Origin: Rhodococcus sp. Z13
Lineage (GTDB): Bacteria > Actinomycetota > Actinomycetes > Mycobacteriales > Mycobacteriaceae
Direction: 5' to 3'
Assembly: GCF_025837095.1 (NCBI RefSeq)
Contig: NZ_CP107551.1
Span: forward strand, 3,218,668-3,282,667
DNA length: 64,000 nt
Positions 1 to 64,000 of this stretch are shown in pieces. A program made the position numbers and the translations under genes. The notes below the pieces were generated by a model. The model did not search any database, was not told where the DNA came from, and saw nothing but the letters and a program-made list of their open reading frames with translations. Position 1 is the stretch's first letter, and every line of letters begins with the position of its first letter.

Positions 1-1077
1 GCGGATTTCGCGTCGGCCGAGGATGCCGTGCAGGACGCGCTCGTCGAAGCCCTGCGGGTGTGGCCGGAGGATCCGCCGCGCGACCCGAAGGGCTGGCTGG
101 TCGCGGTGGCGTGGCGCAGGTTCCTCGATGCGGTGCGCGCCGACGCGTCCCGCAGGCGCCGGGAGGTCCTCGTCGAGGCGGAGCCCCGGCCCGGACCGGG
201 CGCACCGGTGGACGACACGCTCGCGTTGTATTTCCTGTGCGCCCACCCTTCGCTCACTCCGGCGTCGGCGGTGGCGCTGACCCTGCGGGCCGTCGGCGGG
301 CTGACCACCCGGCAGATCGCACAGGCCTATCTCGTTCCGGAAGCGACGATGGCCCAGCGCATCAGCCGGGCCAAGCGCACGATCTCGGAGGTCCGGCTGG
401 ACCGGCCGGGGGATGTCGCGACGGTACTGCGGGTGCTCTATCTCGTGTTCAACGAGGGTTGTTCGGGTGACGTCGACCTGGCGACCGAGGCCATCCGGCT
501 CACGCGTCGGCTGGCAGCGGTGATCGACCATCCCGAGGTGTCGGGTCTGCTCGCGCTCATGCTGCTCCACCATGCCCGCCGTCCGGCACGGACCGGGCCG
601 GACGGCGGTCTCGTCCCGCTCGCCGAACAGGACCGCGGCCTGTGGGACACGGACATGATCGCGGAGGGCGTGGCGGTCCTGCAGGCGGCGCTCGCCCGCG
701 ACCGGCTCGGGGAGTTCCAGGCGCAGGCGGCCGTCGCCGCCCTGCACGCCGACGCACGCACTGTGGAGGAGACCGACTGGGCGCAGATCGTCGAGTGGTA
801 CGACGAGCTGCTGCGCTTCACGGACAATCCGGTGGCCCGCCTCAACCGTGCCGTCGCGGTCGGGGAGGCCGAGGGACCGCACGCCGGTCTCGCGGCGCTG
901 GCGGAGCTCGATCCCGGCCTGCCCCGCTACACGGCGGCCGCGGCGTACCTCCACGAACGTGCCGGCGACCCGGAGAGGGCGGCGCAGCTGTACGCGGAGG
1001 CGGCACGGTTGGCGACGAGCCTTCCCGAGCGGGATCATCTGGTGCGCTGTGCCGCGCGGTTGCGCAACTCTTCCTGA
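1..1077 (+). CDS. ECF42-type RNA polymerase sigma factor, 5' end missing
   Basis: The reading frame is open from the first base, so the start and most of sigma region 2 lie outside the window. The visible 358 residues begin at the end of region 2 (AEDAVQDALVEALRVWP) and continue through a sigma region 4 helix-turn-helix (LTTRQIAQAYLVPEATMAQRISRAKR). A long C-terminal alpha-helical extension follows (YLVFNEGCSG, then LLHHARRPAR and LAEQDRGLWD). That extension is typical of the ECF42/DUF6596 group, whose sigma factors are usually encoded beside DGPF/YCII-like proteins; such a partner would lie upstream and is not visible. The extension is thought to act as a built-in regulatory module. No anti-sigma gene follows: the next gene is a multicopper oxidase. 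Confidence 0.9.
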   Translation, partial: ADFASAEDAVQDALVEALRVWPEDPPRDPKGWLVAVAWRRFLDAVRADASRRRREVLVEAEPRPGPGAPVDDTLALYFLCAHPSLTPASAVALTLRAVGGLTTRQIAQAYLVPEATMAQRISRAKRTISEVRLDRPGDVATVLRVLYLVFNEGCSGDVDLATEAIRLTRRLAAVIDHPEVSGLLALMLLHHARRPARTGPDGGLVPLAEQDRGLWDTDMIAEGVAVLQAALARDRLGEFQAQAAVAALHADARTVEETDWAQIVEWYDELLRFTDNPVARLNRAVAVGEAEGPHAGLAALAELDPGLPRYTAAAAYLHERAGDPERAAQLYAEAARLATSLPERDHLVRCAARLRNSS

Positions 1078-1161
1078 GCGCCGGTTCGGGGTTCTCCCCC
1101 ATCGGAAGATCCGGTTCCGCACCGGATGTGCCGACGACGCGGGATCACGAGGATCGTCACC

Positions 1162-2682
1162 GTGAGAGTTCTCGTGCGCCTGCTCGCCGTCCCCCTCGTC
1201 CTCTTCGCGGCCTTCGTGGCCGTCATCGGCGGGCTGGCCGTCCACGCCTGGACGACCCGGGCGGTGGACACGACCGGCCGCGTCGCGTTCGACACTCCCC
1301 TGCGCATCCCGCCCGTGGAGACCGGTACCGTCGATGCCGACGGCACACGCGTGTTCGACCTGACGATGCAGCGCGGCACGAGCGATCTCGGGCACGGCCC
1401 CGGCACCCGGACGTGGGGTGTGAACGGCGATCATCTCGGGCCGACCCTGCGCGCCGAGCGCGGCGAGAAGGTGCGCGTGAACGTCACGAACGCACTCGGT
1501 GAGACGAGCAGCATGCACTGGCACGGCATGCGCCTGCCCGCCGCCATGGACGGTGGTCCGCACCAGCCGATCGAACCGGATACGACCTGGTCGCCGTACT
1601 GGACCGTCGACCAGCCCGCCGCGACCCTCTGGTACCACCCGCATCTGCACGGCTCCACCGCCGCCCATGTGTACCGGGGCGTGGCGGGCATGTTCCTGGT
1701 CGACGAACCCGGTGCGCCGCCTCTCCCGCACGACTACGGCGTCGACGACGTCCCCGTGATCGTGCAGGACAAGCGGTTCGACGGCGATCAGTTCGCGGAG
1801 GACGACGCGATGTTCTCCGATGTCGGGCTCCTCGGCGACGAGATCCTCGTCAACGGCACGCCGCGGCCGTTCCTCGAGGTCGGTACCGAGGCAGTGCGGC
1901 TGCGGGTTCTCAACGCGTCGAACGCACGGGTCTACGACTTCTCCTTCGACACCGGGATGCCCTTCCTGCTCGTCGGCAGCGACGGAGGCCTGCTCGAGCA
2001 GCCGCGGCCGATCCGCAGCATCCAGCTGTCGCCGGGTGAGCGCGCCGAGATCGTCGTCCGGCCGGAACCGGGCTCGCGGCACGTGCTGCGCAGTACCCCA
2101 CCGGACCTGCGGAGCGATTTCTGGCAGGACCGTTTCTCCGGCGGCGACGACCGGATCGACGTCCTCGAACTGCGTGTCGCGGCCGACCTCGCGCCGTCAC
2201 CCGCGATCCCGGAGCAGCTGACGACCCTGCCCGAGCTCGGGGACCCGACCGGGACCCGGGAGGTGGAGCTGACCTCCTCGTCGACGATCGACGGGCGGGA
2301 GATGGACATGAGCCGGATCGACCAGGTGGTGGTCGCGGGATCCACCGAACTGTGGGAGGTGCGCAACGCGAGCGGCACGATCCACAACTTCCACATCCAC
2401 GACACACAGTTCGAGATCGTCGACGTCACGGGGATGCACCCCGATCATCCTTCCCTCGCCGGCCGCAAGGACACCGTCTTCCTGCCTCCCGGCGCGACGG
2501 CACGGCTGCTCGTGCCGTTCGGCCGGCACCCCGACCCGCAGATGCCGTACATGTACCACTGCCATCTGCTGAAGCACGAGGACAACGGGATGATGGGCCA
2601 GTTCGTGGTGGTCGGCGCCGAGCACATCGACGAGGTGACGGGCACGGTCGGCACCGATCACCACGCCCACTCCGGAGGGTGA
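1162..2682 (+). CDS. Multicopper oxidase with N-terminal signal or anchor
   Basis: A 506-residue three-cupredoxin multicopper oxidase of the CueO/CotA/MmcO type, expected to work outside the membrane and oxidise Cu(I), Fe(II), Mn(II) or phenolic substrates with reduction of O2 to water. The four copper-ligand motifs are intact: HWH at residues 119-121, HPHLH at 159-163, HNFHIH at 408-413, and HCHLLKHEDNGMM at 466-478, which supplies the trinuclear His residues, the type 1 Cys467 and a Met-rich axial site. The N-terminus is a single hydrophobic segment after a few Arg residues, suggesting a Sec or Tat signal or anchor. GTG at 1162 is preferred because the hydrophobic segment follows directly; an ATG at 1126 is in frame. 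The specific substrate cannot be read from the sequence. Confidence 0.9.
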   Translation: MRVLVRLLAVPLVLFAAFVAVIGGLAVHAWTTRAVDTTGRVAFDTPLRIPPVETGTVDADGTRVFDLTMQRGTSDLGHGPGTRTWGVNGDHLGPTLRAERGEKVRVNVTNALGETSSMHWHGMRLPAAMDGGPHQPIEPDTTWSPYWTVDQPAATLWYHPHLHGSTAAHVYRGVAGMFLVDEPGAPPLPHDYGVDDVPVIVQDKRFDGDQFAEDDAMFSDVGLLGDEILVNGTPRPFLEVGTEAVRLRVLNASNARVYDFSFDTGMPFLLVGSDGGLLEQPRPIRSIQLSPGERAEIVVRPEPGSRHVLRSTPPDLRSDFWQDRFSGGDDRIDVLELRVAADLAPSPAIPEQLTTLPELGDPTGTREVELTSSSTIDGREMDMSRIDQVVVAGSTELWEVRNASGTIHNFHIHDTQFEIVDVTGMHPDHPSLAGRKDTVFLPPGATARLLVPFGRHPDPQMPYMYHCHLLKHEDNGMMGQFVVVGAEHIDEVTGTVGTDHHAHSGG

Positions 2683-2685
2683 ACA

Positions 2686-2723
2686 CGGTCACGCATCCCG
2701 GTGGTGGGAATGGATCGTGACCG
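2686..2723 (+). terminator. Imperfect hairpin after the multicopper oxidase
   Basis: Arms CGGTCACG and CGTGACCG pair, with an inner CATCCC/GGGAATG pairing (one bulged A) and a short loop. It starts 3 bases after the stop codon and has no T-run, which is common for actinobacterial terminators. Confidence 0.5.
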
Positions 2724-3003
2724 GAGTAGGTTGAGGGGTGTGGATCGGCGCGTCGCGTACGCCCCGGAGCCAATGAGAAACCGCCTTCGTGGAATACCGT
2801 CCGGCTGGAGCCACGTTGCGCCACGTGCCGTGAGGCATCCGGCGCGTCGGTCCACCCTTTCTTCCGCACCTCCCTGTGTTGCTGACGCGGCTGTGCTGTC
2901 GAGCACGCTGACGCGGCTGTGCTGTCGAGCACGCTGAAGCGGTCCTGTCTCCGCAAGTACAGTTGCCGATCGTCACATCGTCAGCGGAAATCGGGAGTGT
3001 GCA
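2724..3003. other. Intergenic region before the MMPL transporter
   Basis: No convincing gene is present. It holds the leader of the MMPL gene and a tandem 26-bp duplication near its right end, listed separately. A GGGAG ribosome-binding site lies just before the GTG at 3004. No clear -35/-10 pair could be chosen. Confidence 0.6.
2881..2932. repeat. Perfect 26-bp tandem duplication containing a small palindrome
   Basis: Two head-to-tail identical 26-bp units (2881-2906 and 2907-2932), followed by the start of a third (GCTGAAGCGG). Each unit contains GTGCT-GTCG-AGCAC, a 5-bp inverted repeat around 4 bases, so the region carries two identical palindromic half-operators or small hairpins 26 bp apart, about 70 bp upstream of the transporter start. 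Confidence 0.85.
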
Positions 3004-5127
3004 GTGAATCGCTGGGCCCAGTTCGTCGTCGCCAGGAGCCGATGGGTCCTCGCATTCGTGTTGCTCGTGGTGCTCGTCGCCGGCGCATGGGGCGTGGGTG
3101 TGTTCGGCAAGTTGTCCGGGACCGGCTACTACGATCCGGACAGCGAGGCCGTGAAGGTCGAGCAGATCATCTACGACACCTTCGGTTCACAGGCCGCGGA
3201 CATCATCGCGCTCTACACCGCCCCCGAGGGCCGCACCGTCGACGACATCCGTCCCGACGTCGAACGGACCCTCGACGAGTTCCTCGAACAGGTCCCGGCC
3301 GAGTCGATCCAGACCTACTGGACCGCCCCACCACCGATGAACCAGCTGCTGCTGTCGACGGACCAGCGCAGTGTCGCCGCGTCCATCACCCTCGGTGCGA
3401 ACTCGGGGCTGACGAACGCGACCTTCCCCGCCGCCCTCGACCTGCTCGAGGTGCCCGGGGTGGAGTCGCAGTTCGCGGGCAACACCGTCGTGGCCGTCGA
3501 GTTCACCGACACCCTCGAGCACGATCTGGTCCGGTCCGAGCTCATCGCCGTCCCGATCACGCTGGTGCTGCTCGTGTTCATCTTCGGTGGGGTGATCGCC
3601 GCGGCCGTGCCGGTGTTCGTGGGTGTGCTGGCGATCTTCTCCTCCCTCGCGACGCTGCGGTTGCTGTCGAACTTCACCGAGGTGTCCTCGTACGCCCTCA
3701 ACATCACGTCGCTGATCGGCCTGGGCTTGGCCATCGACTACGGGTTGTTCATCGTCGGCCGTTTCCGTGAGGAACTCGCGGCGGGCAAGGACGTCCCCAC
3801 CGCGGTCGGACGCACGATGGCGACGGCCGGCCACACCGTCATGTTCTCCGCGGCCCTGCTGATCTGCGCGTTCGCCGGCATGCTCGTCTTCCCGCAGGCG
3901 GTCCTGCGGTCGCTCGGTCTCGGCGCGATGGCCGCTGTGCTCGGTGCCGCCGTGCTGTCGCTGACCGCGGTGCCGGCCGTGCTGACGATGCTCGGTCACC
4001 GGATCAACGCCTGGACCTGGGACCGGGAGGCGTCCACCCGCAGCGAGGCGCGCGCCCGGCGGTTCTGGGGCGGCGTGGTCCGCAAGGTCGTGCGCCGGCC
4101 CGCCCTCATCGCCGTCGTCATCACCGCTGGTCTGCTCGTCGTCGCCTCCCCGGTGTTGAAGGCCGGTTTCGGCGAGATCGAGTACACCGCGCTGCCCGAG
4201 GACAGTGCGGCCCGTGCCGCCACCCAGACCCTGCTCGACGAGTTCCCGAGTACCGGCAACGGTGCGACGCTCGTGCTGCAGGGTGAGGGCGGGCAGGCTC
4301 CCGGCAGCGATGCGGTGCGCACGGTGTCCAGCGCGGTCGCCAAGGTCGACGGCATCTCGCAGACGGTGATCGTGGGACAGGAAGGCGACGTCGTCGTCCT
4401 CCAGGCCCTCTACGGCCAGGGCGTGGACGGCACCGAGCGGGCCACCGAGATCACCCACGAACTGCGGGCCCTTCCCGCACCCGACGGCACCGATCTGCTG
4501 GTCGGCGGCGGCCGGGCCCTCGTCGACGACTCGAACCGGGCCGTCTCCGAGGCCCTGCCCTGGATGATCGCGGTCATGGTGGTCTCGACGTTGGTGCTGC
4601 TGTTCCTGGCGTTCGGGTCCGTGGCGCTGCCGATCAAGGCGGTGCTCATGGCCGGGCTGAGCCTGGCCGCGACCTTCGGTGTGCTGACCTGGGTGTTCCA
4701 GCTGGGGCACGGGGCGTCGCTGCTGCATGTGGTGCCGTCCGCGATGGAACCGACCTTCGTCGTGCTGATCCTCGCCGTGGTGTTCGGTCTGTCGACCGAC
4801 TACGAGGTCTTCCTCATGTCGCGGATGATGGAGGCCCGTGCGGCCGGGGCGACGACGGTGGAAGCCGTCGAGTACGGCATCTCCCGCACGGGGCGCATCG
4901 TGACGGCCGCGGCCCTGCTGCTGATCGTGGTGACGGGCGCGTTCACCGTCTCCGGCCTGTCGATCATGCGGTTCCTCGGGGTGGGCATGATCGTCGCGCT
5001 GATCGTCGACGCGACGATCGTGCGCATGCTGCTCGTGCCGTCGCTGGTCAAGCTCATGGGTGAGGCCAACTGGTGGGCTCCGGCGTGGATGAAGAAGGTG
5101 CACGCGAAGGTCGGGCTCGGGCACTGA
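3004..5127 (+). CDS. MMPL-family RND transporter
   Basis: A 707-residue MmpL/YdfJ-like RND transporter, expected to use the proton gradient to move lipids or hydrophobic compounds across the inner membrane. The layout is two repeats: one N-terminal membrane segment (residues 16-32), an outside domain, then five membrane segments per half. Both halves carry the Asp-Tyr pair used for proton relay in this family: D245-Y246 in GLAIDYGLFIVGRF and D599-Y600 in GLSTDYEVFLMSRM. The GTG start at 3004 has a GGGAG ribosome-binding site. It is much shorter than mycobacterial MmpL3 and lacks its long cytoplasmic tail, so it belongs to the compact MMPL group. Cargo is unknown. The preceding promoter region carries the 26-bp duplication. 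Confidence 0.93.
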   Translation: MNRWAQFVVARSRWVLAFVLLVVLVAGAWGVGVFGKLSGTGYYDPDSEAVKVEQIIYDTFGSQAADIIALYTAPEGRTVDDIRPDVERTLDEFLEQVPAESIQTYWTAPPPMNQLLLSTDQRSVAASITLGANSGLTNATFPAALDLLEVPGVESQFAGNTVVAVEFTDTLEHDLVRSELIAVPITLVLLVFIFGGVIAAAVPVFVGVLAIFSSLATLRLLSNFTEVSSYALNITSLIGLGLAIDYGLFIVGRFREELAAGKDVPTAVGRTMATAGHTVMFSAALLICAFAGMLVFPQAVLRSLGLGAMAAVLGAAVLSLTAVPAVLTMLGHRINAWTWDREASTRSEARARRFWGGVVRKVVRRPALIAVVITAGLLVVASPVLKAGFGEIEYTALPEDSAARAATQTLLDEFPSTGNGATLVLQGEGGQAPGSDAVRTVSSAVAKVDGISQTVIVGQEGDVVVLQALYGQGVDGTERATEITHELRALPAPDGTDLLVGGGRALVDDSNRAVSEALPWMIAVMVVSTLVLLFLAFGSVALPIKAVLMAGLSLAATFGVLTWVFQLGHGASLLHVVPSAMEPTFVVLILAVVFGLSTDYEVFLMSRMMEARAAGATTVEAVEYGISRTGRIVTAAALLLIVVTGAFTVSGLSIMRFLGVGMIVALIVDATIVRMLLVPSLVKLMGEANWWAPAWMKKVHAKVGLGH

Positions 5128-5136
5128 CCCGTCGTG

Positions 5137-5156
5137 GCTCCCGCCGCGGTGGGAGC
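5137..5156. terminator. Bidirectional hairpin between convergent genes
   Basis: GCTCCCGCC-GC-GGTGGGAGC can form a stem of up to 9 bp with one G-T pair. It sits 9 bases after the MMPL stop and touches the stop codon of the convergent gene on the minus strand, so it could serve both. Confidence 0.55.
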
Positions 5157-6019
5157 TACAGCGGGGTGACGGTCGTGGCGATCACCGGGCGCACCGGCTT
5201 GGGGTCGGCACCGCAGCTCGCGGGTCGCGCGGGCAGCTCCGAGGTCTCCACCCCGACCCGCCACGTGCGGCCGTCCCGGTGGCGCACCACGGGTCCGTCC
5301 TCGACGGTGAGCGCGTCGAGGACGTGCTCCCCGATCGCCTCACGCACCGCGAGTTCCGCGACCTGCCCGACCGCGTTCCACGTGCTGCGTCCCCGCAACC
5401 CGGCGGGATGCACCCGGCCCTCGCGCGCCGCCCGGACCGCGGCGAGACTGTCGGCCGCGTCGAGCCGGCCGTAGGTGTAGCCGGTGGGCAGCAGGATCAT
5501 CGACGGCGCGAACCGGTGCCCGCCGGTGTGCGAGCACTCCCAGACGTCCTGGCCGAGCTCCTCGGCGAGCGCCGCGGCGACGGGCCGGCCGAGGACGGCG
5601 CAGCAGCGGTCGCGCTTGCCGTGGGCACACACCAGCGCGACCGGATCGGTCTGCGCGGCGCCGATGCCGGGCGCCGGACCGGCCACCACGCGGGGGACGA
5701 TCCCGCGCAGTTCCGCGGGGTCGGTGATCTCGAGCCGTTCGCACCAGGTGGAACCCGGCTCGGTGCGGGCGAGCAGGACCGTCCGCGTCGGGCGCACCAC
5801 GTCGCGTCCCGGGCGGCGGATGAACAGGATCCGCACGTCCGCGGCCTTCGCGAGAGCGGACAGTTCGCCGACCAGGTCGGCGCCGAGGGCGGTGCCGTCG
5901 AGCACGTCGCGTCCCCATCCGGACGGCATCTCGAGGCAGACGTAACCGGGGGCCGTCGCGGCGGTGCCGGCCAGCGGTTCGTCGCGGGCGGACAGGACGG
6001 AACAGGTCGGAGCGCTCAC
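5156..6019 (-). CDS. Sucrase/ferredoxin-like family protein
   Basis: A 287-residue member of the sucrase/ferredoxin-like (Suc_Fer-like) family, which has a thioredoxin-like ferredoxin fold. The family signature is visible as VCAHGKRDRCCAVLGRPVA and the following WECSHTGGHRFAP; these Cys and His residues are candidates for [2Fe-2S] or metal binding, as in thioredoxin-like ferredoxins. An additional Cys pair lies near the N-terminus (SAPTCSV, GYVCLEMP). The biological role in actinobacteria is not established. The GTG at 6019 gives the family N-terminus. It lies 22 bases downstream of the membrane-protein gene on the same strand and is probably cotranscribed with it. Confidence 0.8.
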   Translation of the reverse strand: MSAPTCSVLSARDEPLAGTAATAPGYVCLEMPSGWGRDVLDGTALGADLVGELSALAKAADVRILFIRRPGRDVVRPTRTVLLARTEPGSTWCERLEITDPAELRGIVPRVVAGPAPGIGAAQTDPVALVCAHGKRDRCCAVLGRPVAAALAEELGQDVWECSHTGGHRFAPSMILLPTGYTYGRLDAADSLAAVRAAREGRVHPAGLRGRSTWNAVGQVAELAVREAIGEHVLDALTVEDGPVVRHRDGRTWRVGVETSELPARPASCGADPKPVRPVIATTVTPL

Positions 6020-6041
6020 ACGGCCATTGTCGCCCGCCCGG

Positions 6042-6578
6042 TCATCCGCGGGACGAGCGCCCTCGCACCGACCGCAGCGCCGCGGCACCCCACAGCCGCA
6101 GGAAACCCTGCGACAGGTAGGCGAGGCTGCCGAGCGCCAGCGCCCACTTGGTGACGCTGACCGTGGACGCGGTCCGCACGATCCGGTCGTCGATGCGGGT
6201 GCGGTGGTCGAGCAGGTACAGGCCGACGACGTTCTCGACGTAGTCACCGGCGGCCGCGACGGCCGGGGCGGCCAGCAGCAACCGGCGGGTCCGCGGCCGT
6301 AGCGGACGGTGCTCGTGGAGGGCGCGGGCCCCGGCGCGCAGCGCGATCGCGAAGGTCAGCGGGTGCACCATGTCCCAGTAGTAGTGCTCCCGGTACCGTT
6401 CGAGTTCCTCCGGACCGAGATTGTCGAGGATCTTCCGGTACTTCTCCGCTGAGAAGGTGGTCTGGATCGTGCCGACCGTCGTCGCGGTGGACCCGAGTAC
6501 GTGGGCGATGTTCGCCTGGGACACGGCGTAGAGAGCACTCGCAGCGACGAGGCGGAGGTCCGCTCGGGTGATGGCCAT
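6042..6578 (-). CDS. Hypothetical membrane protein
   Basis: A 178-residue protein that I do not recognise. It begins with a hydrophobic helix (LRLVAASALYAVSQANIAHVLG), followed by a polar stretch with AEKYRKILDNLGPEELERYREHYYWD. Hydrophobic segments around LTFAIALRAGARAL, LLLAAPAVAAAGDYVENVVGLYLL and TKWALALGSLAYLSQGFL follow, so three or four membrane spans are likely. The tail is basic. It begins with ATG at 6578, diverges from the alcohol dehydrogenase gene across 151 bp, and is followed closely by the sucrase/ferredoxin-like gene. No functional residues can be named. Confidence 0.7.
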   Translation of the reverse strand: MAITRADLRLVAASALYAVSQANIAHVLGSTATTVGTIQTTFSAEKYRKILDNLGPEELERYREHYYWDMVHPLTFAIALRAGARALHEHRPLRPRTRRLLLAAPAVAAAGDYVENVVGLYLLDHRTRIDDRIVRTASTVSVTKWALALGSLAYLSQGFLRLWGAAALRSVRGRSSRG

Positions 6579-6729
6579 GCTCCGATGCTAGGTCGAAGGT
6601 GCCCCGGACGAGACGGCTCCGTGGGGCGGCGAGTCGGGCATTTCCCGCCTTTTCGTGCGACCCGCCCCGCGACCTCCACACCGCCGGGCAGGGTGGGGTG
6701 CAGGAGTCGGGACGATCGGAAGGGGTCCG

Positions 6730-7836
6730 GTGCGGATCACGGGTGCAGTGCTGGAGGAGATCGGGCGGCCACGCCCGTACAGGCGGTCCACGCCGCTCGG
6801 GGTGGGCACGCTGGATCTGGAGCCGCCGGGCCCGGGCGAGGTGCTCGTCGAGATCGAATGCGCCGGGGTGTGCCACTCCGATCTGTCCGTCGTCGACGGC
6901 AACCGGGTACGTCCGGTGCCCATGCTGCTCGGGCACGAGGCGGCCGGGCGCATCGTCGAACTGGGCGACGGGGTCGCAGGACCGACGGTCGGGCAGCGGG
7001 TCGTCACGACCTTCCTGCCGCGCTGCGGGGACTGCGAGGGCTGCGCGAGCGACGGCATCCGGCCCTGCCTCCCGGGATCGGCGGCGAACGCCGCGGGGAC
7101 ACTGCTGGCGGGTGGCCGGCGTCTGCACCGCGCCGGCAGCGAGGTGCACCACCATCTCGGGGTGTCGGCCTTCGCCACGCACGCCGTCCTCGACGCCCGC
7201 TCCCTCGTACCGGTCGAGGACGACGTCCCGGCCGAGGTGGCCGCGCTCATGGGCTGCGCGGTGCTCACCGGTGGTGGTGCGGTGGTCAACGCGGCCCGTC
7301 CCGCCGCCGGGGAGACACTCGCCGTGGTCGGGCTCGGCGGGGTGGGCATGGCCGCGGTGCTCGTGGCCCTCGCCCACGAGGACGTCACCGTGGTCGCGGT
7401 GGACACCTCCCGGGACAAGCGGGACACGGCCCGGTCGCTGGGCGCGACGCACGTGTTCTCCCCCGACGAGGCCCTCGCGCAGGGCATCCGGGCGAGGGCC
7501 GTGGTGGAGGCGGCCGGCAGCGTGCCCGCGTTGGACACGGCGGTCGCGCTCACCGGGCCGGGCGGCACGACGGTGACGGTGGGCCTGCCCTCCCCCGACG
7601 CCCGGCTGGAGATCTCCCCCGCCGCGCTCGTCGGTGAGGGCCGGTCGCTGGTGGGCAGTTATCTCGGGTCCGCGGTGCCGGCCCGGGACATCCCCCGGTT
7701 CGTCGACATGTGGCGGCAGGGACGGCTCCCGGTGGAACGGCTCGTCACCGATCACCTGCCGCTGGCGAGGATCAACGAGGGCATGGACGCCCTCGCCGAA
7801 GGCACCGCGCTGCGCCAGATCGTCACCATGCGGTGA
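6730..7836 (+). CDS. Zinc-dependent alcohol dehydrogenase
   Basis: A 368-residue medium-chain dehydrogenase/reductase that oxidises an alcohol or thiol-aldehyde adduct with NAD(P). Catalytic zinc residues are C48 in GVCHSD and H69-E70 in LLGHEAAG. The structural zinc site is complete: C99, C102, C105 and C113 in RCGDCEGCASDGIRPC. The nucleotide-binding GLGGVG motif is at 201-206. This layout matches class III-like enzymes, including mycothiol-dependent formaldehyde dehydrogenases, but the exact substrate is not decided by the sequence. GTG at 6730 is chosen because GGAAGGGG lies 4-5 bases upstream. It converges with the exonuclease gene only 7 bases after its stop. Confidence 0.9.
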   Translation: MRITGAVLEEIGRPRPYRRSTPLGVGTLDLEPPGPGEVLVEIECAGVCHSDLSVVDGNRVRPVPMLLGHEAAGRIVELGDGVAGPTVGQRVVTTFLPRCGDCEGCASDGIRPCLPGSAANAAGTLLAGGRRLHRAGSEVHHHLGVSAFATHAVLDARSLVPVEDDVPAEVAALMGCAVLTGGGAVVNAARPAAGETLAVVGLGGVGMAAVLVALAHEDVTVVAVDTSRDKRDTARSLGATHVFSPDEALAQGIRARAVVEAAGSVPALDTAVALTGPGGTTVTVGLPSPDARLEISPAALVGEGRSLVGSYLGSAVPARDIPRFVDMWRQGRLPVERLVTDHLPLARINEGMDALAEGTALRQIVTMR

Positions 7837-7843
7837 GACGACC

Positions 7844-8758
7844 TCAGAGGTCGTAGTCCACCACGACGGGGGCGTGATCGCTGATCCGCCGGTCGGGGGC
7901 CGGATCCCGGTCGGTGCCCGCGGAGATCGCCGTGCGGGCCAGTCCCGGTGTGGCGAGGTGGTAGTCGATGCGCCAGCCCGAATCGGAGGCGAACGATTCG
8001 CCCAGCCACGACCACCACGAATAGGGTCCGTCGACCTCGGGGTGCAGGGAGCGGACCACGTCGACGAGGGTGCGCGGCGACAACAGCGAGTCGAACCAGG
8101 CCCGTTCCTCGGGGAGGAACCCCTCGGCCTGGCCGCGCCGCCGCCAGTTGCGCACGTCGTAGCGGGTGTGGGCGACGTTGAAATCCCCCATGATCAGGAA
8201 CTCCCGACCCCGGGCGCGGGCGGCGAGGCGGGTGCGGGTCAGCTGCCGCGCGAAGGCGGACAGGAACCGCATCTTGCGTTCGTAGCGGCGGCCCCCGTCC
8301 GGTTCCTCCCGCATCCGGCCGGGCTTCTGCAGGTGGGCCGGGAGCCCGCCCTTGGGCAGGTAGAGCGACGCGACGGTGATCGGCGCCTCGGCAAGGTCCA
8401 CCTCGATGTAGCGGCCCTCGCGGGCGAATTCGGAGAGCCCGCGCGCGAGCGGCCCCCGGTCGAGCTCGACGAGGTCGAGGTGGTCATCGCCGGGCAGGCG
8501 CAGCAGGGCGGTGCCGCTCCAGGTGCGGACGGCCACCGGTTCGTGGAGTGTCAGGATCCCCACGCCGTTGCGGCCGGGGAGGAGGCCCTCCTCGTAGGCG
8601 AGGTGGTACTTGCCGAACACGCCCTCGGGGATGGCGGCGGCGGGGGCGCGGACCTCCTGCAGGGCCACGACGTCGGGGGTGCGCTCGCGCAACCAGTCCT
8701 CGAAGCCGCGTCGCCGGGCCGCGCGGATTCCGTTGATGTTGAAGGTCGCGATCCGCAC
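7844..8758 (-). CDS. xthA: Exodeoxyribonuclease III (AP endonuclease family)
   Basis: A 304-residue exonuclease III/AP endonuclease used in base-excision repair to cut abasic sites and trim 3' blocked ends. Family motifs are visible in order: FNINGIRA at the N-terminus (metal and substrate Asn), LQEVR with the catalytic Glu, GDFNVAHTRYD with the Asp-Asn pair, and SDHAPVVVDY with the catalytic His at the C-terminus. GTG at 8758 places the FNINGIRA motif at its usual distance from the start. It follows the alpha/beta hydrolase gene by 11 bases and that gene follows imuB by about 50, so a DNA-repair cluster with the mutasome genes is plausible. Confidence 0.92.
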   Translation of the reverse strand: MRIATFNINGIRAARRRGFEDWLRERTPDVVALQEVRAPAAAIPEGVFGKYHLAYEEGLLPGRNGVGILTLHEPVAVRTWSGTALLRLPGDDHLDLVELDRGPLARGLSEFAREGRYIEVDLAEAPITVASLYLPKGGLPAHLQKPGRMREEPDGGRRYERKMRFLSAFARQLTRTRLAARARGREFLIMGDFNVAHTRYDVRNWRRRGQAEGFLPEERAWFDSLLSPRTLVDVVRSLHPEVDGPYSWWSWLGESFASDSGWRIDYHLATPGLARTAISAGTDRDPAPDRRISDHAPVVVDYDL

Positions 8759-8769
8759 GAGCGACCAGT

Positions 8770-9543
8770 CTAGGGAACGGTGCGGTCGGTGAGGAACGGC
8801 AGCACCGCCGCCTCGAAGTCGCGGGCACGGTCGCGGTGGATGCTGTGCCCGCATCCGATCTCCCGCACCGTCGCGGCCGGGATCTCCTCGACGGCCGCGG
8901 CCAGCAGACGCGGATCGACCATGCTGCCACGTCGCACTCCGCGCAGCAGCAGGGTGGGCGAGTCGAGCTGCGGAAGGTGTTGCCACCAGAGCGGATTCGG
9001 GGTGTGGAACTGGGTGACGACCGAGTCGGTCATGGACCGGTCGAAGGCCGTGACCGCCCGCGGGTTGAGCACCATGCTGGTCGCGGCGTACCACAGTTCG
9101 GCCGGGGTGGGGCGGTGCGCGGGGACCTGCGGCACGGGATCACCCTCGCGCAGCGGCAGCGGCGCCTCCTCGAGGACGAGACGCCGCACGAGCCCCGGGT
9201 TGCGTTGCGCGACAAGCGAACCCACATGTCCACCGAGCGAGTGCCCGACGATGTCCACGGCGTCGACCCCGAGGTGCAGGCACAGCCCGGCGACGTCGGC
9301 GGCGAACTCGTCGAACCGGTACGACGCTGCGCGGGCACTGCGTCCGTGCCCGCGCAGGTCGACCGTGACGACGCGGCGGCCGGCCCGGACCAGGCCGCGG
9401 GCGAACCGGGTCCAGGTGCGCCCGTCCCCGCCGAGGCCGTGCACCAGGACCACCGGCACGGGATCGGTCCGGCCGGGTGCCGCGAACTCGCGGTACGCGA
9501 GGGCGACACCGTTCGGCGCGGCGGTGAGGACGGGAGCTCTCAT
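8770..9543 (-). CDS. Alpha/beta hydrolase
   Basis: A 257-residue cytoplasmic alpha/beta hydrolase. The oxyanion-region VHGLGGDGRTW, the nucleophile elbow GHSLGG and a C-terminal His in GCGHSIHRDRA support an active esterase, lipase or lactonase. The substrate cannot be assigned. It sits between imuB and the exonuclease III gene on the same strand, with 49 and 11 bases of spacing, which suggests one transcript, although its chemistry has no obvious link to DNA repair. Confidence 0.85.
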   Translation of the reverse strand: MRAPVLTAAPNGVALAYREFAAPGRTDPVPVVLVHGLGGDGRTWTRFARGLVRAGRRVVTVDLRGHGRSARAASYRFDEFAADVAGLCLHLGVDAVDIVGHSLGGHVGSLVAQRNPGLVRRLVLEEAPLPLREGDPVPQVPAHRPTPAELWYAATSMVLNPRAVTAFDRSMTDSVVTQFHTPNPLWWQHLPQLDSPTLLLRGVRRGSMVDPRLLAAAVEEIPAATVREIGCGHSIHRDRARDFEAAVLPFLTDRTVP

Positions 9544-9592
9544 GACAGTCGAGCCTAATCAGTCGCCGGACTCGGCCGACCGTCGAACCCGG

Positions 9593-11161
9593 TCAGTCGT
9601 AGATCCCTTCCACCCGCCAGCCGTCGGCGCCGAAGAGCACCAGCAGGGCCCGCGCTTCCCCGAGCCGCACCTGCAGGCGGGCAGCGCACCGGGCCGAGGC
9701 CGGATCCCACCAGCACTCGTCCACCGGCCACGGTCCCGCCCATCCGGTCACCGTCCAACCACGACTTCCCCATCGCAGCCGAGCGGGTGACCCGCTGAGC
9801 AGTCCGCGCTCGGTCACCGTCACCGGCTCTCCCACGTCGTCGTCCAGCCGGATCGCGGGGGGTGTGTGCAGCACCAGCGCGGGGGCCGGGGGCGGCAGCC
9901 GGCCCGGCCAGGGAGCGTCGGGGTCGGAGTGCGGGACCGCTTCGTCGCCCACCGGCACGAGGACGATGCGTTCGCTCGGGCCCCGGCCGCCGTTCGGCAC
10001 CCCGATGCACACCGCCTCGTTGCCGAGCAGGCCCTGGACGCGGACCAGCGCCCGCCGGGCCCGCTCGTCGGCGTCGCCGACCCCACCCCACAGGCCCAGC
10101 TGCAGCGCTCCGGCGGCGACGACCTCCACCGGTTCCAGGCTCAGCCGGATGATGCCCGCGGTGGGCCGGTTCGCGTTGCGGCCGGTGAGCCAGCCGTCGA
10201 GCTGCCAGCGCACCCGGTCGGCGGTGCCCTCCGGGGTGAGCGGTTCGGCGCAGCGCCAGGTGCGCGCGTGTTCCTCACCCGCCTCGGTGCGGGCGGTCAC
10301 GAGCAGCCGCGTGCACGCCACCCCGGCGGCGGCGAGCCGGGCGTGCAGCAGATCGGCGAGAGTACGGCCGGCGAACGCCGCGGCATCCACCCGCTCCACG
10401 GGCGGATCGCAGGGCAGCTCGACCCGCAGCTCCGGAGGGATCGACCGTCGCGAGGGGGGCCGTTCGGGCAGCGCCCGCGCGCTGCGGTGCGCGGCGATCA
10501 CGTCGGGACCGAACCGCGACGCGACGTCGGAGGCGGACAGCGCCGCGAACGCACCGATCGTGCGGATCCCGAGACGCCGCAACAGGTCCACCGTCCCGAC
10601 GCGTTCGGGCGCCGCCAGCACCGGTTCCACCGCGAGGTCGGAGACCGGCAGCGGCGCGAGGAATCCCGCGCCCTCCCCCACCGGGACCAGGGCGTCGTGC
10701 CGTGCGGCGAGGACCGCGGTGGACAGTTCGTCGGCGACACCGATGCGGCACTCCACGCCGGTCGCGGCGACGGCGTCGATCAGGGTCTCGGCCGCGGTCT
10801 CCTCGGAGCCGAACCAGCGGACGACCCCGCGGGCCGGGAGGACCACCAGCCCCGGGCGCAGGATCTCCACGCCGGGGGCCAGAGCCTCGATCGCCGCGAC
10901 GACGGGTTCGAATGCGCGTGCGTCGCGGTCGGGATCGGCTCGGGTCACGTGCAGTTCCGGGCAGCGCGCCTGGGCCTCCCGACGGCGCAGGCCCCGTCGC
11001 ACACCGAGGGTGCGGGCCGTGGCGGAGCAGGCGAGGACGCGGTCGGCCGAGAACACCGCGATCGGGACGGTCACGTCGAGTCCGGCCTCGGTGGCCGCGG
11101 CCACCGCCGGCCAGTCGGGGCACCACAGGGCGAGGACGCGCGCCGGGGTGCGGGCATTCAC
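9593..11161 (-). CDS. imuB: ImuB, non-catalytic Y-family polymerase-like mutasome protein
   Basis: A 522-residue Y-family polymerase homologue. ImuB is the adaptor of the ImuA'-ImuB-DnaE2 mutasome and links DnaE2 to the beta clamp during translesion synthesis. The usual IDMDAFF motif with the first catalytic Asp is replaced by LALWCPDWPAVAA, consistent with loss of polymerase activity in this family. Further family features are ELSTAVLAARH and the little-finger region around VELPCDPPVERVDAAAFAGRTL. The GTG start overlaps the imuA' stop by four bases (GTGA at 11158-11161), implying translational coupling. No dnaE2 gene lies in the window, so it must be elsewhere. Regulation by LexA is likely through the box at 12027-12042. 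Confidence 0.88.
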   Translation of the reverse strand: MNARTPARVLALWCPDWPAVAAATEAGLDVTVPIAVFSADRVLACSATARTLGVRRGLRRREAQARCPELHVTRADPDRDARAFEPVVAAIEALAPGVEILRPGLVVLPARGVVRWFGSEETAAETLIDAVAATGVECRIGVADELSTAVLAARHDALVPVGEGAGFLAPLPVSDLAVEPVLAAPERVGTVDLLRRLGIRTIGAFAALSASDVASRFGPDVIAAHRSARALPERPPSRRSIPPELRVELPCDPPVERVDAAAFAGRTLADLLHARLAAAGVACTRLLVTARTEAGEEHARTWRCAEPLTPEGTADRVRWQLDGWLTGRNANRPTAGIIRLSLEPVEVVAAGALQLGLWGGVGDADERARRALVRVQGLLGNEAVCIGVPNGGRGPSERIVLVPVGDEAVPHSDPDAPWPGRLPPPAPALVLHTPPAIRLDDDVGEPVTVTERGLLSGSPARLRWGSRGWTVTGWAGPWPVDECWWDPASARCAARLQVRLGEARALLVLFGADGWRVEGIYD

Positions 11162-11964
11162 CGGGCCGCCGTCCGGACCCGGTCGGTGCCCGTGCGGGTG
11201 CGGCCCTCCGCGGCCGGCGTCCAGGTCACCGCGTCACGGTCGGCGCACACCTCGACACGCACGGACCGCGGCGGGAAGGCCCGGCCGTGTGCCCGTACCG
11301 CCAGGCGTGTGCCGCACAGCCGGCCGCGCCCGGGGCCGTCGACACCGTGGTAGCCGCCGATCCTCGCCTCCAAACGGGTGTGGGCGCCCTCCCACCGCCC
11401 GTCGGTGACCACGAGGACGGCGCGCCGGCTGCGCACCCGGGCGGCGACCGCGCGGGCCCGCGAGGACGGGACGGAGGTGCCGCCGAGACCGAGGACCACG
11501 AGATCGATGCCGTCGAGCAGGACCGCGGCGATCTCGACGGGATCCGGTCCCGGATCGGGGATCACCACCAGCCGCTGCAGCCGGGCGCCCATCTCCGCGG
11601 CGGCGAGCAGCCCCAGCCGGCGCAGACCGATCACGGCGGCGTAGCCCCCGGCGGCGGTCGCGGCGGCGAGCATGCCGAGCAGGAGTGAGGTCGCGCCGGA
11701 GACGGACACGACGGTGCCGCGCACGAGACCGCCGTGCGGCAGCAGTTCCGCCAGCGGTTCCGGGACGGGGAGGAGGCGGTCGGCGCCGGTCTCCGCGTCA
11801 CCCCGCGCGTCGGGGACGGTCTCGCTGCGCGCCGGGATCGCGGTGATCCGTCGTCGCAGCGCCTCGATGCGTTCCTCACGGGACGTCCCGGCCGCCGCGC
11901 GGTCCGTCCCGTCGTCGTCGCCGACCGGTAGTTCGGTCACCTCTCCCACACTCACCCCTGTCAT
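11158..11964 (-). CDS. imuA: ImuA', RecA-like mutasome accessory protein
   Basis: A 268-residue RecA-fold protein found next to imuB in actinobacteria; it takes part in damage-induced mutagenesis. The region from [30 protein letters not shown] resembles the RecA-like core, but the Walker A sequence is degenerate (SGATSLLL lacks the GKT Lys), as is usual for ImuA'. Later strands such as [11 protein letters not shown] and [10 protein letters not shown] fit the fold. ATG at 11964 is chosen because AGGCGG lies just before it; a GTG 15 bases upstream is possible. The stop overlaps the imuB start. A LexA-type box lies 63-78 bases upstream of this start. Confidence 0.8.
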
Positions 11965-12026
11965 CCGCCTGCCGTGCACACGACCAGCCGACCACGGGGA
12001 AGTCGTGGTCCAGCCCGAACCGTTAT

Positions 12027-12042
12027 TCGAACATACTTTCGA
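12027..12042. promoter_or_regulatory. LexA (SOS) box upstream of imuA'-imuB
   Basis: TCGAAC-ATAC-TTTCGA differs by one base from the actinobacterial LexA box TCGAAC-N4-GTTCGA. It lies in the 187-bp divergent region, 63 bases upstream of the imuA' start and about 110 bases upstream of the Ser/Thr kinase start. Confidence 0.82.
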
Positions 12043-12151
12043 CCCGTTCAGTAGACCCCGGTCCCCCGTCCGGCGTCAAGCGGAACACCACGATGCAGGT
12101 CACACGGCGGGAAGGCAGGTCGGTCGTCCGCGATCGACTACGCTCGGCCGT

Positions 12152-13336
12152 GTGGCGGAGCAGGATTGGGCCGGACGGGCCGTAGGGCCGGATCACTTGG
12201 TGGCCGGTCGATATCGGCTCGACTCCAAACTCGGAGGTGGCGGCATGGGTGCCGTCTGGCTCGCGCGCGACACACGCCTGGGCCGGGAGGTCGCCGTCAA
12301 GCAGGTGATCTCCACCGCCGACCTCGATCCCGACGAGGCCGAGGACATCCGGCGCCGCGCGCTCCGCGAGGGCCGCGCCGCCGCCCAGCTCACCCACGAG
12401 CACGCCATCTCGATGTACGACGTGGCCCTGCACTACGGCGAGCCGTGGCTCGTCATGGAGCACCTGCCCTCGCGCAGCCTCGCCAAGGTGATGAACGACG
12501 TCGACACCTTCACGCCGTACGTGGTCGCGCAGATCGGAGCGAACGTCGCCGACGCGCTCACCGCCGCGCACGCCGCCGGGATCGTCCACCGCGACATCAA
12601 GCCCGGCAACATCCTCGTCGCCGAACGCGGCCGCAACGCCGGCATCGTGAAGATCAGCGACTTCGGCATCGCCCGCGCGAAGGGCGACAACGACCCCGAC
12701 GGCGTGATCATCGGAACGCCCGCCTATTTCGCCCCCGAGGTCGCGCGCGGAAACGACCCGACCGAGGCCAGCGACGTGTTCTCCCTCGGTGCGACGCTCT
12801 ACACCGCGGTCGAGGGGCAACCGCCCTTCGGGTTCGAGACCGACTCGATCGCGTTGCTGCACCGCGTCGCCCGCGCAGAGATCATCGTGCCGACGCACAC
12901 CGGCCCGCTCACCGAGCCGCTGCTGGAGATGCTCCAGCCCGACCCGGCCCGGCGCCCGACGATGGAACAGGCCCGCGACCTGCTCGCCCGGGTGGTGCTC
13001 GGGCCGAGCGGCACGGCGGAGATGCTGCGGGGCCGTCCCATCCAGAACGAGGACGGGACCGTCCCGTCGTGGGCACTGCGCTCGGCCCAGATCACCGAGA
13101 CCCCGCGCCCGCGCGGATCCTTCGTCGACCGGCCTCTGCCCGCCGCCGGGACGGGCAAGCGCCCGAAGGGCTTCGCTCCGTCGGAGCTGATCGACCGGCT
13201 CGTGCCGAAGGGGCCGGTGCCGGACACCACTCAGGACCGGATCGTGGCATACGCGCCGCTCGCGATGGCGGCGATGGTCGCGGTGGTACTGGTGGCGTTC
13301 CTCGTCGCCGTGGTGATCGCGCTGTTCGTGGCCTGA
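12152..13336 (+). CDS. Membrane-anchored Ser/Thr protein kinase
   Basis: A 394-residue Hanks-type kinase. All core elements are present: Gly-rich loop [12 protein letters not shown]-binding K50 in VAVKQV, catalytic loop H146-R147-D148-IKPGN, D170-F171-G172, and an APE equivalent in AYFAPE. The kinase domain ends near residue 285, followed by a basic, Pro-containing linker and one C-terminal membrane helix (about 363-393) with no extracellular domain, so it probably reports from the membrane rather than binding an outside ligand. GTG at 12152 is used because it starts just before the conserved [12 protein letters not shown] segment. It is transcribed divergently from imuA'. It does not resemble PknA, PknB or PknL closely enough for a name. 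Confidence 0.9.
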
Positions 13337-13376
13337 TCCGTCCCCCGCACCGCCGGAGGCCCGGACCCGGGCGGGT

Positions 13377-14063
13377 TCAGTCGATCCGGCGGCGGTGCGC
13401 CCACCGCGTCAACGCGTTGCGGTTCGACTGCTGCGTCTTGCGCAACACGTTCGACGCGTGCGTCTCCACGGTCTTCACCGAGATCACCAGCTCCTCGGCG
13501 ATCTCCCGGTAGGTGTAGCCGCGGGCGAGCAGCCGCAGCACCTCGAGCTCGCGCGGGGTCAGCGAGTCGAGTTCGGGATCGAGCGGCGGTTCCGGTGCCG
13601 CCGAGCGGCCCGTGAACGAGTCGAGAACGAAACCGGCCAGCCGCGGGCTGAACACCGCGTCGCCACCCGCCACCCGGCGCACCGCGTCGGCGAGATCCGG
13701 TCCCGAGATGGTCTTCGTGACGTAACCGCGGGCACCGGCGCGGATCACGGCGATGACGTCCTCCGCCGCGTCGGACACGCTCAGGGCCAGGCACACCGGG
13801 CCGTCGGGGATGCGCTGGAGGACGGCGACCCCGCCGCCCTCGGGCATGTGGACGTCGAGGAGCACGACATCCGGTTTGCTCGCCTCGATCCCGGCGACCG
13901 CCTCGGCGACTCCCCCGGCCTCCCCGACGATCTCCATGTCGGGTTCGCGCCCCAGTTCGGTGCGCACTCCCGAGCGGAAGACCGCATGGTCGTCCACCAG
14001 GAAGACGCGGAAGGGACGGCTGTTCGCGGTGGCATCGCTCGATGTCGCCGGAATCGAAGTCAC
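13377..14063 (-). CDS. LuxR/NarL-type response regulator (EsrR/LiaR-like)
   Basis: A 228-residue response regulator. The N-terminal receiver domain has acidic residues in FLVDDHAVF, the phospho-acceptor D70 in VVLLDVHMPEGGG and a conserved Lys in GYVTKTI. The C-terminal LuxR helix-turn-helix is LTPRELEVLRLLARGYTYREIAEELVISVKTVETHASNVLRK-like. The GTG start overlaps the sensor-kinase stop by four bases (GTGA at 14060-14063), so the two are translated together. In Corynebacterium glutamicum a matching three-gene set near guaA is EsrISR, which responds to cell-envelope stress; the same role is inferred here. It is the likely reader of the paired palindromes at 15444-15507. Confidence 0.88.
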   Translation of the reverse strand: MTSIPATSSDATANSRPFRVFLVDDHAVFRSGVRTELGREPDMEIVGEAGGVAEAVAGIEASKPDVVLLDVHMPEGGGVAVLQRIPDGPVCLALSVSDAAEDVIAVIRAGARGYVTKTISGPDLADAVRRVAGGDAVFSPRLAGFVLDSFTGRSAAPEPPLDPELDSLTPRELEVLRLLARGYTYREIAEELVISVKTVETHASNVLRKTQQSNRNALTRWAHRRRID

Positions 14064-15409
14064 TGGGTCTGCTCCTCGGGGCGGGGGTCGGTCACCTCCC
14101 ACTCTAGGGTCGACGTGGCGGCGGTCGCGTCGGTGGCCCGCTCCCGGGCGGTATCCACGGCCCGCTCCCGGGCGGTATCCACGGCCCGCTCGCGGGCGGC
14201 GTCGGCACCGGTGGTACGCGGCATGTGGATGCGCACCTCGGTGCCCTTGCCGGGACTGGACTTCACCACGGTCCGGCCGCCGCGGCGCTCCACCCGCGCC
14301 CGGATCGACTTCGCCAGGCCCTGCCGGTCCTCGGGGACCTGATCGGGATCGAAACCGACACCCCGGTCGCGCACGAACACGCTGACCTGGTGCGGTTCGA
14401 CCTCCGCGAACAGATCCACACCGTCCACCCCGGCATGCTTGGCGGCGTTGACGAGCGCCTCTCGGGTCGCGCCGAGCACGGCGGTCGCGGCCTCGGGGGT
14501 GAGATCCCCGTCGTCGGGCGCGATGTCGCCGACGATGACAGGCTGGACCGACAGGCCGTACTGGTCCTCCACCTCCCCGGCGATGGTGCGCAGCGTCTCG
14601 GCGAGCGAGGTGCGGGGTGTCTCGTCCCCGCCGAACAGCCAGCGGCGCAGTTCGCGTTCCTGGCTGCGGGCCAGACGCACGACCTCCTGCGCGTCACCGG
14701 CCTGCTTCTGAATGAGCGCAAGGGTCTGCAGCACCGAGTCGTGCAGGTGCGAGGCGATCTCTTCGCGTTCCTCGTTGCGCACCCGCGCAGCGCGCTCGAC
14801 CTCGAGGGCACGCCACATGCGGATCCACAACGGCACCGACAGCAGGGCCGCGCCGACCAAGGTGACCACCACCGCCAGCAGCGACGAGCGCAACGCCGCC
14901 ACGTCGACCTGCGCGATGACCATCACGCCGAGACCGGTGACGACGAGGGTGAGCCCGCCGAGCACCCGCGCCCACGTCAGGACGGTGGGACGGGCGGGCA
15001 GACCGAGTATCGACCGGGGTCCCTCGACGTCGAACTCGCGCCACACGAGGGCCGCGCCGACGATGACCACGATGATCGGGACCACCACCCCGGCCGCGCC
15101 GCCGCTGAACAACCACGACAGGCCCACGGCGAGACCGAGACCCATGAAGGCCAGGCCGATGGCCCGGCGGCGTTCGGAGCCGGTCGGCCGCTCGGTGTCG
15201 GAACCCGGGGGCACGAACATCCACAGCAGGCCGTAGGCGGCGATACCGAACCCGCCGAGCGCGGCGAGCACCGTGAACGCGACACGCACCTTGATGGCGT
15301 CGATACCGAGATGGTCGGCGACGCCCCCGGCCACACCGCCCACGATGCGCCCGCCCACGCGCCGTTCGAGGCGGGGTACGGGCACGGGAAGTTCGGGAAT
15401 CGACTGCAC
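14060..15409 (-). CDS. PspC-domain sensor histidine kinase (EsrS/LiaS-like)
   Basis: A 449-residue membrane sensor kinase. Residues 14-75 form a PspC domain (RRVGGRIVGGVAGGVADHLGI and a membrane segment), followed by further membrane segments (LAFMGLGLAVGLSWLF, VVPIIVVIVGAALVW, VLGGLTLVVTGLGVMVIAQ, LLAVVVTLVGAALLSV). A HisKA_3 dimerisation domain carries phospho-acceptor H223 in HLHDSVLQ, and a HATPase domain has NAAKHAG and RDRGVGFD. The C-terminus has near-identical ARERAVDT repeats encoded by a 24-bp tandem duplication. GTG at 15409 is used; an ATG 36 bases upstream is in frame and cannot be excluded. It is divergent from its PspC/LiaF-like partner across a promoter with two palindromes. 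Confidence 0.88.
   Translation of the reverse strand: MQSIPELPVPVPRLERRVGGRIVGGVAGGVADHLGIDAIKVRVAFTVLAALGGFGIAAYGLLWMFVPPGSDTERPTGSERRRAIGLAFMGLGLAVGLSWLFSGGAAGVVVPIIVVIVGAALVWREFDVEGPRSILGLPARPTVLTWARVLGGLTLVVTGLGVMVIAQVDVAALRSSLLAVVVTLVGAALLSVPLWIRMWRALEVERAARVRNEEREEIASHLHDSVLQTLALIQKQAGDAQEVVRLARSQERELRRWLFGGDETPRTSLAETLRTIAGEVEDQYGLSVQPVIVGDIAPDDGDLTPEAATAVLGATREALVNAAKHAGVDGVDLFAEVEPHQVSVFVRDRGVGFDPDQVPEDRQGLAKSIRARVERRGGRTVVKSSPGKGTEVRIHMPRTTGADAARERAVDTARERAVDTARERATDATAATSTLEWEVTDPRPEEQTQ
14136..14199. repeat. 24-bp tandem repeat at the 3' end of the sensor-kinase gene
   Basis: Two identical 24-bp units (14136-14159 and 14160-14183) and a partial third with one change, in frame and encoding successive RERAVDTA segments in the kinase tail. 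Confidence 0.85.
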
Positions 15410-15443
15410 ACCTCGATACTGGCACGCGCCCCGAGAGCCCTGC

Positions 15444-15462
15444 ATCGGGGACGAACCCTGAT
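15444..15462. promoter_or_regulatory. Palindromic operator candidate 1 of the EsrISR-like locus
   Basis: ATCGGGG-ACGAA-CCCTGAT, a 7-bp inverted repeat around 5 bases with one mismatch. It matches the second copy 45 bp away. It lies 35 bases upstream of the sensor-kinase start. Confidence 0.7.
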
Positions 15463-15488
15463 GTCCCGGTGCCGTATCGGGCCGGAAG

Positions 15489-15507
15489 ATCAGGGTTGGT
15501 CCCTGAT
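15489..15507. promoter_or_regulatory. Palindromic operator candidate 2 of the EsrISR-like locus
   Basis: ATCAGGG-TTGGT-CCCTGAT, a perfect 7-bp inverted repeat around 5 bases, located 35 bases before the start of the PspC/LiaF-like gene. With copy 1 it forms a symmetric pair, one near each divergent gene. Confidence 0.75.
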
Positions 15508-15541
15508 GTGCGGCGCGTTCCGGCCCAGCAGGATGGGTGCC

Positions 15542-16990
15542 ATGGACACGAGAAGCTTCCAGGAACAACTGGCGCATCTGTGGCGGACCCGCCCGGTGCG
15601 GTTGCCGCGACAGGGCCACATCGCCGGGGTGTGCTCGGGTATCGGTGTGCGCTACGGCGTCGATCCCGTCCTGATCCGCGTCGCCTTCGTCGTCTCCGCC
15701 CTGTTCGGCGGGGCCGGTCTCGTGTTGTACCTGGCGGCCTGGGTGCTGTTCACCCGGCACGGCGACGAGGTCTCCGCCCTCGAATCGCTCGTCGGCCGCG
15801 GGGCGAGTTCGGAGTCGACGACCAAGGTCGTGGTGATTCTCGTGGCCCTGGCCATCGCCGCCGGCGCGATCGGGCCCGTCGGGACGAGTTCGGGGGGCTC
15901 CGGATTCATCGGCACGGTGCTGATGCTCGGCGGCTGGTGGCTGCTGTACCAGCGCCGGCCCGAGCCACCCGTGCTCCCGGCGCCGGAGGGCCCGGACCGG
16001 TCCCAGCAGGCCTTCCCGCAGCCGCCGGTGACCTATCCCTACCAGTACCCCTGGTCGGCTCCCGCCGGTACGTACACCGACGCGTACACCCGTCCGCCGG
16101 TGCCGCCCGTCGCGGAGAACCCCACCGCGGCGCCGGAGTCGCCGGCTCAGAACCCGGCCCCCGCGACGGGCGCGTTCGCGAAGCCCGATCTCCGCAAGGA
16201 CACCGCAGTTCCCGCGCAGAACGACACCGCGGCTCCGCTGCAGAACGACACCGCGGCTCCGCTGCAGAACGTCCCAGCGCCTCCCCTGCTCGGATCGGAG
16301 ATCCCCACACCGGAACTCCGTACCCCGCCCGCCTGGGACCCCCTGGGTGTCGCCCCGTTCGCGTGGGACCTGCCCGACCCGACGTCCACGCACGAACCCG
16401 CTCCCACCGAGAACAAGCGGTCGCGTCTGACTACCACGATGCTCGGCCTGGCCGTGATCGCGGCGGCCGTGACCGCGGCGATCGGTGCCGCCGGCGACCT
16501 GGCCTGGGTCACCCCCGCCCGGGTGGGCGCCGTCGCCCTCGCCGTGATCGGCCTGGGTCTGCTGATCGGCGCGTTCCTGCACCGCGGCTACGGACTGCTC
16601 GTGGTGACCGGTCCCCTGCTCGGTTTCGTCGTCCTCGCCTCGTTCGTCGGCCCGGTCGACCCCGCGAACTGGGGCAACCGTGTCTGGGCCCCGACGACCA
16701 CCGACGAATTGCAGTCCGAGTACCGCTCCGAGTTCGGCGCGATGACCCTCGATCTGCGCGACCTCGACCTCACCGAGGACCGCACGGTGCAGGTCGACGG
16801 CCGGTTCGGCAGGGTCGACGTGATCCTGCCGGAGAACCTGGACGTCCGCGCCACCTGCACGGTGGACCCCGGTGAGCTGCGCAGGTGCCCCGCCCCCGGT
16901 CTGGACGGGGGCCGCGACGGCGAGGGCGGACCGGTCCTGAACCTGGACGCGAACATGGAATTCGGAACTCTGGAGGTGCGCCGTGGCTGA
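15542..16990 (+). CDS. PspC/LiaF-like membrane protein (EsrI-like)
   Basis: A 482-residue protein with an N-terminal PspC domain (about residues 18-78, RLPRQGHIAGVCSGIGVRYGVDPVLIRVAFVV), more membrane segments, and a long Pro/Ala-rich linker. A second membrane block follows (TTMLGLAVIAAAVTAAIGAAG and two more), then a C-terminal LiaF-like beta domain (FGAMTLDLRDL, GRFGRVDVILPENLDVRATC). LiaF-type proteins restrain the cognate sensor kinase until envelope damage occurs, so this is the likely inhibitor of the adjacent two-component pair. The linker contains a perfect 24-bp duplication encoding NDTAAPLQ twice. ATG at 15542 has AGGATGG about 5 bases upstream; ATG at 15533 is an alternative. Confidence 0.82.
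   Translation: MDTRSFQEQLAHLWRTRPVRLPRQGHIAGVCSGIGVRYGVDPVLIRVAFVVSALFGGAGLVLYLAAWVLFTRHGDEVSALESLVGRGASSESTTKVVVILVALAIAAGAIGPVGTSSGGSGFIGTVLMLGGWWLLYQRRPEPPVLPAPEGPDRSQQAFPQPPVTYPYQYPWSAPAGTYTDAYTRPPVPPVAENPTAAPESPAQNPAPATGAFAKPDLRKDTAVPAQNDTAAPLQNDTAAPLQNVPAPPLLGSEIPTPELRTPPAWDPLGVAPFAWDLPDPTSTHEPAPTENKRSRLTTTMLGLAVIAAAVTAAIGAAGDLAWVTPARVGAVALAVIGLGLLIGAFLHRGYGLLVVTGPLLGFVVLASFVGPVDPANWGNRVWAPTTTDELQSEYRSEFGAMTLDLRDLDLTEDRTVQVDGRFGRVDVILPENLDVRATCTVDPGELRRCPAPGLDGGRDGEGGPVLNLDANMEFGTLEVRRG
16217..16264. repeat. 24-bp tandem duplication in the linker of the EsrI-like gene
   Basis: Two identical 24-bp units (16217-16240 and 16241-16264) followed by CAGAACG of a third. They are in frame and encode repeated QNDTAAPL. 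Confidence 0.88.
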
Positions 16991-17216
16991 TCACGAAACC
17001 GGAACGACCACCGAGGATCGGACCGGGCGCACCCGGAAGGGCCCGTCCTTCCTGCTCCTGCTGTCCGCTCTGGCGGCGCTGCTGGTGAGCGGATGGGCCA
17101 TGATCGGGCCGTTCCCCGTCGACTTCCTCGCAGCCGTGGACCTGGGGTGGGTCCTGGTGGGTGCGGCCCTGCTGATCGGAGCGGTGTTGGTCTTCCTGCC
17201 GAACCGCCGCCGATAG
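16983..17216 (+). CDS. Small two-helix membrane protein
   Basis: A 77-residue protein with a polar basic N-terminus and two membrane segments (FLLLLSALAALLVSGWAMIG and LGWVLVGAALLIGAVLVFLP), ending in RRR. The GTG start overlaps the end of the EsrI-like gene by eight bases, so the two are almost certainly cotranscribed and coupled. Small membrane proteins in this position are seen in related envelope-stress loci, but no function is known. A strong hairpin follows directly. Confidence 0.75.
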   Translation: MADHETGTTTEDRTGRTRKGPSFLLLLSALAALLVSGWAMIGPFPVDFLAAVDLGWVLVGAALLIGAVLVFLPNRRR

Positions 17217-17230
17217 CGGGCCCACCTACG

Positions 17231-17266
17231 CGACGACCCCCGGACCGAAAGGTCCGGGGGTCGTCG
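17231..17266. terminator. Strong bidirectional terminator between the EsrI operon and guaA
   Basis: A perfect 16-bp stem (CGACGACCCCCGGACC with its complement) around a GAAA tetraloop, 15 bases after the small membrane-protein stop and 32 bases after the convergent guaA stop. Confidence 0.93.
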
Positions 17267-17297
17267 TCTCACCGCCCTCGGCGAGTGAGGGTGGGGA

Positions 17298-18872
17298 TCA
17301 CTCCCATTCGATGGTTCCCGGGGGCTTGCTCGTCACGTCGAGCACCACGCGGTTGACCTCCGCCACCTCGTTGGTGATGCGGGTGGAGATCCGCTCGAGG
17401 GTCTCGTAGGGCAGACGCGTCCAGTCGGCGGTCATCGCGTCCTCGCTGGAGACCGGACGCAGCACGATCGGGTGACCGTAGGTGCGGCCGTCGCCTTGCA
17501 CACCCACGCTCCGCACGTCGGCGAGCAGCACGACCGGGCACTGCCAGATCTGGTTGTCCAGGCCGGCGGAGGTGAGTTCCTCGCGGGCGATCGAGTCGGC
17601 GCGGCGCAGGATCTCGAGGCGCTCGCGGGTGACCTCACCGATGATGCGGATGCCGAGGCCCGGGCCGGGGAACGGCTGGCGGCCGACGATCTCCTCGGGC
17701 AGACCGAGCTGACGTCCGACCGCGCGCACCTCGTCCTTGAACAGCAGGCGCAGCGGCTCGACCAGCTTGAACTGCAGGTCCTCGGGAAGACCACCGACGT
17801 TGTGGTGGCTCTTGATGTTGGCCGTGCCGGAACCACCGCCCGACTCGACGACGTCCGGGTACAGGGTGCCCTGCACGAGGAACTCGATGGTCTCGCCCTT
17901 CTCGGCACCCTCCCCGAGGATGTCGGAGACCGCGCCCTCGAAGGACCGGATGAACTCGCGGCCGATGATCTTGCGCTTGGTCTCCGGGTCGGTCACGCCG
18001 GCGAGTTCGCGCAGGAAGGTCTCGGAGGCATCGACGGTGACCAGACGGGCGCCGGTCGCGGCGACGAAGTCCCGCTCGACCTGCTGCCGCTCACCCTCGC
18101 GCATGAGACCGTGGTCGACGAACACACAGGTGAGGCGGTCGCCGATGGCGCGCTGCACGAGCGCGGCCGCGACGGCGGAGTCGACACCACCGGACAGACC
18201 GCAGATCGCGCGGCCGTCGCCGATCTGCTCGCGCACCTGCTCGACGAGCGCGTCGGCGATGTTCGCGGCGGTCCAGTCGCCGGGGATCCCGGCGATCTCG
18301 TGGAGGAAGCGGCTGAGCACCTGCTGGCCGTGCGGGGAGTGCAGCACCTCGGGGTGGTACTGGACACCGGCGAGGCGGCGGGCGCGGTCCTCGAAGGCCG
18401 CGACGGGAGCGCCGGCGCTGCGGGCGGTGACCTCGAAGCCCTCGGGGGCCTCGGTGACGCCGTCGCCGTGGCTCATCCACACCGGCTGCGTCTCGGGCAG
18501 GCCCTCGTGCAGCACACCGCCGGTCACCGTCATCTCGGTGCGACCGTACTCACGGGCACCGGTGTGGGCGACGGTTCCGCCGAGCGCCTGGGCCATCGCC
18601 TGGAAGCCGTAGCAGATGCCGAAGACCGGGACGTCGAGATCGAACAGCCCGGGATCGAGGCGCGGGGCGCCCTCCTCGTACACACTGGCGGGGCCACCGG
18701 AGAGCACCACGGCGCGCGGGTTCTTCGCGGCGATCTCCTCGACGGTGGCCGTGTGCGGCAACACCTCGGAGTACACGTTGGCCTCGCGCACCCGCCGGGC
18801 GATCAGCTGGGCGTACTGGGCTCCGAAATCGACGACTACGACCGGTCTGGACTGCTGGCTTTGCGACGACAC
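17298..18872 (-). CDS. guaA: GMP synthase (glutamine-hydrolysing)
   Basis: A 524-residue GuaA that aminates XMP to GMP with glutamine and ATP. The N-terminal class I glutamine amidotransferase has [16 protein letters not shown], the nucleophile elbow [10 protein letters not shown], and His-Glu in QYHPEV. The ATP pyrophosphatase domain has the PP-loop [14 protein letters not shown]. The C-terminal dimerisation domain contains the XMP-binding Lys region and ends in KPPGTIEWE, the usual GuaA terminus. GTG at 18872 gives normal length. It lies with guaB2 and guaB3 on the same strand, but hairpins separate the units. Confidence 0.97.
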
Positions 18873-18885
18873 TCGAACAGTCTAT

Positions 18886-18917
18886 GCGGCCGCGCCGGGT
18901 GGTCCCGACGCGGCCGC
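18886..18917 (-). terminator. Hairpin after the GMC oxidoreductase
   Basis: GCGGCCGCG and CGCGGCCGC form a 9-bp stem around a 14-base loop, between the oxidoreductase stop (18929) and the guaA start (18872). It must overlap or sit close to the guaA promoter. Confidence 0.6.
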
Positions 18918-18928
18918 TGACGAACGGG

Positions 18929-20656
18929 CTATGCGACCCGGCCGCCGCCGGTGATCTCGACGACGGGCAGGCGCAGGGCGCCGGGTGCGTCCTCGGGCAC
19001 CACCGGGTTCTTCGGGGCGATCGGGGCGAGGCGCTGGTAGGGCTTCCCCTGCTCGGGCCGCTGATCCTCCTCCCCCTTGTTCGGCCACAGCGACGCGGCG
19101 CGTTCGGCCTGCGCAGCGATGGTGAGCGAGGGGTTGACGCCGAGGTTGGCGGAGACCGCGGCACCGTCGACGACGCTCAGCGTCGGGTAGCCGTAGACGC
19201 GGTGGTAGGGATCGATGACACCGTGCTCGCGGTCGGATCCGATGACGGCGCCGCCGAGGAAGTGGGCGGTGAGCGGAATGTTGAAGATCTCACCCCAGGT
19301 GCCGCCCGCGATGCCGTCGATCTTCTCGGCGATGCGGCGGGTGGCCTCGTTGCCGGCGGGTATCCAGGTGGGATTCGGCTGCCCGTGGCCCTGCTTGCTG
19401 GTCACCTTGCGGCGGCCGAAGAGCCCCTTCTTCGTGTAGGTGGTGATGGAATTGTCGAGGTTCTGCATCACCAGGGCGATGATGGTGCGCTCGCTCCAGC
19501 GGTGCACCGACAGCATCCGCAGCATCTTCACCGGGTTCTTCGCGACCTCGGCGAGGAACTTCGCCCAGCGCGGGACCGGGCCGTCACCGTCGGTCATGAG
19601 GGTCTGCAGCAGCCCCATCGCGTTCGAGCCCTTGCCGTAACGAACGGGTTCGATGTGCGTGTCGGGGGTGGGGTGGAACGACGAGGTGATCGCGACACCC
19701 TCGGTGAGCTTCATGTCCGGGTCGACCTTCAGCTTCCCGGCCCCGACGATGGACTCGGAGTTGGTGCGGGTCAGCTCGCCGAGCTTGTCGGACAGCTCCG
19801 GCAGCGCGCCGGTGTCCTTGAGGTGGTGCAGCAGGTGCTGGGTGCCCCAGGTGCCGGCGGCGAGGACGACGTGCCCGGCGGTGTAGGTGCGGCGCCGCTT
19901 ACGCACCCAGGCGCCGGTGCGTTCGGTGAACACCTCCCAGGTGCCGTCCGCGCCCGGGCGCAGGTCGGTGACGGTGGTGAGCGGCACGATCTCCGCGCCC
20001 GCCTTCTCGGCGAGACCGAGATAGTTCTTGACGAGGGTGTTCTTGGCGCCGTGCCGGCAGCCGGTCATGCACTCGCCGCACTCGATGCAGCCGGTGCGGT
20101 CGGGCCCGGCGCCGCCGAAGTAGGGGTCGGCCACGGTGCGGCCGGGTTCGCCGAAGAAGACGCCGACGGGGGTCTGGACGAAGGTGTCGCCGACGCCCAT
20201 GTCCTCGGCGACGGACTTGATGACCTTGTCGGCAGCGGTCATCCGGCCGTACTGCACCACACCGAGCATGCGCTTGGCCTGCTCGTACCAGGGGCTGAGC
20301 TCGTCGTGCCAGTCGGTGATACCGGCCCACTGGCGGTCCTCGAAGAAAGCTGCCGGCGGCTTGTAGAGGGTGTTGGCGTAGTTCAGCGATCCGCCGCCGA
20401 CGCCCGCGCCGGCGAGGATGAGGCAGTCGCGCAGGAGGTGGACACGCTGGATGCCGAAGCAGCCGAGCTTCGGCGCCCACAGGAAGCGGCGCAGGTCCCA
20501 GCTGGTCCTGGCGAAGTCGGCGTCGGCGTAGCGGCGGCCGGCCTCGAGGACACCGACCTTGTAGCCCTTCTCCACCAGGCGCAGCGCTGTGACGCTTCCA
20601 CCGAAACCCGATCCGACGATCAGGACGTCGTAGTCCGTGACCCGCTGCTTACTCAT
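18929..20656 (-). CDS. choD: GMC-type FAD oxidoreductase, cholesterol oxidase-like
   Basis: A 575-residue GMC oxidoreductase corresponding in position to M. tuberculosis choD next to guaB3. The FAD dinucleotide fold is at the N-terminus (DVLIVGSGFGGSVTALRLVEKG) with GAGVGGGSLNYANTLY further on. A Cys cluster IECGECMTGCRHGAKNT is typical of the ChoD group, and the C-terminal HFLGGAVIG and NPSLTIAAQAER segments belong to the catalytic and FAD-binding region. ChoD homologues have been called cholesterol oxidases by similarity, although true steroid oxidase activity in this subgroup is debated, so a hydroxy-lipid substrate is possible. ATG at 20656 has GGAGG six bases upstream. It has no signal peptide. 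Confidence 0.85.
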   Translation of the reverse strand: MSKQRVTDYDVLIVGSGFGGSVTALRLVEKGYKVGVLEAGRRYADADFARTSWDLRRFLWAPKLGCFGIQRVHLLRDCLILAGAGVGGGSLNYANTLYKPPAAFFEDRQWAGITDWHDELSPWYEQAKRMLGVVQYGRMTAADKVIKSVAEDMGVGDTFVQTPVGVFFGEPGRTVADPYFGGAGPDRTGCIECGECMTGCRHGAKNTLVKNYLGLAEKAGAEIVPLTTVTDLRPGADGTWEVFTERTGAWVRKRRRTYTAGHVVLAAGTWGTQHLLHHLKDTGALPELSDKLGELTRTNSESIVGAGKLKVDPDMKLTEGVAITSSFHPTPDTHIEPVRYGKGSNAMGLLQTLMTDGDGPVPRWAKFLAEVAKNPVKMLRMLSVHRWSERTIIALVMQNLDNSITTYTKKGLFGRRKVTSKQGHGQPNPTWIPAGNEATRRIAEKIDGIAGGTWGEIFNIPLTAHFLGGAVIGSDREHGVIDPYHRVYGYPTLSVVDGAAVSANLGVNPSLTIAAQAERAASLWPNKGEEDQRPEQGKPYQRLAPIAPKNPVVPEDAPGALRLPVVEITGGGRVA

Positions 20657-20782
20657 GGAACCTCCAGCGACGAGATGGTTACCGGCCAGTATGCACCCGT
20701 TGGTGTGAGGGCTGGCACACACTCCGACTCTACCCGTTACGTCGAGTAGCACGAAAATGTCGCGGTCGCCGCACACAGACGA

Positions 20783-20826
20783 CGGTGGCCGGGCACCGCG
20801 TCGTCCGACGCCGTGCCCGGCCACCG
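20783..20826 (-). terminator. Strong terminator of the guaB2-guaB3 unit
   Basis: CGGTGGCCGGGCAC pairs perfectly with GTGCCCGGCCACCG, and an inner GCGTCG/CGACGC extends the stem to about 20 bp with one C-C mismatch. It begins 20 bases downstream of the guaB3 stop. Confidence 0.9.
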
Positions 20827-20845
20827 TGGAAGGTGCCGGAAGGAT

Positions 20846-21979
20846 CTATCCGCGCACGGACAGACCGACCTTCTGGAATTCCTTGAGGTCCGAGTACCCG
20901 GCCTTCGCCATGGAGCGGCGCAGGCCGCCGACGAGGTTGAGCGAACCCGACGGATCGTCGGACGGGCCGAACAGCACCGTGCCGAGGCTCGGGCGCTCAC
21001 CCTGCTCGACCCGGACCGCCGCGCCACGCGGCATCGACGGGTGCCCGGCCACCGACGGCCAGTACCAGCCGTGCCCGGCGGCCTCCTCGGCGAGCGCCAG
21101 CGGGGCACCGAGGACCGCAGCGTCGGCGCCGCACGCGATCGCCTTGGCCAGATCACCGGCGGTCTCGATGTCGCCGTCCGCGATGACGTGCACGTAGCGG
21201 CCACCGGTCTCGTCGAGGTAGTCGCGACGCGCCGCGGCGGCGTCGGCGATCGCCGTGGCCATCGGGATGCCGATGCCCAGCGAACTGCTCGTGGTGGTCC
21301 CTTGCTTCGTCGAGCCGAAGCCGACGATGACACCGGCGGCACCGGTGCGCATGAGGTGCAGGGCGGTGCGGTGGTCGCTGACGCCACCGGCGATGACCGG
21401 CACGTCGAGCTCCGAGATGAACGTCTTCAGGTTGAGCGGCTCGTCCTCGCCGTGGGCGACATGCTCGGCCGAGATGATCGTGCCCTGGATGACGAGCAGG
21501 TCGATACCGGCCTTCACCAGCTCGGGCGTCAGGGCCCGCGCGTTCTGCGGGCTCACCCGCACGGCGGTGGTGACCCCGGACTCCCGGACCTGCGCCACGG
21601 CGGCGGCCAGCAGGTCGCTCTGCAGCGGTGCCGCGTGCAGTTCCTGCAGATAACGCACCGCTGCGCGCGGATCGGTGCTCGCGGTCTCGGCGAGCCGGGC
21701 GATCACCGCGTCGACATCCGCGTGGCGACCCCACAGTCCCTCACCGTTGATGACGCCGAGACCGCCGGCCTTGCCCAGCTCGATCGCGAAGGTGGGCGAG
21801 ACCAGGGCGTCGGTCGGGTGGGCGAGAACGGGGATGTCGAATCGGTACGCGTCGATCTGCCAGCTCGTCGACACCTCCTTCGACGAACGGGTCCGCCGCG
21901 AGGGGACGATGTTCACGTCGCTCAGCTCGTACGTGCGTCGGGCCGTCCGGCCCATACCGATTTCAACGAGGTCGCGCAC
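20846..21979 (-). CDS. guaB3: GuaB3-family IMP dehydrogenase-related protein
   Basis: A 377-residue (beta/alpha)8 barrel of the IMPDH/GMPR superfamily without CBS domains, matching the actinobacterial GuaB3 family. The substrate-phosphate region is recognisable (VIADGDIETAGDLAKAIACGADAAVLG). However, the loop that in IMPDH reads GSICTT with the catalytic Cys is here GFGSTKQGTTTSSS, with no Cys. Normal IMPDH chemistry through a covalent Cys intermediate is therefore unlikely, and the true activity of this family in actinobacteria is unclear. GTG at 21979 has an AAAGGGG ribosome-binding site. It follows guaB2 by 69 bases on the same strand and the pair ends at the hairpin 20783-20826. Confidence 0.9.
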   Translation of the reverse strand: MRDLVEIGMGRTARRTYELSDVNIVPSRRTRSSKEVSTSWQIDAYRFDIPVLAHPTDALVSPTFAIELGKAGGLGVINGEGLWGRHADVDAVIARLAETASTDPRAAVRYLQELHAAPLQSDLLAAAVAQVRESGVTTAVRVSPQNARALTPELVKAGIDLLVIQGTIISAEHVAHGEDEPLNLKTFISELDVPVIAGGVSDHRTALHLMRTGAAGVIVGFGSTKQGTTTSSSLGIGIPMATAIADAAAARRDYLDETGGRYVHVIADGDIETAGDLAKAIACGADAAVLGAPLALAEEAAGHGWYWPSVAGHPSMPRGAAVRVEQGERPSLGTVLFGPSDDPSGSLNLVGGLRRSMAKAGYSDLKEFQKVGLSVRG

Positions 21980-22048
21980 GCGCGCCCCTTTCTCCTGATA
22001 GACGGTGCTCCCGTCGTATGTGGGACGGGACCTGTGCGGACGCGGACC

Positions 22049-24258
<2,210 letters not shown>

Positions 24259-24276
24259 CGACGCACACAGGAACGA

Positions 24277-24316
24277 CCACTCGGGCCCGGCAGCTTCCGC
24301 TGCCGGGCCCGAGTGG
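24277..24316. terminator. Bidirectional terminator between DUF5319 and rsdA
   Basis: A perfect 18-bp stem (CCACTCGGGCCCGGCAGC and its complement) closed by TTCC, 18 bases after the DUF5319 stop and about 50 bases after the rsdA stop. Confidence 0.93.
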
Positions 24317-24326
24317 TATCCGGGTT

Positions 24327-24376
24327 CGTCTCCGAAGGAGCGCTATTCCACCGTCTCCGAAGGAGCGCTATTCCAC
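24327..24376. repeat. 25-bp tandem duplication spanning the rsdA stop codon
   Basis: Two identical 25-bp units (24327-24351 and 24352-24376). The rsdA TAG stop (24368-24370, plus-strand CTA) is in the right-hand copy; the left-hand copy is downstream of the gene. Confidence 0.88.
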
Positions 24377-25423
24377 CGTCGGGGTATCCACCGCCGAGGA
24401 ACCCACGTCGGTCCCGCCGTTCTGCTGCGTGCGGGGCAGAGTGTCCGAGATCGGTGTCTGCGGGCTCGAGGACGGGGACTGCGGCACCGACGACGACTGG
24501 CTGTCGGAGGTCGGCGGTGCGGTGGTCTCCGACGGGGTCGTCGTATCGGCGGGCGTCGGCGGCACCAGCAGGACCGTCGGGTCCACCGTGGTCTTCGGCG
24601 GCGACGAGGTACCGGTCTGCGTGTCGGCCGGCGACGGCGACTGCGTCACCGACTGCGGAACCTCCGACGCACCGGAGGTGACCGGCGGCTGGACGACCAC
24701 CCCGGACTCTTCCGGCAGTGTGGCCTCCGGCGTCACCGGCGGGGGCGGCACCTGCGGCTGCGGTGTGAGCTTCTCGATCTCCGCCGTCAGGCGCTGCATC
24801 CAGTCGTCGAGGACGCTGCGCTCCTGGGGGTTGCGGACCTCACTGGACCGGCTCTCCGCGGTACTCAGCAGAGCCCGTGCCTCCTCGGGATTGCCCTCGG
24901 CGATCAACTGTTCGGCGCGTTCGAGCGTCGAGGCCGTCTCGATGCGGGCCTCGGTCGACTGGGCCTGTTCGCTGAAGACCACCTGCTTGACGCCCCAGAG
25001 CGGGTCGCCGGGTTCGGCTCCGTAGGAGATCGCGGTCGCGCCGCCCAGAGCCACGGCCACGAGCGCGGCTGCACCGGCGAGGGGGCGGATCAGACGCAGT
25101 TGACCCTTGGAACGAGTACGCCCGGTGCCGACCGCGGATGCGCCGGCGAAGGTCTCCCGGGCGCCGATCTCGCGGTTGACCGCCGCCACGACCTCGTCGA
25201 GGTCGGGGCCGACGGGCATGGGCTCGGCGAGGATCTCCGCGCGCCAGTCCGCCAGCAGTGTGGCGAGTTCGTATTCCTCGTCGGTCTCGGTCTCGACCGG
25301 TCCGTCACCCGAGATCGCATCGATCAGGGCGTCGTCACGCCGAACGGCAGCGAGGTCCACGGAGGTATCGTCGTCGGGAGATTCGTGGTCGAAGCGGCCG
25401 CCCGAGAAACGCCTCCTACCCAT
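24368..25423 (-). CDS. rsdA: Anti-sigma-D factor RsdA
   Basis: A 351-residue membrane anti-sigma factor. The short N-terminal sigma-binding segment VDLAAVRRDDALIDAISGDG is the RsdA signature that holds sigma D. A membrane helix follows at about residues 120-140 (PLAGAAALVAVALGGATAISYGA). The outside part begins with a helical region (AQSTEARIETASTLERAEQLIAEGNPEEA) and ends in a long Pro/Ser/Thr-rich tail. In mycobacteria RsdA is removed by ClpP-dependent degradation to free SigD. The start overlaps sigD: ATG at 25423 is preferred with AGGTGAG upstream, though GTG at 25432 is also possible. Position beside sigD and DUF5319 matches Rv3413c. Confidence 0.88.
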   Translation of the reverse strand: MGRRRFSGGRFDHESPDDDTSVDLAAVRRDDALIDAISGDGPVETETDEEYELATLLADWRAEILAEPMPVGPDLDEVVAAVNREIGARETFAGASAVGTGRTRSKGQLRLIRPLAGAAALVAVALGGATAISYGAEPGDPLWGVKQVVFSEQAQSTEARIETASTLERAEQLIAEGNPEEARALLSTAESRSSEVRNPQERSVLDDWMQRLTAEIEKLTPQPQVPPPPVTPEATLPEESGVVVQPPVTSGASEVPQSVTQSPSPADTQTGTSSPPKTTVDPTVLLVPPTPADTTTPSETTAPPTSDSQSSSVPQSPSSSPQTPISDTLPRTQQNGGTDVGSSAVDTPTVE

Positions 25424-25994
25424 TCCGCTCACCTGCTCTCGTGACTTCCTTCTTGAGTCTGGCGATGGCCCGGTGTTGGGCCACCCTGATGGCTCCTGCG
25501 GTACTACCCACGGCCGCGGCGGTCTCCTCCGCCGACAGACCCATGACCAGCCGGAGGATGAGGATCTCGCGCTGCTTCTCGGGCAGGGTGCCCAGCAGCT
25601 GCTTCATCTGGCGACTCGTCTCGGAGTTGATCGCATATTCCTCGGGGCTGTCGTCGAGCGACATCACCTCGGGTACGTCCGCGACCGGTTCGGCGCGGTT
25701 CCGCGCCGCGCTCCGATGCGCGTCGGCAACCTTGTGGGCTGCGATTCCGTAGACGAACGCCATGAAGGGGCGTCCCTGGTCCTGATATCGCGGCAGAGCG
25801 GTCATCACGGCCAGGCACACCTCCTGAGCAACGTCGTCTGCAGAGAGCTGGCCGCGCTCTGCAGTTCCGACCCGTGCGCGGCAGTACCGCACGACGAGGG
25901 GTCGGACAATGGCAAGAACCTGGGCGAGGGCCGCCCGGTCACCTTGCGCAGCCGCAGCAACCGCGGAGTCCAACTCCTCACCCATAACAGTCAT
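25416..25994 (-). CDS. sigD: ECF sigma factor SigD
   Basis: A 192-residue ECF sigma factor corresponding to Rv3414c. Region 2 contains the strongly conserved VRYCRARVGTAERGQLSADDVAQEVCLAVMTALPRY and FVYGIAAHKVADAHR. Region 4 is LPEKQREILILRLVMGLSAEETAAAVGSTAGAIRVAQHRAIARLKK. In mycobacteria SigD helps control ribosomal, chaperone and starvation-linked genes. The start ATG at 25994 aligns with the family N-terminus; ATG at 25985 is an alternative. The stop overlaps the start of rsdA, so the sigma factor and its inhibitor are coupled. Confidence 0.93.
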   Translation of the reverse strand: MTVMGEELDSAVAAAAQGDRAALAQVLAIVRPLVVRYCRARVGTAERGQLSADDVAQEVCLAVMTALPRYQDQGRPFMAFVYGIAAHKVADAHRSAARNRAEPVADVPEVMSLDDSPEEYAINSETSRQMKQLLGTLPEKQREILILRLVMGLSAEETAAAVGSTAGAIRVAQHRAIARLKKEVTRAGERNG

Positions 25995-26129
25995 CGATTG
26001 CGCAAGTCCTGGCGTTACAAGTCGGCACCACCCGGCCGGATGGGCTTCCACCTGACAGTGGAACACCCCCAGAGTAACGACCACAACAGACCGATCGGCA
26101 TGCCACCCGCTCGGGCCGGGACACCGTTG

Positions 26130-27026
26130 CTACCCGTTCGTTGCGAATCGGCCACCCCGGTGCACGACCGTGTCCCGGGCGCGATCCCGCACGTGCGCGG
26201 CCTCGTCTCCGCCGCCCAGGCCGTGGAGGAGCATCGCGGCCGCCCACTGCAGCGGCACCAGCCCGTGTTCGCCGGTGCGGGCGAGTACCTCCGCCGCTGC
26301 CTCCCGTGCAGGTCCGAGGTCTTTTTCGCCGGTAAGCGAGGCCGCCCGGACGAGTTCGGACTTGATCGCGTGGCGGACCGAGCCGAAGGTCTCCGACAGG
26401 GCCACCGCCCGCTCTGCGTGGGGTCGCGCGGTGGCGAAGTCGCCGGCCGCCAAAGCGGTCTCCGCACTCACCCAGGCGAGACGGATTCGTTGCCTGAGGT
26501 ACGGCGCGTCGCCGCCCCCCGGCCCGGCTGTCGCAGCACCGCCGGCCTCCGCTTCGTCCAGCACGGAGGCGCAGCGGGCGAGCAGGGTGCGGGACACCGG
26601 CAGCCGGCCGCGGCCGAGCGCGTCGGCGGCCAGACCGGTCACGGCGTCGCACCAGGCCCGGACGGACGGAACGTCCCCGGCCCGGACCGCACCGACGGCA
26701 GCGAGAGCACGCCCGTCGAGGATTGCGGCGGCGCGGTGTCCGCCGAGCTGCCGGAGCAGCGACGCCTCGGTACTCGCCCCCAGCGACGCCCACACTCCCC
26801 TGTCCCCCACTCGACCGCGCAACCGTGCGAGTTCGGCTCGGGCCGCGGCGTATCGGCCCTGCCCGCCGAGGGCGACGGCCCGCAGCCAGGAGTGTTCGGG
26901 ATCGGCCGCCGGGGGCAGCGGGTGCAGGCCGGGGCGGTCGCCGAAGGCGGCGATGCGGAGCAGGTCGGCCGGGCCCTGCGACGGCGCCGGCGGAAGGTCG
27001 CGTTCGGTGAGGGCGTGAATGGACAT
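26130..27026 (-). CDS. TPR-like hypothetical protein (Rv3415c equivalent)
   Basis: A 298-residue protein made of repeated helical pairs (RAVALGGQGRYAAARAELARLR, TALAAGDFATARPHAERAVALSETFG, and others) that resemble tetratricopeptide repeats. No catalytic residues or membrane segments are visible. It occupies the place of Rv3415c between sigD and whiB3. Function is unknown; a protein-binding scaffold is the most that can be inferred. ATG at 27026 is the only reasonable start. It lies 135 bases upstream of sigD on the same strand. Confidence 0.75.
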   Translation of the reverse strand: MSIHALTERDLPPAPSQGPADLLRIAAFGDRPGLHPLPPAADPEHSWLRAVALGGQGRYAAARAELARLRGRVGDRGVWASLGASTEASLLRQLGGHRAAAILDGRALAAVGAVRAGDVPSVRAWCDAVTGLAADALGRGRLPVSRTLLARCASVLDEAEAGGAATAGPGGGDAPYLRQRIRLAWVSAETALAAGDFATARPHAERAVALSETFGSVRHAIKSELVRAASLTGEKDLGPAREAAAEVLARTGEHGLVPLQWAAAMLLHGLGGGDEAAHVRDRARDTVVHRGGRFATNG

Positions 27027-27554
27027 CGCGAAATCATCCCACCGTCCGGAATGGGGCCGAGTTCGGGGCTCCGGGCCGGAACCGGCACCATTCCCGAGAA
27101 ATTCTCACCGTGAGCGCAAATAGTCCGAGGTTGCGGGAATGATGCATCGGAGGAGAAGTCCGTCCTGAACATATTTTTGAACAACGGGTTAAAACATACG
27201 AACAGCATGTAAGATCGAAGCTTTCGTGCCGCGATGCCGGTACGGTCGATGTTCCACCCCCGGAACAACGCGTTCACCAGGAAGTTCGGGACGTTCGACC
27301 CGCCCGGGCGCCGAGAGGATACCGCCTTTCGGCCCACACTGCAGGGTCTAGGCACGCTCGGCGGGAAAAGTAAACATTTCCACGGTTAAATCTTGGCCGG
27401 AGGGTTATGGACTTTCCCACTGATCCGAAGTGTTGACGACGAATCGTTATCAATTCTACGGTGAGGTCGATTGATTCGGATCACAGAGGGAATCCCGAAG
27501 GATCCACGGTCCGCTCGCATCAACGGTGCGAGCCGCTGCAGAAGGAGTGCCACC
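27027..27554. other. Long divergent intergenic region upstream of whiB3
   Basis: 528 bp without a credible gene. About 27150-27260 is clearly less G+C-rich than its surroundings, with ATATTTTTGAACAACGGG and GGTTAAAACATACG. The right part carries a whiB3 promoter candidate and a leader of about 85 bases ending in an AAGGAG ribosome-binding site. Confidence 0.7.
27433..27462 (+). promoter_or_regulatory. Promoter candidate for whiB3
   Basis: TTGACG (27433-27438), 18-base spacer, TACGGT (27457-27462) fits a housekeeping actinobacterial promoter. Transcription would start near 27469 and leave a leader of about 86 bases. Confidence 0.5.
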
Positions 27555-27848
27555 ATGCCTGCCCCACACATCCTGCCCGGCCCGAACGCGGATCTCTGGG
27601 ATTGGCAGATGCACGGCAAGTGCCGTGGTGTGGACTCCTCCGTGTTCTTCCACCCGGACGGCGAGCGTGGCCGCGCTCGCGCCCAGCGGGAGAACCGTGC
27701 GAAGGAGCTGTGCCGCACCTGCCCCGTCCTCGTCCAGTGCCGCGAACACGCCCTGGCCGTCGGCGAGCCCTACGGCATCTGGGGTGGAATGTCGGAGACG
27801 GAGCGCGAACTGTACACGCGCCGTCGCCGACGGAAGGTCGCAGTGTGA
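27555..27848 (+). CDS. whiB3: WhiB3 iron-sulfur redox regulator
   Basis: A 97-residue WhiB-family protein very close in pattern to mycobacterial WhiB3. The [4Fe-4S] cluster ligands are C23, C53, C56 and C62 (KCRG, LCRTCPVLVQC). The G-I-W-G-G turn at 74-78 and a basic tail (RRRRRK) for DNA contact are present, and the GPNADLWDWQMHG start resembles WhiB3. It senses O2, NO and redox state, interacts with the primary sigma factor, and in mycobacteria tunes lipid metabolism. ATG at 27555 is chosen for its AAGGAG site. It stands alone, with a perfect hairpin terminator 40 bases after the stop. Confidence 0.93.
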   Translation: MPAPHILPGPNADLWDWQMHGKCRGVDSSVFFHPDGERGRARAQRENRAKELCRTCPVLVQCREHALAVGEPYGIWGGMSETERELYTRRRRRKVAV

Positions 27849-27887
27849 GCAGCCCACCCGACCGGTGAGACGACCGACCCTACGACG

Positions 27888-27915
27888 AAGGCCCCGCGCA
27901 GAAGCGCGGGGCCTT
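27888..27915 (+). terminator. Terminator of whiB3
   Basis: AAGGCCCCGCGC-AGAA-GCGCGGGGCCTT, a perfect 12-bp stem, starts 39 bases after the stop codon. Confidence 0.93.
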
Positions 27916-27975
27916 GTCGTTCACCTTCGGGCGCGTCGTTCACCTTCGGGGCGTCGTTCACCTTCGGGCCGTCGT
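27916..27975. repeat. Three tandem GTCGTTCACCTTCGGG repeats
   Basis: Exact 16-base copies start at 27916, 27935 and 27953, separated by 3 and 2 bases, with a degenerate fourth at 27971. They lie between the terminators of whiB3 and groEL1. Confidence 0.85.
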
Positions 27976-27977
27976 GT

Positions 27978-28011
27978 CCCCTTCCGGGCCGTAACCGCTA
28001 CCCGGAAGGGG
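27978..28011 (-). terminator. Terminator of groEL1
   Basis: CCCCTTCCGGG and CCCGGAAGGGG form an 11-bp stem around 12 bases, ending 9 bases from the groEL1 stop. Confidence 0.8.
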
Positions 28012-28019
28012 TCCCGATC

Positions 28020-29645
<1,626 letters not shown>

Positions 29646-29675
29646 CTACTCCTGGAATCGGATGGTGCGCAACGT

Positions 29676-29716
29676 ATTCCGCCCCGGGTCCGAAACACGG
29701 GACACCGGGGCGGAAT
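29676..29716 (-). other. Hairpin between groES and groEL1
   Basis: ATTCCGCCCCGG (29676-29687) pairs perfectly with CCGGGGCGGAAT (29705-29716); GTCC/GGGAC can extend the stem past a bulge. It sits 9 bases after the groES stop and upstream of groEL1, so it could be an attenuator or mRNA processing and stability element. Confidence 0.75.
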
Positions 29717-29725
29717 GCAAGCGGT

Positions 29726-30028
29726 CTACTTGGAGACGACAGCCAGGACGTCGCGCGCAGACAGGATCAGGTACTCCTCGCCGGCGTACTTGATCTCGGT
29801 GCCGCCGTACTTGCTGTAGATGACGACGTCGCCTTCCTTGACGTCCAGCGGGATGCGCTTCTCGCCATCCTCGTCCCAGCGGCCGGGGCCGACGGCGACG
29901 ACGGTGCCCTCCTGGGGCTTCTCCTTCGCCGTGTCCGGGATGACCAGGCCGGAGGCAGTCGTCGTCTCGGCCTCGTTGGCCTGGACGAGGATCTTGTCCT
30001 CGAGCGGCTTGATGTTCACGCTCGCCAC
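29726..30028 (-). CDS. groES: Co-chaperonin GroES
   Basis: A 100-residue co-chaperonin that caps GroEL. It starts [32 protein letters not shown], with the mobile loop around ETTTASGLV, and ends with [20 protein letters not shown] at 30028 has GGAGGG a few bases upstream. It is the first gene of the groES-groEL1 operon and lies behind a promoter that overlaps a CIRCE operator. Confidence 0.96.
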
Positions 30029-30155
30029 GATGAGCCCTCCACTTTCAGGGGTATTGGGGTCCGAGATTCGGGTCTCGGACACGGGTGTGTTCAGTCATCA
30101 CGGTGACTCCGCACGCGTCCCGTCGTCGCGGGTGCCGGGTCGGCGCTCGGTGTCA

Positions 30156-30182
30156 CTAGCACTCTATACACGAGAGTGCCAG
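30156..30182 (-). promoter_or_regulatory. CIRCE operator (HrcA site) of groES-groEL1
   Basis: On the groES strand: CTGGCACTC-N9-GAGTGCTAG, a good match to TTAGCACTC-N9-GAGTGCTAA. It is about 128 bases upstream of the groES start. Confidence 0.92.
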
Positions 30183-30189
30183 CACTCAA
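30161..30189 (-). promoter_or_regulatory. groES promoter overlapping the CIRCE element
   Basis: On the minus strand, TTGAGT (30184-30189) and TAGAGT (30161-30166) are 17 bases apart. The -10 box lies inside the CIRCE right arm, so bound HrcA would block RNA polymerase directly. Confidence 0.7.
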
Positions 30190-30339
30190 GGGCAGCGGGC
30201 GCAAACGCGCCGCCGAGCGCGTCGCGGGGGTGCATGTTACGGTTGGATAACGGAAACCGATGAGCGTGATCGTTCGGTGACCTCCGCTCCGGAGGAGTGC
30301 GCACAGCGCCTGTCGTCGATCACGCACGGAAGGTGAACA

Positions 30340-32049
30340 ATGCCCACGTCGCTCGGCATCTCCGTCGGCGCCTCCGGCGTCGGCTCGGCCCTGCGCGTCG
30401 ACACCGCGACCGGTCCCACGACCGAGTTCCGCAGACTGACCGCCGAATCCGAGTCGGGACGTGGCCTCGGAGACCTCGTCTTCGACGCCGTCTCGCTCGT
30501 CTCCCCCACCGGCAGCGCCGCACCGGACCCGATCACGGTCGCCTACCGCACCGCGGAACAGGCAACCGAGATCCGTGTCGCCGCCGAACGCGCCGGACGC
30601 ATGGTGCGCCTCGTTCCCGAGACCTCGGCGGTTCTCGCCTACCTCCACACCGTGGGTGTCCGGCGCGAACCGGGCACGATCGGCATCGTCGACGTCGGCG
30701 CCTCCGGCACGACCGTCTCCGTGCTGGACCGGGTCAGCGGCACGGTGCTGCGCTCGGACCGGACCGAGCTGGTCGGCGGGCGAGTGCTCGGCGCCCGGGT
30801 GTTCGACCACGTCCGGCAGGCCACCGAACGCCTGCGCATCCGCGGGCAGATCGACCCAGATCTCCTGGCCGCCCGCTGTCAGGGCGCCCAGGAGGCGCTC
30901 TCCAGTGCGTCGACCACCCGCATCGACATCACCGAGGCCGGTCCCCGGGCATCGGTCACGCTCACCCGCTCCGAACTGAACGGGCTCACCGAGGACCTCG
31001 CCCGGGCCGCGGCGGAGTTCACCCGCCGGGTCTGCACCTCGTCGTCCCCCACCCCGCACACGCTGGCGCTGCTCGGCGGTGCCGCCGCGTCACCGGTGCT
31101 CGCCGAGGCCGTCGCCTCCGCGTTCGACGGGGAGATCGTCACCGTGCCCGAGCCCGGCGCCGCCGCCGCGATCGGCGCGGCACTGCTCGGCGAATCAGCG
31201 TCCGCGGACCACTACCCGCTGGTCGGCTCCCCCACCCGCAGCGGCGTGGGCTCGTCGGGCCGGGTGTCCGGTGTCCTCGCGGGGGTACTCGTGCTGAGTG
31301 CGGTGCTGGCCGGATTCGTCACCCAGCACTTCACCGACCACGACGGCAGCGACACCTCGGTCTCCCCGCTGCTCACCAGCGGAGCGGTTCCCGACGAGGA
31401 GCCGGCGACCTCGGCCGGGACGGGTATCCCCTCGGACGACCCGGAACCGGAGGTCGCCACGGACCGCACCGATGCGGAGGACTATCCCGCACCCACGACG
31501 ATCCCCTGGCCGGAGAGCACCTGGACCCCGTCGACGACCGTCGAGCGTCCGTCCACGACGTCGTCGACGACGGTGACCCCCACCCCCATCGACCAGGTGC
31601 CCACCCCGGAGTTCTCGCCGGAGAACACCCCCATGACGCGGCCGCCTCGGCCGGACACCGCCGCGCCGGGTTCGCAGCTCGCTCCCCCCGGCACGACCAC
31701 TCCGGGTTCGGAACTTCCCGGCAGCACCGGTCCGGCGACACCGCCCTCCACGACGGAACCCGGCACCGACGGACCCGACGGCGGTGAGGGTCCCGACCCG
31801 AGCGACACCACCACCCCGCCCTCGGACATCCCGACGTCGGGCACCCCGTCGCCGGCACCTCCGCCGGCATCCACCGAGTCCCCGTCCACGTCCCCGGAGG
31901 AGACCTCCGAGGAGGCCACCGCGGACGGCGGGACCACTGAACCGTCGACCAGCCGGCCGTGGACGGCGGAATCGTGGGCTACCGGGCCGATGCTCGGCGG
32001 GGCGCACATGGACGTCACCGCCCCGGACGGGTGGCCCTTCGGGCGATAG
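30340..32049 (+). CDS. Hsp70-like ATPase domain membrane protein with Pro/Thr-rich outer tail
   Basis: A 569-residue protein with an N-terminal actin/Hsp70-like ATPase fold. Visible pieces are SLGISVGASGVGSAL (weak phosphate-1), GIVDVGASGTTVSVLD (phosphate-2) and LLGGAAASPVLAEAV (adenosine motif). It lacks the Hsp70 peptide-binding domain. One membrane helix follows at about 310-328 (VSGVLAGVLVLSAVLAGFV), then about 240 residues outside the membrane, very rich in Pro, Thr and Ser, ending in MDVTAPDGWPFGR. ATG at 30340 has GGAAGG upstream. It is divergent from groES across 311 bp, and no equivalent is present at this position in M. tuberculosis. A role in envelope sensing or cell-wall assembly is only a guess. 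Confidence 0.78.
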   Translation: MPTSLGISVGASGVGSALRVDTATGPTTEFRRLTAESESGRGLGDLVFDAVSLVSPTGSAAPDPITVAYRTAEQATEIRVAAERAGRMVRLVPETSAVLAYLHTVGVRREPGTIGIVDVGASGTTVSVLDRVSGTVLRSDRTELVGGRVLGARVFDHVRQATERLRIRGQIDPDLLAARCQGAQEALSSASTTRIDITEAGPRASVTLTRSELNGLTEDLARAAAEFTRRVCTSSSPTPHTLALLGGAAASPVLAEAVASAFDGEIVTVPEPGAAAAIGAALLGESASADHYPLVGSPTRSGVGSSGRVSGVLAGVLVLSAVLAGFVTQHFTDHDGSDTSVSPLLTSGAVPDEEPATSAGTGIPSDDPEPEVATDRTDAEDYPAPTTIPWPESTWTPSTTVERPSTTSSTTVTPTPIDQVPTPEFSPENTPMTRPPRPDTAAPGSQLAPPGTTTPGSELPGSTGPATPPSTTEPGTDGPDGGEGPDPSDTTTPPSDIPTSGTPSPAPPPASTESPSTSPEETSEEATADGGTTEPSTSRPWTAESWATGPMLGGAHMDVTAPDGWPFGR

Positions 32050-32052
32050 CCG

Positions 32053-33129
32053 TCAGACGGTGATCTGCGAGACCGACACCGGCAGGCCCGGATCGGTCGC
32101 GACCCCCAGCGACGACGGCTGGGCGCCACCGGCGATGAGGTGGGCGCCGAGCGCCGCGATCATCACGCCGTTGTCGGTGCACAGGCGCGGCCGGGGCACA
32201 CGCAGCGTGAGCCCCGCGGCGGCGCACCGCCCCTCCGCGAGTTCCCGCAACCGGCTGTTGGCCGTGGCACCGCCGCCGAGAACCAGGGTGTCGACCCCGA
32301 GGTCCTGCGCCGCGCGCACGGCCTTCATCGTCAGCACGTCGGCGACGGCCTCCTGGAATCCGGCGGCGACGTCGGCCACCGGCACCGGCTCCCCCGCGCG
32401 TTCCTTCGCCTCGACGAACCGGGCCACCGCGGTCTTGAGACCGGAGAAGGAGAAGTCGTGCCGCGCGTCGCGCGGGCCGGTCATGCCGCGCGGGAAGACC
32501 ACCGCCTCGCGGTCGCCCTCCCGGGCGAGCCGGTCCACCTCCGGGCCACCGGGATAGCCCAGCCCCAGCAGTCGGGCAACCTTGTCGAAGGCCTCTCCCG
32601 CGGCGTCGTCGACGGTGGTGCCGAGTTCGACGATGGGCTTGCCCAGGTCCTCGACGTGCAGCAGGTGCGTGTGTCCACCGGAGACGAGCAGCGCCACGCA
32701 GGGCGGCATCGGTCCGTGTTCGAGGGTGTCGACCGCGACGTGCCCGGCGAGATGGTTGATGGCGAAGAACGGCACGTTCCACGCCGCCGCGTACGCCTTC
32801 GCCGCCGCGACCCCGACGAGCAGCGCGCCCGCGAGGCCCGGGCCGATGGTCGCGCACACCGCGTCGGGCCGGGCGATACCGGCCTCGTCGAGGGCGCGGC
32901 GCATGGTGGGGACCATCGCCTCGAGATGCGCGCGGGAGGCGATCTCGGGCACCACCCCGCCGAACCGGGCGTGTTCGTCGACGCTCGACGCGACCGCGTC
33001 GGCGAGCAGTTCGAGGGTGCCGTCGCCGACCCAGCGGACGATGCCGACACCGGTCTCGTCGCACGAGCTCTCGATGCCCATCACCACGGGGTTCTCCGGC
33101 AGACGGACCGGGGCACTGCTGGTGGTCAC
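32053..33129 (-). CDS. tsaD: tRNA N6-adenosine threonylcarbamoyltransferase TsaD
   Basis: A 358-residue TsaD that transfers threonylcarbamoyl to A37 of ANN-decoding tRNAs. Typical motifs are [14 protein letters not shown], the metal-binding HLAGH in [12 protein letters not shown], and the nucleotide-site [18 protein letters not shown]. The GTG start overlaps the rimI stop by four bases, and the gene converges with the Hsp70-like gene with 3 bases between stops. It works with TsaB and TsaE encoded just upstream. Confidence 0.96.
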
Positions 33130-33644
33130 TGCTGTGACTCCTCTCGCGGATCGGGACGCCGCATCGTGTACGCGTCCGCGCCGCTCGGCTGGTAGTAACG
33201 CTTCCTGGTTCCGACGATCTCGAACCCTTCACGGTGGTAGAGGGCGATCGCGGGGTCGTTGTCGGTGCGCACCTCGAGGAAGACCGGGCCGCCCCACCGG
33301 TCGGCCACCCGCAACAGCTCCCCCAGCAGGGCGCCGCCGATGCCGCGGCGGTGGGCGGCGGGGTCGACGCCGATGGTGTGGACCTCGGATTCGGGGTCGA
33401 TCGCGGTGCCGAGCCGGGCCAGGCCCGCATACCCGATCAGCCGTCCGTCCCGGTCGCGGGCCGCGACGTAGTGGTTGTGCGGTGAGGCCAGTTCCGAGAG
33501 GAACGCCTCGGCGCTCCACGGGTCGTCGCCGGGGAACAGGACCTGTTCGAGTTCGGCGCAGCGCGGGGCGTCCTCGGGGCGCAGCGGGTCGAGGACGACG
33601 GCGGGTTCCGCCGGCGCGTTCGTGTCGTCGGGGGTCGTGTTCAT
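33126..33644 (-). CDS. rimI: Ribosomal protein S18-alanine N-acetyltransferase RimI-like
   Basis: A 172-residue GNAT acetyltransferase. The acetyl-CoA loop is [24 protein letters not shown], with a C-terminal [24 protein letters not shown] segment matching RimI. It is placed between tsaB and tsaD as in other actinobacteria. The ATG start overlaps the tsaB stop (ATGA at 33641-33644) and its stop overlaps the tsaD start. Acetylation of S18 or other N-termini is inferred from the family. Confidence 0.9.
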
Positions 33645-34309
33645 GCTCGGCGGTTCGCGGGTTCCACCGCGTCGGGTCGGCGCAGGTACAGGGGCACCAG
33701 CGGGGCCGGTTCGGTGCCCGCGCGGAGGTCGTCGGCGGCCACGGCGACGAGCGCGGCCGGGGACGGCGTGTGCACGTCGACGGCCGGCAGGTCGAACAGT
33801 GCGACGTGGGCGGGCGAACCCGCGATCCGCACGGACGGTTCGGCGGGCAGGTCGGCGGGCTTGCGCACCTCGGGGCCCTCGACGCGGCGACCGCCGGAAT
33901 AGCGCGCCCAGTACACCTCGCGGCGTCGGGCGTCGGTGACGACCAGCAGGTCCTCCGTGACGTCGTGGCGACGGTGGGCGTCGACGGCGATGGCGTCGAG
34001 GCTGCACACGCCGTGGACGGGGATGCCCAGGGCGTCACCGAAGGCGGCGGCGGTGGCCATGCCGACGCGCAGGCCCGTGAACGGGCCCGGTCCCACGCCG
34101 ACGACGATCGCGTCGAGATCGGTGGGGCTCTTCCCGGCCTCGGCGAGGCATTCGAGGATCTGCGGGGTCAGCACCTCCGCGTGTGCCCGCGGATTGTCGG
34201 TGACCCGGGCCGCGACCACCTCCGGCAGGGCATCACCGCCGTCGGCGTCGAGACGGACGAGTCCCGAGGTCACGGCGGGTGTGGCGGTATCGACGGCGAG
34301 CACGAGCAC
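33641..34309 (-). CDS. tsaB: t6A biosynthesis protein TsaB
   Basis: A 222-residue TsaB. It starts with LVLAVDTATPAVTSGLV and contains the family motif VGVGPGPFTGLRVGMATA. TsaB forms the scaffold of the TsaB-TsaD-TsaE complex. GTG at 34309 gives the standard N-terminus; a second GTG two codons later is possible. It lies 48 bases downstream of tsaE and overlaps rimI. Confidence 0.94.
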   Translation of the reverse strand: MLVLAVDTATPAVTSGLVRLDADGGDALPEVVAARVTDNPRAHAEVLTPQILECLAEAGKSPTDLDAIVVGVGPGPFTGLRVGMATAAAFGDALGIPVHGVCSLDAIAVDAHRRHDVTEDLLVVTDARRREVYWARYSGGRRVEGPEVRKPADLPAEPSVRIAGSPAHVALFDLPAVDVHTPSPAALVAVAADDLRAGTEPAPLVPLYLRRPDAVEPANRRA

Positions 34310-34357
34310 GATGTACCAGCGTACTCCGCGGTGGCACGCCGACCTACCGCGCGTGCT

Positions 34358-34840
34358 TCAGCCCACCCACTCCCAGCTGGCGCGGCGGACGTCACTGCCC
34401 GGATCGCGCCGCAGCCGCACCCGCAGGTGCCGCTCGGCGAGCTGCTCGACGAGGCCCTCGCCCCACTCCACGACCACGACGGTGTCGGTGAGGTCGGTGT
34501 CGAGGTCGAGCGCGTCGAGTTCGTCGAGGGCGTTCGGGCCGTCACCCAGCCGGTAGGCGTCGACGTGGACCATTCCCACCGGTTCCCGGCCCTCGGGGTT
34601 GCCGGGGCGGTGTTCGCGGGCGATCACGAAGGTCGGCGAGGTGACCCGTCCCTGCACCCCGAGACCGGCGGCGATACCCCGGGTCAGTGCGGTCTTGCCG
34701 GCACCGAGCGGCCCGTCGAGCACCACCAGGTCGCCGGCGTGCAGTTCCGCGGCGAGGCGCCGCCCGAACGCCTCGGTGTCCTCCACCGTCGCCAGCTCGA
34801 TGTGCTGCTCGGTGTTCTGCTCGATGTGCTGCTCAGCCAA
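34358..34840 (-). CDS. tsaE: t6A biosynthesis ATPase TsaE
   Basis: A 160-residue P-loop ATPase with Walker A GPLGAGKTALTRG, the SPTFVI switch segment and VHVDAYRL. It energises the TsaBD complex. The start proposed is a TTG that overlaps the preceding hydrolase gene by 8 bases, with AGGCAGG upstream. The N-terminus then contains an unusual EQHIEQNTEQHIE repeat from a 24-bp duplication. A GTG 54 bases downstream (34786) would remove that repeat and is a fair alternative. Confidence 0.93.
   Translation of the reverse strand: MAEQHIEQNTEQHIELATVEDTEAFGRRLAAELHAGDLVVLDGPLGAGKTALTRGIAAGLGVQGRVTSPTFVIAREHRPGNPEGREPVGMVHVDAYRLGDGPNALDELDALDLDTDLTDTVVVVEWGEGLVEQLAERHLRVRLRRDPGSDVRRASWEWVG
34796..34834. 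repeat. 24-bp period repeat at the start of tsaE
   Basis: CTCGATGTGCTGCTC occurs at 34796-34810 and 34820-34834, 24 bases apart and in frame, giving two EQHIE segments. Confidence 0.8.
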
Positions 34841-35891
34841 TTGCCGCCTGCCTCACGGACGCGTGGTGGGTGAAGGCCCGCTGGATCAGGCGGTCGAGCG
34901 CCCGGTCGACCACCTCCGGGAATTCGAGCTGCACCAGGTGCCCGGCGCCGCGCACGCGCTCGAGTTCGGCGTCGGGCAGCGCCTCGGCGAGAGCCTGCGA
35001 ACTCGTGAACGGGATGACCATGTCGGCGTCCCCGGACAGCACCAGCACCGGGACCGTGCCCAGCACGGGCAGCGCCGCGGACTCGTCGTGCAGCTCCAGC
35101 GTCCGCAGGAAGTTGACGATGGTCAGCACGGACGTCTCGTCGAGCATCCGGTCGGAGAACCGCACCAGCCGCGGGCTGACCACCGTGCCGTAGGAGGCGG
35201 CCCGCAGGATCGGGGTGACGACGGCCCGGGCGGCGCCGCGCGCGAACTGCACGAAGCCCGGCGCGGTGCGTGCCGCGTACCGGAAGGCGTCGATCACCGG
35301 GTTCTCGAGATTGCGGCCGATCCCCGACTTGCTGAGCCCGGCCGCGGTGGTGGCGAGGAGCCCCACCCCGGCGATGCGTCCCTCGAAGAGATCGGGGCGC
35401 TGCGAGGCGAGCGCGATGGCCGTCATGCCGCCCATCGAATGTCCGACCACGACGACCGGCCCGGTGGGGGCCACCTCGTCGATCACCCGGCCGAGGTCGC
35501 GGCCGAGCTGCGCGATCGTGCACCGGTCGGAGTCCGAGTGGCCGGACTCGCCGTGACCGCGCTGGTCGTAGAACACCCCGCGCGCGTCGCGTCCCCAGTG
35601 CGCGGTCAGGTGGCGGTACTGCAGGTGCCAGGACTGCATCCGCAGGCAGTATCCGTGCACGAAGACGACGGTGAGCGGCGCCTGCGGTGAGCCGGACTCG
35701 CGCACGACGAGGGACACCCCGTCCTCGGTGGTGACGGTGCGTTCCGGGAGGCGGAGGATCGCGTCGAAGTCCTCGTCGCCGTAGATCTCGGGGACGGGGG
35801 CGCCGGCGCTCTTCACCGCGTACAGGCCCGCCGACGAGGCGAGCGTCAGGAGGCTCGTGCCCAGGAGCCCCATCCTGCCCATCACGGACAT
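34833..35891 (-). CDS. Alpha/beta hydrolase with N-terminal hydrophobic segment
   Basis: A 352-residue alpha/beta hydrolase. The oxyanion motif is VFVHGYCLRMQSW, the nucleophile elbow is VVGHSMGGMTAIAL, the acid is probably in LVLSGDADMVIP, and the His in VRGAGHLVQLE. A short hydrophobic stretch at the N-terminus (LLGTSLLTLASSAGLYAV) may be an anchor or signal. It lies between alr and tsaE with a 4-base gap to alr and an 8-base overlap with tsaE, so all are probably on one transcript. Several ATG starts are close together; 35891 is used, with 35882 equally possible. Substrate unknown. Confidence 0.85.
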   Translation of the reverse strand: MSVMGRMGLLGTSLLTLASSAGLYAVKSAGAPVPEIYGDEDFDAILRLPERTVTTEDGVSLVVRESGSPQAPLTVVFVHGYCLRMQSWHLQYRHLTAHWGRDARGVFYDQRGHGESGHSDSDRCTIAQLGRDLGRVIDEVAPTGPVVVVGHSMGGMTAIALASQRPDLFEGRIAGVGLLATTAAGLSKSGIGRNLENPVIDAFRYAARTAPGFVQFARGAARAVVTPILRAASYGTVVSPRLVRFSDRMLDETSVLTIVNFLRTLELHDESAALPVLGTVPVLVLSGDADMVIPFTSSQALAEALPDAELERVRGAGHLVQLEFPEVVDRALDRLIQRAFTHHASVRQAAIG

Positions 35892-35895
35892 GACC

Positions 35896-37068
35896 TCACA
35901 CTCCCTTCCCCCCGACATAGGTCCGGACGGTGCGTCCGCCGATGCCGGTCACGATCTCGTAGTTGATCGTGCCCAGCACGTCGGCCCAGTCCTGGGCGTT
36001 CGGTTCGCCGTGACGCCCGTCACCGAAGAACAACGCTTCGTCGCCCTCGCGTACTCCGGCCCCGTCCGGGCCGAGGTCGACGACGAGCTGATCCATGCAC
36101 ACGCGGCCGATCTGCGGGCAGCGGCGTCCGCCGAGCTGCACCTCGATGCGGCCGCTGAGATTGCGGCGGACGCCGTCCGCGTAGCCCATGGGCAGCAACG
36201 CGACGGTCGTGTCGACGGGAGCGACCCAGCTGTGCCCGTAGGACACCCCGGTTCCTGCCTTCACCTTCTTCACCAGCACCACCCTCGCCCGTACGGTCAT
36301 CACCGGCCGGAAACCCATGTCTCCGCGTTCCGGGATCGGTGTCAACCCGTACATCGCGATTCCGGGCCGAACCATGTCGAATCGCAGGTCGGGGCGGGTG
36401 ACGGTGGCCGCCGAGTTCGACAGGTGCACCACCTCGGGGGCCAGCGAGTGCCGCCGCAGGTCGGCGACGGCCTCGATCAGCCGGTCGCGCTGCTCGGCGT
36501 TGACAGGATGGTCGGGCTCGTCGCCGTGGGCGAGATGGGAGAACGCCCCGCGCACCCGCACCGCACCCTCCGCCTGGGCGCGGCCGAGATCGCGCAGCAT
36601 GTCGTCCCACTCGTCGGCGGCGACGCCGTTGCGGTTGAGACCGGTGTCGACCTTGACCGTGATCGTCGCGGTGGTCCCGACGCCCCGGGCCGCCTCGACG
36701 ACGGCGGCGAGATGCCGCGGCGAGGAGACACCCAGTTCGATGCCGGCCTCCACGGCGGGCGCGAAGTCGGAGTCGGCGGTGTGCAGCCAGGACAGGATGG
36801 GAGCCTCGATGCCCGCGGCACGCAGTTCCAGGGCCTCGCCGAGGGTGGTCACGCCGAGTTCCCGGGCGCCGGCGGCGAGCGCCGCCCGCGCGACCGGCAC
36901 CGCGCCGTGGTTGTAGGCATCGGCCTTGACGACGGCCATGATCGCCGCCGGCCCCGCGTACTCGCGCAACGCTCGTACGTTCTCCGCGACGGCGTCGAGG
37001 TCGACGACCGCCTCCGCCTGGGGATGGAGAGTTCGAGCAGCTTGCGGGGGGCGCGGGGTCGTGGTCAC
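35896..37068 (-). CDS. alr: Alanine racemase
   Basis: A 390-residue fold-type III PLP enzyme that makes D-alanine for peptidoglycan. The PLP Lys is K48 in MAVVKADAYNHG. Other family motifs are VDTGLNRNG, FDMVRPGIAMYG, the second catalytic Tyr in GVSYGHSW, and RVCMDQLVVDLG. GTG at 37068 is used; the frame is open further upstream but shows no conserved residues there. It sits 58 bases after nnrD and 4 bases before the hydrolase gene. Confidence 0.95.
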   Translation of the reverse strand: MTTTPRPPQAARTLHPQAEAVVDLDAVAENVRALREYAGPAAIMAVVKADAYNHGAVPVARAALAAGARELGVTTLGEALELRAAGIEAPILSWLHTADSDFAPAVEAGIELGVSSPRHLAAVVEAARGVGTTATITVKVDTGLNRNGVAADEWDDMLRDLGRAQAEGAVRVRGAFSHLAHGDEPDHPVNAEQRDRLIEAVADLRRHSLAPEVVHLSNSAATVTRPDLRFDMVRPGIAMYGLTPIPERGDMGFRPVMTVRARVVLVKKVKAGTGVSYGHSWVAPVDTTVALLPMGYADGVRRNLSGRIEVQLGGRRCPQIGRVCMDQLVVDLGPDGAGVREGDEALFFGDGRHGEPNAQDWADVLGTINYEIVTGIGGRTVRTYVGGKGV

Positions 37069-37126
37069 GTCTCTCGATCCTGCCACTGCGCCCCGACCGG
37101 CCTTCGTCGTGGCCCGGTGTGCCACG

Positions 37127-38578
37127 TCACGATTCGGCAATGTGGGTGCGCAGCAACCGGATCGCGTCGCCGATCCGGGCGAGGATCCCGCTCGCCGAGA
37201 CCGGGGCGGCGCCGGGCGCTTCCGGATCGCGGGCCGCGAGGTTCGCGGCGAGCGCGTGGGCGCGGGCCCCGGCCGCCGCGGCCAGATCCACCGGCATCCC
37301 CGACGACATCAGCGCCCCGACGATGCCGGACAGCAGGTCGCCGGCGCCCGCGGTCGACGCCCACGATCCGCCCGCGTCGTTGACGAAGACGTGCCCGTCG
37401 GGCCGGGCGACGAGGGTGGCACGGCCCTTGAGCAGCACGTGGACGTCCCAATCGGCGGCGAGTTCCCGGGCGGCCGCCACCCGGTCGGGTTCGGGTCGGT
37501 TCCCGGTCAGCCGCGCGAACTCCCCGGCGTGCGGAGTCAGCAGGGTCGGCGCGGACCGGCCCCGCACGAGGCCCGGGTCGCGGGCGAGCAGGGTCAGCCC
37601 GTCGGCGTCGACGAGCACCGGCAGGTCGGTGGCGAGGATGCCGCGGAGCGTCGCGACGGCCTCGTCGTCGGTGCCGGCGCCCGGTCCGACCACCCAGGCC
37701 TGCACCCGGCCGGTCTCGGCCACGGTCGTGCTCGCGACGACCTCGGGAAACCGGGCGAGCACCTCGGCGGCGCCGGTGCCGACGTAGCGCACCATGCCGG
37801 AGGTCGCGGCGACCGCGGCTCCCGTGCACAACACCCCCGCCCCCGGATACCGGGCGCTGCCGGCACGGATACCGACCACGCCCTGCGAGTACTTGTCGTC
37901 CTCGGCGCCGGGGACCGGCCAGATCGCCCCGATCTCCGACGGCTCCGCCGCCGCCAGCCGGGCCTCGGGCAGGGTGAGGCCGATGTCGACCAGTTCGACA
38001 CGACCGCACCTCGCGGGAGCGAGCACGTGGACGGGCTTGTAGGCACCGAAGGTGACCGTCACCGCGGCCGTGACGGCCGGGCCGTCGACGGCCCCGGTGT
38101 CTGGATCGACCCCGCTCGGGGTGTCGACGGCAACGATCGGGGCGGTGATCTCGTCGACGACCGCGGCGGCGGCCGGGCGCAGTGGGCCCCGCCCGGAGAT
38201 ACCGACGATGCCGTCGAGGACCAGGTCGGGGTCGCCGACGTGCTCGGGAGCGGCCCGCAGGACCCGCCCACCGGCCTTCGTCAGCGCCCGCAGTCCCGCC
38301 GGATGCGCCCGGTCGGGGTTCAGCAGCAGAGCCGTCACCGCAACGCCCCGGCGCCGCAGGAAGGCACCCGCCCACAGCGCGTCCCCGCCGTTGTCGCCCG
38401 AGCCGACGAGCAAAGTCACCCGGCGGCCGGCGATCCCGCCGGTGCGGGCCCGCAGTTCCTCGGCGGTGACCCGGGCGAGCCCGTGCGCGGCCCGGCGCAT
38501 CAGCGTTCCCTCGGGCAGCGAGGCGAGCAGGGGCGCCTCCGCGGCACGGACCGTGTCGCAGGGGTGATAACTGCGCAT
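37127..38578 (-). CDS. nnrD: Bifunctional NAD(P)H-hydrate epimerase/dehydratase
   Basis: A 483-residue fusion that repairs hydrated NAD(P)H. The N-terminal epimerase part (about 1-215) carries LVGSGDNGGDALWAGAFL and VDTPSGVDPDTG. The C-terminal ADP/ATP-dependent dehydratase part carries VVGPGAGTDDEA, LTPHAGEFARLTG, LLKGRATLVARPDG and the catalytic-site GSWASTAGAGDLLSGIVGAL. ATG at 38578 fits. It follows glmS by 44 bases on the same strand, in the Rv3433c position. Confidence 0.93.
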   Translation of the reverse strand: MRSYHPCDTVRAAEAPLLASLPEGTLMRRAAHGLARVTAEELRARTGGIAGRRVTLLVGSGDNGGDALWAGAFLRRRGVAVTALLLNPDRAHPAGLRALTKAGGRVLRAAPEHVGDPDLVLDGIVGISGRGPLRPAAAAVVDEITAPIVAVDTPSGVDPDTGAVDGPAVTAAVTVTFGAYKPVHVLAPARCGRVELVDIGLTLPEARLAAAEPSEIGAIWPVPGAEDDKYSQGVVGIRAGSARYPGAGVLCTGAAVAATSGMVRYVGTGAAEVLARFPEVVASTTVAETGRVQAWVVGPGAGTDDEAVATLRGILATDLPVLVDADGLTLLARDPGLVRGRSAPTLLTPHAGEFARLTGNRPEPDRVAAARELAADWDVHVLLKGRATLVARPDGHVFVNDAGGSWASTAGAGDLLSGIVGALMSSGMPVDLAAAAGARAHALAANLAARDPEAPGAAPVSASGILARIGDAIRLLRTHIAES

Positions 38579-38622
38579 CGTCCCTCCCGGGATGTCGCGG
38601 TTACACGGCTACTTCGTATCGA

Positions 38623-40488
38623 TCACTCGACGGTGACGGACTTGGCGAGATTGCGGGGCTTGTCCACGTCGTAACCGCGGGCCTGGGCGACCTCGGCGGC
38701 GAAGACCTGCAGCGGCACCGTCGACAACAGCGGCTGCAGCAGCGACGGCGAGGCGGGGATCTCGACGAGGTGATCGGCGAACGGCCGCACCGTCTCGTCG
38801 CCCTCCTCGGCGATGACCACCGTGACCGCCCCGCGGGCCTGGATCTCACGGATGTTACTCAGCAGCTTGCTGTGCAGCACCGCCCGGCCCTTCGGCGAGG
38901 GCATCACCACGATCACCGGCAGCCCGTCCTCGATCAACGCGATCGGCCCGTGCTTGAGCTCCCCGGCCGCGAACCCCTCGGCGTGCATGTACGCCAGTTC
39001 CTTGAGCTTGAGCGCCCCCTCGAGCGCCACCGGATAACCGACGTGCCGGCCCAGGAACAGCACCGCCGGCGAATCCGACAGCTGCCGCGCCAGCGTCCGC
39101 ACCGGATCCATGCCGGTCAGCAGCTTGGCGATCCGTTCCGGCATCGCCGCCAGATCCTGGTACTCGCGGGCCACCTCGTCCGGATACTTGGTGCCGCGCG
39201 CCTGCGCCAGCGCCAGACCGACCAGATAGTTCGCGGCCATCTGCGCCAGGAACGCCTTCGTCGAGGCCACCCCGATCTCCGGGCCGGTGCGGGTGTAGAG
39301 CACCGCATCGGCCTCCCGCGGGATCTGCGCCCCGACGGTGTTGCACACCGCCAGCACCCGCGCCTTCTGTTCCTTGGCGTGCCGCACCGCCTCGAGGGTG
39401 TCGGCGGTCTCCCCGGACTGCGACACCGCCACCACCAGCGTCGAACGGTCCAGCACCGGATCGCGGTAGCGGAACTCCGAGGCCAGCTCGACCTCGACGG
39501 GCAGCCGGGTCCAGTGCTCGATCGCGTACTTGGCGACCAGCCCCGAATGGTAGGAGCTGCCGCACGCGACGACGAACACCTTGTCGATGTCGCGCAGTTC
39601 CTGATCGGACAGGCGCTGCTCGTCGAGCACGATGTGCCCGTCGACGAAGTGTCCGCGCAGGGTGTCGGCCACCGCCGCGGGCTGCTCCTCGATCTCCTTG
39701 AGCATGAAGTAGTCGTGCCCGCCCTTCTCGGCGGCGGCCAGATCCCAGTCGATCGTGAACGGCCGGGTCACCACATCGGTGTTGCCGTCGAAATCGGTCA
39801 CCGTGTACCCCTCGGCGGTGATCACCACCACCTGGTCCTGCCCGAGCTCGACCGCCTCGCGGGTGAACTCGATGAACGCCGCCACATCCGAGGCGATGAA
39901 CATCTCGCCCTCACCGACCCCGACGACCAGCGGCGTCGACCGCCGCGCCGCGACGATCGTGCCCGGATGATCGGCGTGCGCGAACACCAGCGTGAACGCT
40001 CCCTCGAGGCGGCGCAGCACACTGCGGGCGCTCTCGACGAAGTCCCCGGCCGTGGGTCCCTCGGCGTAGGCGCGGGCCACCAGATGCACCGCCACCTCGG
40101 TGTCGGTGTCGCTGGCCAGCTCGACGCCGGCCTTCTCCAGCTCGTCGCGCAGTGGCGCGAAGTTCTCGATGATGCCGTTGTGCACCACCGCGACCTTGCC
40201 GGTCGCGTCCCGGTGCGGATGCGCATTGCGGTCGGTGGGCCGGCCGTGGGTGGCCCACCGGGTGTGTCCCATCCCCGCCGTACCGGCGAAGTGCTCCTCA
40301 CCGATCTCGGCGAGCTCGGCCTCCAGATTCGCCAACCGCCCGGCCTTGCGTTCGACGGCCAGACCACCCTTACCGTCCAGGACGGCGATACCGGCCGAGT
40401 CGTAACCCCGGTACTCCATCCGCCGCAGCGCCTCCACCACGACGTCGAGAGCACGACGGTGCCCGACATACCCCACGATTCCGCACAT
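38623..40488 (-). CDS. glmS: Glutamine-fructose-6-phosphate aminotransferase
   Basis: A 621-residue GlmS, the first enzyme of UDP-GlcNAc synthesis for cell wall. After the initiator Met, Cys2 in MCGIVGYVG is the glutaminase nucleophile. Other motifs are HTRWATHG, the sugar isomerase domains with CGSSYHSG, SQSGETADTL and KLKELAYMHAEGFAAGELKHGP, and the C-terminal KSVTVE. No glmS ribozyme was seen upstream: the start is only 138 bases from a divergent gene. Together with glmM and alr it makes this region rich in wall-precursor genes. Confidence 0.97.
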   Translation of the reverse strand: MCGIVGYVGHRRALDVVVEALRRMEYRGYDSAGIAVLDGKGGLAVERKAGRLANLEAELAEIGEEHFAGTAGMGHTRWATHGRPTDRNAHPHRDATGKVAVVHNGIIENFAPLRDELEKAGVELASDTDTEVAVHLVARAYAEGPTAGDFVESARSVLRRLEGAFTLVFAHADHPGTIVAARRSTPLVVGVGEGEMFIASDVAAFIEFTREAVELGQDQVVVITAEGYTVTDFDGNTDVVTRPFTIDWDLAAAEKGGHDYFMLKEIEEQPAAVADTLRGHFVDGHIVLDEQRLSDQELRDIDKVFVVACGSSYHSGLVAKYAIEHWTRLPVEVELASEFRYRDPVLDRSTLVVAVSQSGETADTLEAVRHAKEQKARVLAVCNTVGAQIPREADAVLYTRTGPEIGVASTKAFLAQMAANYLVGLALAQARGTKYPDEVAREYQDLAAMPERIAKLLTGMDPVRTLARQLSDSPAVLFLGRHVGYPVALEGALKLKELAYMHAEGFAAGELKHGPIALIEDGLPVIVVMPSPKGRAVLHSKLLSNIREIQARGAVTVVIAEEGDETVRPFADHLVEIPASPSLLQPLLSTVPLQVFAAEVAQARGYDVDKPRNLAKSVTVE

Positions 40489-40626
40489 GAGTAGCAGGGT
40501 ACTGGTCGGCGAACGTCCGGCGACAATGCGGCGGTGCCCGTCACAGGGCACCCTCCGAACGTCACCGGGGCCGCGGGCGGACGCCACCGGGCCCGGCGAG
40601 CAGCGGTATCCGCTAACGTTCTCGCC

Positions 40627-41475
40627 GTGGCGGCGAACCCCAAGAAACTGGCTCAGGAACTGTCCAAGCGCGGCCCTTACACGGTCCTGCGCGGCGACCT
40701 GGCACTCGCCGGTCAGCCGGGTGTGGTGTACACCCCGGCGGAAGGCTTCGACCTGCCCGCGGTCGCGTTCGGGCACGGCTGGCTGACCGGGGTCAAGCGG
40801 TACACGAAGCTGTTCGAGCATCTCGCGTCCTGGGGCATCGTCGTCGGCGCCCCGGACACCGAACGCGGCCCGATGCCCTCGGCCGTCGGCCTGGCCACCG
40901 ACCTGCTCACGACCCTCGACATCTGCACCGGCGTGCGGCTGGGAACCGGGCGGATCAGCGTCCACCCGTCGCGGCTCGCCCTCGTGGGCCACGGATCCGG
41001 TGCCGGTGCCGCGGTGCACGCCGCAGCACGACGGGAGGTCGCGGCTGTCGCGGCGCTCTATCCCGCCCCCGTCTCGCCGCGCGCGGCGGAAGCGGCCGAG
41101 CGGGTGCGGGTGCCCGGTCTGGTGCTCGTGGGTGAGAAGAGTCTCGGTTCCATGACCAGCGACGCGATCGCGGTGGCCCGCGGCTGGGGCCGCAAGGACG
41201 TGGTGTTCCGGGTGGTCTCGAAGGCGAACGACGAAGGGCTCGCCGAGGGGCGCCGCCTGCTCGGCGCGCTGGGGGTGGGCGGTCCGGAACGTCGCACGCA
41301 GGAACGCACCCGCGCGCTGCTCACCGGCTTCCTGTTGCACCGTCTCACCGGCGACCGGACCTACGCGGCCTTCTCCGATCTCACCGCGGAGATCCCGGGC
41401 TCGACGGTGATCACCGATCCCGACCTGGTCGACCGTGATCTCGGTTCGCAGGTCAACATGCTGCTCGACCACTGA
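40627..41475 (+). CDS. Alpha/beta hydrolase (dienelactone/PET-hydrolase-like)
   Basis: A 282-residue hydrolase resembling the PET-hydrolase/chlorophyllase-like group. The oxyanion-region motif is VAFGHGWLTG, the nucleophile elbow is LVGHGSGAGAAVHAAA, and an acid is likely in VLVGEKSLGSMTSD. No signal peptide is visible, so it should be cytoplasmic. GTG at 40627 starts AANPKKLAQELSKRGPYTV. It is divergent from glmS and converges with the helical-protein gene 13 bases after its stop. Substrate unknown. Confidence 0.8.
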   Translation: MAANPKKLAQELSKRGPYTVLRGDLALAGQPGVVYTPAEGFDLPAVAFGHGWLTGVKRYTKLFEHLASWGIVVGAPDTERGPMPSAVGLATDLLTTLDICTGVRLGTGRISVHPSRLALVGHGSGAGAAVHAAARREVAAVAALYPAPVSPRAAEAAERVRVPGLVLVGEKSLGSMTSDAIAVARGWGRKDVVFRVVSKANDEGLAEGRRLLGALGVGGPERRTQERTRALLTGFLLHRLTGDRTYAAFSDLTAEIPGSTVITDPDLVDRDLGSQVNMLLDH

Positions 41476-41488
41476 CCGGACCGTCCGT

Positions 41489-42328
41489 TCACAGCGGGCC
41501 CGCCTCGGCGAGCACCACTCCGTCCCCCTCGTCACCGTCCGCTCGGGGCTCGGGGTGGTCCTCGGTCGTGGGAGCACGCTCCGGCGTTCCGTCCGCGCCG
41601 CGGCGGGACGGAACCCGCAGCGCGGGCGCAGCCGGCCCGAGGGTGTCGGGCTGCGACGGCGCAGCATCCCGGGGTGGCGGATCGTTCTGGTGCGGCGCAT
41701 CACCGGCCGACGTCGTCTCGACCGGTTCGGTGGGTGTCTCCGCGGTGTCGGCGACCTGCCGCACCGCCTCGGCGAGCCCGGCGAAGGTGTCCTCGACGGC
41801 CCGGCGGGTGTCGTCGCACGCTCCGATCAGCACCTCGATCGCCTCTTCGACCTGCGTCACGAGGTCCTCGACGGGGCACACCTCGACGTCGACGTGCTCG
41901 AAGGCGGCCATCGCCTGTGCCTTCCCGCGCAATGCTCCGGCCACGGAGTCCACCGCGGCCTCCAGTGCGACGGCCAGCGCCGCCGTCGCGAGGTGCGCGG
42001 CGGCACCCCACGCGATGGTCGCGCGCAGTTCCGCCCGGGCGTATCCGGCGGCCGAGCCGTCCCAGGCCTCCCCGAGCCGATCCAGCAGGCCGTGTTGCTC
42101 GTCGACCCGCCGCCCCAGCCGTGCGGCGAGCGTGCGCGCGACGGCGGCGTCCTCGGCGAGTGCCTGCAGCGGGAGATGACGCTGCTCATCGTAACGGACC
42201 CGCAGGTCGGCGGCGGTGAGGTCCGTGGCGCGACCGCGAGCGTGCAGCAGCGGCAGATGGTCGGTCACGAACCGGAGTCCCCCGGCTCCCGCGTCGAGGA
42301 TCCGGCCCGGATCCACCGGGGTGGTCAC
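41489..42328 (-). CDS. Helical protein with disordered acidic/Pro tail, possible type VII-related
   Basis: A 279-residue protein equivalent by position to Rv3439c. The first 175 residues are alpha-helical with a W-D-G turn (LLDRLGEAWDGSAAGYARAELRATI), reminiscent of the helix-WXG-helix fold of ESX proteins. They are followed by another Ala-rich helical stretch and a low-complexity tail rich in Pro, Glu, Asp and Thr. No signal peptide or membrane span is clear. The GTG start overlaps the stop of the preceding small helical gene (GTGA at 42325-42328), so the two are made together. ESX-4 export or chaperoning is an inference only. Confidence 0.65.
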   Translation of the reverse strand: MTTPVDPGRILDAGAGGLRFVTDHLPLLHARGRATDLTAADLRVRYDEQRHLPLQALAEDAAVARTLAARLGRRVDEQHGLLDRLGEAWDGSAAGYARAELRATIAWGAAAHLATAALAVALEAAVDSVAGALRGKAQAMAAFEHVDVEVCPVEDLVTQVEEAIEVLIGACDDTRRAVEDTFAGLAEAVRQVADTAETPTEPVETTSAGDAPHQNDPPPRDAAPSQPDTLGPAAPALRVPSRRGADGTPERAPTTEDHPEPRADGDEGDGVVLAEAGPL

Positions 42329-42663
42329 GACCACGGGGACCGCGGCCGTTCGGTGTCGGCCAGTGCCGTCACGGTCCGCAGTTCGTGGTCGGTGTAGAGG
42401 TCCGCGGCAGCCCGCAAGGCGTCGGCGTGGGTCTGCAGCGCCGCGGCCCATCCCGCGCAGGCCGCACGCACGCGGCGGAGTCCGTCCGCGAACCCGGCGC
42501 CGCTCTCCCGGTGCTCCGGGCCGAGAGCGGGTTCACCGCTCGTCATCGCCCCGAACGCCCTGCGTACCTCGCGGTCCACGTCGTCCGCGGACGCCGACAG
42601 CCGTGCCGCGATCGCGAGGACCGCGGGACCGTCGAATCGGACCGTGTCGTGGGGTGTGGTCAC
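42325..42663 (-). CDS. Small helical protein, EspC-like (type VII cargo candidate)
   Basis: A 112-residue helical protein equivalent by position to Rv3440c. It has a long N-terminal helix (VLAIAARLSASADDVDREVRRAFGAM), a middle region with FADGLRRVRAACAGWAAALQTHADALRAAADLYTDHE, and a charged tail. This resembles ESX secretion-associated EspC-like proteins, where a helical hairpin presents a Tyr-x-x-x-Asp/Glu export signal; YTDHE near the C-terminus is a near match to YxxxE. It pairs with the overlapping downstream gene. Assignment as cargo rests on pattern and proximity to ESX-4. Confidence 0.6.
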   Translation of the reverse strand: MTTPHDTVRFDGPAVLAIAARLSASADDVDREVRRAFGAMTSGEPALGPEHRESGAGFADGLRRVRAACAGWAAALQTHADALRAAADLYTDHELRTVTALADTERPRSPWS

Positions 42664-42746
42664 GCCGCCTCCTCCGTCGGATACCTCTCGACGAGGTTGG
42701 ACGCAGCAGGCGGCGGATCGGTTCCCCGTGTCCCGGTGCTGTCCGG

Positions 42747-44090
42747 TCAGACGGCGGCGACGAGGCCGGCGAGGCGCTCGGCGACCGCGCGGGCCTGCTC
42801 GTCGTCGGCGGCCTCGACCATGACCCGCACGAGCTGCTCGGTGCCCGAGGGGCGCAGCAGCACCCGTCCGGTGTCCCCGAGTTCCCGCTCGGCGGCCGCG
42901 ACGGCCTCGGCGACGGCGGGATCTGCGGCCACGGCCGCCTTGTCGCCGACCGGGACGTTCACGAGGACCTGGGGCAGGGAGGTCATCACCGCGGCGAGCT
43001 TGGAGAGGGGCAGACCGGTCGCGGCGACCCGCTCCATCAGGCGCAGGCCCGTGAGCACGCCGTCGCCGGTGGTGCCGTGGGAGGGCAGGACGATGTGCCC
43101 GGACTGCTCACCGCCGAGACCGAAGCCTCCGCGACGGAGTTCCTCGAGCACGTACCGGTCGCCGACGCCCACGGTGCGGACCTCGATCCCCGCGTTGCGC
43201 ATGGCGATGTGGAGACCGAGATTGCTCATCACGGTGGCGACCAGCGTGTTCTGCGGGAGCTCACCGGCCTCGTGCATGCCGAGCGCGAGGACGGCCATGA
43301 TGGCGTCCCCGTCGACGACGGCGCCGGACGCGTCCACCGCGAGGCACCGGTCGGCGTCGCCGTCGTGGGCGAGACCGAGGTCGGCGCCGTGCTCGCGCAC
43401 CGCCTGCTGCAGGGCGGCGAGGTGCGTGGAACCGCAGTCGTCGTTGATGTTCAGGCCGTCGGGTTCGGCGTTGATAGCGATCACCCGCGCGCCGGCGGCG
43501 GCGTAGGCGGCCGGTCCCGCCTGGGAGGCCGCGCCGTGGGCGCAGTCCACCACGACGGTCACCCCGGTGAGGGGCTGCTGCACCGCGCCCGCCAGGTGCG
43601 CGAGGTAGCGGTCGAGGGCGTCGGGGGCGGTGCGGACACGTCCGATGCCGGCGCCGACGGGTCGTGCCGGGGCATCCGCGTCGTCACCGTGCAGTGCCGC
43701 CTCGATGCGGTCCTCCACGGCGTCGTCGAGCTTGTGACCGCCCGCGGCGAAGATCTTGATGCCGTTGTCGGGCATGGGGTTGTGCGACGCGGAGATCATC
43801 ACACCGATGTCGGCGCCGTAGTCGGCGGTGAGATACGCGACGGCCGGGGTGGGCAGGACCCCCACCGACAACACGTCGACACCCGCCGAGGTGAGTCCGG
43901 CCGTGACGGCCGCCTCGAGCATCTCACCGCTCGCGCGCGGGTCGCGTCCCACGACGGCGACGGGTCGTCGCTCGGCGTCCCGCGGTGCCAGGACCGCTGC
44001 CGCGGCTCCCGCGAGCCGTACGGCCAACTCCACTGTGAGCTCGGCGTTGGCCAAGCCCCGGACTCCGTCGGTGCCGAACAACCGACCCAT
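42747..44090 (-). CDS. glmM: Phosphoglucosamine mutase
   Basis: A 447-residue phosphohexomutase that turns glucosamine-6-P into glucosamine-1-P. The phospho-Ser loop is [17 protein letters not shown], the metal loop is DGDADRC, the sugar loop is GGEQSGHIV, and the phosphate site is [14 protein letters not shown] at 44090 has GGAGG eight bases upstream; a GTG two codons earlier is too close to it. It follows rpsI, but a strong hairpin separates them. Confidence 0.97.
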
Positions 44091-44150
44091 GTACACACCC
44101 TCCTCGTGTGCGGCGCGCGCCGCGGGTGTCGATAGTGGACAGAATGCACA

Positions 44151-44191
44151 AGAGCAGGCGCCGGTAGGAAACGTCTACCGACGCCTGCTCT
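44151..44191 (-). terminator. Terminator of rplM-rpsI
   Basis: AGAGCAGGCG and CGCCTGCTCT, with inner CGGTAG/CTACCG, make a 16-bp stem with one C-A mismatch and a 7-base loop, about 50 bases after the rpsI stop. Confidence 0.9.
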
Positions 44192-44239
44192 CGTGGTGGA
44201 ACAGGTGCCGACCCTGACGGTGTCAGTGTCGGCAGCGCA

Positions 44240-44746
44240 TCAGCGCTTGGAGTACTGCGAGGCCTTGCGGGCCTTCTTCAGGCCGTACTTCTTGCGCTCG
44301 ACGGCACGCGCGTCGCGCGTGAGGAAGCCGGCGCGCTTGAGCGCGGGGCGATCCTCGGGGCTGACCTCGACGAGGGCACGCGCGATCGCCAGACGCAGGG
44401 CGCCTGCCTGACCGGACGGGCCGCCGCCGTTGAGGCGAGCGTGGATGTCGAACTGCTCGACGCGCTCGACGGTCACCAGCGGCGACTTCACGAGCTGCTG
44501 GTGCACCTTGTTCGGGAAGTAGTCCTCGATGGTGCGGCCGTTGAGCACGAACTTGCCGGTGCCGGGAACGAGGCGGACGCGGACGACGGCCTCCTTGCGG
44601 CGACCGACGGTCTGGACCGGGCGGTCGAACACGATCGGGGCGGCAGGCTCCGCGACGACGACGTCCTCGACGTACTCGTCAGCGGCGACCTCGACGTTCT
44701 CGACGTACTCTTCGGGGTTCACGTTCTGTTCCTCGGGCGTCGTCAC
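44240..44746 (-). CDS. rpsI: 30S ribosomal protein S9
   Basis: A 168-residue S9. The conserved core starts at [26 protein letters not shown] and ends with [12 protein letters not shown], the universally conserved SKR tail that reaches the ribosomal P site. The first 40 residues are an acidic extension (Glu, Val, Tyr-rich) typical of actinobacteria. The GTG start overlaps the rplM stop by four bases. Confidence 0.98.
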
Positions 44747-45186
44747 TGTGCCACCTGCTTGATCTCGAACGGCACCGGCTGCTGCGCGGCGTGGGGGTGG
44801 TTCGGGCCCGCGTAGACCTTCAGCTTCTTCGCCATGGCGCGGCCGAGCTTGTTCTTCGGGAGCATGCCGGTGACGGCCTTCTCCACGAGGCGGTCGGGGT
44901 TCTTGTCGAGAACCTCGCCGACGGAACGAGCGCGGAGACCACCCGGGTGACCGGAGTGGCTGTAGAGGAACTTGTCGGTCCGCTTGTTGCCGGAGACGGC
45001 AACCTTGTCGGCGTTGATGATGACGACGAAGTCACCACCGTCGACGTTCGGCGTGAAAGTGGGCTTGTGCTTGCCACGGAGCAGGTTCGCCGCCTGCACC
45101 GCGAGGCGGCCGAGCACCACATCAGTGGCGTCGATGACGTGCCACTGACGGGTCACGTCGCCGGCTTTCGGTGTGTACGTAGACAC
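44743..45186 (-). CDS. rplM: 50S ribosomal protein L13
   Basis: A 147-residue L13 with [41 protein letters not shown], the MLPKNKLG motif and [18 protein letters not shown] at 45186 gives the normal start. It heads the rplM-rpsI operon. The 356 bases upstream hold its promoter and the 27-bp repeats. Confidence 0.98.
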
Positions 45187-45542
45187 AGATCTTCCTCGTC
45201 TATCGTTTCGCTGCTGGCCCGCATGCCGACGATGGTCACGCCCGGCGGCCAGTTGGGACCCGGGAGAGATGTTCGCCGCGCTCGAAGGCACGACGACGTG
45301 CGACACGCCGAGGGGACACTCTACCGGCCGGCCCCCGGACGGGTCAAAGCCGGGGCTGCTGCCCGACCCGGTCGCCCTGCTCCCCCGGCCACGACGTCCC
45401 GGCGGCCTCTCCACCGACCGGGACGTCGCGCCTGCGGCGGCGCCTCCCCCAAGGCCCGCCGCTCGTTTCCGGGATTCGAATCGAGGGCTCGGCCCTCCGG
45501 ATTCGAATCGAGGGCTCGGCCCTCCGGATTCGAACCGACGGC
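45187..45542. other. Intergenic region between esxT and rplM
   Basis: 356 bp with no supported gene. It must contain the rplM promoter (minus strand) near its left side. The right side, next to the esxT stop, carries tandem 27-bp units with hairpins, listed separately. Confidence 0.6.
45472..45525. repeat. 27-bp tandem repeat with hairpins after esxT
   Basis: Two identical 27-bp units (45472-45498 and 45499-45525) and a diverged third. Each holds the palindrome GATTCGAATC and a GAGGGC-TCG-GCCCTC hairpin. They start 17 bases past the esxT stop in its transcription direction, so they may act as a double terminator. Confidence 0.85.
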
Positions 45543-45833
45543 TCAGCCGCCGAACCGCGCCTCGTTGAGCCGCTCGACGTCCCGCATGTTGTCGTTACCG
45601 TTCGACACGGCACGGCCGATGTCGTGCAGCACCTGGATCAGGCCCGCCTCGGCCTTGTTCCAACGCTCCTGGGTGGCGAGGTAGCGGTCCCTCGCGTCGC
45701 TCTCCCAGGTGGCGACGAGCGGGGCCACCTGCTGCTCGATGGTGTCGAGCGTCGTCTCGATCGCCCTCTGGCCGGACACGAGCTGGGCGTGCAGTTCCGC
45801 GACGCCGCCGAAGTCCTGGTAGATCTCGGTCAC
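45543..45833 (-). CDS. esxT: ESX-4 WXG100-family protein EsxT
   Basis: A 96-residue helix-turn-helix WXG100 protein, partner of EsxU and expected cargo of ESX-4. The turn is [11 protein letters not shown], so the usual WXG is WES. The first helix ([33 protein letters not shown]) and second helix ([27 protein letters not shown]) are of normal length. GTG at 45833. It follows esxU by 51 bases. Confidence 0.88.
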
Positions 45834-45884
45834 CGATCGTTCTCCTCGCTTGTCGAAATGGGTGGGGTCGGGTGACGCCGGGCG

Positions 45885-46244
45885 TCAGCCGAACGAGCCG
45901 TGGAGCAGGGAACCCGCATCGGGGTCGATCGCGGACAGGGACTGTGCCTGTTCCTCGACGGCGGCGGCGTACGAGCGGCCGCTGGTGCGGACGGCCTCGG
46001 CGAGTTCGTCCAGGGCCCGCGTCAATTCGGTGTTGTTGGTCTGCCAGCGCTCCATCAGCCCGGTGAACCGGGTGGCGGAGTCGCTCCGCCAGACCGTGGG
46101 CACGGACTGCACCACCCCGGTCAACTGTCGGAGGGTCGCCTCGAGTTCGTTGCGGGACTCCTGCAGTTGTCCCGCAACCACTTCCATGAGCTCGACATCG
46201 GTGGTCACCTGATTCGAATTCGAACTACCGTCGGGGTGGGTCAC
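45885..46244 (-). CDS. esxU: ESX-4 WXG100-family protein EsxU
   Basis: A 119-residue WXG100 protein. The turn is PTVWRSDSATRFTG, so WXG is WRS. The flanking helices are VELMEVVAGQLQESRNELEATLRQLTGVV and LMERWQTNNTELTRALDELAEAVRTSGRSYAAAV. A C-terminal tail follows. GTG at 46244. It is the first gene of a small esxU-esxT unit and lies 139 bases after the Rv3446c-like gene. Confidence 0.88.
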   Translation of the reverse strand: MTHPDGSSNSNQVTTDVELMEVVAGQLQESRNELEATLRQLTGVVQSVPTVWRSDSATRFTGLMERWQTNNTELTRALDELAEAVRTSGRSYAAAVEEQAQSLSAIDPDAGSLLHGSFG

Positions 46245-46366
46245 GACGTACTCCCTTCACTGGCGCCGGTTCTCGCTGTGTGCACCCGGTTCGCTCCGAA
46301 CCTGGTGGGCCTTACATCTTGGTTGGACGCACCCCGCCGGGGATCGGTTCCGCTCTTCTTCCGAAA

Positions 46367-46380
46367 AGTCCGGACTTTCC
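46367..46380. promoter_or_regulatory. Perfect 14-bp palindrome upstream of esxU
   Basis: AAAGTCCGGACTTT lies 123 bases upstream of the esxU start and 4 bases after the end of the Rv3446c-like gene. It may be an operator for esxUT or part of a terminator. Confidence 0.45.
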
Positions 46381-46383
46381 GTG

Positions 46384-47880
46384 TCATCCGGCCTCCAGGG
46401 TGTGGACGGCCTGCTCGCACTCGCTCCGGATGCCGTTCCACTCGCCCTCGAGGTACTGGCATCCCACGGACACCTGCAGGCGGGGGAACACGAGGACCGA
46501 CCAGCGCACCACCGAATAGCCGTCGGGCAGTTCGGTGTAGGCGACGACGCGGCGGTCACCGAAGGTGGTGTCGGTGTCGAGATCCCGGATCACCTCCGCA
46601 CGTTCGGCGGCACGCGCGGTCAGCACCTCGGCGACCCGGTCCGCGTCCACCCCCTCGGCCAGGGTGCTGTGGACGACGAGGATCCGCCGGTCCGTTCCCC
46701 CGCCGGGCAGCAGTTCGACCCGCCCCGGGGCCGAGGCGCCGGGGTCGCGGACGTACCAGTCGTCGGGCAGTTCGAGGTGCACCGGCCCGATCTCGAACCG
46801 GGCCGAGCGCACACTGCCGGTGGTCGCGGACGAGTCCTCGTCCCCGGTATCGTCCTCGTCCCCCGGATCGTCCGCGGCGACCGTCTCCGTCGGTCCATGT
46901 GCCGGCCCGTGCCCCGTGGTCAGGTACACCGCGCCGCCGATCACGGCGGCCGTGGCCGCGGCCACCAGAGTCGCCGCCACCGCACGGGGCATCCACCCGC
47001 TCCTACCGGACTCCGGCGGGCGGGTGCGGACCTCCTGCAGCCACGGCAGCACCGTCGATCCGGGTGCCCCGCTTCCGGCGTCCGGGGGCGCCTGTGCCGC
47101 CTCGTCCGGTGCCGACGTCAGGGCCTCGAGCATCTCCGCCGCGGCGACGGGCACCACCTGCACGTGCGGACCGAGCGGCTCGTCGAACAGGGCGAGCAGC
47201 CCGACGCCGGAGGGCTCGCCGGGCTCCCCCGCGACGGCCACCACGTCGGGTTCACTTCCCCGCAGCACCGCGTCGAGCAGGGTGCGCAGTCGTACGGCGA
47301 GATCGGGGTGGTGCGGGTCCAGTCCCGGATCCCGGGCGACCTGGTCGACGACGGGCCGTCCCGGTCCCGTCGCGCCGAGGCTCGTGGCGGTGACTCCGGA
47401 TTCGTCGAATTCGACCACCACGCACCGATCGTGGGTGTCCGGTGCCGCGACGAGACCGGCCGCCACCGCGACCGGGACGAGAAAGGCATCGGCCGCGACC
47501 TGCCGGGCCGCAGCACGGACGAGATCGCGGCGCCGCGGATTCCACGCGGTCGGGTGCACGGCGACCACCGTCGCCGACACGGACGGGGTTCCGGCGGTCG
47601 CCGCGGCGTACACGACGAGACCGGTCAGCAGGTCCCCGGTCTCCGGCCGGCCTGCCCGCGCCGGTGCGTGCACGAGCGCGGCGACGTCGATCGCCTCGTC
47701 CGTCTGCCCTGCCTGCTCCCCGAAGACCCACCCGTCGCCGAGCGGGGCGGCGAGGGCGGGGACACGCCGGGTCACCCCGGCCCATCGGACGTGGACGGCT
47801 CCTGCCGTCAGTGCGAATGCGGGTGGGACGAAAGCGGGCAGGGCGAAACCGGGTGGGGCGAAGGCCTGCGGTCCGGTCAC
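46384..47880 (-). CDS. Type VII secretion-associated protein, Rv3446c family
   Basis: A 498-residue protein conserved in ESX-4 loci. The N-terminal part, about 20-290, resembles an actin-like nucleotide-binding fold (VVVEFDESGVTATSLGATG). One membrane helix lies at about 312-336 (PRAVAATLVAAATAAVIGGAVYLTTG). An outside C-terminal domain ends in VGCQYLEGEWNGIRSECEQAVHTLEAG, typical of the Rv3446c group. The first residues contain imperfect repeats (PGFALPAFVPPAFAL). The GTG start overlaps the eccC4 stop by four bases. Its exact role in secretion is unknown. Confidence 0.85.
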   Translation of the reverse strand: MTGPQAFAPPGFALPAFVPPAFALTAGAVHVRWAGVTRRVPALAAPLGDGWVFGEQAGQTDEAIDVAALVHAPARAGRPETGDLLTGLVVYAAATAGTPSVSATVVAVHPTAWNPRRRDLVRAAARQVAADAFLVPVAVAAGLVAAPDTHDRCVVVEFDESGVTATSLGATGPGRPVVDQVARDPGLDPHHPDLAVRLRTLLDAVLRGSEPDVVAVAGEPGEPSGVGLLALFDEPLGPHVQVVPVAAAEMLEALTSAPDEAAQAPPDAGSGAPGSTVLPWLQEVRTRPPESGRSGWMPRAVAATLVAAATAAVIGGAVYLTTGHGPAHGPTETVAADDPGDEDDTGDEDSSATTGSVRSARFEIGPVHLELPDDWYVRDPGASAPGRVELLPGGGTDRRILVVHSTLAEGVDADRVAEVLTARAAERAEVIRDLDTDTTFGDRRVVAYTELPDGYSVVRWSVLVFPRLQVSVGCQYLEGEWNGIRSECEQAVHTLEAG

Positions 47881-50800
47881 GGCTCGGGTGTCCAGGCCGT
47901 CTGCACGAGTGTGGTGCCGGTGCGGCGCACGAGCGTTCCGCGGCCCGGGGGCATCGGCGACGGCTTCACCGCGCCCAGCAGTACACCCTCCTCACGGCTC
48001 CCGCTCATGATCAGGCCGGGGCTCGACAGTTCGCGCAGCCGCGCCAGCACCGGTTCGAACAGGGCGCGGCCGGCACCACCGGAACGCCGCGCGACCACGA
48101 GGTGCAGGCCGATGTCCTTGCCCTGCGGGAGGTAGTCGAGCAGCGGGCTCAGCGGGTTCTGGCCCGAGGTCGCCACCATGTCGTAGTCGTCGACCACGAC
48201 GAACACCTCCGGGCCGGTCCACCACGACCGGTCGCGCAGTTGCTGCTGCGTGGTCTCCGGGCCGGGCAGCCGCCGTTCGAAGATCCCCGCCAGTTCCTTC
48301 GCCATGCCGGCCAGCACGGTCGGCGAGGGCGCGTAACCACCGAGATGGCCGCCCTCGACGACACCGAGCATCGTGCGGCGGTAGTCCCCCACGACGATCC
48401 GGACCTGCGCTCCGGTGTTCGCCTCCGTCAGGCCGCGGCAGACGGTGCGCAACAGCGCGGTCTTGCCGCATCCGGAGTCGCCGAAGACCATCAGGTGCGG
48501 GCTGTCGGCGAAATCCACCGTCACCGGCGCGAGTTCGGACTCGTCGATTCCGACGGGCACGGAGAGCCGGGCCGCGACGGGATCGCCGGGTCCGGCCTGG
48601 CGGCCGGTGGGCAGCATCGCGAGGAGGTCGGAGCGATCGAGCCGGTCGGGAAGCATCCGCACCGGCGGAGCGGCGCGTCCCGGGGTGACGGCGGCGATCG
48701 CCTCCACCGCCGCGGCCACGGCCACCGCGAGATTCGCGACCTCGGAACTGCCGTCGACACGCGGCAGGGCCGCGAGGACGTGGAGGCCGTCGCGGTCGAT
48801 GCCCCGGCCGGGGCGGCCCTCCGGGACCGTCGCGGCGCGTTTGCGGCCGTACTCGGAGTCCGACGGGTCGCCGAGGCGCAGTTCGAGTCGGGTCCCGAGC
48901 AGGTCGCGCATGGCGGGCCGCACGTCTCCCCACCGCGGGGCGGTGAGCACCACGTGGATGCCGTAGGAGAGCCCCTGCACGGCGATTCTGCCGATGGTCT
49001 GTTCGAGCGCCTCGAAGTCCTGGCGAATCGCGGGCCATCCGTCGACGACGAGGAAGACGTCCCCGAACGGGTCGGTGTCCGCACCGGATGTGCCGTCGGC
49101 GCGCATGCCGCGCAGTTGCGCCATCGACTCGATTCCGCTTTCGGCGAAGGCACGTTCGCGCCGGGCCAGGAGGGAGGACACCTCCGCGACGGTACGGCGC
49201 ACCCGGTCGGCGTCGTGGCGACCCGCGACGGACCCGACGTGCGGCAGCCCGGCCAGTGAGGACAGTGTTCCCCCACCGAAGTCCAGGCAGTAGAACTGCA
49301 CCTGCTCGGCGGTGTGGGTGAGGGCCGCCGACACGATCAGGCTGCGCAGCAACGTCGACTTGCCGGACTGGGGACCGCCGACGACCACGACGTTGCCCGC
49401 CGAACCCGACAGGTCGACCACGAGCGGGTCGCGCCGCTGGTCGTAGGGGCGGTCGACGATCCCCACCGCCGTGCACAGCGACGCCCGGCGCGGCACCGCC
49501 CCGGTGAGCACCGTGTGCGGCAGAAGCGTGTCGAGCGAGGGGGATTCGTCGAGCGGCGGGAGCCACACCTCGTGGGCGGGGGTGCCGTGCCCGCGGATCC
49601 GGTCGACGACGACCTCGAGCACCGTCCGGCCGTCCTGCGCGGCGGGGACCGGGATCGGTTCGGTGACCGGTGACCCTACAGGTTCGGGATCGGCGGCCAC
49701 CGGCCGGGCGGTGAACACCCGTGGCCGTGCCGCCCCGGCCACCACCGCCGAGCGTTCCCGTCGCACCGCACGTCCGGGTCGGTACGGTCCGGACACGTAC
49801 GCCGCGTCGAATCTCTGGATGTCGGCCGAGTCGGTCTTGAGGTAGCCGACGCCGGGGGTCGACGGCAGGTGGTAGGCGTCGGGTACACCGAGGACGCTGC
49901 GGGATTCGTTCGCGGAGAAGGTCTTCAGGCCGATGCGGTAGGACAGGTGGCTGTCGAGTCCGCGCAGCCGCCCCTCGTCGAGGCGTTGACTGGCGAGCAG
50001 CAGGTGCATGTGCAGCGACCGTCCGAGCCGGCCGATGGCGACGAACAGGTCGGCGAAGTCGGGTTGCTGCGACAGCAGTTCGGAGAACTCGTCGACGACG
50101 ATGAACAGGGCGGGCAGCGGATCGAGCGGCACCCCTGCCGCGCGAGCCTTCTCGTAGTCGCCGACGTTGGCGAAGTTCCCCGCGGCACGGAGCAGTTCCT
50201 GCCGGCGGTTCATCTCGCCCTCGAGGGCGTCCTTCATCCGGTCGACCATCGCGGCCTCGTCGGCGAGGTTGGTGATGACCGCCGCGACGTGGGGAACCGA
50301 TTCGAGTCCGAGGAAGGTTGCGCCGCCCTTGAAGTCGACGAGGACGAGATTGAGAGCCTCCGGTGGATGAGTCGCGATCAGCCCGAGCACCAGGGTGCGC
50401 AGGAACTCACTTTTTCCGGAACCTGTTGCTCCGATACACAATCCGTGCGGACCCATACCGTTCTCGGCGGCCTCCTTGAGGTCGAGTTCGACGGGGGCGC
50501 CGTCGACGCCGACACCGATCGGGACCCGCAGCCGGTCGCGCCCGTGCCGCGGCGCCCAGGCCCGGACGGGATCGAACCGGGCGACGTCCCCCAGTCCCAG
50601 CAGGTCCTGCCAGGTGGCGGGCCGGTCGTCGGTGACGGTGTCGTCGGCGGTCCCGCCGGCGGGAAGTCGGTAGGGCGCCAGGCGCCGCGCGACGGTCTGG
50701 GCCTGCGGTGCGCTGAGATCGTCGGCGTCGGCGAAGAAGTCCACCGTCGTACCCGTGACCGCCCCGAGCCGTCCGCCCTCCACCCGCAGCCGCAGTCCGC

Positions 50801-51866
50801 GTCCGGCCGCGGGACGGGACAGGTGCCCGGACAGATCGAGCACGGTGACCGAGTCGGGCCGGCCCTCGAGGACACCGGATCCGGAACCGGTGACCCCACC
50901 GTCGACGACCACCACCAGGTGGACGACACCCTCGGCCGGTGGGGCGTTGCCGACGAACCGGCCGCGGCCGGCCAGCAGCGGCGCCAGCTCGGTCTCGAGT
51001 TCGAGCACGGACCCGTAGATCGTCCGCACACTGCCCACCCCGTCCCGCACCTCCGGATCCTGCGCGTGGGGAAGCCATTTGACCCACTCCCACTCCCCGG
51101 CGGTGTCGGGTCCGCAGACCACCGCCACGCGCACGGTGTCGGGTCCGTGGAAGGTGCAGGACTGTGCGAGCATCGCCCGCGCGAGCGAGCGCGCCTCCTC
51201 CCGGTCGCCGTCGATGCCGATCGTCGCGAAACTGCGCAACGAGACCGCGGTCGGTAGCGCCGGGACCACCGAGTGCACCCGGACGAAGCGGCGCAGCGAC
51301 AGGGCGGCGACGGGTTCGAGGTCCTCCACGGGGCCGGCCTCGGGTGGGACGAGCCGAGTGGCGAGACGCTGTCCGCCGCGGCCGACGCGGATGTGCCCGA
51401 AATCCGGGTCGGTGATGCGGCGTTCCCACATCCGCACGGTGCCGGCGAGGGTCCACAACAGTTCCGGGTCGGGGTGGGTCCACTCCAGCGCGTCGCGTTG
51501 TTCGCGCACGGTCTCGGAGACCTCGCCCCGCAGTTTGTCGAGATAGCGCAGGTAGTCCTTGCGGTCCTCGTTCGTCTCGGCGGTCCTGGCTCCTGCGCCC
51601 CGGCCGCTGTTGGCGAGCATGCCCACCATGGACACGACCATCATGAGGGGGAAGATCATCGCCATCGGGCTGCGGGCCATGCCCGAGGAGAACATCAGGG
51701 CGACCATGCCGATCATCGCGGCGACCATGACCAGCGGCAGCAGTTTCGCGAGCAGGTTGCCGGGGGTGGAGCGGGGAATGTCCGGTGGCGGTTGCACACT
51801 CACCTCGCCGGCGGGCACGCGGGGCGCCTCCCGGCGCGGCCTGCGCACGAATCGCACGGTACTCAC
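47877..51866 (-). CDS. eccC4: ESX-4 FtsK/SpoIIIE-type ATPase EccC4
   Basis: A 1329-residue motor ATPase with two N-terminal membrane helices (about 40-85) and three P-loop domains. Walker A Lys residues are K485 in GATGSGKSEFLR, K836 in GGPQSGKSTLLR and K1135 in GDSGCGKTALLR. Walker B-like acidic strands are FIVVDEFSELL, FLVVDGW and FVVVDDYDMV. EccCa and EccCb parts are fused, as in ESX-4. It drives export and recognises substrates with its C-terminal domains. GTG at 51866 is preferred because the G-run ribosome-binding site fits; GTG at 51872 is too close to it. A patch of rare AT-rich codons covers the first Walker A. Confidence 0.96.
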   Translation of the reverse strand: MSTVRFVRRPRREAPRVPAGEVSVQPPPDIPRSTPGNLLAKLLPLVMVAAMIGMVALMFSSGMARSPMAMIFPLMMVVSMVGMLANSGRGAGARTAETNEDRKDYLRYLDKLRGEVSETVREQRDALEWTHPDPELLWTLAGTVRMWERRITDPDFGHIRVGRGGQRLATRLVPPEAGPVEDLEPVAALSLRRFVRVHSVVPALPTAVSLRSFATIGIDGDREEARSLARAMLAQSCTFHGPDTVRVAVVCGPDTAGEWEWVKWLPHAQDPEVRDGVGSVRTIYGSVLELETELAPLLAGRGRFVGNAPPAEGVVHLVVVVDGGVTGSGSGVLEGRPDSVTVLDLSGHLSRPAAGRGLRLRVEGGRLGAVTGTTVDFFADADDLSAPQAQTVARRLAPYRLPAGGTADDTVTDDRPATWQDLLGLGDVARFDPVRAWAPRHGRDRLRVPIGVGVDGAPVELDLKEAAENGMGPHGLCIGATGSGKSEFLRTLVLGLIATHPPEALNLVLVDFKGGATFLGLESVPHVAAVITNLADEAAMVDRMKDALEGEMNRRQELLRAAGNFANVGDYEKARAAGVPLDPLPALFIVVDEFSELLSQQPDFADLFVAIGRLGRSLHMHLLLASQRLDEGRLRGLDSHLSYRIGLKTFSANESRSVLGVPDAYHLPSTPGVGYLKTDSADIQRFDAAYVSGPYRPGRAVRRERSAVVAGAARPRVFTARPVAADPEPVGSPVTEPIPVPAAQDGRTVLEVVVDRIRGHGTPAHEVWLPPLDESPSLDTLLPHTVLTGAVPRRASLCTAVGIVDRPYDQRRDPLVVDLSGSAGNVVVVGGPQSGKSTLLRSLIVSAALTHTAEQVQFYCLDFGGGTLSSLAGLPHVGSVAGRHDADRVRRTVAEVSSLLARRERAFAESGIESMAQLRGMRADGTSGADTDPFGDVFLVVDGWPAIRQDFEALEQTIGRIAVQGLSYGIHVVLTAPRWGDVRPAMRDLLGTRLELRLGDPSDSEYGRKRAATVPEGRPGRGIDRDGLHVLAALPRVDGSSEVANLAVAVAAAVEAIAAVTPGRAAPPVRMLPDRLDRSDLLAMLPTGRQAGPGDPVAARLSVPVGIDESELAPVTVDFADSPHLMVFGDSGCGKTALLRTVCRGLTEANTGAQVRIVVGDYRRTMLGVVEGGHLGGYAPSPTVLAGMAKELAGIFERRLPGPETTQQQLRDRSWWTGPEVFVVVDDYDMVATSGQNPLSPLLDYLPQGKDIGLHLVVARRSGGAGRALFEPVLARLRELSSPGLIMSGSREEGVLLGAVKPSPMPPGRGTLVRRTGTTLVQTAWTPEP

Positions 51867-52039
51867 GTTCACCCCCCAAGAACGCCGTCGGCCGCCCCCT
51901 ACGACCCCACGGTCGTGGAAGAGTAGCGCACCGGATCACTGTTTCCCACTGGGGTGCGGGAGGATCGGCTGGGACGACGACGGGACGATGTCGTATGGTC
52001 TGCGTCGTTCGGACGGAGCAGTGGGGGGACCGAGAGCCG
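51867..52039. other. Divergent eccC4/eccD4 promoter region
   Basis: 173 bp between two divergent ESX-4 operons. No gene is present. A TATGGT that could serve as a -10 box for eccD4 is seen near 51993, but no matching -35 is clear. Confidence 0.45.
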
Positions 52040-53518
52040 ATGACTTCTGTGCGTGTGCGATCCGGGCCGGCGGGTTCGGTAGGTGCGCCGGCACTGTGCC
52101 GGATCACAGTGCTCGCCCGTCACACGGAGGTCGATCTCGCGTTGCCGGTGGATGTTCCGGTGGCCCTTCTGCTGCCGGGTCTCGTCGATCTCGTGGCGGG
52201 GCACCGGCGGGACAACGAGTTCGACGCGACACCGGAACGCACCCGGCCCGACGCCTGGACCCTCGGCCGCCTCGGGCGGGAGCCGCTGTCCGGCGCCCTG
52301 ACCCTCGACGAGCACGGAATCCGCGACGGGGAGATGCTGGTTCTCGGTGATGCCGGCTCACCTGCTCCCCCACCGCTCTTCGACGACGTGATGTACAGCG
52401 TCGCAGCGTCGGACCGGGAGTCGGTGCCGTGGGGTTCCGGGCCCGCGGGTCTGATCGCGGCGATCCTGGCCCCGCTCACGGTCGCCGTAGGCTGTGCGCC
52501 GTCGCTGTTCCTGCCCGACGGCATCACCCGGATCGTGACGGGCGTGGTGTGTGCGGCACTGTCACTGGTGCTCGTCCCCACCTCCGCGATCCTCACCCGC
52601 CTGCACGGCGACGACCGCACCGCGACCGCCGTCGGACTGTGCTCGCTCCCAACGGCGTTCACCGCCGGTGCGGTGCTGGTGCCCGGCGGGATCGGCGCTC
52701 CCGGACTGCTTCTCGGAGCCACGCTCACCGGGGTGGTCGCGGTGTTCGCGCTGCGGGTCGTGCGCACGGGGGTGACCGTGTTCACCGCTCTCGCCGCGAT
52801 CTCGGCCGCCCTGGCACTCGGCAGCGTCCTCGCCACGACCCTGGACGTGGGTGTGCGGGCGCTCGGGGCCGGTGGCGTCGTGGCGGCGGTGGTGCTCGCC
52901 GGGCTGGCGCCCCGGCTGGCGGGTGTCGCCGCGCGCCTGCCGATCCCCTCCGTGCCCGCGCCCGGCGCTCCTCTGGACCCGGAAACCACGGGCGACGGGA
53001 CCGCGGGGAGCGGGGCAACGGGCAGCGGGACCGAACTTCCCTCCCTGGACGAACTCGAGGCCCGAGCGGCACGAGCACGCGCCTACCTCACCGGTGTGCT
53101 CTACGCGGTGGTGGCGCTCGCGACCGCCGGAGCCTGGCTCGCGGCGCTCCCCGTGGACGGTGATCCCTTCCTCCCCGGTATCGGGCTCGGGGTCGCGGCG
53201 GCGGCGGTGCTGATGTTCCGGGGCCGCACGTACACCGCGGCGGCGCAGGCGGCGCCGCTGGTGGCCGGGGGTGCGGTGCTGCTGCTCGGTCTGCTCGCCG
53301 GGGCCGCCGTCTTCGCGGTGGCGCCCCCGTGGGTCGTGTTCGGGGCGGCGGTCACGTCGGCGTGCGGGGCGTTCCTGCTGGGTGTGGTCGCACCACGGCG
53401 CACGTTCACGCCGGTGCACCGCCGGATCGCCGAGATCGTCGAGTACGCGTGCATCGCGGCGGTCGTACCGTCGGCGTGCTGGGTGGCCGATCTCTACTCG
53501 GCCGTGCGGGGTCTGTGA
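52040..53518 (+). CDS. eccD4: ESX-4 membrane channel protein EccD4
   Basis: A 492-residue protein with an N-terminal ubiquitin-like domain (about 15-100, CRITVLARHTEVDLALPVDVPVALLLPGLVDLV) and about eleven membrane helices, the core of the type VII pore. A soluble loop with GTAGSGATGSGTELPSLDELEARAARAR interrupts the helices. ATG at 52040. Its stop overlaps the mycP4 start (GTGA at 53515-53518). Confidence 0.94.
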   Translation: MTSVRVRSGPAGSVGAPALCRITVLARHTEVDLALPVDVPVALLLPGLVDLVAGHRRDNEFDATPERTRPDAWTLGRLGREPLSGALTLDEHGIRDGEMLVLGDAGSPAPPPLFDDVMYSVAASDRESVPWGSGPAGLIAAILAPLTVAVGCAPSLFLPDGITRIVTGVVCAALSLVLVPTSAILTRLHGDDRTATAVGLCSLPTAFTAGAVLVPGGIGAPGLLLGATLTGVVAVFALRVVRTGVTVFTALAAISAALALGSVLATTLDVGVRALGAGGVVAAVVLAGLAPRLAGVAARLPIPSVPAPGAPLDPETTGDGTAGSGATGSGTELPSLDELEARAARARAYLTGVLYAVVALATAGAWLAALPVDGDPFLPGIGLGVAAAAVLMFRGRTYTAAAQAAPLVAGGAVLLLGLLAGAAVFAVAPPWVVFGAAVTSACGAFLLGVVAPRRTFTPVHRRIAEIVEYACIAAVVPSACWVADLYSAVRGL

Positions 53519-54873
53519 GGGTGCGGTCGCTCCGCGGTGGTGCCGCCGTCGTCGTGGCGTTCCTTCTGGGAGGCGGGTCCGCCGCCGCGGCACCCCCGGT
53601 GCCCGATCCGTCGCTGCTGCCGTCCGGCGCGGTGGCGGCGCCTCCCGAACCGACCGAGCAACGGGTCCTGTGTGCGGAGCTGCCCGACGCTCCCGACGAC
53701 CCGCAGGTCCCGGCCGCGCAGCGGATCCTCGACTTCGCATCGGTCTGGCCGATCACCCGCGGGGAAGGGCAGCTGGTGGCGGTGATCGACACCGGGGTTC
53801 GTCCGCATCCGCGTCTGCCGGAGGTCTCTCCCGGTGGCGACTTCGTGACCTCCGGCGACGGCACCGACGACTGCGATGCGCACGGCACACTCGTCGCCGG
53901 TCTGATCGCGGCGCAGCCGCGTCCCGAGTCCGGTTTCTCCGGAGGTGCCCCCGGTGTGAAACTGCTCGCGATCCGGCAGTCCAGTGGTCATTTCGCCGAT
54001 CGGTCCCGTTCGGACGACGACGCCGCGCGCAACGCCTCGGGTTACGGGGACGTGCGTACGCTGGCGATGGCGGTGCGGCGCGCGGCAGCCCTCGGTGCGA
54101 CGGTCATCAACATCTCGGAGGTCGCGTGCCGGAACGTCGTCGAGGGTCTCGCGGACGGTCCGCTCGGCGCCGCGGTGCAGTACGCCACCGAGGTGGAGGA
54201 CGCGGTGGTCGTCGCGGCGGCCGGCAATCTCGACTCGTGCAGCGGCGGGAATCCGGGTTCGGTGGATCCGGCCGCTCCCGGGTCCGATCCGTGGGATTCG
54301 GTGGTCACGTTGGCGTCTCCGGCCTGGTACGACGACTACGTCCTGACCGTCGGTGCGGTGGAGGACGACGGCACCCCGGCGGACTACAGCCTGCCCGGAC
54401 CGTGGGTGGACGTCGCGGCACCCGGCAGCGTGTCGGTCTCCCTCAATCCGGGCACCGGCGGTCTCGCCGACCGGGTTCCCGGTCCGCAGGGGGCTCGGCC
54501 GGTGTCGGGGACGAGTTTCGCGACGCCCCTGGTCTCCGCGACCGTCGCGCTGGTGCGGGCGCATCATCCGCAGCTGAACGCCCGGGAGGTGATGGCGCGC
54601 ATCGAGGCGACCGCTCATCAACCCGCCGAGGGCTGGAATCCGCGGGTGGGTTACGGCGTCGTCGATCCCCTCGCGGCGGTCACCGCCCCGCTGCCGGCAC
54701 AGCGCGAGATCCCCGCTGCGCCGGTGCCCGTCGCCGAACCGGCCGCTCCCCCGCCGCCCGACACCCGGCCGCGCACGGTCGCGCTCGTCGCCTCCGCAGC
54801 GGTGGTGGCGGCTTCGGTCGCCGGTCTCGCCCTGGCGTCCCCGGCGCTGCGACGCGCGCGGGGTCGGGCCTGA
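53515..54873 (+). CDS. mycP4: Mycosin protease MycP4 (subtilisin family)
   Basis: A 452-residue membrane-anchored subtilase of the ESX-4 machine. It has a signal peptide (SLRGGAAVVVAFLLGGGSAAAA), catalytic D92 in AVIDTGV, H123 in CDAHGT, oxyanion N238 in AAGNLD and S334 in GTSFATP, and a C-terminal membrane helix (VALVASAAVVAASVAGLALA). Mycosins stabilise the complex and cut ESX substrates at the outer face of the membrane. GTG at 53515 is coupled to eccD4. Confidence 0.95.
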   Translation: MRVRSLRGGAAVVVAFLLGGGSAAAAPPVPDPSLLPSGAVAAPPEPTEQRVLCAELPDAPDDPQVPAAQRILDFASVWPITRGEGQLVAVIDTGVRPHPRLPEVSPGGDFVTSGDGTDDCDAHGTLVAGLIAAQPRPESGFSGGAPGVKLLAIRQSSGHFADRSRSDDDAARNASGYGDVRTLAMAVRRAAALGATVINISEVACRNVVEGLADGPLGAAVQYATEVEDAVVVAAAGNLDSCSGGNPGSVDPAAPGSDPWDSVVTLASPAWYDDYVLTVGAVEDDGTPADYSLPGPWVDVAAPGSVSVSLNPGTGGLADRVPGPQGARPVSGTSFATPLVSATVALVRAHHPQLNAREVMARIEATAHQPAEGWNPRVGYGVVDPLAAVTAPLPAQREIPAAPVPVAEPAAPPPPDTRPRTVALVASAAVVAASVAGLALASPALRRARGRA

Positions 54874-54877
54874 TCGG

Positions 54878-56332
54878 TCAGCCTCCGGCGCGGACGGGGG
54901 CGGGCCGCGGATCGGGTGCCACCCCGTCGTGGGCGAGCAGCGCTTCCTTCCGTCCGAGTGCCGGTCCCGGGGCCAGCAGTTGCACGATCGGCCAGGGTGC
55001 CCGGACCGGTGTGTCCGAGAATCCCAGCGCCCGAGCCGCTTCCGCGCCGGTGATGCCGTAGCGGACCCCGGTGTCGGCGACGTAGAACAGCGAGCCGAGA
55101 CGGTCGGTGTCGGGTGTCAGCGAGGTCGTCTGCACGTACCGGCCACGGCCCGGTGGGATGTGTACCGCGTCGATGTTCGGACCCGCGCCGTCGGCCTGCG
55201 CGGGAACCACCGGCACCGCGTCCTCGGCGATCGGCAGGGCGGTTCCGGCCGAGAGCGTCGACGAGGACCGGTACCGATCGTCCTCGCCCCGGCCGGGCTC
55301 CCAGGTGGTGCAGGCGACGGGACGGTCGGCGGGGTCGACGATCCGCGGTACCGCGGCCGGGAAGGTGTCGACGGCGAGTTCGTGCACCACCGGTGCGTCG
55401 CGGAGCACGTCCGGTGGCACGACCGGGATCTCGGACGAGCCGAGGGAGTTCGAGAAGTGGAGGAGATAGGCGGTGGCGCGGGAGATCCGCTGGACCCCGG
55501 CGCGCAGCACGACGTGGTAGCTCTGCCCGTCGGGTTCGGCGACGGCGAGCACCGTGCCGATCCGGGCGTCGGGCACCGGTACGTCGGGCAGGTCGCCGGC
55601 GCCGTCGATCACGGGGGCGGTGAAGGCGGGAACCTCGGGGACGGCCGCGAGCAGTCCCGGGCTCACGGGGCGGGCCCGCGCGACGTCGACGCCGAGCAGC
55701 CGCACGAGAGCCCGTTCGCCGGGGTCGATCTCGGCGCGGCGCCCCTCGTAGAGCAGGTGGTAGCGCCCCTCGGCGGTGACGAGCAGGGCCTCGTCGTCGG
55801 CGAGGACGGCCCCGGAGCGGTGGACCGGGTCGCCGATGAGCACCGCGGCGCCGGTGGGACGCAGGCCGTTGGGGTCGAGACTGTCGCACACGGTCCACGG
55901 CGTCTCGTCGGGGTCGTGGGCCAGCGACGAGGGGGCACCCGGGATGCCCACGAGCGGCCCACGGGGCCGGTTCGCGAGTTCACCGTCGGCGACCACTGCG
56001 GGTTCGGCCGGTGATCCGAGGATCAGGCGCGCCGACGCGAGATTGAGCACGGGGTGGAAGGTGGAGTCGATCGCGACGTACAGCGCCCCGGAGTCGCGTC
56101 CGACGACGATCGAGGCGTCCCCGATCCGGTCCTGCGGGCGGAACAGCGCGAGCGCCGCGCATCCGGCGAGCACGACGCAGGCGACGACCACCCCCACGGC
56201 GAGCGCCCGCGCCTGGGATCGCATGGGGTCGTGGATCATCCGCACGTCGCGGCGCACCAGGGCGTGGTCCATCCGCCGTGCCAGGAACCGGTATCCGCTG
56301 ACCTGCCATCGCGTGGTCGGCTGCGCTGCCAT
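54878..56332 (-). CDS. eccB4: ESX-4 core protein EccB4
   Basis: A 484-residue EccB. The cytoplasmic N-terminus (TTRWQVSGYRFLARRMDHALVRRDVRM) is the family signature, followed by one membrane helix (ARALAVGVVVACVVLAGCAALALF) and a large outside domain with Cys pairs (TVCDSLDPNG and ACTTWEPG). It ends with RYGITGAEAARALGFSDTPVRAPWPIVQLLAPGPAL, where many EccB proteins also end. It converges with mycP4 (4-base gap) and diverges from eccE4. Confidence 0.95.
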   Translation of the reverse strand: MAAQPTTRWQVSGYRFLARRMDHALVRRDVRMIHDPMRSQARALAVGVVVACVVLAGCAALALFRPQDRIGDASIVVGRDSGALYVAIDSTFHPVLNLASARLILGSPAEPAVVADGELANRPRGPLVGIPGAPSSLAHDPDETPWTVCDSLDPNGLRPTGAAVLIGDPVHRSGAVLADDEALLVTAEGRYHLLYEGRRAEIDPGERALVRLLGVDVARARPVSPGLLAAVPEVPAFTAPVIDGAGDLPDVPVPDARIGTVLAVAEPDGQSYHVVLRAGVQRISRATAYLLHFSNSLGSSEIPVVPPDVLRDAPVVHELAVDTFPAAVPRIVDPADRPVACTTWEPGRGEDDRYRSSSTLSAGTALPIAEDAVPVVPAQADGAGPNIDAVHIPPGRGRYVQTTSLTPDTDRLGSLFYVADTGVRYGITGAEAARALGFSDTPVRAPWPIVQLLAPGPALGRKEALLAHDGVAPDPRPAPVRAGG

Positions 56333-56343
56333 CCATATCCCCC

Positions 56344-56378
56344 CTGTACGGCACGTTGTCTGCCGCAACACAGTACAG
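56344..56378. promoter_or_regulatory. Inverted repeat in the eccB4/eccE4 divergent promoter
   Basis: CTGTAC (56344-56349) and GTACAG (56373-56378) frame an inner GTTG/CAAC pair (56355-56358, 56366-56369). It is a possible operator for both genes. Confidence 0.4.
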
Positions 56379-56439
56379 TCCCCGTCGGGAAAACCGGCAT
56401 CGCGTCCGAATGCCTGCCGGTGGTCGTTCGGGGGGATAC

Positions 56440-58071
56440 ATGCAACGAGCCGCTGTGTCGTGGAGCGGGGACGTCGGGCTGCCGGTCGCGCAGTGTCTGG
56501 GGGTCGCGATCTGGGCCGCCGCTCTGGTTCTCGGCGCCTCGGTGCCGGTGGCGACGGGGATCGCCGTGGGTGCGGCCGGTATGTGCCTGGTGCGGGTGCG
56601 CGGCCGCGGTCTGTTCGATCTCGTCGTCTCGGCCGTGCGGTTCCGCTCCGCGCCGGTTCCGGTGCCCGGGCTGCTGCGCGATTTCACCCCGGCGGCGGGC
56701 GGTCCCGTCGGGTTGCGGTGGGACGGGCCGTTCGTGACCGCCGTGGTGGAGGTGCTGCCACCGGCGGGTCCGGTCGTCCGGCTCGGACGCGACAACGAGG
56801 AGACCGACGCGGTGCTTCCGCTCGGCGCGATCGCGGCGTGCCTGCGCCGCCACGACGTCGTGCTGGACGGGATCGATGTCGTCGTACACGGGCGGCGGGT
56901 GCACGACGGAACCCCGGCCGGTCGGGCCTACGCGCATCTCGTGGGGCCGCTTCCCGCCGCGGCGGATCGGGTGGTGCGGCTGGTCCTCCGGCTCGATGCC
57001 ACGAGCTGCCCGGAGGCGGTGGCACGCAGGGGCGGTGGCACCGAGGGGGTCGCCCGGACGGTGATCGCGGCCGCGCGCCGGGTGATTCGCGCGCTCGCGG
57101 ACGGGGGGTACGCCGCGCGGCTGCTGACCGCCCGCGAGATCGAGCAGGCCGCACTGCGGATCGCGCACGGTGTGCCGGTGACGGAGCTCGAGCAGACCCG
57201 GCGGCAGGTGCTGCTCCCGGTGGGTGCCGACACGGGCGGGGCGATCGATCCGCGCCGTGTCTGCCGGGCGACCCTCACGGCGGTGTGGAGCCGGGCCGCT
57301 CTGTCGTCGACGGTGGTGGTGCGGCTGCGGCCGGCCGAGCACGGAGCGGTCCGGGCGGGTGCGCTCGTCCGGTTCACCACGTCCGCCCCCGAAGCACCGA
57401 CGGTTCCGGGGCTGCGACCGTCCCACGGCCGTCATCGCGAATCCTTCACCGCGGCACTCCCCTTCGGTGTTCCCGGGCCGGAGTCGCTGGTGCCGTTGCG
57501 GGAGACGGCGCCGGAGGAACTGGATGCGCTCGCACTGCCGGCCGGTGGGTGCGGACAGCTGATCGGTTCGGACGACGACGGCCGGGCGGTCACCGCGCGC
57601 CTGACCGGGCCCGGCGTGCGATCGGTGTATCTGGCGGGTGAGTTGTACCTGGCGCAGCAGGTGGTGTTCCGGGCGGTGGCGGTGGGTGCTCGGGTCGTCC
57701 TGTACACCGACCGGCCGGTGGTCTGGCGCACGCTGACGTCCGGTGCGGCCGGGCCGGATCGGTTGCAGATCGCCGGGGAGCATCCCGACGACCGCGAGTT
57801 CGACACGGTCGTGTTCGACGGTGTCCGGCCCGTCTCGATTCCTCCGCACGTCACGGCGATCCACGTGCACTCGCATCCGGACGAGTGGCCGCGGGAGGCG
57901 CCGACGGTGTCGCTGCTGCAGCCGGGTGCCGTGGGAGACCGGGTGATGCTCGCCGGCGGTGGCACGCGTACCACCTTGAATCTGGTGACGATCGCGGAGG
58001 AGTCCGCGCATCTCGCGCGGTCGCGGGCGGTGGGGTTCGCGAGCGCCGCCGGGCCGGGTCAGCCCGGATAG
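56440..58071 (+). CDS. eccE4: ESX-4 protein EccE4
   Basis: A 543-residue EccE with two N-terminal membrane helices (about 17-50), then a cytoplasmic region. Conserved-looking segments include RVIRALADGGYAARLLTAREIEQA and TGPGVRSVYLAGELYLAQQVVFRAVA. EccE stabilises the outer edge of the type VII complex. M. tuberculosis ESX-4 lacks this gene, while M. abscessus and other relatives have it. ATG at 56440 has a GGGGGG site. Its last 13 bases overlap the convergent FMN-reductase gene. Confidence 0.88.
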   Translation: MQRAAVSWSGDVGLPVAQCLGVAIWAAALVLGASVPVATGIAVGAAGMCLVRVRGRGLFDLVVSAVRFRSAPVPVPGLLRDFTPAAGGPVGLRWDGPFVTAVVEVLPPAGPVVRLGRDNEETDAVLPLGAIAACLRRHDVVLDGIDVVVHGRRVHDGTPAGRAYAHLVGPLPAAADRVVRLVLRLDATSCPEAVARRGGGTEGVARTVIAAARRVIRALADGGYAARLLTAREIEQAALRIAHGVPVTELEQTRRQVLLPVGADTGGAIDPRRVCRATLTAVWSRAALSSTVVVRLRPAEHGAVRAGALVRFTTSAPEAPTVPGLRPSHGRHRESFTAALPFGVPGPESLVPLRETAPEELDALALPAGGCGQLIGSDDDGRAVTARLTGPGVRSVYLAGELYLAQQVVFRAVAVGARVVLYTDRPVVWRTLTSGAAGPDRLQIAGEHPDDREFDTVVFDGVRPVSIPPHVTAIHVHSHPDEWPREAPTVSLLQPGAVGDRVMLAGGGTRTTLNLVTIAEESAHLARSRAVGFASAAGPGQPG

Positions 58072-58631
58072 CGTCCGAGTTCGTGGCCGGCGCGCACCGT
58101 GCGGGCCCACCAAGCGATCTGGTCGAGCATGCGTTCGGCGCCGTCGATCGCGGCGTCGTCGGTGGTGGTGCCGTCGGGCGCGAAGGCGTGCTTGACGCGG
58201 TGGAAGCTCACCGATTGACGGACCGGCACCATATGGACCTCCACGAGCACCTGCCGTAACTGTTCGACCGCCCGCAGTCCGCCCGACAGGCCTCCGTAGG
58301 AAACGAAACCGACCGGCTTGGTTCGCCATTCGTGCTTGACCGTGTCGATGGCGGTCTTCAGGGCGGCGGGATAACCGTGGTTGTACTCGGAGGTGACGAC
58401 GACGAAGGCGTCCGCCGCGTCGATGCGCCGGGTGAACGCCTCGGCCTCGGGTCCGCCGGAGAGGTCCTGCGGGAGCGGGGTCTCGGCGAGGTCGAGGACA
58501 CGGACGTCGAACTCGGGGCGTTGCCGGGCGGTCGCGGCGAACCAGTTCGCGACGACGGGAGCGATGCGGCCGGCGCGGACGCTCGCGACGACGATCTCGA
58601 GCCGGAGGGGGTCGTGCGCTGCGGAGACCAT
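58059..58631 (-). CDS. NADPH-dependent FMN reductase family protein
   Basis: A 190-residue flavodoxin-like oxidoreductase. It begins LEIVVASVRAGRIAPVVANWFAATA (phosphate loop) and has VTSEYNHGYPAALKTAIDTVKHEW and FVSYGGLSGGLRAVEQLRQVL, typical of NADPH:FMN or quinone reductases. It probably acts in the cytoplasm on flavin, quinone or azo substrates. ATG at 58631. It is divergent from the small peptide gene and overlaps the end of eccE4 by 13 bases. Confidence 0.9.
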   Translation of the reverse strand: MVSAAHDPLRLEIVVASVRAGRIAPVVANWFAATARQRPEFDVRVLDLAETPLPQDLSGGPEAEAFTRRIDAADAFVVVTSEYNHGYPAALKTAIDTVKHEWRTKPVGFVSYGGLSGGLRAVEQLRQVLVEVHMVPVRQSVSFHRVKHAFAPDGTTTDDAAIDGAERMLDQIAWWARTVRAGHELGRYPG

Positions 58632-58733
58632 GCGGTCGATGTTAGGCGGGTCTCCCGCTTGTCCGGATCGGGTTCGATCGCGCCGCCGCACCCGGCAGTT
58701 CTTGTGATTCACGTTCGTCGCTTACCAGTCGGT

Positions 58734-58749
58734 CTGTGAAACATCACAG
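58734..58749. promoter_or_regulatory. Palindrome 1 upstream of the small peptide gene
   Basis: CTGTGA-AACA-TCACAG, 6-bp arms with a 4-base spacer. It resembles a CRP/GlxR site, but the spacer is 2 bases too short. Confidence 0.55.
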
Positions 58750-58796
58750 CGTCTCGCTTTGCATCGGAGCACGCCCGTGATCTTGAATCATCGATG

Positions 58797-58810
58797 TGGA
58801 CAAACGTCCA
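58797..58810. promoter_or_regulatory. Palindrome 2 upstream of the small peptide gene
   Basis: TGGAC-AAAC-GTCCA, extended by an AT/AT pair beyond one G-T position. It lies 26 bases before the peptide start and could be an operator or a leader hairpin. Confidence 0.55.
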
Positions 58811-58836
58811 TATCCGTATCGACTGGAGGTAATCCC

Positions 58837-58902
58837 ATGCTTCTCAGCTCCCTGGGCGATCTGCTCGAGCAGCTTCTCTCGGCTCTGAGCGCCCTGCTCT
58901 GA
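58837..58902 (+). CDS. 21-residue Leu-rich amphipathic peptide
   Basis: A very short gene with an excellent TGGAGG ribosome-binding site 7 bases before ATG and a strong terminator 27 bases after the stop. The peptide starts MLLSSLGDLLEQ and ends in LSALSALL. Leu is at 2, 3, 6, 9, 10, 13, 14, 17, 20 and 21, and polar or small residues (S4, S5, G7, D8, E11, Q12, S15, S18) fill the other face, so it should form an amphipathic helix of net negative side-chain charge. It has no signal peptide and is not recognised by me. It faces the mycoloyltransferase gene. Possible roles are a secreted or mycomembrane peptide, a phenol-soluble-modulin-like peptide, or a membrane toxin. Confidence 0.65.
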   Translation: MLLSSLGDLLEQLLSALSALL

Positions 58903-58929
58903 TCCGACTCTCGACACAGGTCGACGAGA

Positions 58930-58968
58930 AAGGGGCGGGTGGGAATCCTCGATTCCCACCCGCCCCTT
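58930..58968. terminator. Bidirectional terminator between the peptide gene and the mycoloyltransferase
   Basis: AAGGGGCGGGTGGGAATC and its exact complement form an 18-bp stem with a CTC loop. It is 27 bases after the peptide stop and 14 bases past the mycoloyltransferase stop. Confidence 0.95.
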
Positions 58969-58982
58969 CGTCGTCGCCGGCC

Positions 58983-60023
58983 TCAGGCCCCGATGGCCTC
59001 GGCGAGCACGGGCCACGAGTCGTGCAGCGCGTCCTCCCAGTAACCCCAGGTGTGGGTGCCGTCGGGACGGACCGAGTAGGTGGCGGTCACACCCGCCTGA
59101 TCCAGTGCCGTGCGCAGACGGTTGGTGCAGTCGTGCACGTTGGCCTCGATGATCCCGAGGGTGGCGACGTCGGGCAGCACCGCGACGCCGGACTGCTCCC
59201 ACGCCCGCAGTTCGACCTCACCCGGCATGCCGCTGCCGGCCGACACGAAGACGGCCTTGCCGCGCAGCTTCTCGGCATTGCGGACGACGTCCTGCTCGAC
59301 CCAGTGCGTCCCACGGATCGGACCCCACATGTTCTCCACCTCGCCGCCGCCCAGGGACACGACGATCTCCGCGTAGCGGGCACCGGCGGGCGAGGCGGTC
59401 TCCGCGCAACCGCTGTAGGAGGCGACACCCTCGTAGAGCTCCGGTGCCTTCTCGGCCAGGGCCAGCGCCGAGGTCGCCGACATCGACATGCCCGCGATCG
59501 CGTTGCGGCCGCTGGTGCCGAGCACGTCGTCGACCAGCGGGGGGATCTCCTTCGTCAGGAAGGTCTCCCACTTGTTGCGGCCGAGCACCGGATCGTCCTC
59601 GAGCCAGTCGGTGTAGTAGCTGAAGGCACCACCGATCGGCGTGACGACATTGACGTTCTTGTCGGAGAAGAACTCGACCACGTCGGTCTGCTCCCGCCAG
59701 TTCGCACGGTCCTGGCCACCACCGGCACCGTTGAGCAGGTACAGCACCGGCCGCGGCTCGCTGGTGTCCGCCGGACGGAGCACCTGCAGCTCGATGGTGC
59801 GGTCCATCGACGGCGAGTACACGAACAGCGACCAGTCCTGCTCGGTGTGCTTCTCGATGCGTTCGAGGGTCGCGGGCTGTGAGGCGGTCTCACCGGCAGC
59901 CGAGGCCGGCGCGCTCTCGGCGTGGGCGATCGCCGGTCCCGCCAGTGCGAGGGAGGACGCCGCCAGCGCCCCGATCGTCATCGCCAGTCCATACCGTCGT
60001 GCTCGCAAGCTCGTCCCTTTCAT
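58983..60023 (-). CDS. Antigen 85-type mycoloyltransferase (esterase family)
   Basis: A 346-residue secreted alpha/beta hydrolase of the antigen 85/Cmt family that moves mycolic acids onto arabinogalactan, trehalose or proteins outside the membrane. The signal peptide is about 1-35 ([27 protein letters not shown]). Nucleophile S180 lies in [12 protein letters not shown], the early YLLNGAGGG matches the oxyanion region, and the catalytic His is in [13 protein letters not shown]. The ATG start overlaps the truA stop by four bases, so translation may be coupled. In M. tuberculosis this interval holds cutinase genes. Confidence 0.9.
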
Positions 60024-60856
60024 CCACAACACCCGGGCGTGATCGGCCCGCGCATCTCCCGCGTCGCAGCGTTACGCGCGGCCAAGTCCTCGTCAGCAGG
60101 GTAGTCGACGCGGACCAGTGACAGGCCGTGAGCCGGTGCCACCGCGACCGATGCCGCACGTTCGCGTTCGTCGAGCAGCCCGGTCATCCACTCCACCGTG
60201 CGCCGTCCCTCGCCCACCGCCAGCGCGGCACCGACGAGGCTGCGCACCATCGACCAGCAGAAGGCGTCGGCACTGACGTACGCCGTGAGGATGTCGTCCT
60301 CGTAGGTCCAGTCGAACCGTTGCAGTTCGCGCACCGTCGTCGCGCCCTCGCGTCGCTTGCAGAAGGCCGCGAAGTCGTGCAGACCCAGCAGCGAGCGCGA
60401 GGCGCGCTGCATCGCGTCGACGTCGACCTTCTTCGGCCACGCCACCGTGTCGCGGGCCCGCAGCGGCTCGGCACCGTAGACCGCGGTGGTCAGGCGGTAC
60501 TCGTAGTGCCGCCGGATCGCGGAGAAACGGGCGTCGAAGTGCTCCGGCGCCACCGAGATCCGGGTGACGCGCACGTCGCGCGGCAGGAAGCGGGCGAGCC
60601 GGCGCACCAGCCGCTCGAGGTCGTCGGGCAGCGCCGCGGTGGGTACGTCGACGTGGGCGACCTGGCCGGAGGCGTGCACCCCCGCGTCGGTGCGCCCGGC
60701 GACGGTGAGCAGCACCGGGGTGCGGACGATCGCGGAGAGCTTCTCCTCGATCTCGCCGCACACCGTCCGGCGGCCCGGCTGCCGGGCCCAGCCCGAGAAG
60801 TCGGTGCCGTCGTAGGAGATGTCGAGTCGCAGACGTGTCGTCTCGTGAGAAGCCAC
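60020..60856 (-). CDS. truA: tRNA pseudouridine synthase A
   Basis: A 278-residue TruA that makes pseudouridine at tRNA positions 38-40. The catalytic Asp is in [19 protein letters not shown]. Other family segments are [30 protein letters not shown] and [23 protein letters not shown] at 60856 gives the right N-terminus, but this codon lies inside the left arm of the rplQ hairpin. It follows rplQ and overlaps the mycoloyltransferase start. Confidence 0.95.
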
Positions 60857-60892
60857 GAGCCCGCCGCCCTCGGAAGGGACGGCGGGCTCGTG
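60854..60892 (-). terminator. Hairpin after rplQ covering the truA start
   Basis: CACGAGCCCGCCG (60854-60866) pairs perfectly with CGGCGGGCTCGTG (60880-60892), and CCCT/AGGG can extend the stem. It is 30 bases after the rplQ stop and includes the truA GTG, so it may act as both terminator and translation gate. Confidence 0.8.
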
Positions 60893-60921
60893 AGCTTCAG
60901 CGGATGCCGAAACCAAGAGGA

Positions 60922-61476
60922 CTAGTCCTTCTTGGCCTCGTCCGCCTCGGTTGCGTCGGCAGCCGTGGCGTTGGTGTCCTCGACACCCTCGGCGACGGCG
61001 TCGGCGTTCGCGACCTCGGCCTCGGTGGCCTCGGCCTCGACGGCCTCGACCGCGTTGTCGTCGGTGGCGGCCTGCGAGGCGGCGACACGGCGAGCGCGAT
61101 CGGCCTCGGAGGTGACGGTCTTCTCACGCACCAGCTCGATGATGGCCATGGGGGCGTTGTCGCCCTTGCGCGGCACCGTCTTGATGATGCGGGTGTAGCC
61201 ACCGTTGCGGTCCTCGAAGGAGGGACCGATCTCCGCGAACAGCTTGTGGACGACGTCCTTGTTGCGGATGACCTTCAGCACCTCACGACGCGAGGCCAGC
61301 GAGCCGGCCTTGGCGTGCGTGACGAGCTTCTCGGCGTAGGGCCGCAGGGCCTTGGCCTTGGCCTCGGTGGTGGTGATGCGGCCGTGCTCGAAGAGCGCGG
61401 TGGCCAGGTTGGCGAAGATCGCCTTCTGGTGCGAGGCCGACCCGCCGAAACGGGCGCCCTTCTTGGGCTTGGGCAT
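60922..61476 (-). CDS. rplQ: 50S ribosomal protein L17
   Basis: A 184-residue L17. The conserved core is [53 protein letters not shown]-like and runs to about residue 120. The remaining 60 residues are an Ala/Glu/Asp-rich acidic extension with imperfect [10 protein letters not shown] repeats, common in actinobacteria. It follows rpoA by 30 bases. Confidence 0.98.
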
Positions 61477-61506
61477 GATTTTCTCCTAGTAACGGACCGT
61501 GAGCTG

Positions 61507-62568
61507 CTACAGCTGCTCGGTCTCGGCGTAGTCCTCGTTGCCGTCGTTGTCACCGAAGGAGCCGGCGTCGGTGTCGCTCCAGGTGCCGGTCGCGGCGTCG
61601 TAGCCGGCAACCGTGCTGGGATCGAACGACGCAGGGCTGTCCTTGAGCGACAGGCCCAGCGAGTGCAGCTTGACCTTGACCTCGTCGATGGACTTCTGGC
61701 CGAAGTTGCGGATGTCGAGCAGATCGGACTCCGTCCGTGCCACGAGCTCGCCGACGGTGTGGACACCCTCGCGCTTGAGGCAGTTGTAGGACCGGACCGT
61801 GAGGTCGAGGTCCTCGATCGGAAGTCCGAAGGAGGCGATGTGGTCGGCCTCGGCGGGCGAGGGACCGATCTCGATGCCTTCTGCTTCGACGTTCAGCTCA
61901 CGAGCCAGACCGAAGAGCTCCACGAGGGTCTTGCCCGCCGAGGCGAGCGCGTCCCGCGCGCTGATGGAGTTCTTGGTCTCCACGTCGAGGATCAGCCGAT
62001 CGAAGTCGGTGCGCTGCTCGACGCGGGTGGCCTCCACCTTGTACGTCACCTTGAGCACCGGCGAGTAGATCGAGTCGACCGGGATACGGCCGATCTCGGC
62101 GCCGGACGCCTTGTTCTGCACGGCGGGAACGTAACCGCGACCGCGCTCGACGACGAGCTCGATCTCCAGCTTGCCCTTGTCGTTCAGGGTGGCGATGTGC
62201 AGGTCCGGGTTGTGGATGGTGACACCGGCCGGGGGCACGATGTCGCCGGCCGTGACGGTGCCGGGTCCCTGCTTGCGGACGTACATGGTGACCGGCTCGT
62301 CCTCTTCCGAGCTGACCACGAGGCCCTTGAGGTTCAGGATGATGTCGGTGACATCCTCCTTCACGCCCGGAACCGTGGTGAACTCGTGGAGCACGCCGTC
62401 GATGCGGATGCTGGTGACGGCCGCGCCCGGGATCGAGGAGAGCAGGGTGCGACGAAGCGAGTTGCCGAGGGTGTACCCGAAGCCAGGCTCGAGCGGCTCG
62501 ATGACGAACTTCGAGCGGTTTTCAGCGATGACCTCTTCGGTCAGCGTGGGTCGCTGAGAGATGAGCAT
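61507..62568 (-). CDS. rpoA: RNA polymerase alpha subunit
   Basis: A 353-residue alpha subunit. The N-terminal assembly domain has [34 protein letters not shown] and [21 protein letters not shown]. The C-terminal DNA- and activator-binding domain has [22 protein letters not shown] and [19 protein letters not shown]. The acidic tail is typical. ATG at 62568 has a GGAGG site just upstream. It is separated from rpsD by 135 bases that contain a small hairpin. Confidence 0.99.
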
Positions 62569-62627
62569 CTGTTGCCTCCTTGTGGGCGTCCGCCATATGA
62601 CGCCCTAGTGGATGGAGTGATGTCCCA

Positions 62628-62645
62628 CCGGCCCGGTCGGGCCGG
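62628..62645 (-). other. Hairpin between rpsD and rpoA
   Basis: CCGGCCC-GGTC-GGGCCGG, a perfect 7-bp stem, 60 bases upstream of rpoA. Possible attenuator or mRNA processing site. Confidence 0.5.
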
Positions 62646-62703
62646 AGGACACCGTGACACGAAGTCGTGCCCGATCCGGGCGGACCGGGACACGCGGTGT
62701 GTC

Positions 62704-63309
62704 TTACTTCGAGTAGTACTCGACGATCAGCTGTTCCTGCAGCGGGATGTCGATCTGGGCGCGCTCGGGGAGCTGGTGGACCAGCACCCGCAGACGCGGA
62801 CCGACGACCTGCAGCCAACCCGGAACCGGGCGCTCGCCCTGGGTCTCGCGGGCGACCTGGAAGGGCAGCGTGCTCAGCGACTTCTCGCGGACGTCGATGA
62901 TGTCGTACTGCGAGACGCGGTAGCTGGGGATGTCGACCTTCTTGCCGTTGACCAGGAAGTGGCCGTGGCTCACCAGCTGGCGGGCCTGACGACGCGTGCG
63001 GGCGAGGCCCGCACGGTAGACGACGTTGTCCAGACGCGACTCGAGGATGGACAGCAGCACCTCACCGGTCTTGCCGGGGCGGCTGGCGGCTTCCTCGTAG
63101 TAACGACGGAACTGCTTCTCCATGACGCCGTAGGAGAAGCGGGCCTTCTGCTTCTCCTGCAGCTGGAGCAGGTACTCGCTCTCCTTGATCCGCGCGCGGC
63201 CGTGCTGGCCCGGCGGGTAGGGGCGACGCTCGAACGCCTGGTCGCCTCCGACGAGGTCGACACGGAGACGACGCGACTTACGGGTGACAGGACCGGTATA
63301 ACGAGCCAT
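62704..63309 (-). CDS. rpsD: 30S ribosomal protein S4
   Basis: A 201-residue S4 with MARYTGPVTRKSRRL, PPGQHGRARIKESEYLLQL, and the S4 RNA-binding domain RLDNVVYRAGLARTRRQARQLVSHGHFLVNGKKVDIPSY. It is a primary 16S rRNA binder and, in many bacteria, a translational repressor of its own operon. ATG at 63309; it follows rpsK by 24 bases. Confidence 0.99.
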   Translation of the reverse strand: MARYTGPVTRKSRRLRVDLVGGDQAFERRPYPPGQHGRARIKESEYLLQLQEKQKARFSYGVMEKQFRRYYEEAASRPGKTGEVLLSILESRLDNVVYRAGLARTRRQARQLVSHGHFLVNGKKVDIPSYRVSQYDIIDVREKSLSTLPFQVARETQGERPVPGWLQVVGPRLRVLVHQLPERAQIDIPLQEQLIVEYYSK

Positions 63310-63333
63310 TCTTCTTTACCTTCCTTTCCCGTA

Positions 63334-63747
63334 TTAGACGCGACGCCGCTTGGGCGGACGGCAGCCGTTGTGCGGCTGCGGGGTGACATCGGAGATGGTG
63401 CCGACCTCGAGGCCAGCGGCCTGGAGGGAACGGATCGCCGTCTCGCGGCCCGAGCCCGGGCCCTTGACGAAGACGTCGACCTTCTTGACACCGTGCTCCT
63501 GCGCCTTGCGGGCGGCGTTCTCGGCGGCGAGCTGCGCGGCGAACGGGGTCGACTTGCGCGAACCCTTGAAGCCGACGTGGCCGGAGGACGCCCAGGAGAT
63601 CACGTTGCCCTGCGGGTCCGTGATGGACACGATGGTGTTGTTGAACGTGCTCTTGATGTGAGCGGCACCGTGCGGAACGTTCTTCTTGTCCCTGCGCCGT
63701 GCCTTCTGGGTCTTCTTGGGACCGGTGCTGCGTGACTTGGGAGGCAT
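63334..63747 (-). CDS. rpsK: 30S ribosomal protein S11
   Basis: A 137-residue S11 with the conserved [41 protein letters not shown] and the C-terminal [18 protein letters not shown]. Its ATG shares one base with the rpsM stop (TAATG), so translation is coupled. Confidence 0.99.
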
Positions 63748-64000
63748 TACTTCTTCTTTCCTGCGACGGTGCGCTTCGGACCCTTGCGGGTGCGGGCGTT
63801 GGTCTTGGTGCGCTGACCACGCACGGGCAGACCACGACGGTGTCGCAGGCCCTGGTAGCAGCCGATCTCGATCTTGCGACGGATGTCCGCCTGGACCTCG
63901 CGACGGAGGTCACCCTCGACCTTGTAGCTCTCCTCGATGTACTCGCGGAGCTTGGCGAGATCCTCGTCCGTCAGATCCTTGCTGCGCAGGTCCGGGCTGA
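63747..64000 (-). CDS. rpsM: 30S ribosomal protein S13, N-terminal part outside the window
   Basis: The last 84 residues of S13, ending [47 protein letters not shown] is the conserved S13 signature, and [14 protein letters not shown] precedes it. The start lies beyond the right edge of the window. Confidence 0.98.

Follow-up and report, generated by a model that had tools for sequence, protein, structure and literature searches.

A 64,000-nucleotide stretch of the 4.53-Mb genome of Rhodococcus sp. Z13, referred to as the window throughout, carries a 21-codon peptide gene between an FMN reductase gene and the mycoloyltransferase gene mycT, with truA located beyond mycT. The features at this locus, in window coordinates, are the following.

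58059..58631, minus strand: upstream neighbour, from the NADPH-dependent FMN reductase family (Pfam FMN_red)
58734..58749, plus strand: palindrome 1, CTGTGA-AACA-TCACAG, window copy only, by eye
58759..58788, plus strand: possible sigma-70-type promoter TTGCAT-18-TTGAAT, putative, by eye
58797..58810, plus strand: palindrome 2, TGGAC-AAAC-GTCCA (TGGACAAACGTCCA), operator or 5'-UTR hairpin
58824..58830, plus strand: ribosome-binding site TGGAGGT, GGAGG-to-ATG distance 7 nt
58837..58902, plus strand: 21-codon peptide gene, ATG to TGA, predicted product MLLSSLGDLLEQLLSALSALL (ORF, relatives, synonymous excess)
58849..58851, plus strand: Ser5 codon, candidate O-mycoloylation site
58930..58968, no strand assigned: hairpin with 18-bp perfect arms at 58930-58947 and 58951-58968, probable (bidirectional) terminator
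58983..60032, minus strand: mycT, mycoloyltransferase of the MytC/Cmt1 class, signal sequence by eye, triad aligned with Cmt1
60020..60853, minus strand: truA, used as synteny anchor

An earlier note on this DNA had read a TGGAGG ribosome-binding site, an ATG at 58837 and 21 residues followed by a stop, and this reading proved exact to the base, the window sequence placing the stop codon TGA at 58900-58902. The leucine positions that it listed match those of MLLSSLGDLLEQLLSALSALL. The 18-bp perfect terminator that it described holds as a perfect hairpin (-53.1 kcal/mol, z -9.8, none of 200 shuffles as good). It has no T-run on the plus strand, where the tail reads CGTCGTCG. As it lacks this T-run and is sited between convergent genes, the hairpin may serve both.

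Both upstream palindromes reported earlier do exist. Palindrome 2 pairs over 9 bp as RNA, and the two palindromes as RNA were unexceptional against shuffled sequences, of which 9 of 200 (z -1.7) and 21 of 200 (z -1.2) did as well. Palindrome 1 was absent, by eye, from the upstream regions of the relatives compared, and palindrome 2 is present in 6 of the 10 copies of the gene found 3' of mycT at locus A, defined below. TTGAAT precedes the latter palindrome by 6 nt in three loci (L210, L211 and L212) and by 8 nt in the window. One further site of the palindrome 2 pattern, TGGACNNACGTCCA, was found in the Z13 genome, lying by eye between oxidoreductase-like and TetR-type genes with no link, and palindrome 2 was rejected as the mark of a regulon. 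Palindrome 1 was considered as a CRP/GlxR site and also rejected, since sites of that family have a spacing of 6 as opposed to the spacer of 4 seen here.

In relatives with mycT (L049-L065), genes that by eye resemble those for a TetR protein and an acyl-CoA dehydrogenase, joined in several cases by one for a phosphotransferase, stand between the FMN reductase gene and mycT. This block is absent from the window genome (window 58632-58733). Near the peptide locus, 56356-58071 encodes a protein matching the type VII secretion component EccE (NCBIfam TIGR03923, 215 bits), and a subtilisin-like ORF, mycosin-like by eye, is located at 53329-54873.

Conservation of the gene at locus A

A DNA similarity search of 18 genomes of the genus matched the Z13 genome alone. 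Relatives were reached via synteny: truA was found in 18/18 genomes, and among the 17 relatives whose regions were compared mycT adjoins truA in 13 (locus A). The 330 bp located 3' of mycT were scanned on the opposite strand for ORFs of 15-60 aa having a ribosome-binding site, of any composition. This returned a 21-codon ORF with Ser5 in the convergent place in 9 of the 13 relatives, in each case as the sole ORF in the scan with a ribosome-binding site, and with the window included the 21-mer is present in 10 of 14 loci. The search of related genomes proposed in the earlier note was thereby borne out, with frame, length, Ser5 and ribosome-binding site all kept in these nine. In the other four the scan gave one unrelated ORF (L050) or none (L052, L054 and L061). 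Inspection by eye revealed peptide remnants with the 5' part deleted in L050, with the start lost and the 3' part gone in L052 and cut short after eight residues in L054, and no remnant was seen by eye in L061. mycT is retained both in the three loci with a broken peptide (L050, L052, L054) and in the one without it (L061).

Alignment of the nine distinct peptides that were found first, in which a serine was not demanded, gave M1, L3, S5, L6, L14, L17 and L20 as invariant positions. Close relatives were compared in nine disjoint pairs, of which only some have orthology shown by synteny and of which those found by profile favour conserved proteins; 32 of 43 changes were synonymous where 31% was expected (p 4.6e-9). 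The four locus-A pairs alone gave 10 synonymous changes out of 15 (28.5% expected, p 0.0024), and the equal synonymous and non-synonymous rates that had been named earlier as counter-evidence were thus not seen. Identity within the nine pairs was 0.85-0.98 over the coding region and 0.25-0.93 over the 60-bp flanks, the comparison being ungapped and hence understating flanks with indels.

A single 21-codon ORF is common, and the DNA match in the own genome only, among 18, is what a chance ORF would give; the series of conserved relatives refutes this explanation in practice. To judge from these sequence comparisons, the 21-mer ORF of the window is a gene and not a product of chance. It is self-contained, as had been claimed, frame and length being conserved at locus A alongside the synonymous excess. 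The strong hairpin in common with the convergent mycT gene also allows a functional RNA, either a small RNA or a 3' regulator of mycT, in which the ORF would be incidental or secondary. The synonymous excess, the exact length and ribosome-binding site in every intact locus-A copy and the existence of copies with different neighbours make this very improbable, and each of the seven matches in an Rfam search was far below the gathering score.

A multi-locus family and its promoters

A single-sequence protein search gave matches that were mostly inside long frames, the two true ones having E values of 2.1 and 2.5, and was too weak, so that profiles were needed. Profile A1, built from the nine distinct peptides found first and run on 401 genomes of the taxonomic family, matched 97 of these at E<=1, many within long frames, and produced strong matches also away from mycT. 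A wider profile, A4, was run on the 18 genus genomes at E<=0.5 and gave matches in 15, with a real member counted in 13; two genomes (G010 and G014) had matches only within long frames. The collection amounted to 25 copies, of which 24 are in 13 genus genomes and one is in another genus (G086, E 0.001), and these represent 20 distinct sequences, 21, 28 or 32 aa in length. Ten copies are at locus A and 15 are elsewhere. The latter include locus B, beside an enoyl-CoA hydratase-like gene (by eye) in the Z13 genome and six others, and further copies beside a kinase-like gene and at other sites, with tandem copies in G006. The second family member of the Z13 genome is MILGSLAATLAGVLAPVLGLLAGVGILL at C1:3899498. 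For all 15 copies outside locus A, no mycT was present in the 1.5-4 kb covered to either side, or in the shorter stretch available where one copy is close to the end of its contig. Strict dependence on mycT was rejected on account of these 15 of 25 copies and of the persistence of mycT where the peptide decays. On this evidence the 21-mer belongs to a Rhodococcus family spread over several loci, M-x-L-G-S-L..., of 21-32 aa.

Ser5 is the one polar residue common to all family members collected, to be read with the caution that the collecting regular expression demanded it and that profile matches off locus A were rewarded for it. It is the sole serine in 14 of the 20 distinct peptides. The earlier suggestion of S4, S5, S15 or S18 as a target is accordingly narrowed to S5, shared throughout; S4 is private to the window copy, and S15 and S18 recur in only two of the remaining 19 distinct sequences. 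A GGAG-type ribosome-binding site precedes 24 of the 25 copies, and a perfect inverted repeat of at least 11 bp follows 20 (at least 7 bp, 21), counted with no shuffle control.

Searches of Pfam, NCBIfam and PHROGs with the window 21-mer gave no match at E<=1, and the 28-mer of the Z13 genome had one PHROG match, at chance level (E 0.5). PDB profile matches of the 21-mer to coronavirus nsp9 (E 0.16-0.23, 10 positions) were taken as chance. Five literal fragments from the 21-mer family and from the 25- and 30-mer families described below were not found in a literature mostly without subscription papers, in which an earlier mention is possible. Nothing of the kind stood out among the titles and abstract starts listed on the topic, again mostly without subscription papers. 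The family is apparently undescribed.

The clean amphipathic helix of the earlier note was recovered for the window copy, which has a hydrophobic moment of 0.41 compared to a shuffle mean of 0.14, the fraction of 2000 shuffles that reached this value being 0.000. It was not recovered for the family. The moment is only 0.11-0.17 in 14 of the 20 distinct members, a few of which still exceed most of their own shuffles, and strong amphipathicity is therefore not the trait that the family has in common. This bears on the possibility that a genuine, conserved peptide lacking a leader is secreted or bound to a membrane with no mycolate attached, for instance as a surfactant-like peptide, in which Ser5 would serve helix capping or packing. 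Staphylococcal phenol-soluble modulins are leaderless amphipathic peptides of about 20-25 aa. The window copy resembles them in size, in the lack of a leader and in amphipathicity, and the 21-residue length, the multi-locus distribution, the tandem copies in G006 and the 15 of 25 copies off mycT would all suit such a peptide. The likeness is one of description, and the family departs from it by its richness in leucine, its single invariant serine and a net charge of 0 to -2, which is not cationic; the window copy, unlike the modulins, lies beside a mycolate enzyme. The strongly amphipathic leaderless helix typical of these peptides was not found across the family, given the 14 weakly amphipathic members, and a family-wide surfactant trait was rejected on the same ground. 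Together with the sigma-D-like promoters and the clustering of tiny peptides 3' of MytC-class genes, both described below, this leaves a peptide free of mycoloylation rather unlikely.

In many copies away from mycT, the motif GTAAC[A/G]-N16-CGA[T/C] is situated 113-132 nt before the start. In its strict form it was found in 6 of 25 upstream regions (shuffle mean 0.04), none of them among the ten at locus A, window included, and six among the 15 elsewhere. The core form was found in 11 of 25 (shuffle mean 0.4). The motif agrees with that of sigma-D in Corynebacterium glutamicum, given as -35 GTAAC(A/G) and -10 GAT in the available text of PMC6338062, except for GAC in three of the six. According to the same source sigma-D directly controls cmt1, and the sigma-D regulon of C. 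glutamicum is said in part of PMC11175481 to cover porA, porH and mycoloyltransferases, and ProtX to increase upon deletion of rsdA, when sigma-D is free. The strict pattern occurs 21 times in the Z13 genome as opposed to 5 for a reversed control, and single sites are consequently no proof. It was found upstream of 7 of 122 mycT rows, and no sigma-D-like motif was found upstream of the 25-, 30- and 36-mers described below. The window copy has palindrome 2 in its place.

Envelope-stress-type promoters at several copies, very hydrophobic short peptides with their own ribosome-binding site and hairpin, and loss of the gene in some relatives would also be expected of a small stress or toxin-like peptide of the type I kind, acting on the cytoplasmic membrane under envelope stress. 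The conserved Ser5 and the mycT synteny are unexpected for a toxin, however, and the Rfam search for an antisense RNA gave no match at the gathering score. We consider such a peptide improbable.

MytC-class enzymes and other tiny peptides

The best solved relative of mycT is Cmt1 (8qhf/4h18, E 2e-79), with PS1/MytA at 3e-44 and Ag85A at 1.5e-27, and its best named loci are those of R. gordoniae and Rhodococcus sp. CH91 (78% identity). mycT aligns with MytC/Cmt1 (cg0413) over most of its length and keeps the Ser-Glu-His triad, aligned with Ser189, Glu310 and His341 of Cmt1 (numbering from the available text of PMC11927696). A tree built on 116 rows split 113 of them, the window mycT and Cmt1 among these, from PS1 and two paralogs of the Z13 genome with support of 100/100, subject to a long-branch warning, and 13 locus-A enzymes formed one group (100/98). 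Other Rhodococcus enzymes are closer to Cmt1 than mycT is in this tree. One insertion of mycT, where the MytC-specific loop for protein substrates may lie, is 8 residues shorter than in Cmt1 and 5 longer than in PS1. Judged by alignment and tree, the window mycT is an enzyme of the MytC/Cmt1 class with a predicted activity. Cmt1 is named as a protein O-mycoloyltransferase in the parts of PMC11066868 and PMC11175481 available. Orthologues of MytC have been reported from Rhodococcus, Nocardia and Gordonia, with no substrate named there in the portions of the literature accessible.

In order to describe the surroundings of other enzymes of this class, 80 stretches around enzyme matches, chosen among the matches listed, were examined. 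On the 3' side other mycT clades carry either a tandem pair of 25 aa (MGSTT...) and 30 aa (MGSI...) or a type of 35-36 aa. A fixed filter (18-40 aa, ribosome-binding site, hydropathy of at least 0.8, within 500 bp) was applied to the surroundings of 119 enzyme rows and returned 34 ORFs on the 3' side, distributed over 25 loci, and one at 5', where the control is not perfectly matched since the 5' stretch of locus A is truA coding DNA. The 34 include two pairs that are one gene counted twice (L002 and L159), two ORFs that look spurious and two entries that are one ORF read from different starts. The one ORF returned at 5', MGSITNGVGAISGLLDLITLVAPQIITGSL in L126, is a member of the 30-mer family on the strand opposite to mycT. 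In the Z13 genome itself, the region C1:3603408-3603880 (L159) has the tandem tiny genes MGSTTITELITFIFSLLSQTAEFFS and MGSISNGLDAIGQLVQLVLLIMPNLLTSSL located 3' of a MytC-class gene on the same strand.

The 30-mers have an invariant serine that is penultimate in six of seven aligned rows and last in the seventh. A search of 401 genomes with a 30-mer profile produced 18 matches at E<=3e-5, 16 of which have mycT within 1.5 kb; six of the 18 are seeds, 10 of the 12 others have mycT, and three lie in one region of G065. Of the two exceptions, L195 is situated where its contig ends, and L196 lacks a mycT over about 3 kb. The 36-mer profile matched 11 of 301 genomes at E<=0.05, five of them strongly, and a PDB profile search with the 36-mer gave no match.

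Several side observations were made at these loci. In another MytC-class clade (L108, L140, L143 and L148) a conserved peptide of 35-36 aa, MEIIELIGSALELLGGTELLGTLL..., lies about 400 bp 3' of mycT. The five genomes with a strong 36-mer match have no 30-mer match. Two loci (L247 and L248) encode MGSTTVVDVVKFIFETFGNMSSFLS and MGSTTVVEIVDFFFDLLSQSATFFS, which are similar to the 25-mers; mycT was not found in the DNA covered at either, L248 starting at a contig end. At three Nocardia mycT loci (L036, L039 and L038) a very hydrophobic ORF of 25 or 32 aa, with a GTG start in two, is convergent with mycT; no truA is present in the DNA covered, and these ORFs are possible distant relatives of the 21-mer.

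Mycoloylation as a possible fate of the peptides

PorA and PorH of C. glutamicum, of 45 and 57 aa and O-mycoloylated at Ser15 and Ser56, are helical, tiny and without a signal sequence, the window 21-mer being likewise tiny and signal-less and probably helical, and they depend on Cmt1/MytC. They are encoded together in the manner of the Rhodococcus 25- and 30-aa pair beside a MytC-class gene. The 21-mer is shorter, has its serine near the N terminus and is likened to them by description and not by sequence. The same kind of likeness extends to ProtX (cg2875, 38 aa), tiny and without a signal, which shares a penultimate serine with the 30-aa family and differs in this from the 21-mer with its Ser5. 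The sites recorded in the accessible parts of the sources are Ser37 of 38 in ProtX (PMC5310785) and S56 in the 57-aa PorH (PMC12632848). MGSISNGLDAIGQLVQLVLLIMPNLLTSSL has a penultimate serine like ProtX and PorH, and the tandem peptides MGSTTITELITFIFSLLSQTAEFFS and MGSISNGLDAIGQLVQLVLLIMPNLLTSSL are perhaps the stronger mycoloylation candidates. The MspA-type channels PorARr and PorBRr of R. ruber are cell-wall channels of the same genus, but with 213-267 aa, a signal peptide and PF09203 they have nothing in common with the 21-mer in size or design, as far as the available text of PMC9233653 describes them.

The reading that we favour, with a probability of roughly 0.48, is that the monocistronic gene encodes a peptide that is exported without a signal, mycoloylated at Ser5 by a MytC/Cmt1-class enzyme and placed in the mycomembrane as a structural or channel helix. 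The peptide would presumably be translated from its own ribosome-binding site. As 21 residues leave no room for a Sec or Tat signal, it would, by analogy, leave the cell without a signal sequence by whatever route PorA, PorH and ProtX take. Ser5 would then be esterified with mycolic acid from trehalose monomycolate by a mycoloyltransferase of this class. The enzyme may be the neighbouring mycT or a paralog, given the many copies that have no mycT next to them. The acylated peptide would finally form a short helix within the mycomembrane, in a structural or channel-forming capacity. The mycoloylation link drawn in the earlier note thus finds support in the MytC/Cmt1-class neighbour, in the tiny peptides 3' of related enzymes and in the sigma-D-like promoters elsewhere, but adjacency to mycT turned out to be one context among several.

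The weaker steps of mycoloylation are the site, Ser5, and the role, which may be that of a pore, a spacer or a stress peptide. Ser5 is near the start of the likely helix, and mapped O-mycoloylation sites lie in flexible Gly/Ser stretches according to the portion of PMC11066868 available. Mycoloylation is also argued against by the 15 of 25 copies without a nearby mycT, by the persistence of mycT without the peptide and by the missing sigma-D-like motif at locus A and for the 25-, 30- and 36-mers.

More tentatively, Rhodococcus and Nocardia might possess several unannotated families of signal-less peptides of 21-36 aa that are substrates of MytC-class enzymes and anchored through mycolate in the mycomembrane, with Ser5 as the modified residue of the 21-mers and the serine near the C terminus as that of the 30-mers. 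In the accessible literature the named O-mycoloylation substrates are corynebacterial, O-mycoloylation in M. smegmatis is mentioned in part of PMC11175481 and O-mycoloylation is called undemonstrated in mycobacteria in part of PMC11066868. If true, the proposal would extend protein O-mycoloylation to Rhodococcus and Nocardia with substrates smaller than corynebacterial PorA, PorH and ProtX, and would offer concrete, very small candidates having one invariant serine each. They would belong to a conserved class of genes that annotation is likely to miss, as no family-library model matches the window 21-mer.
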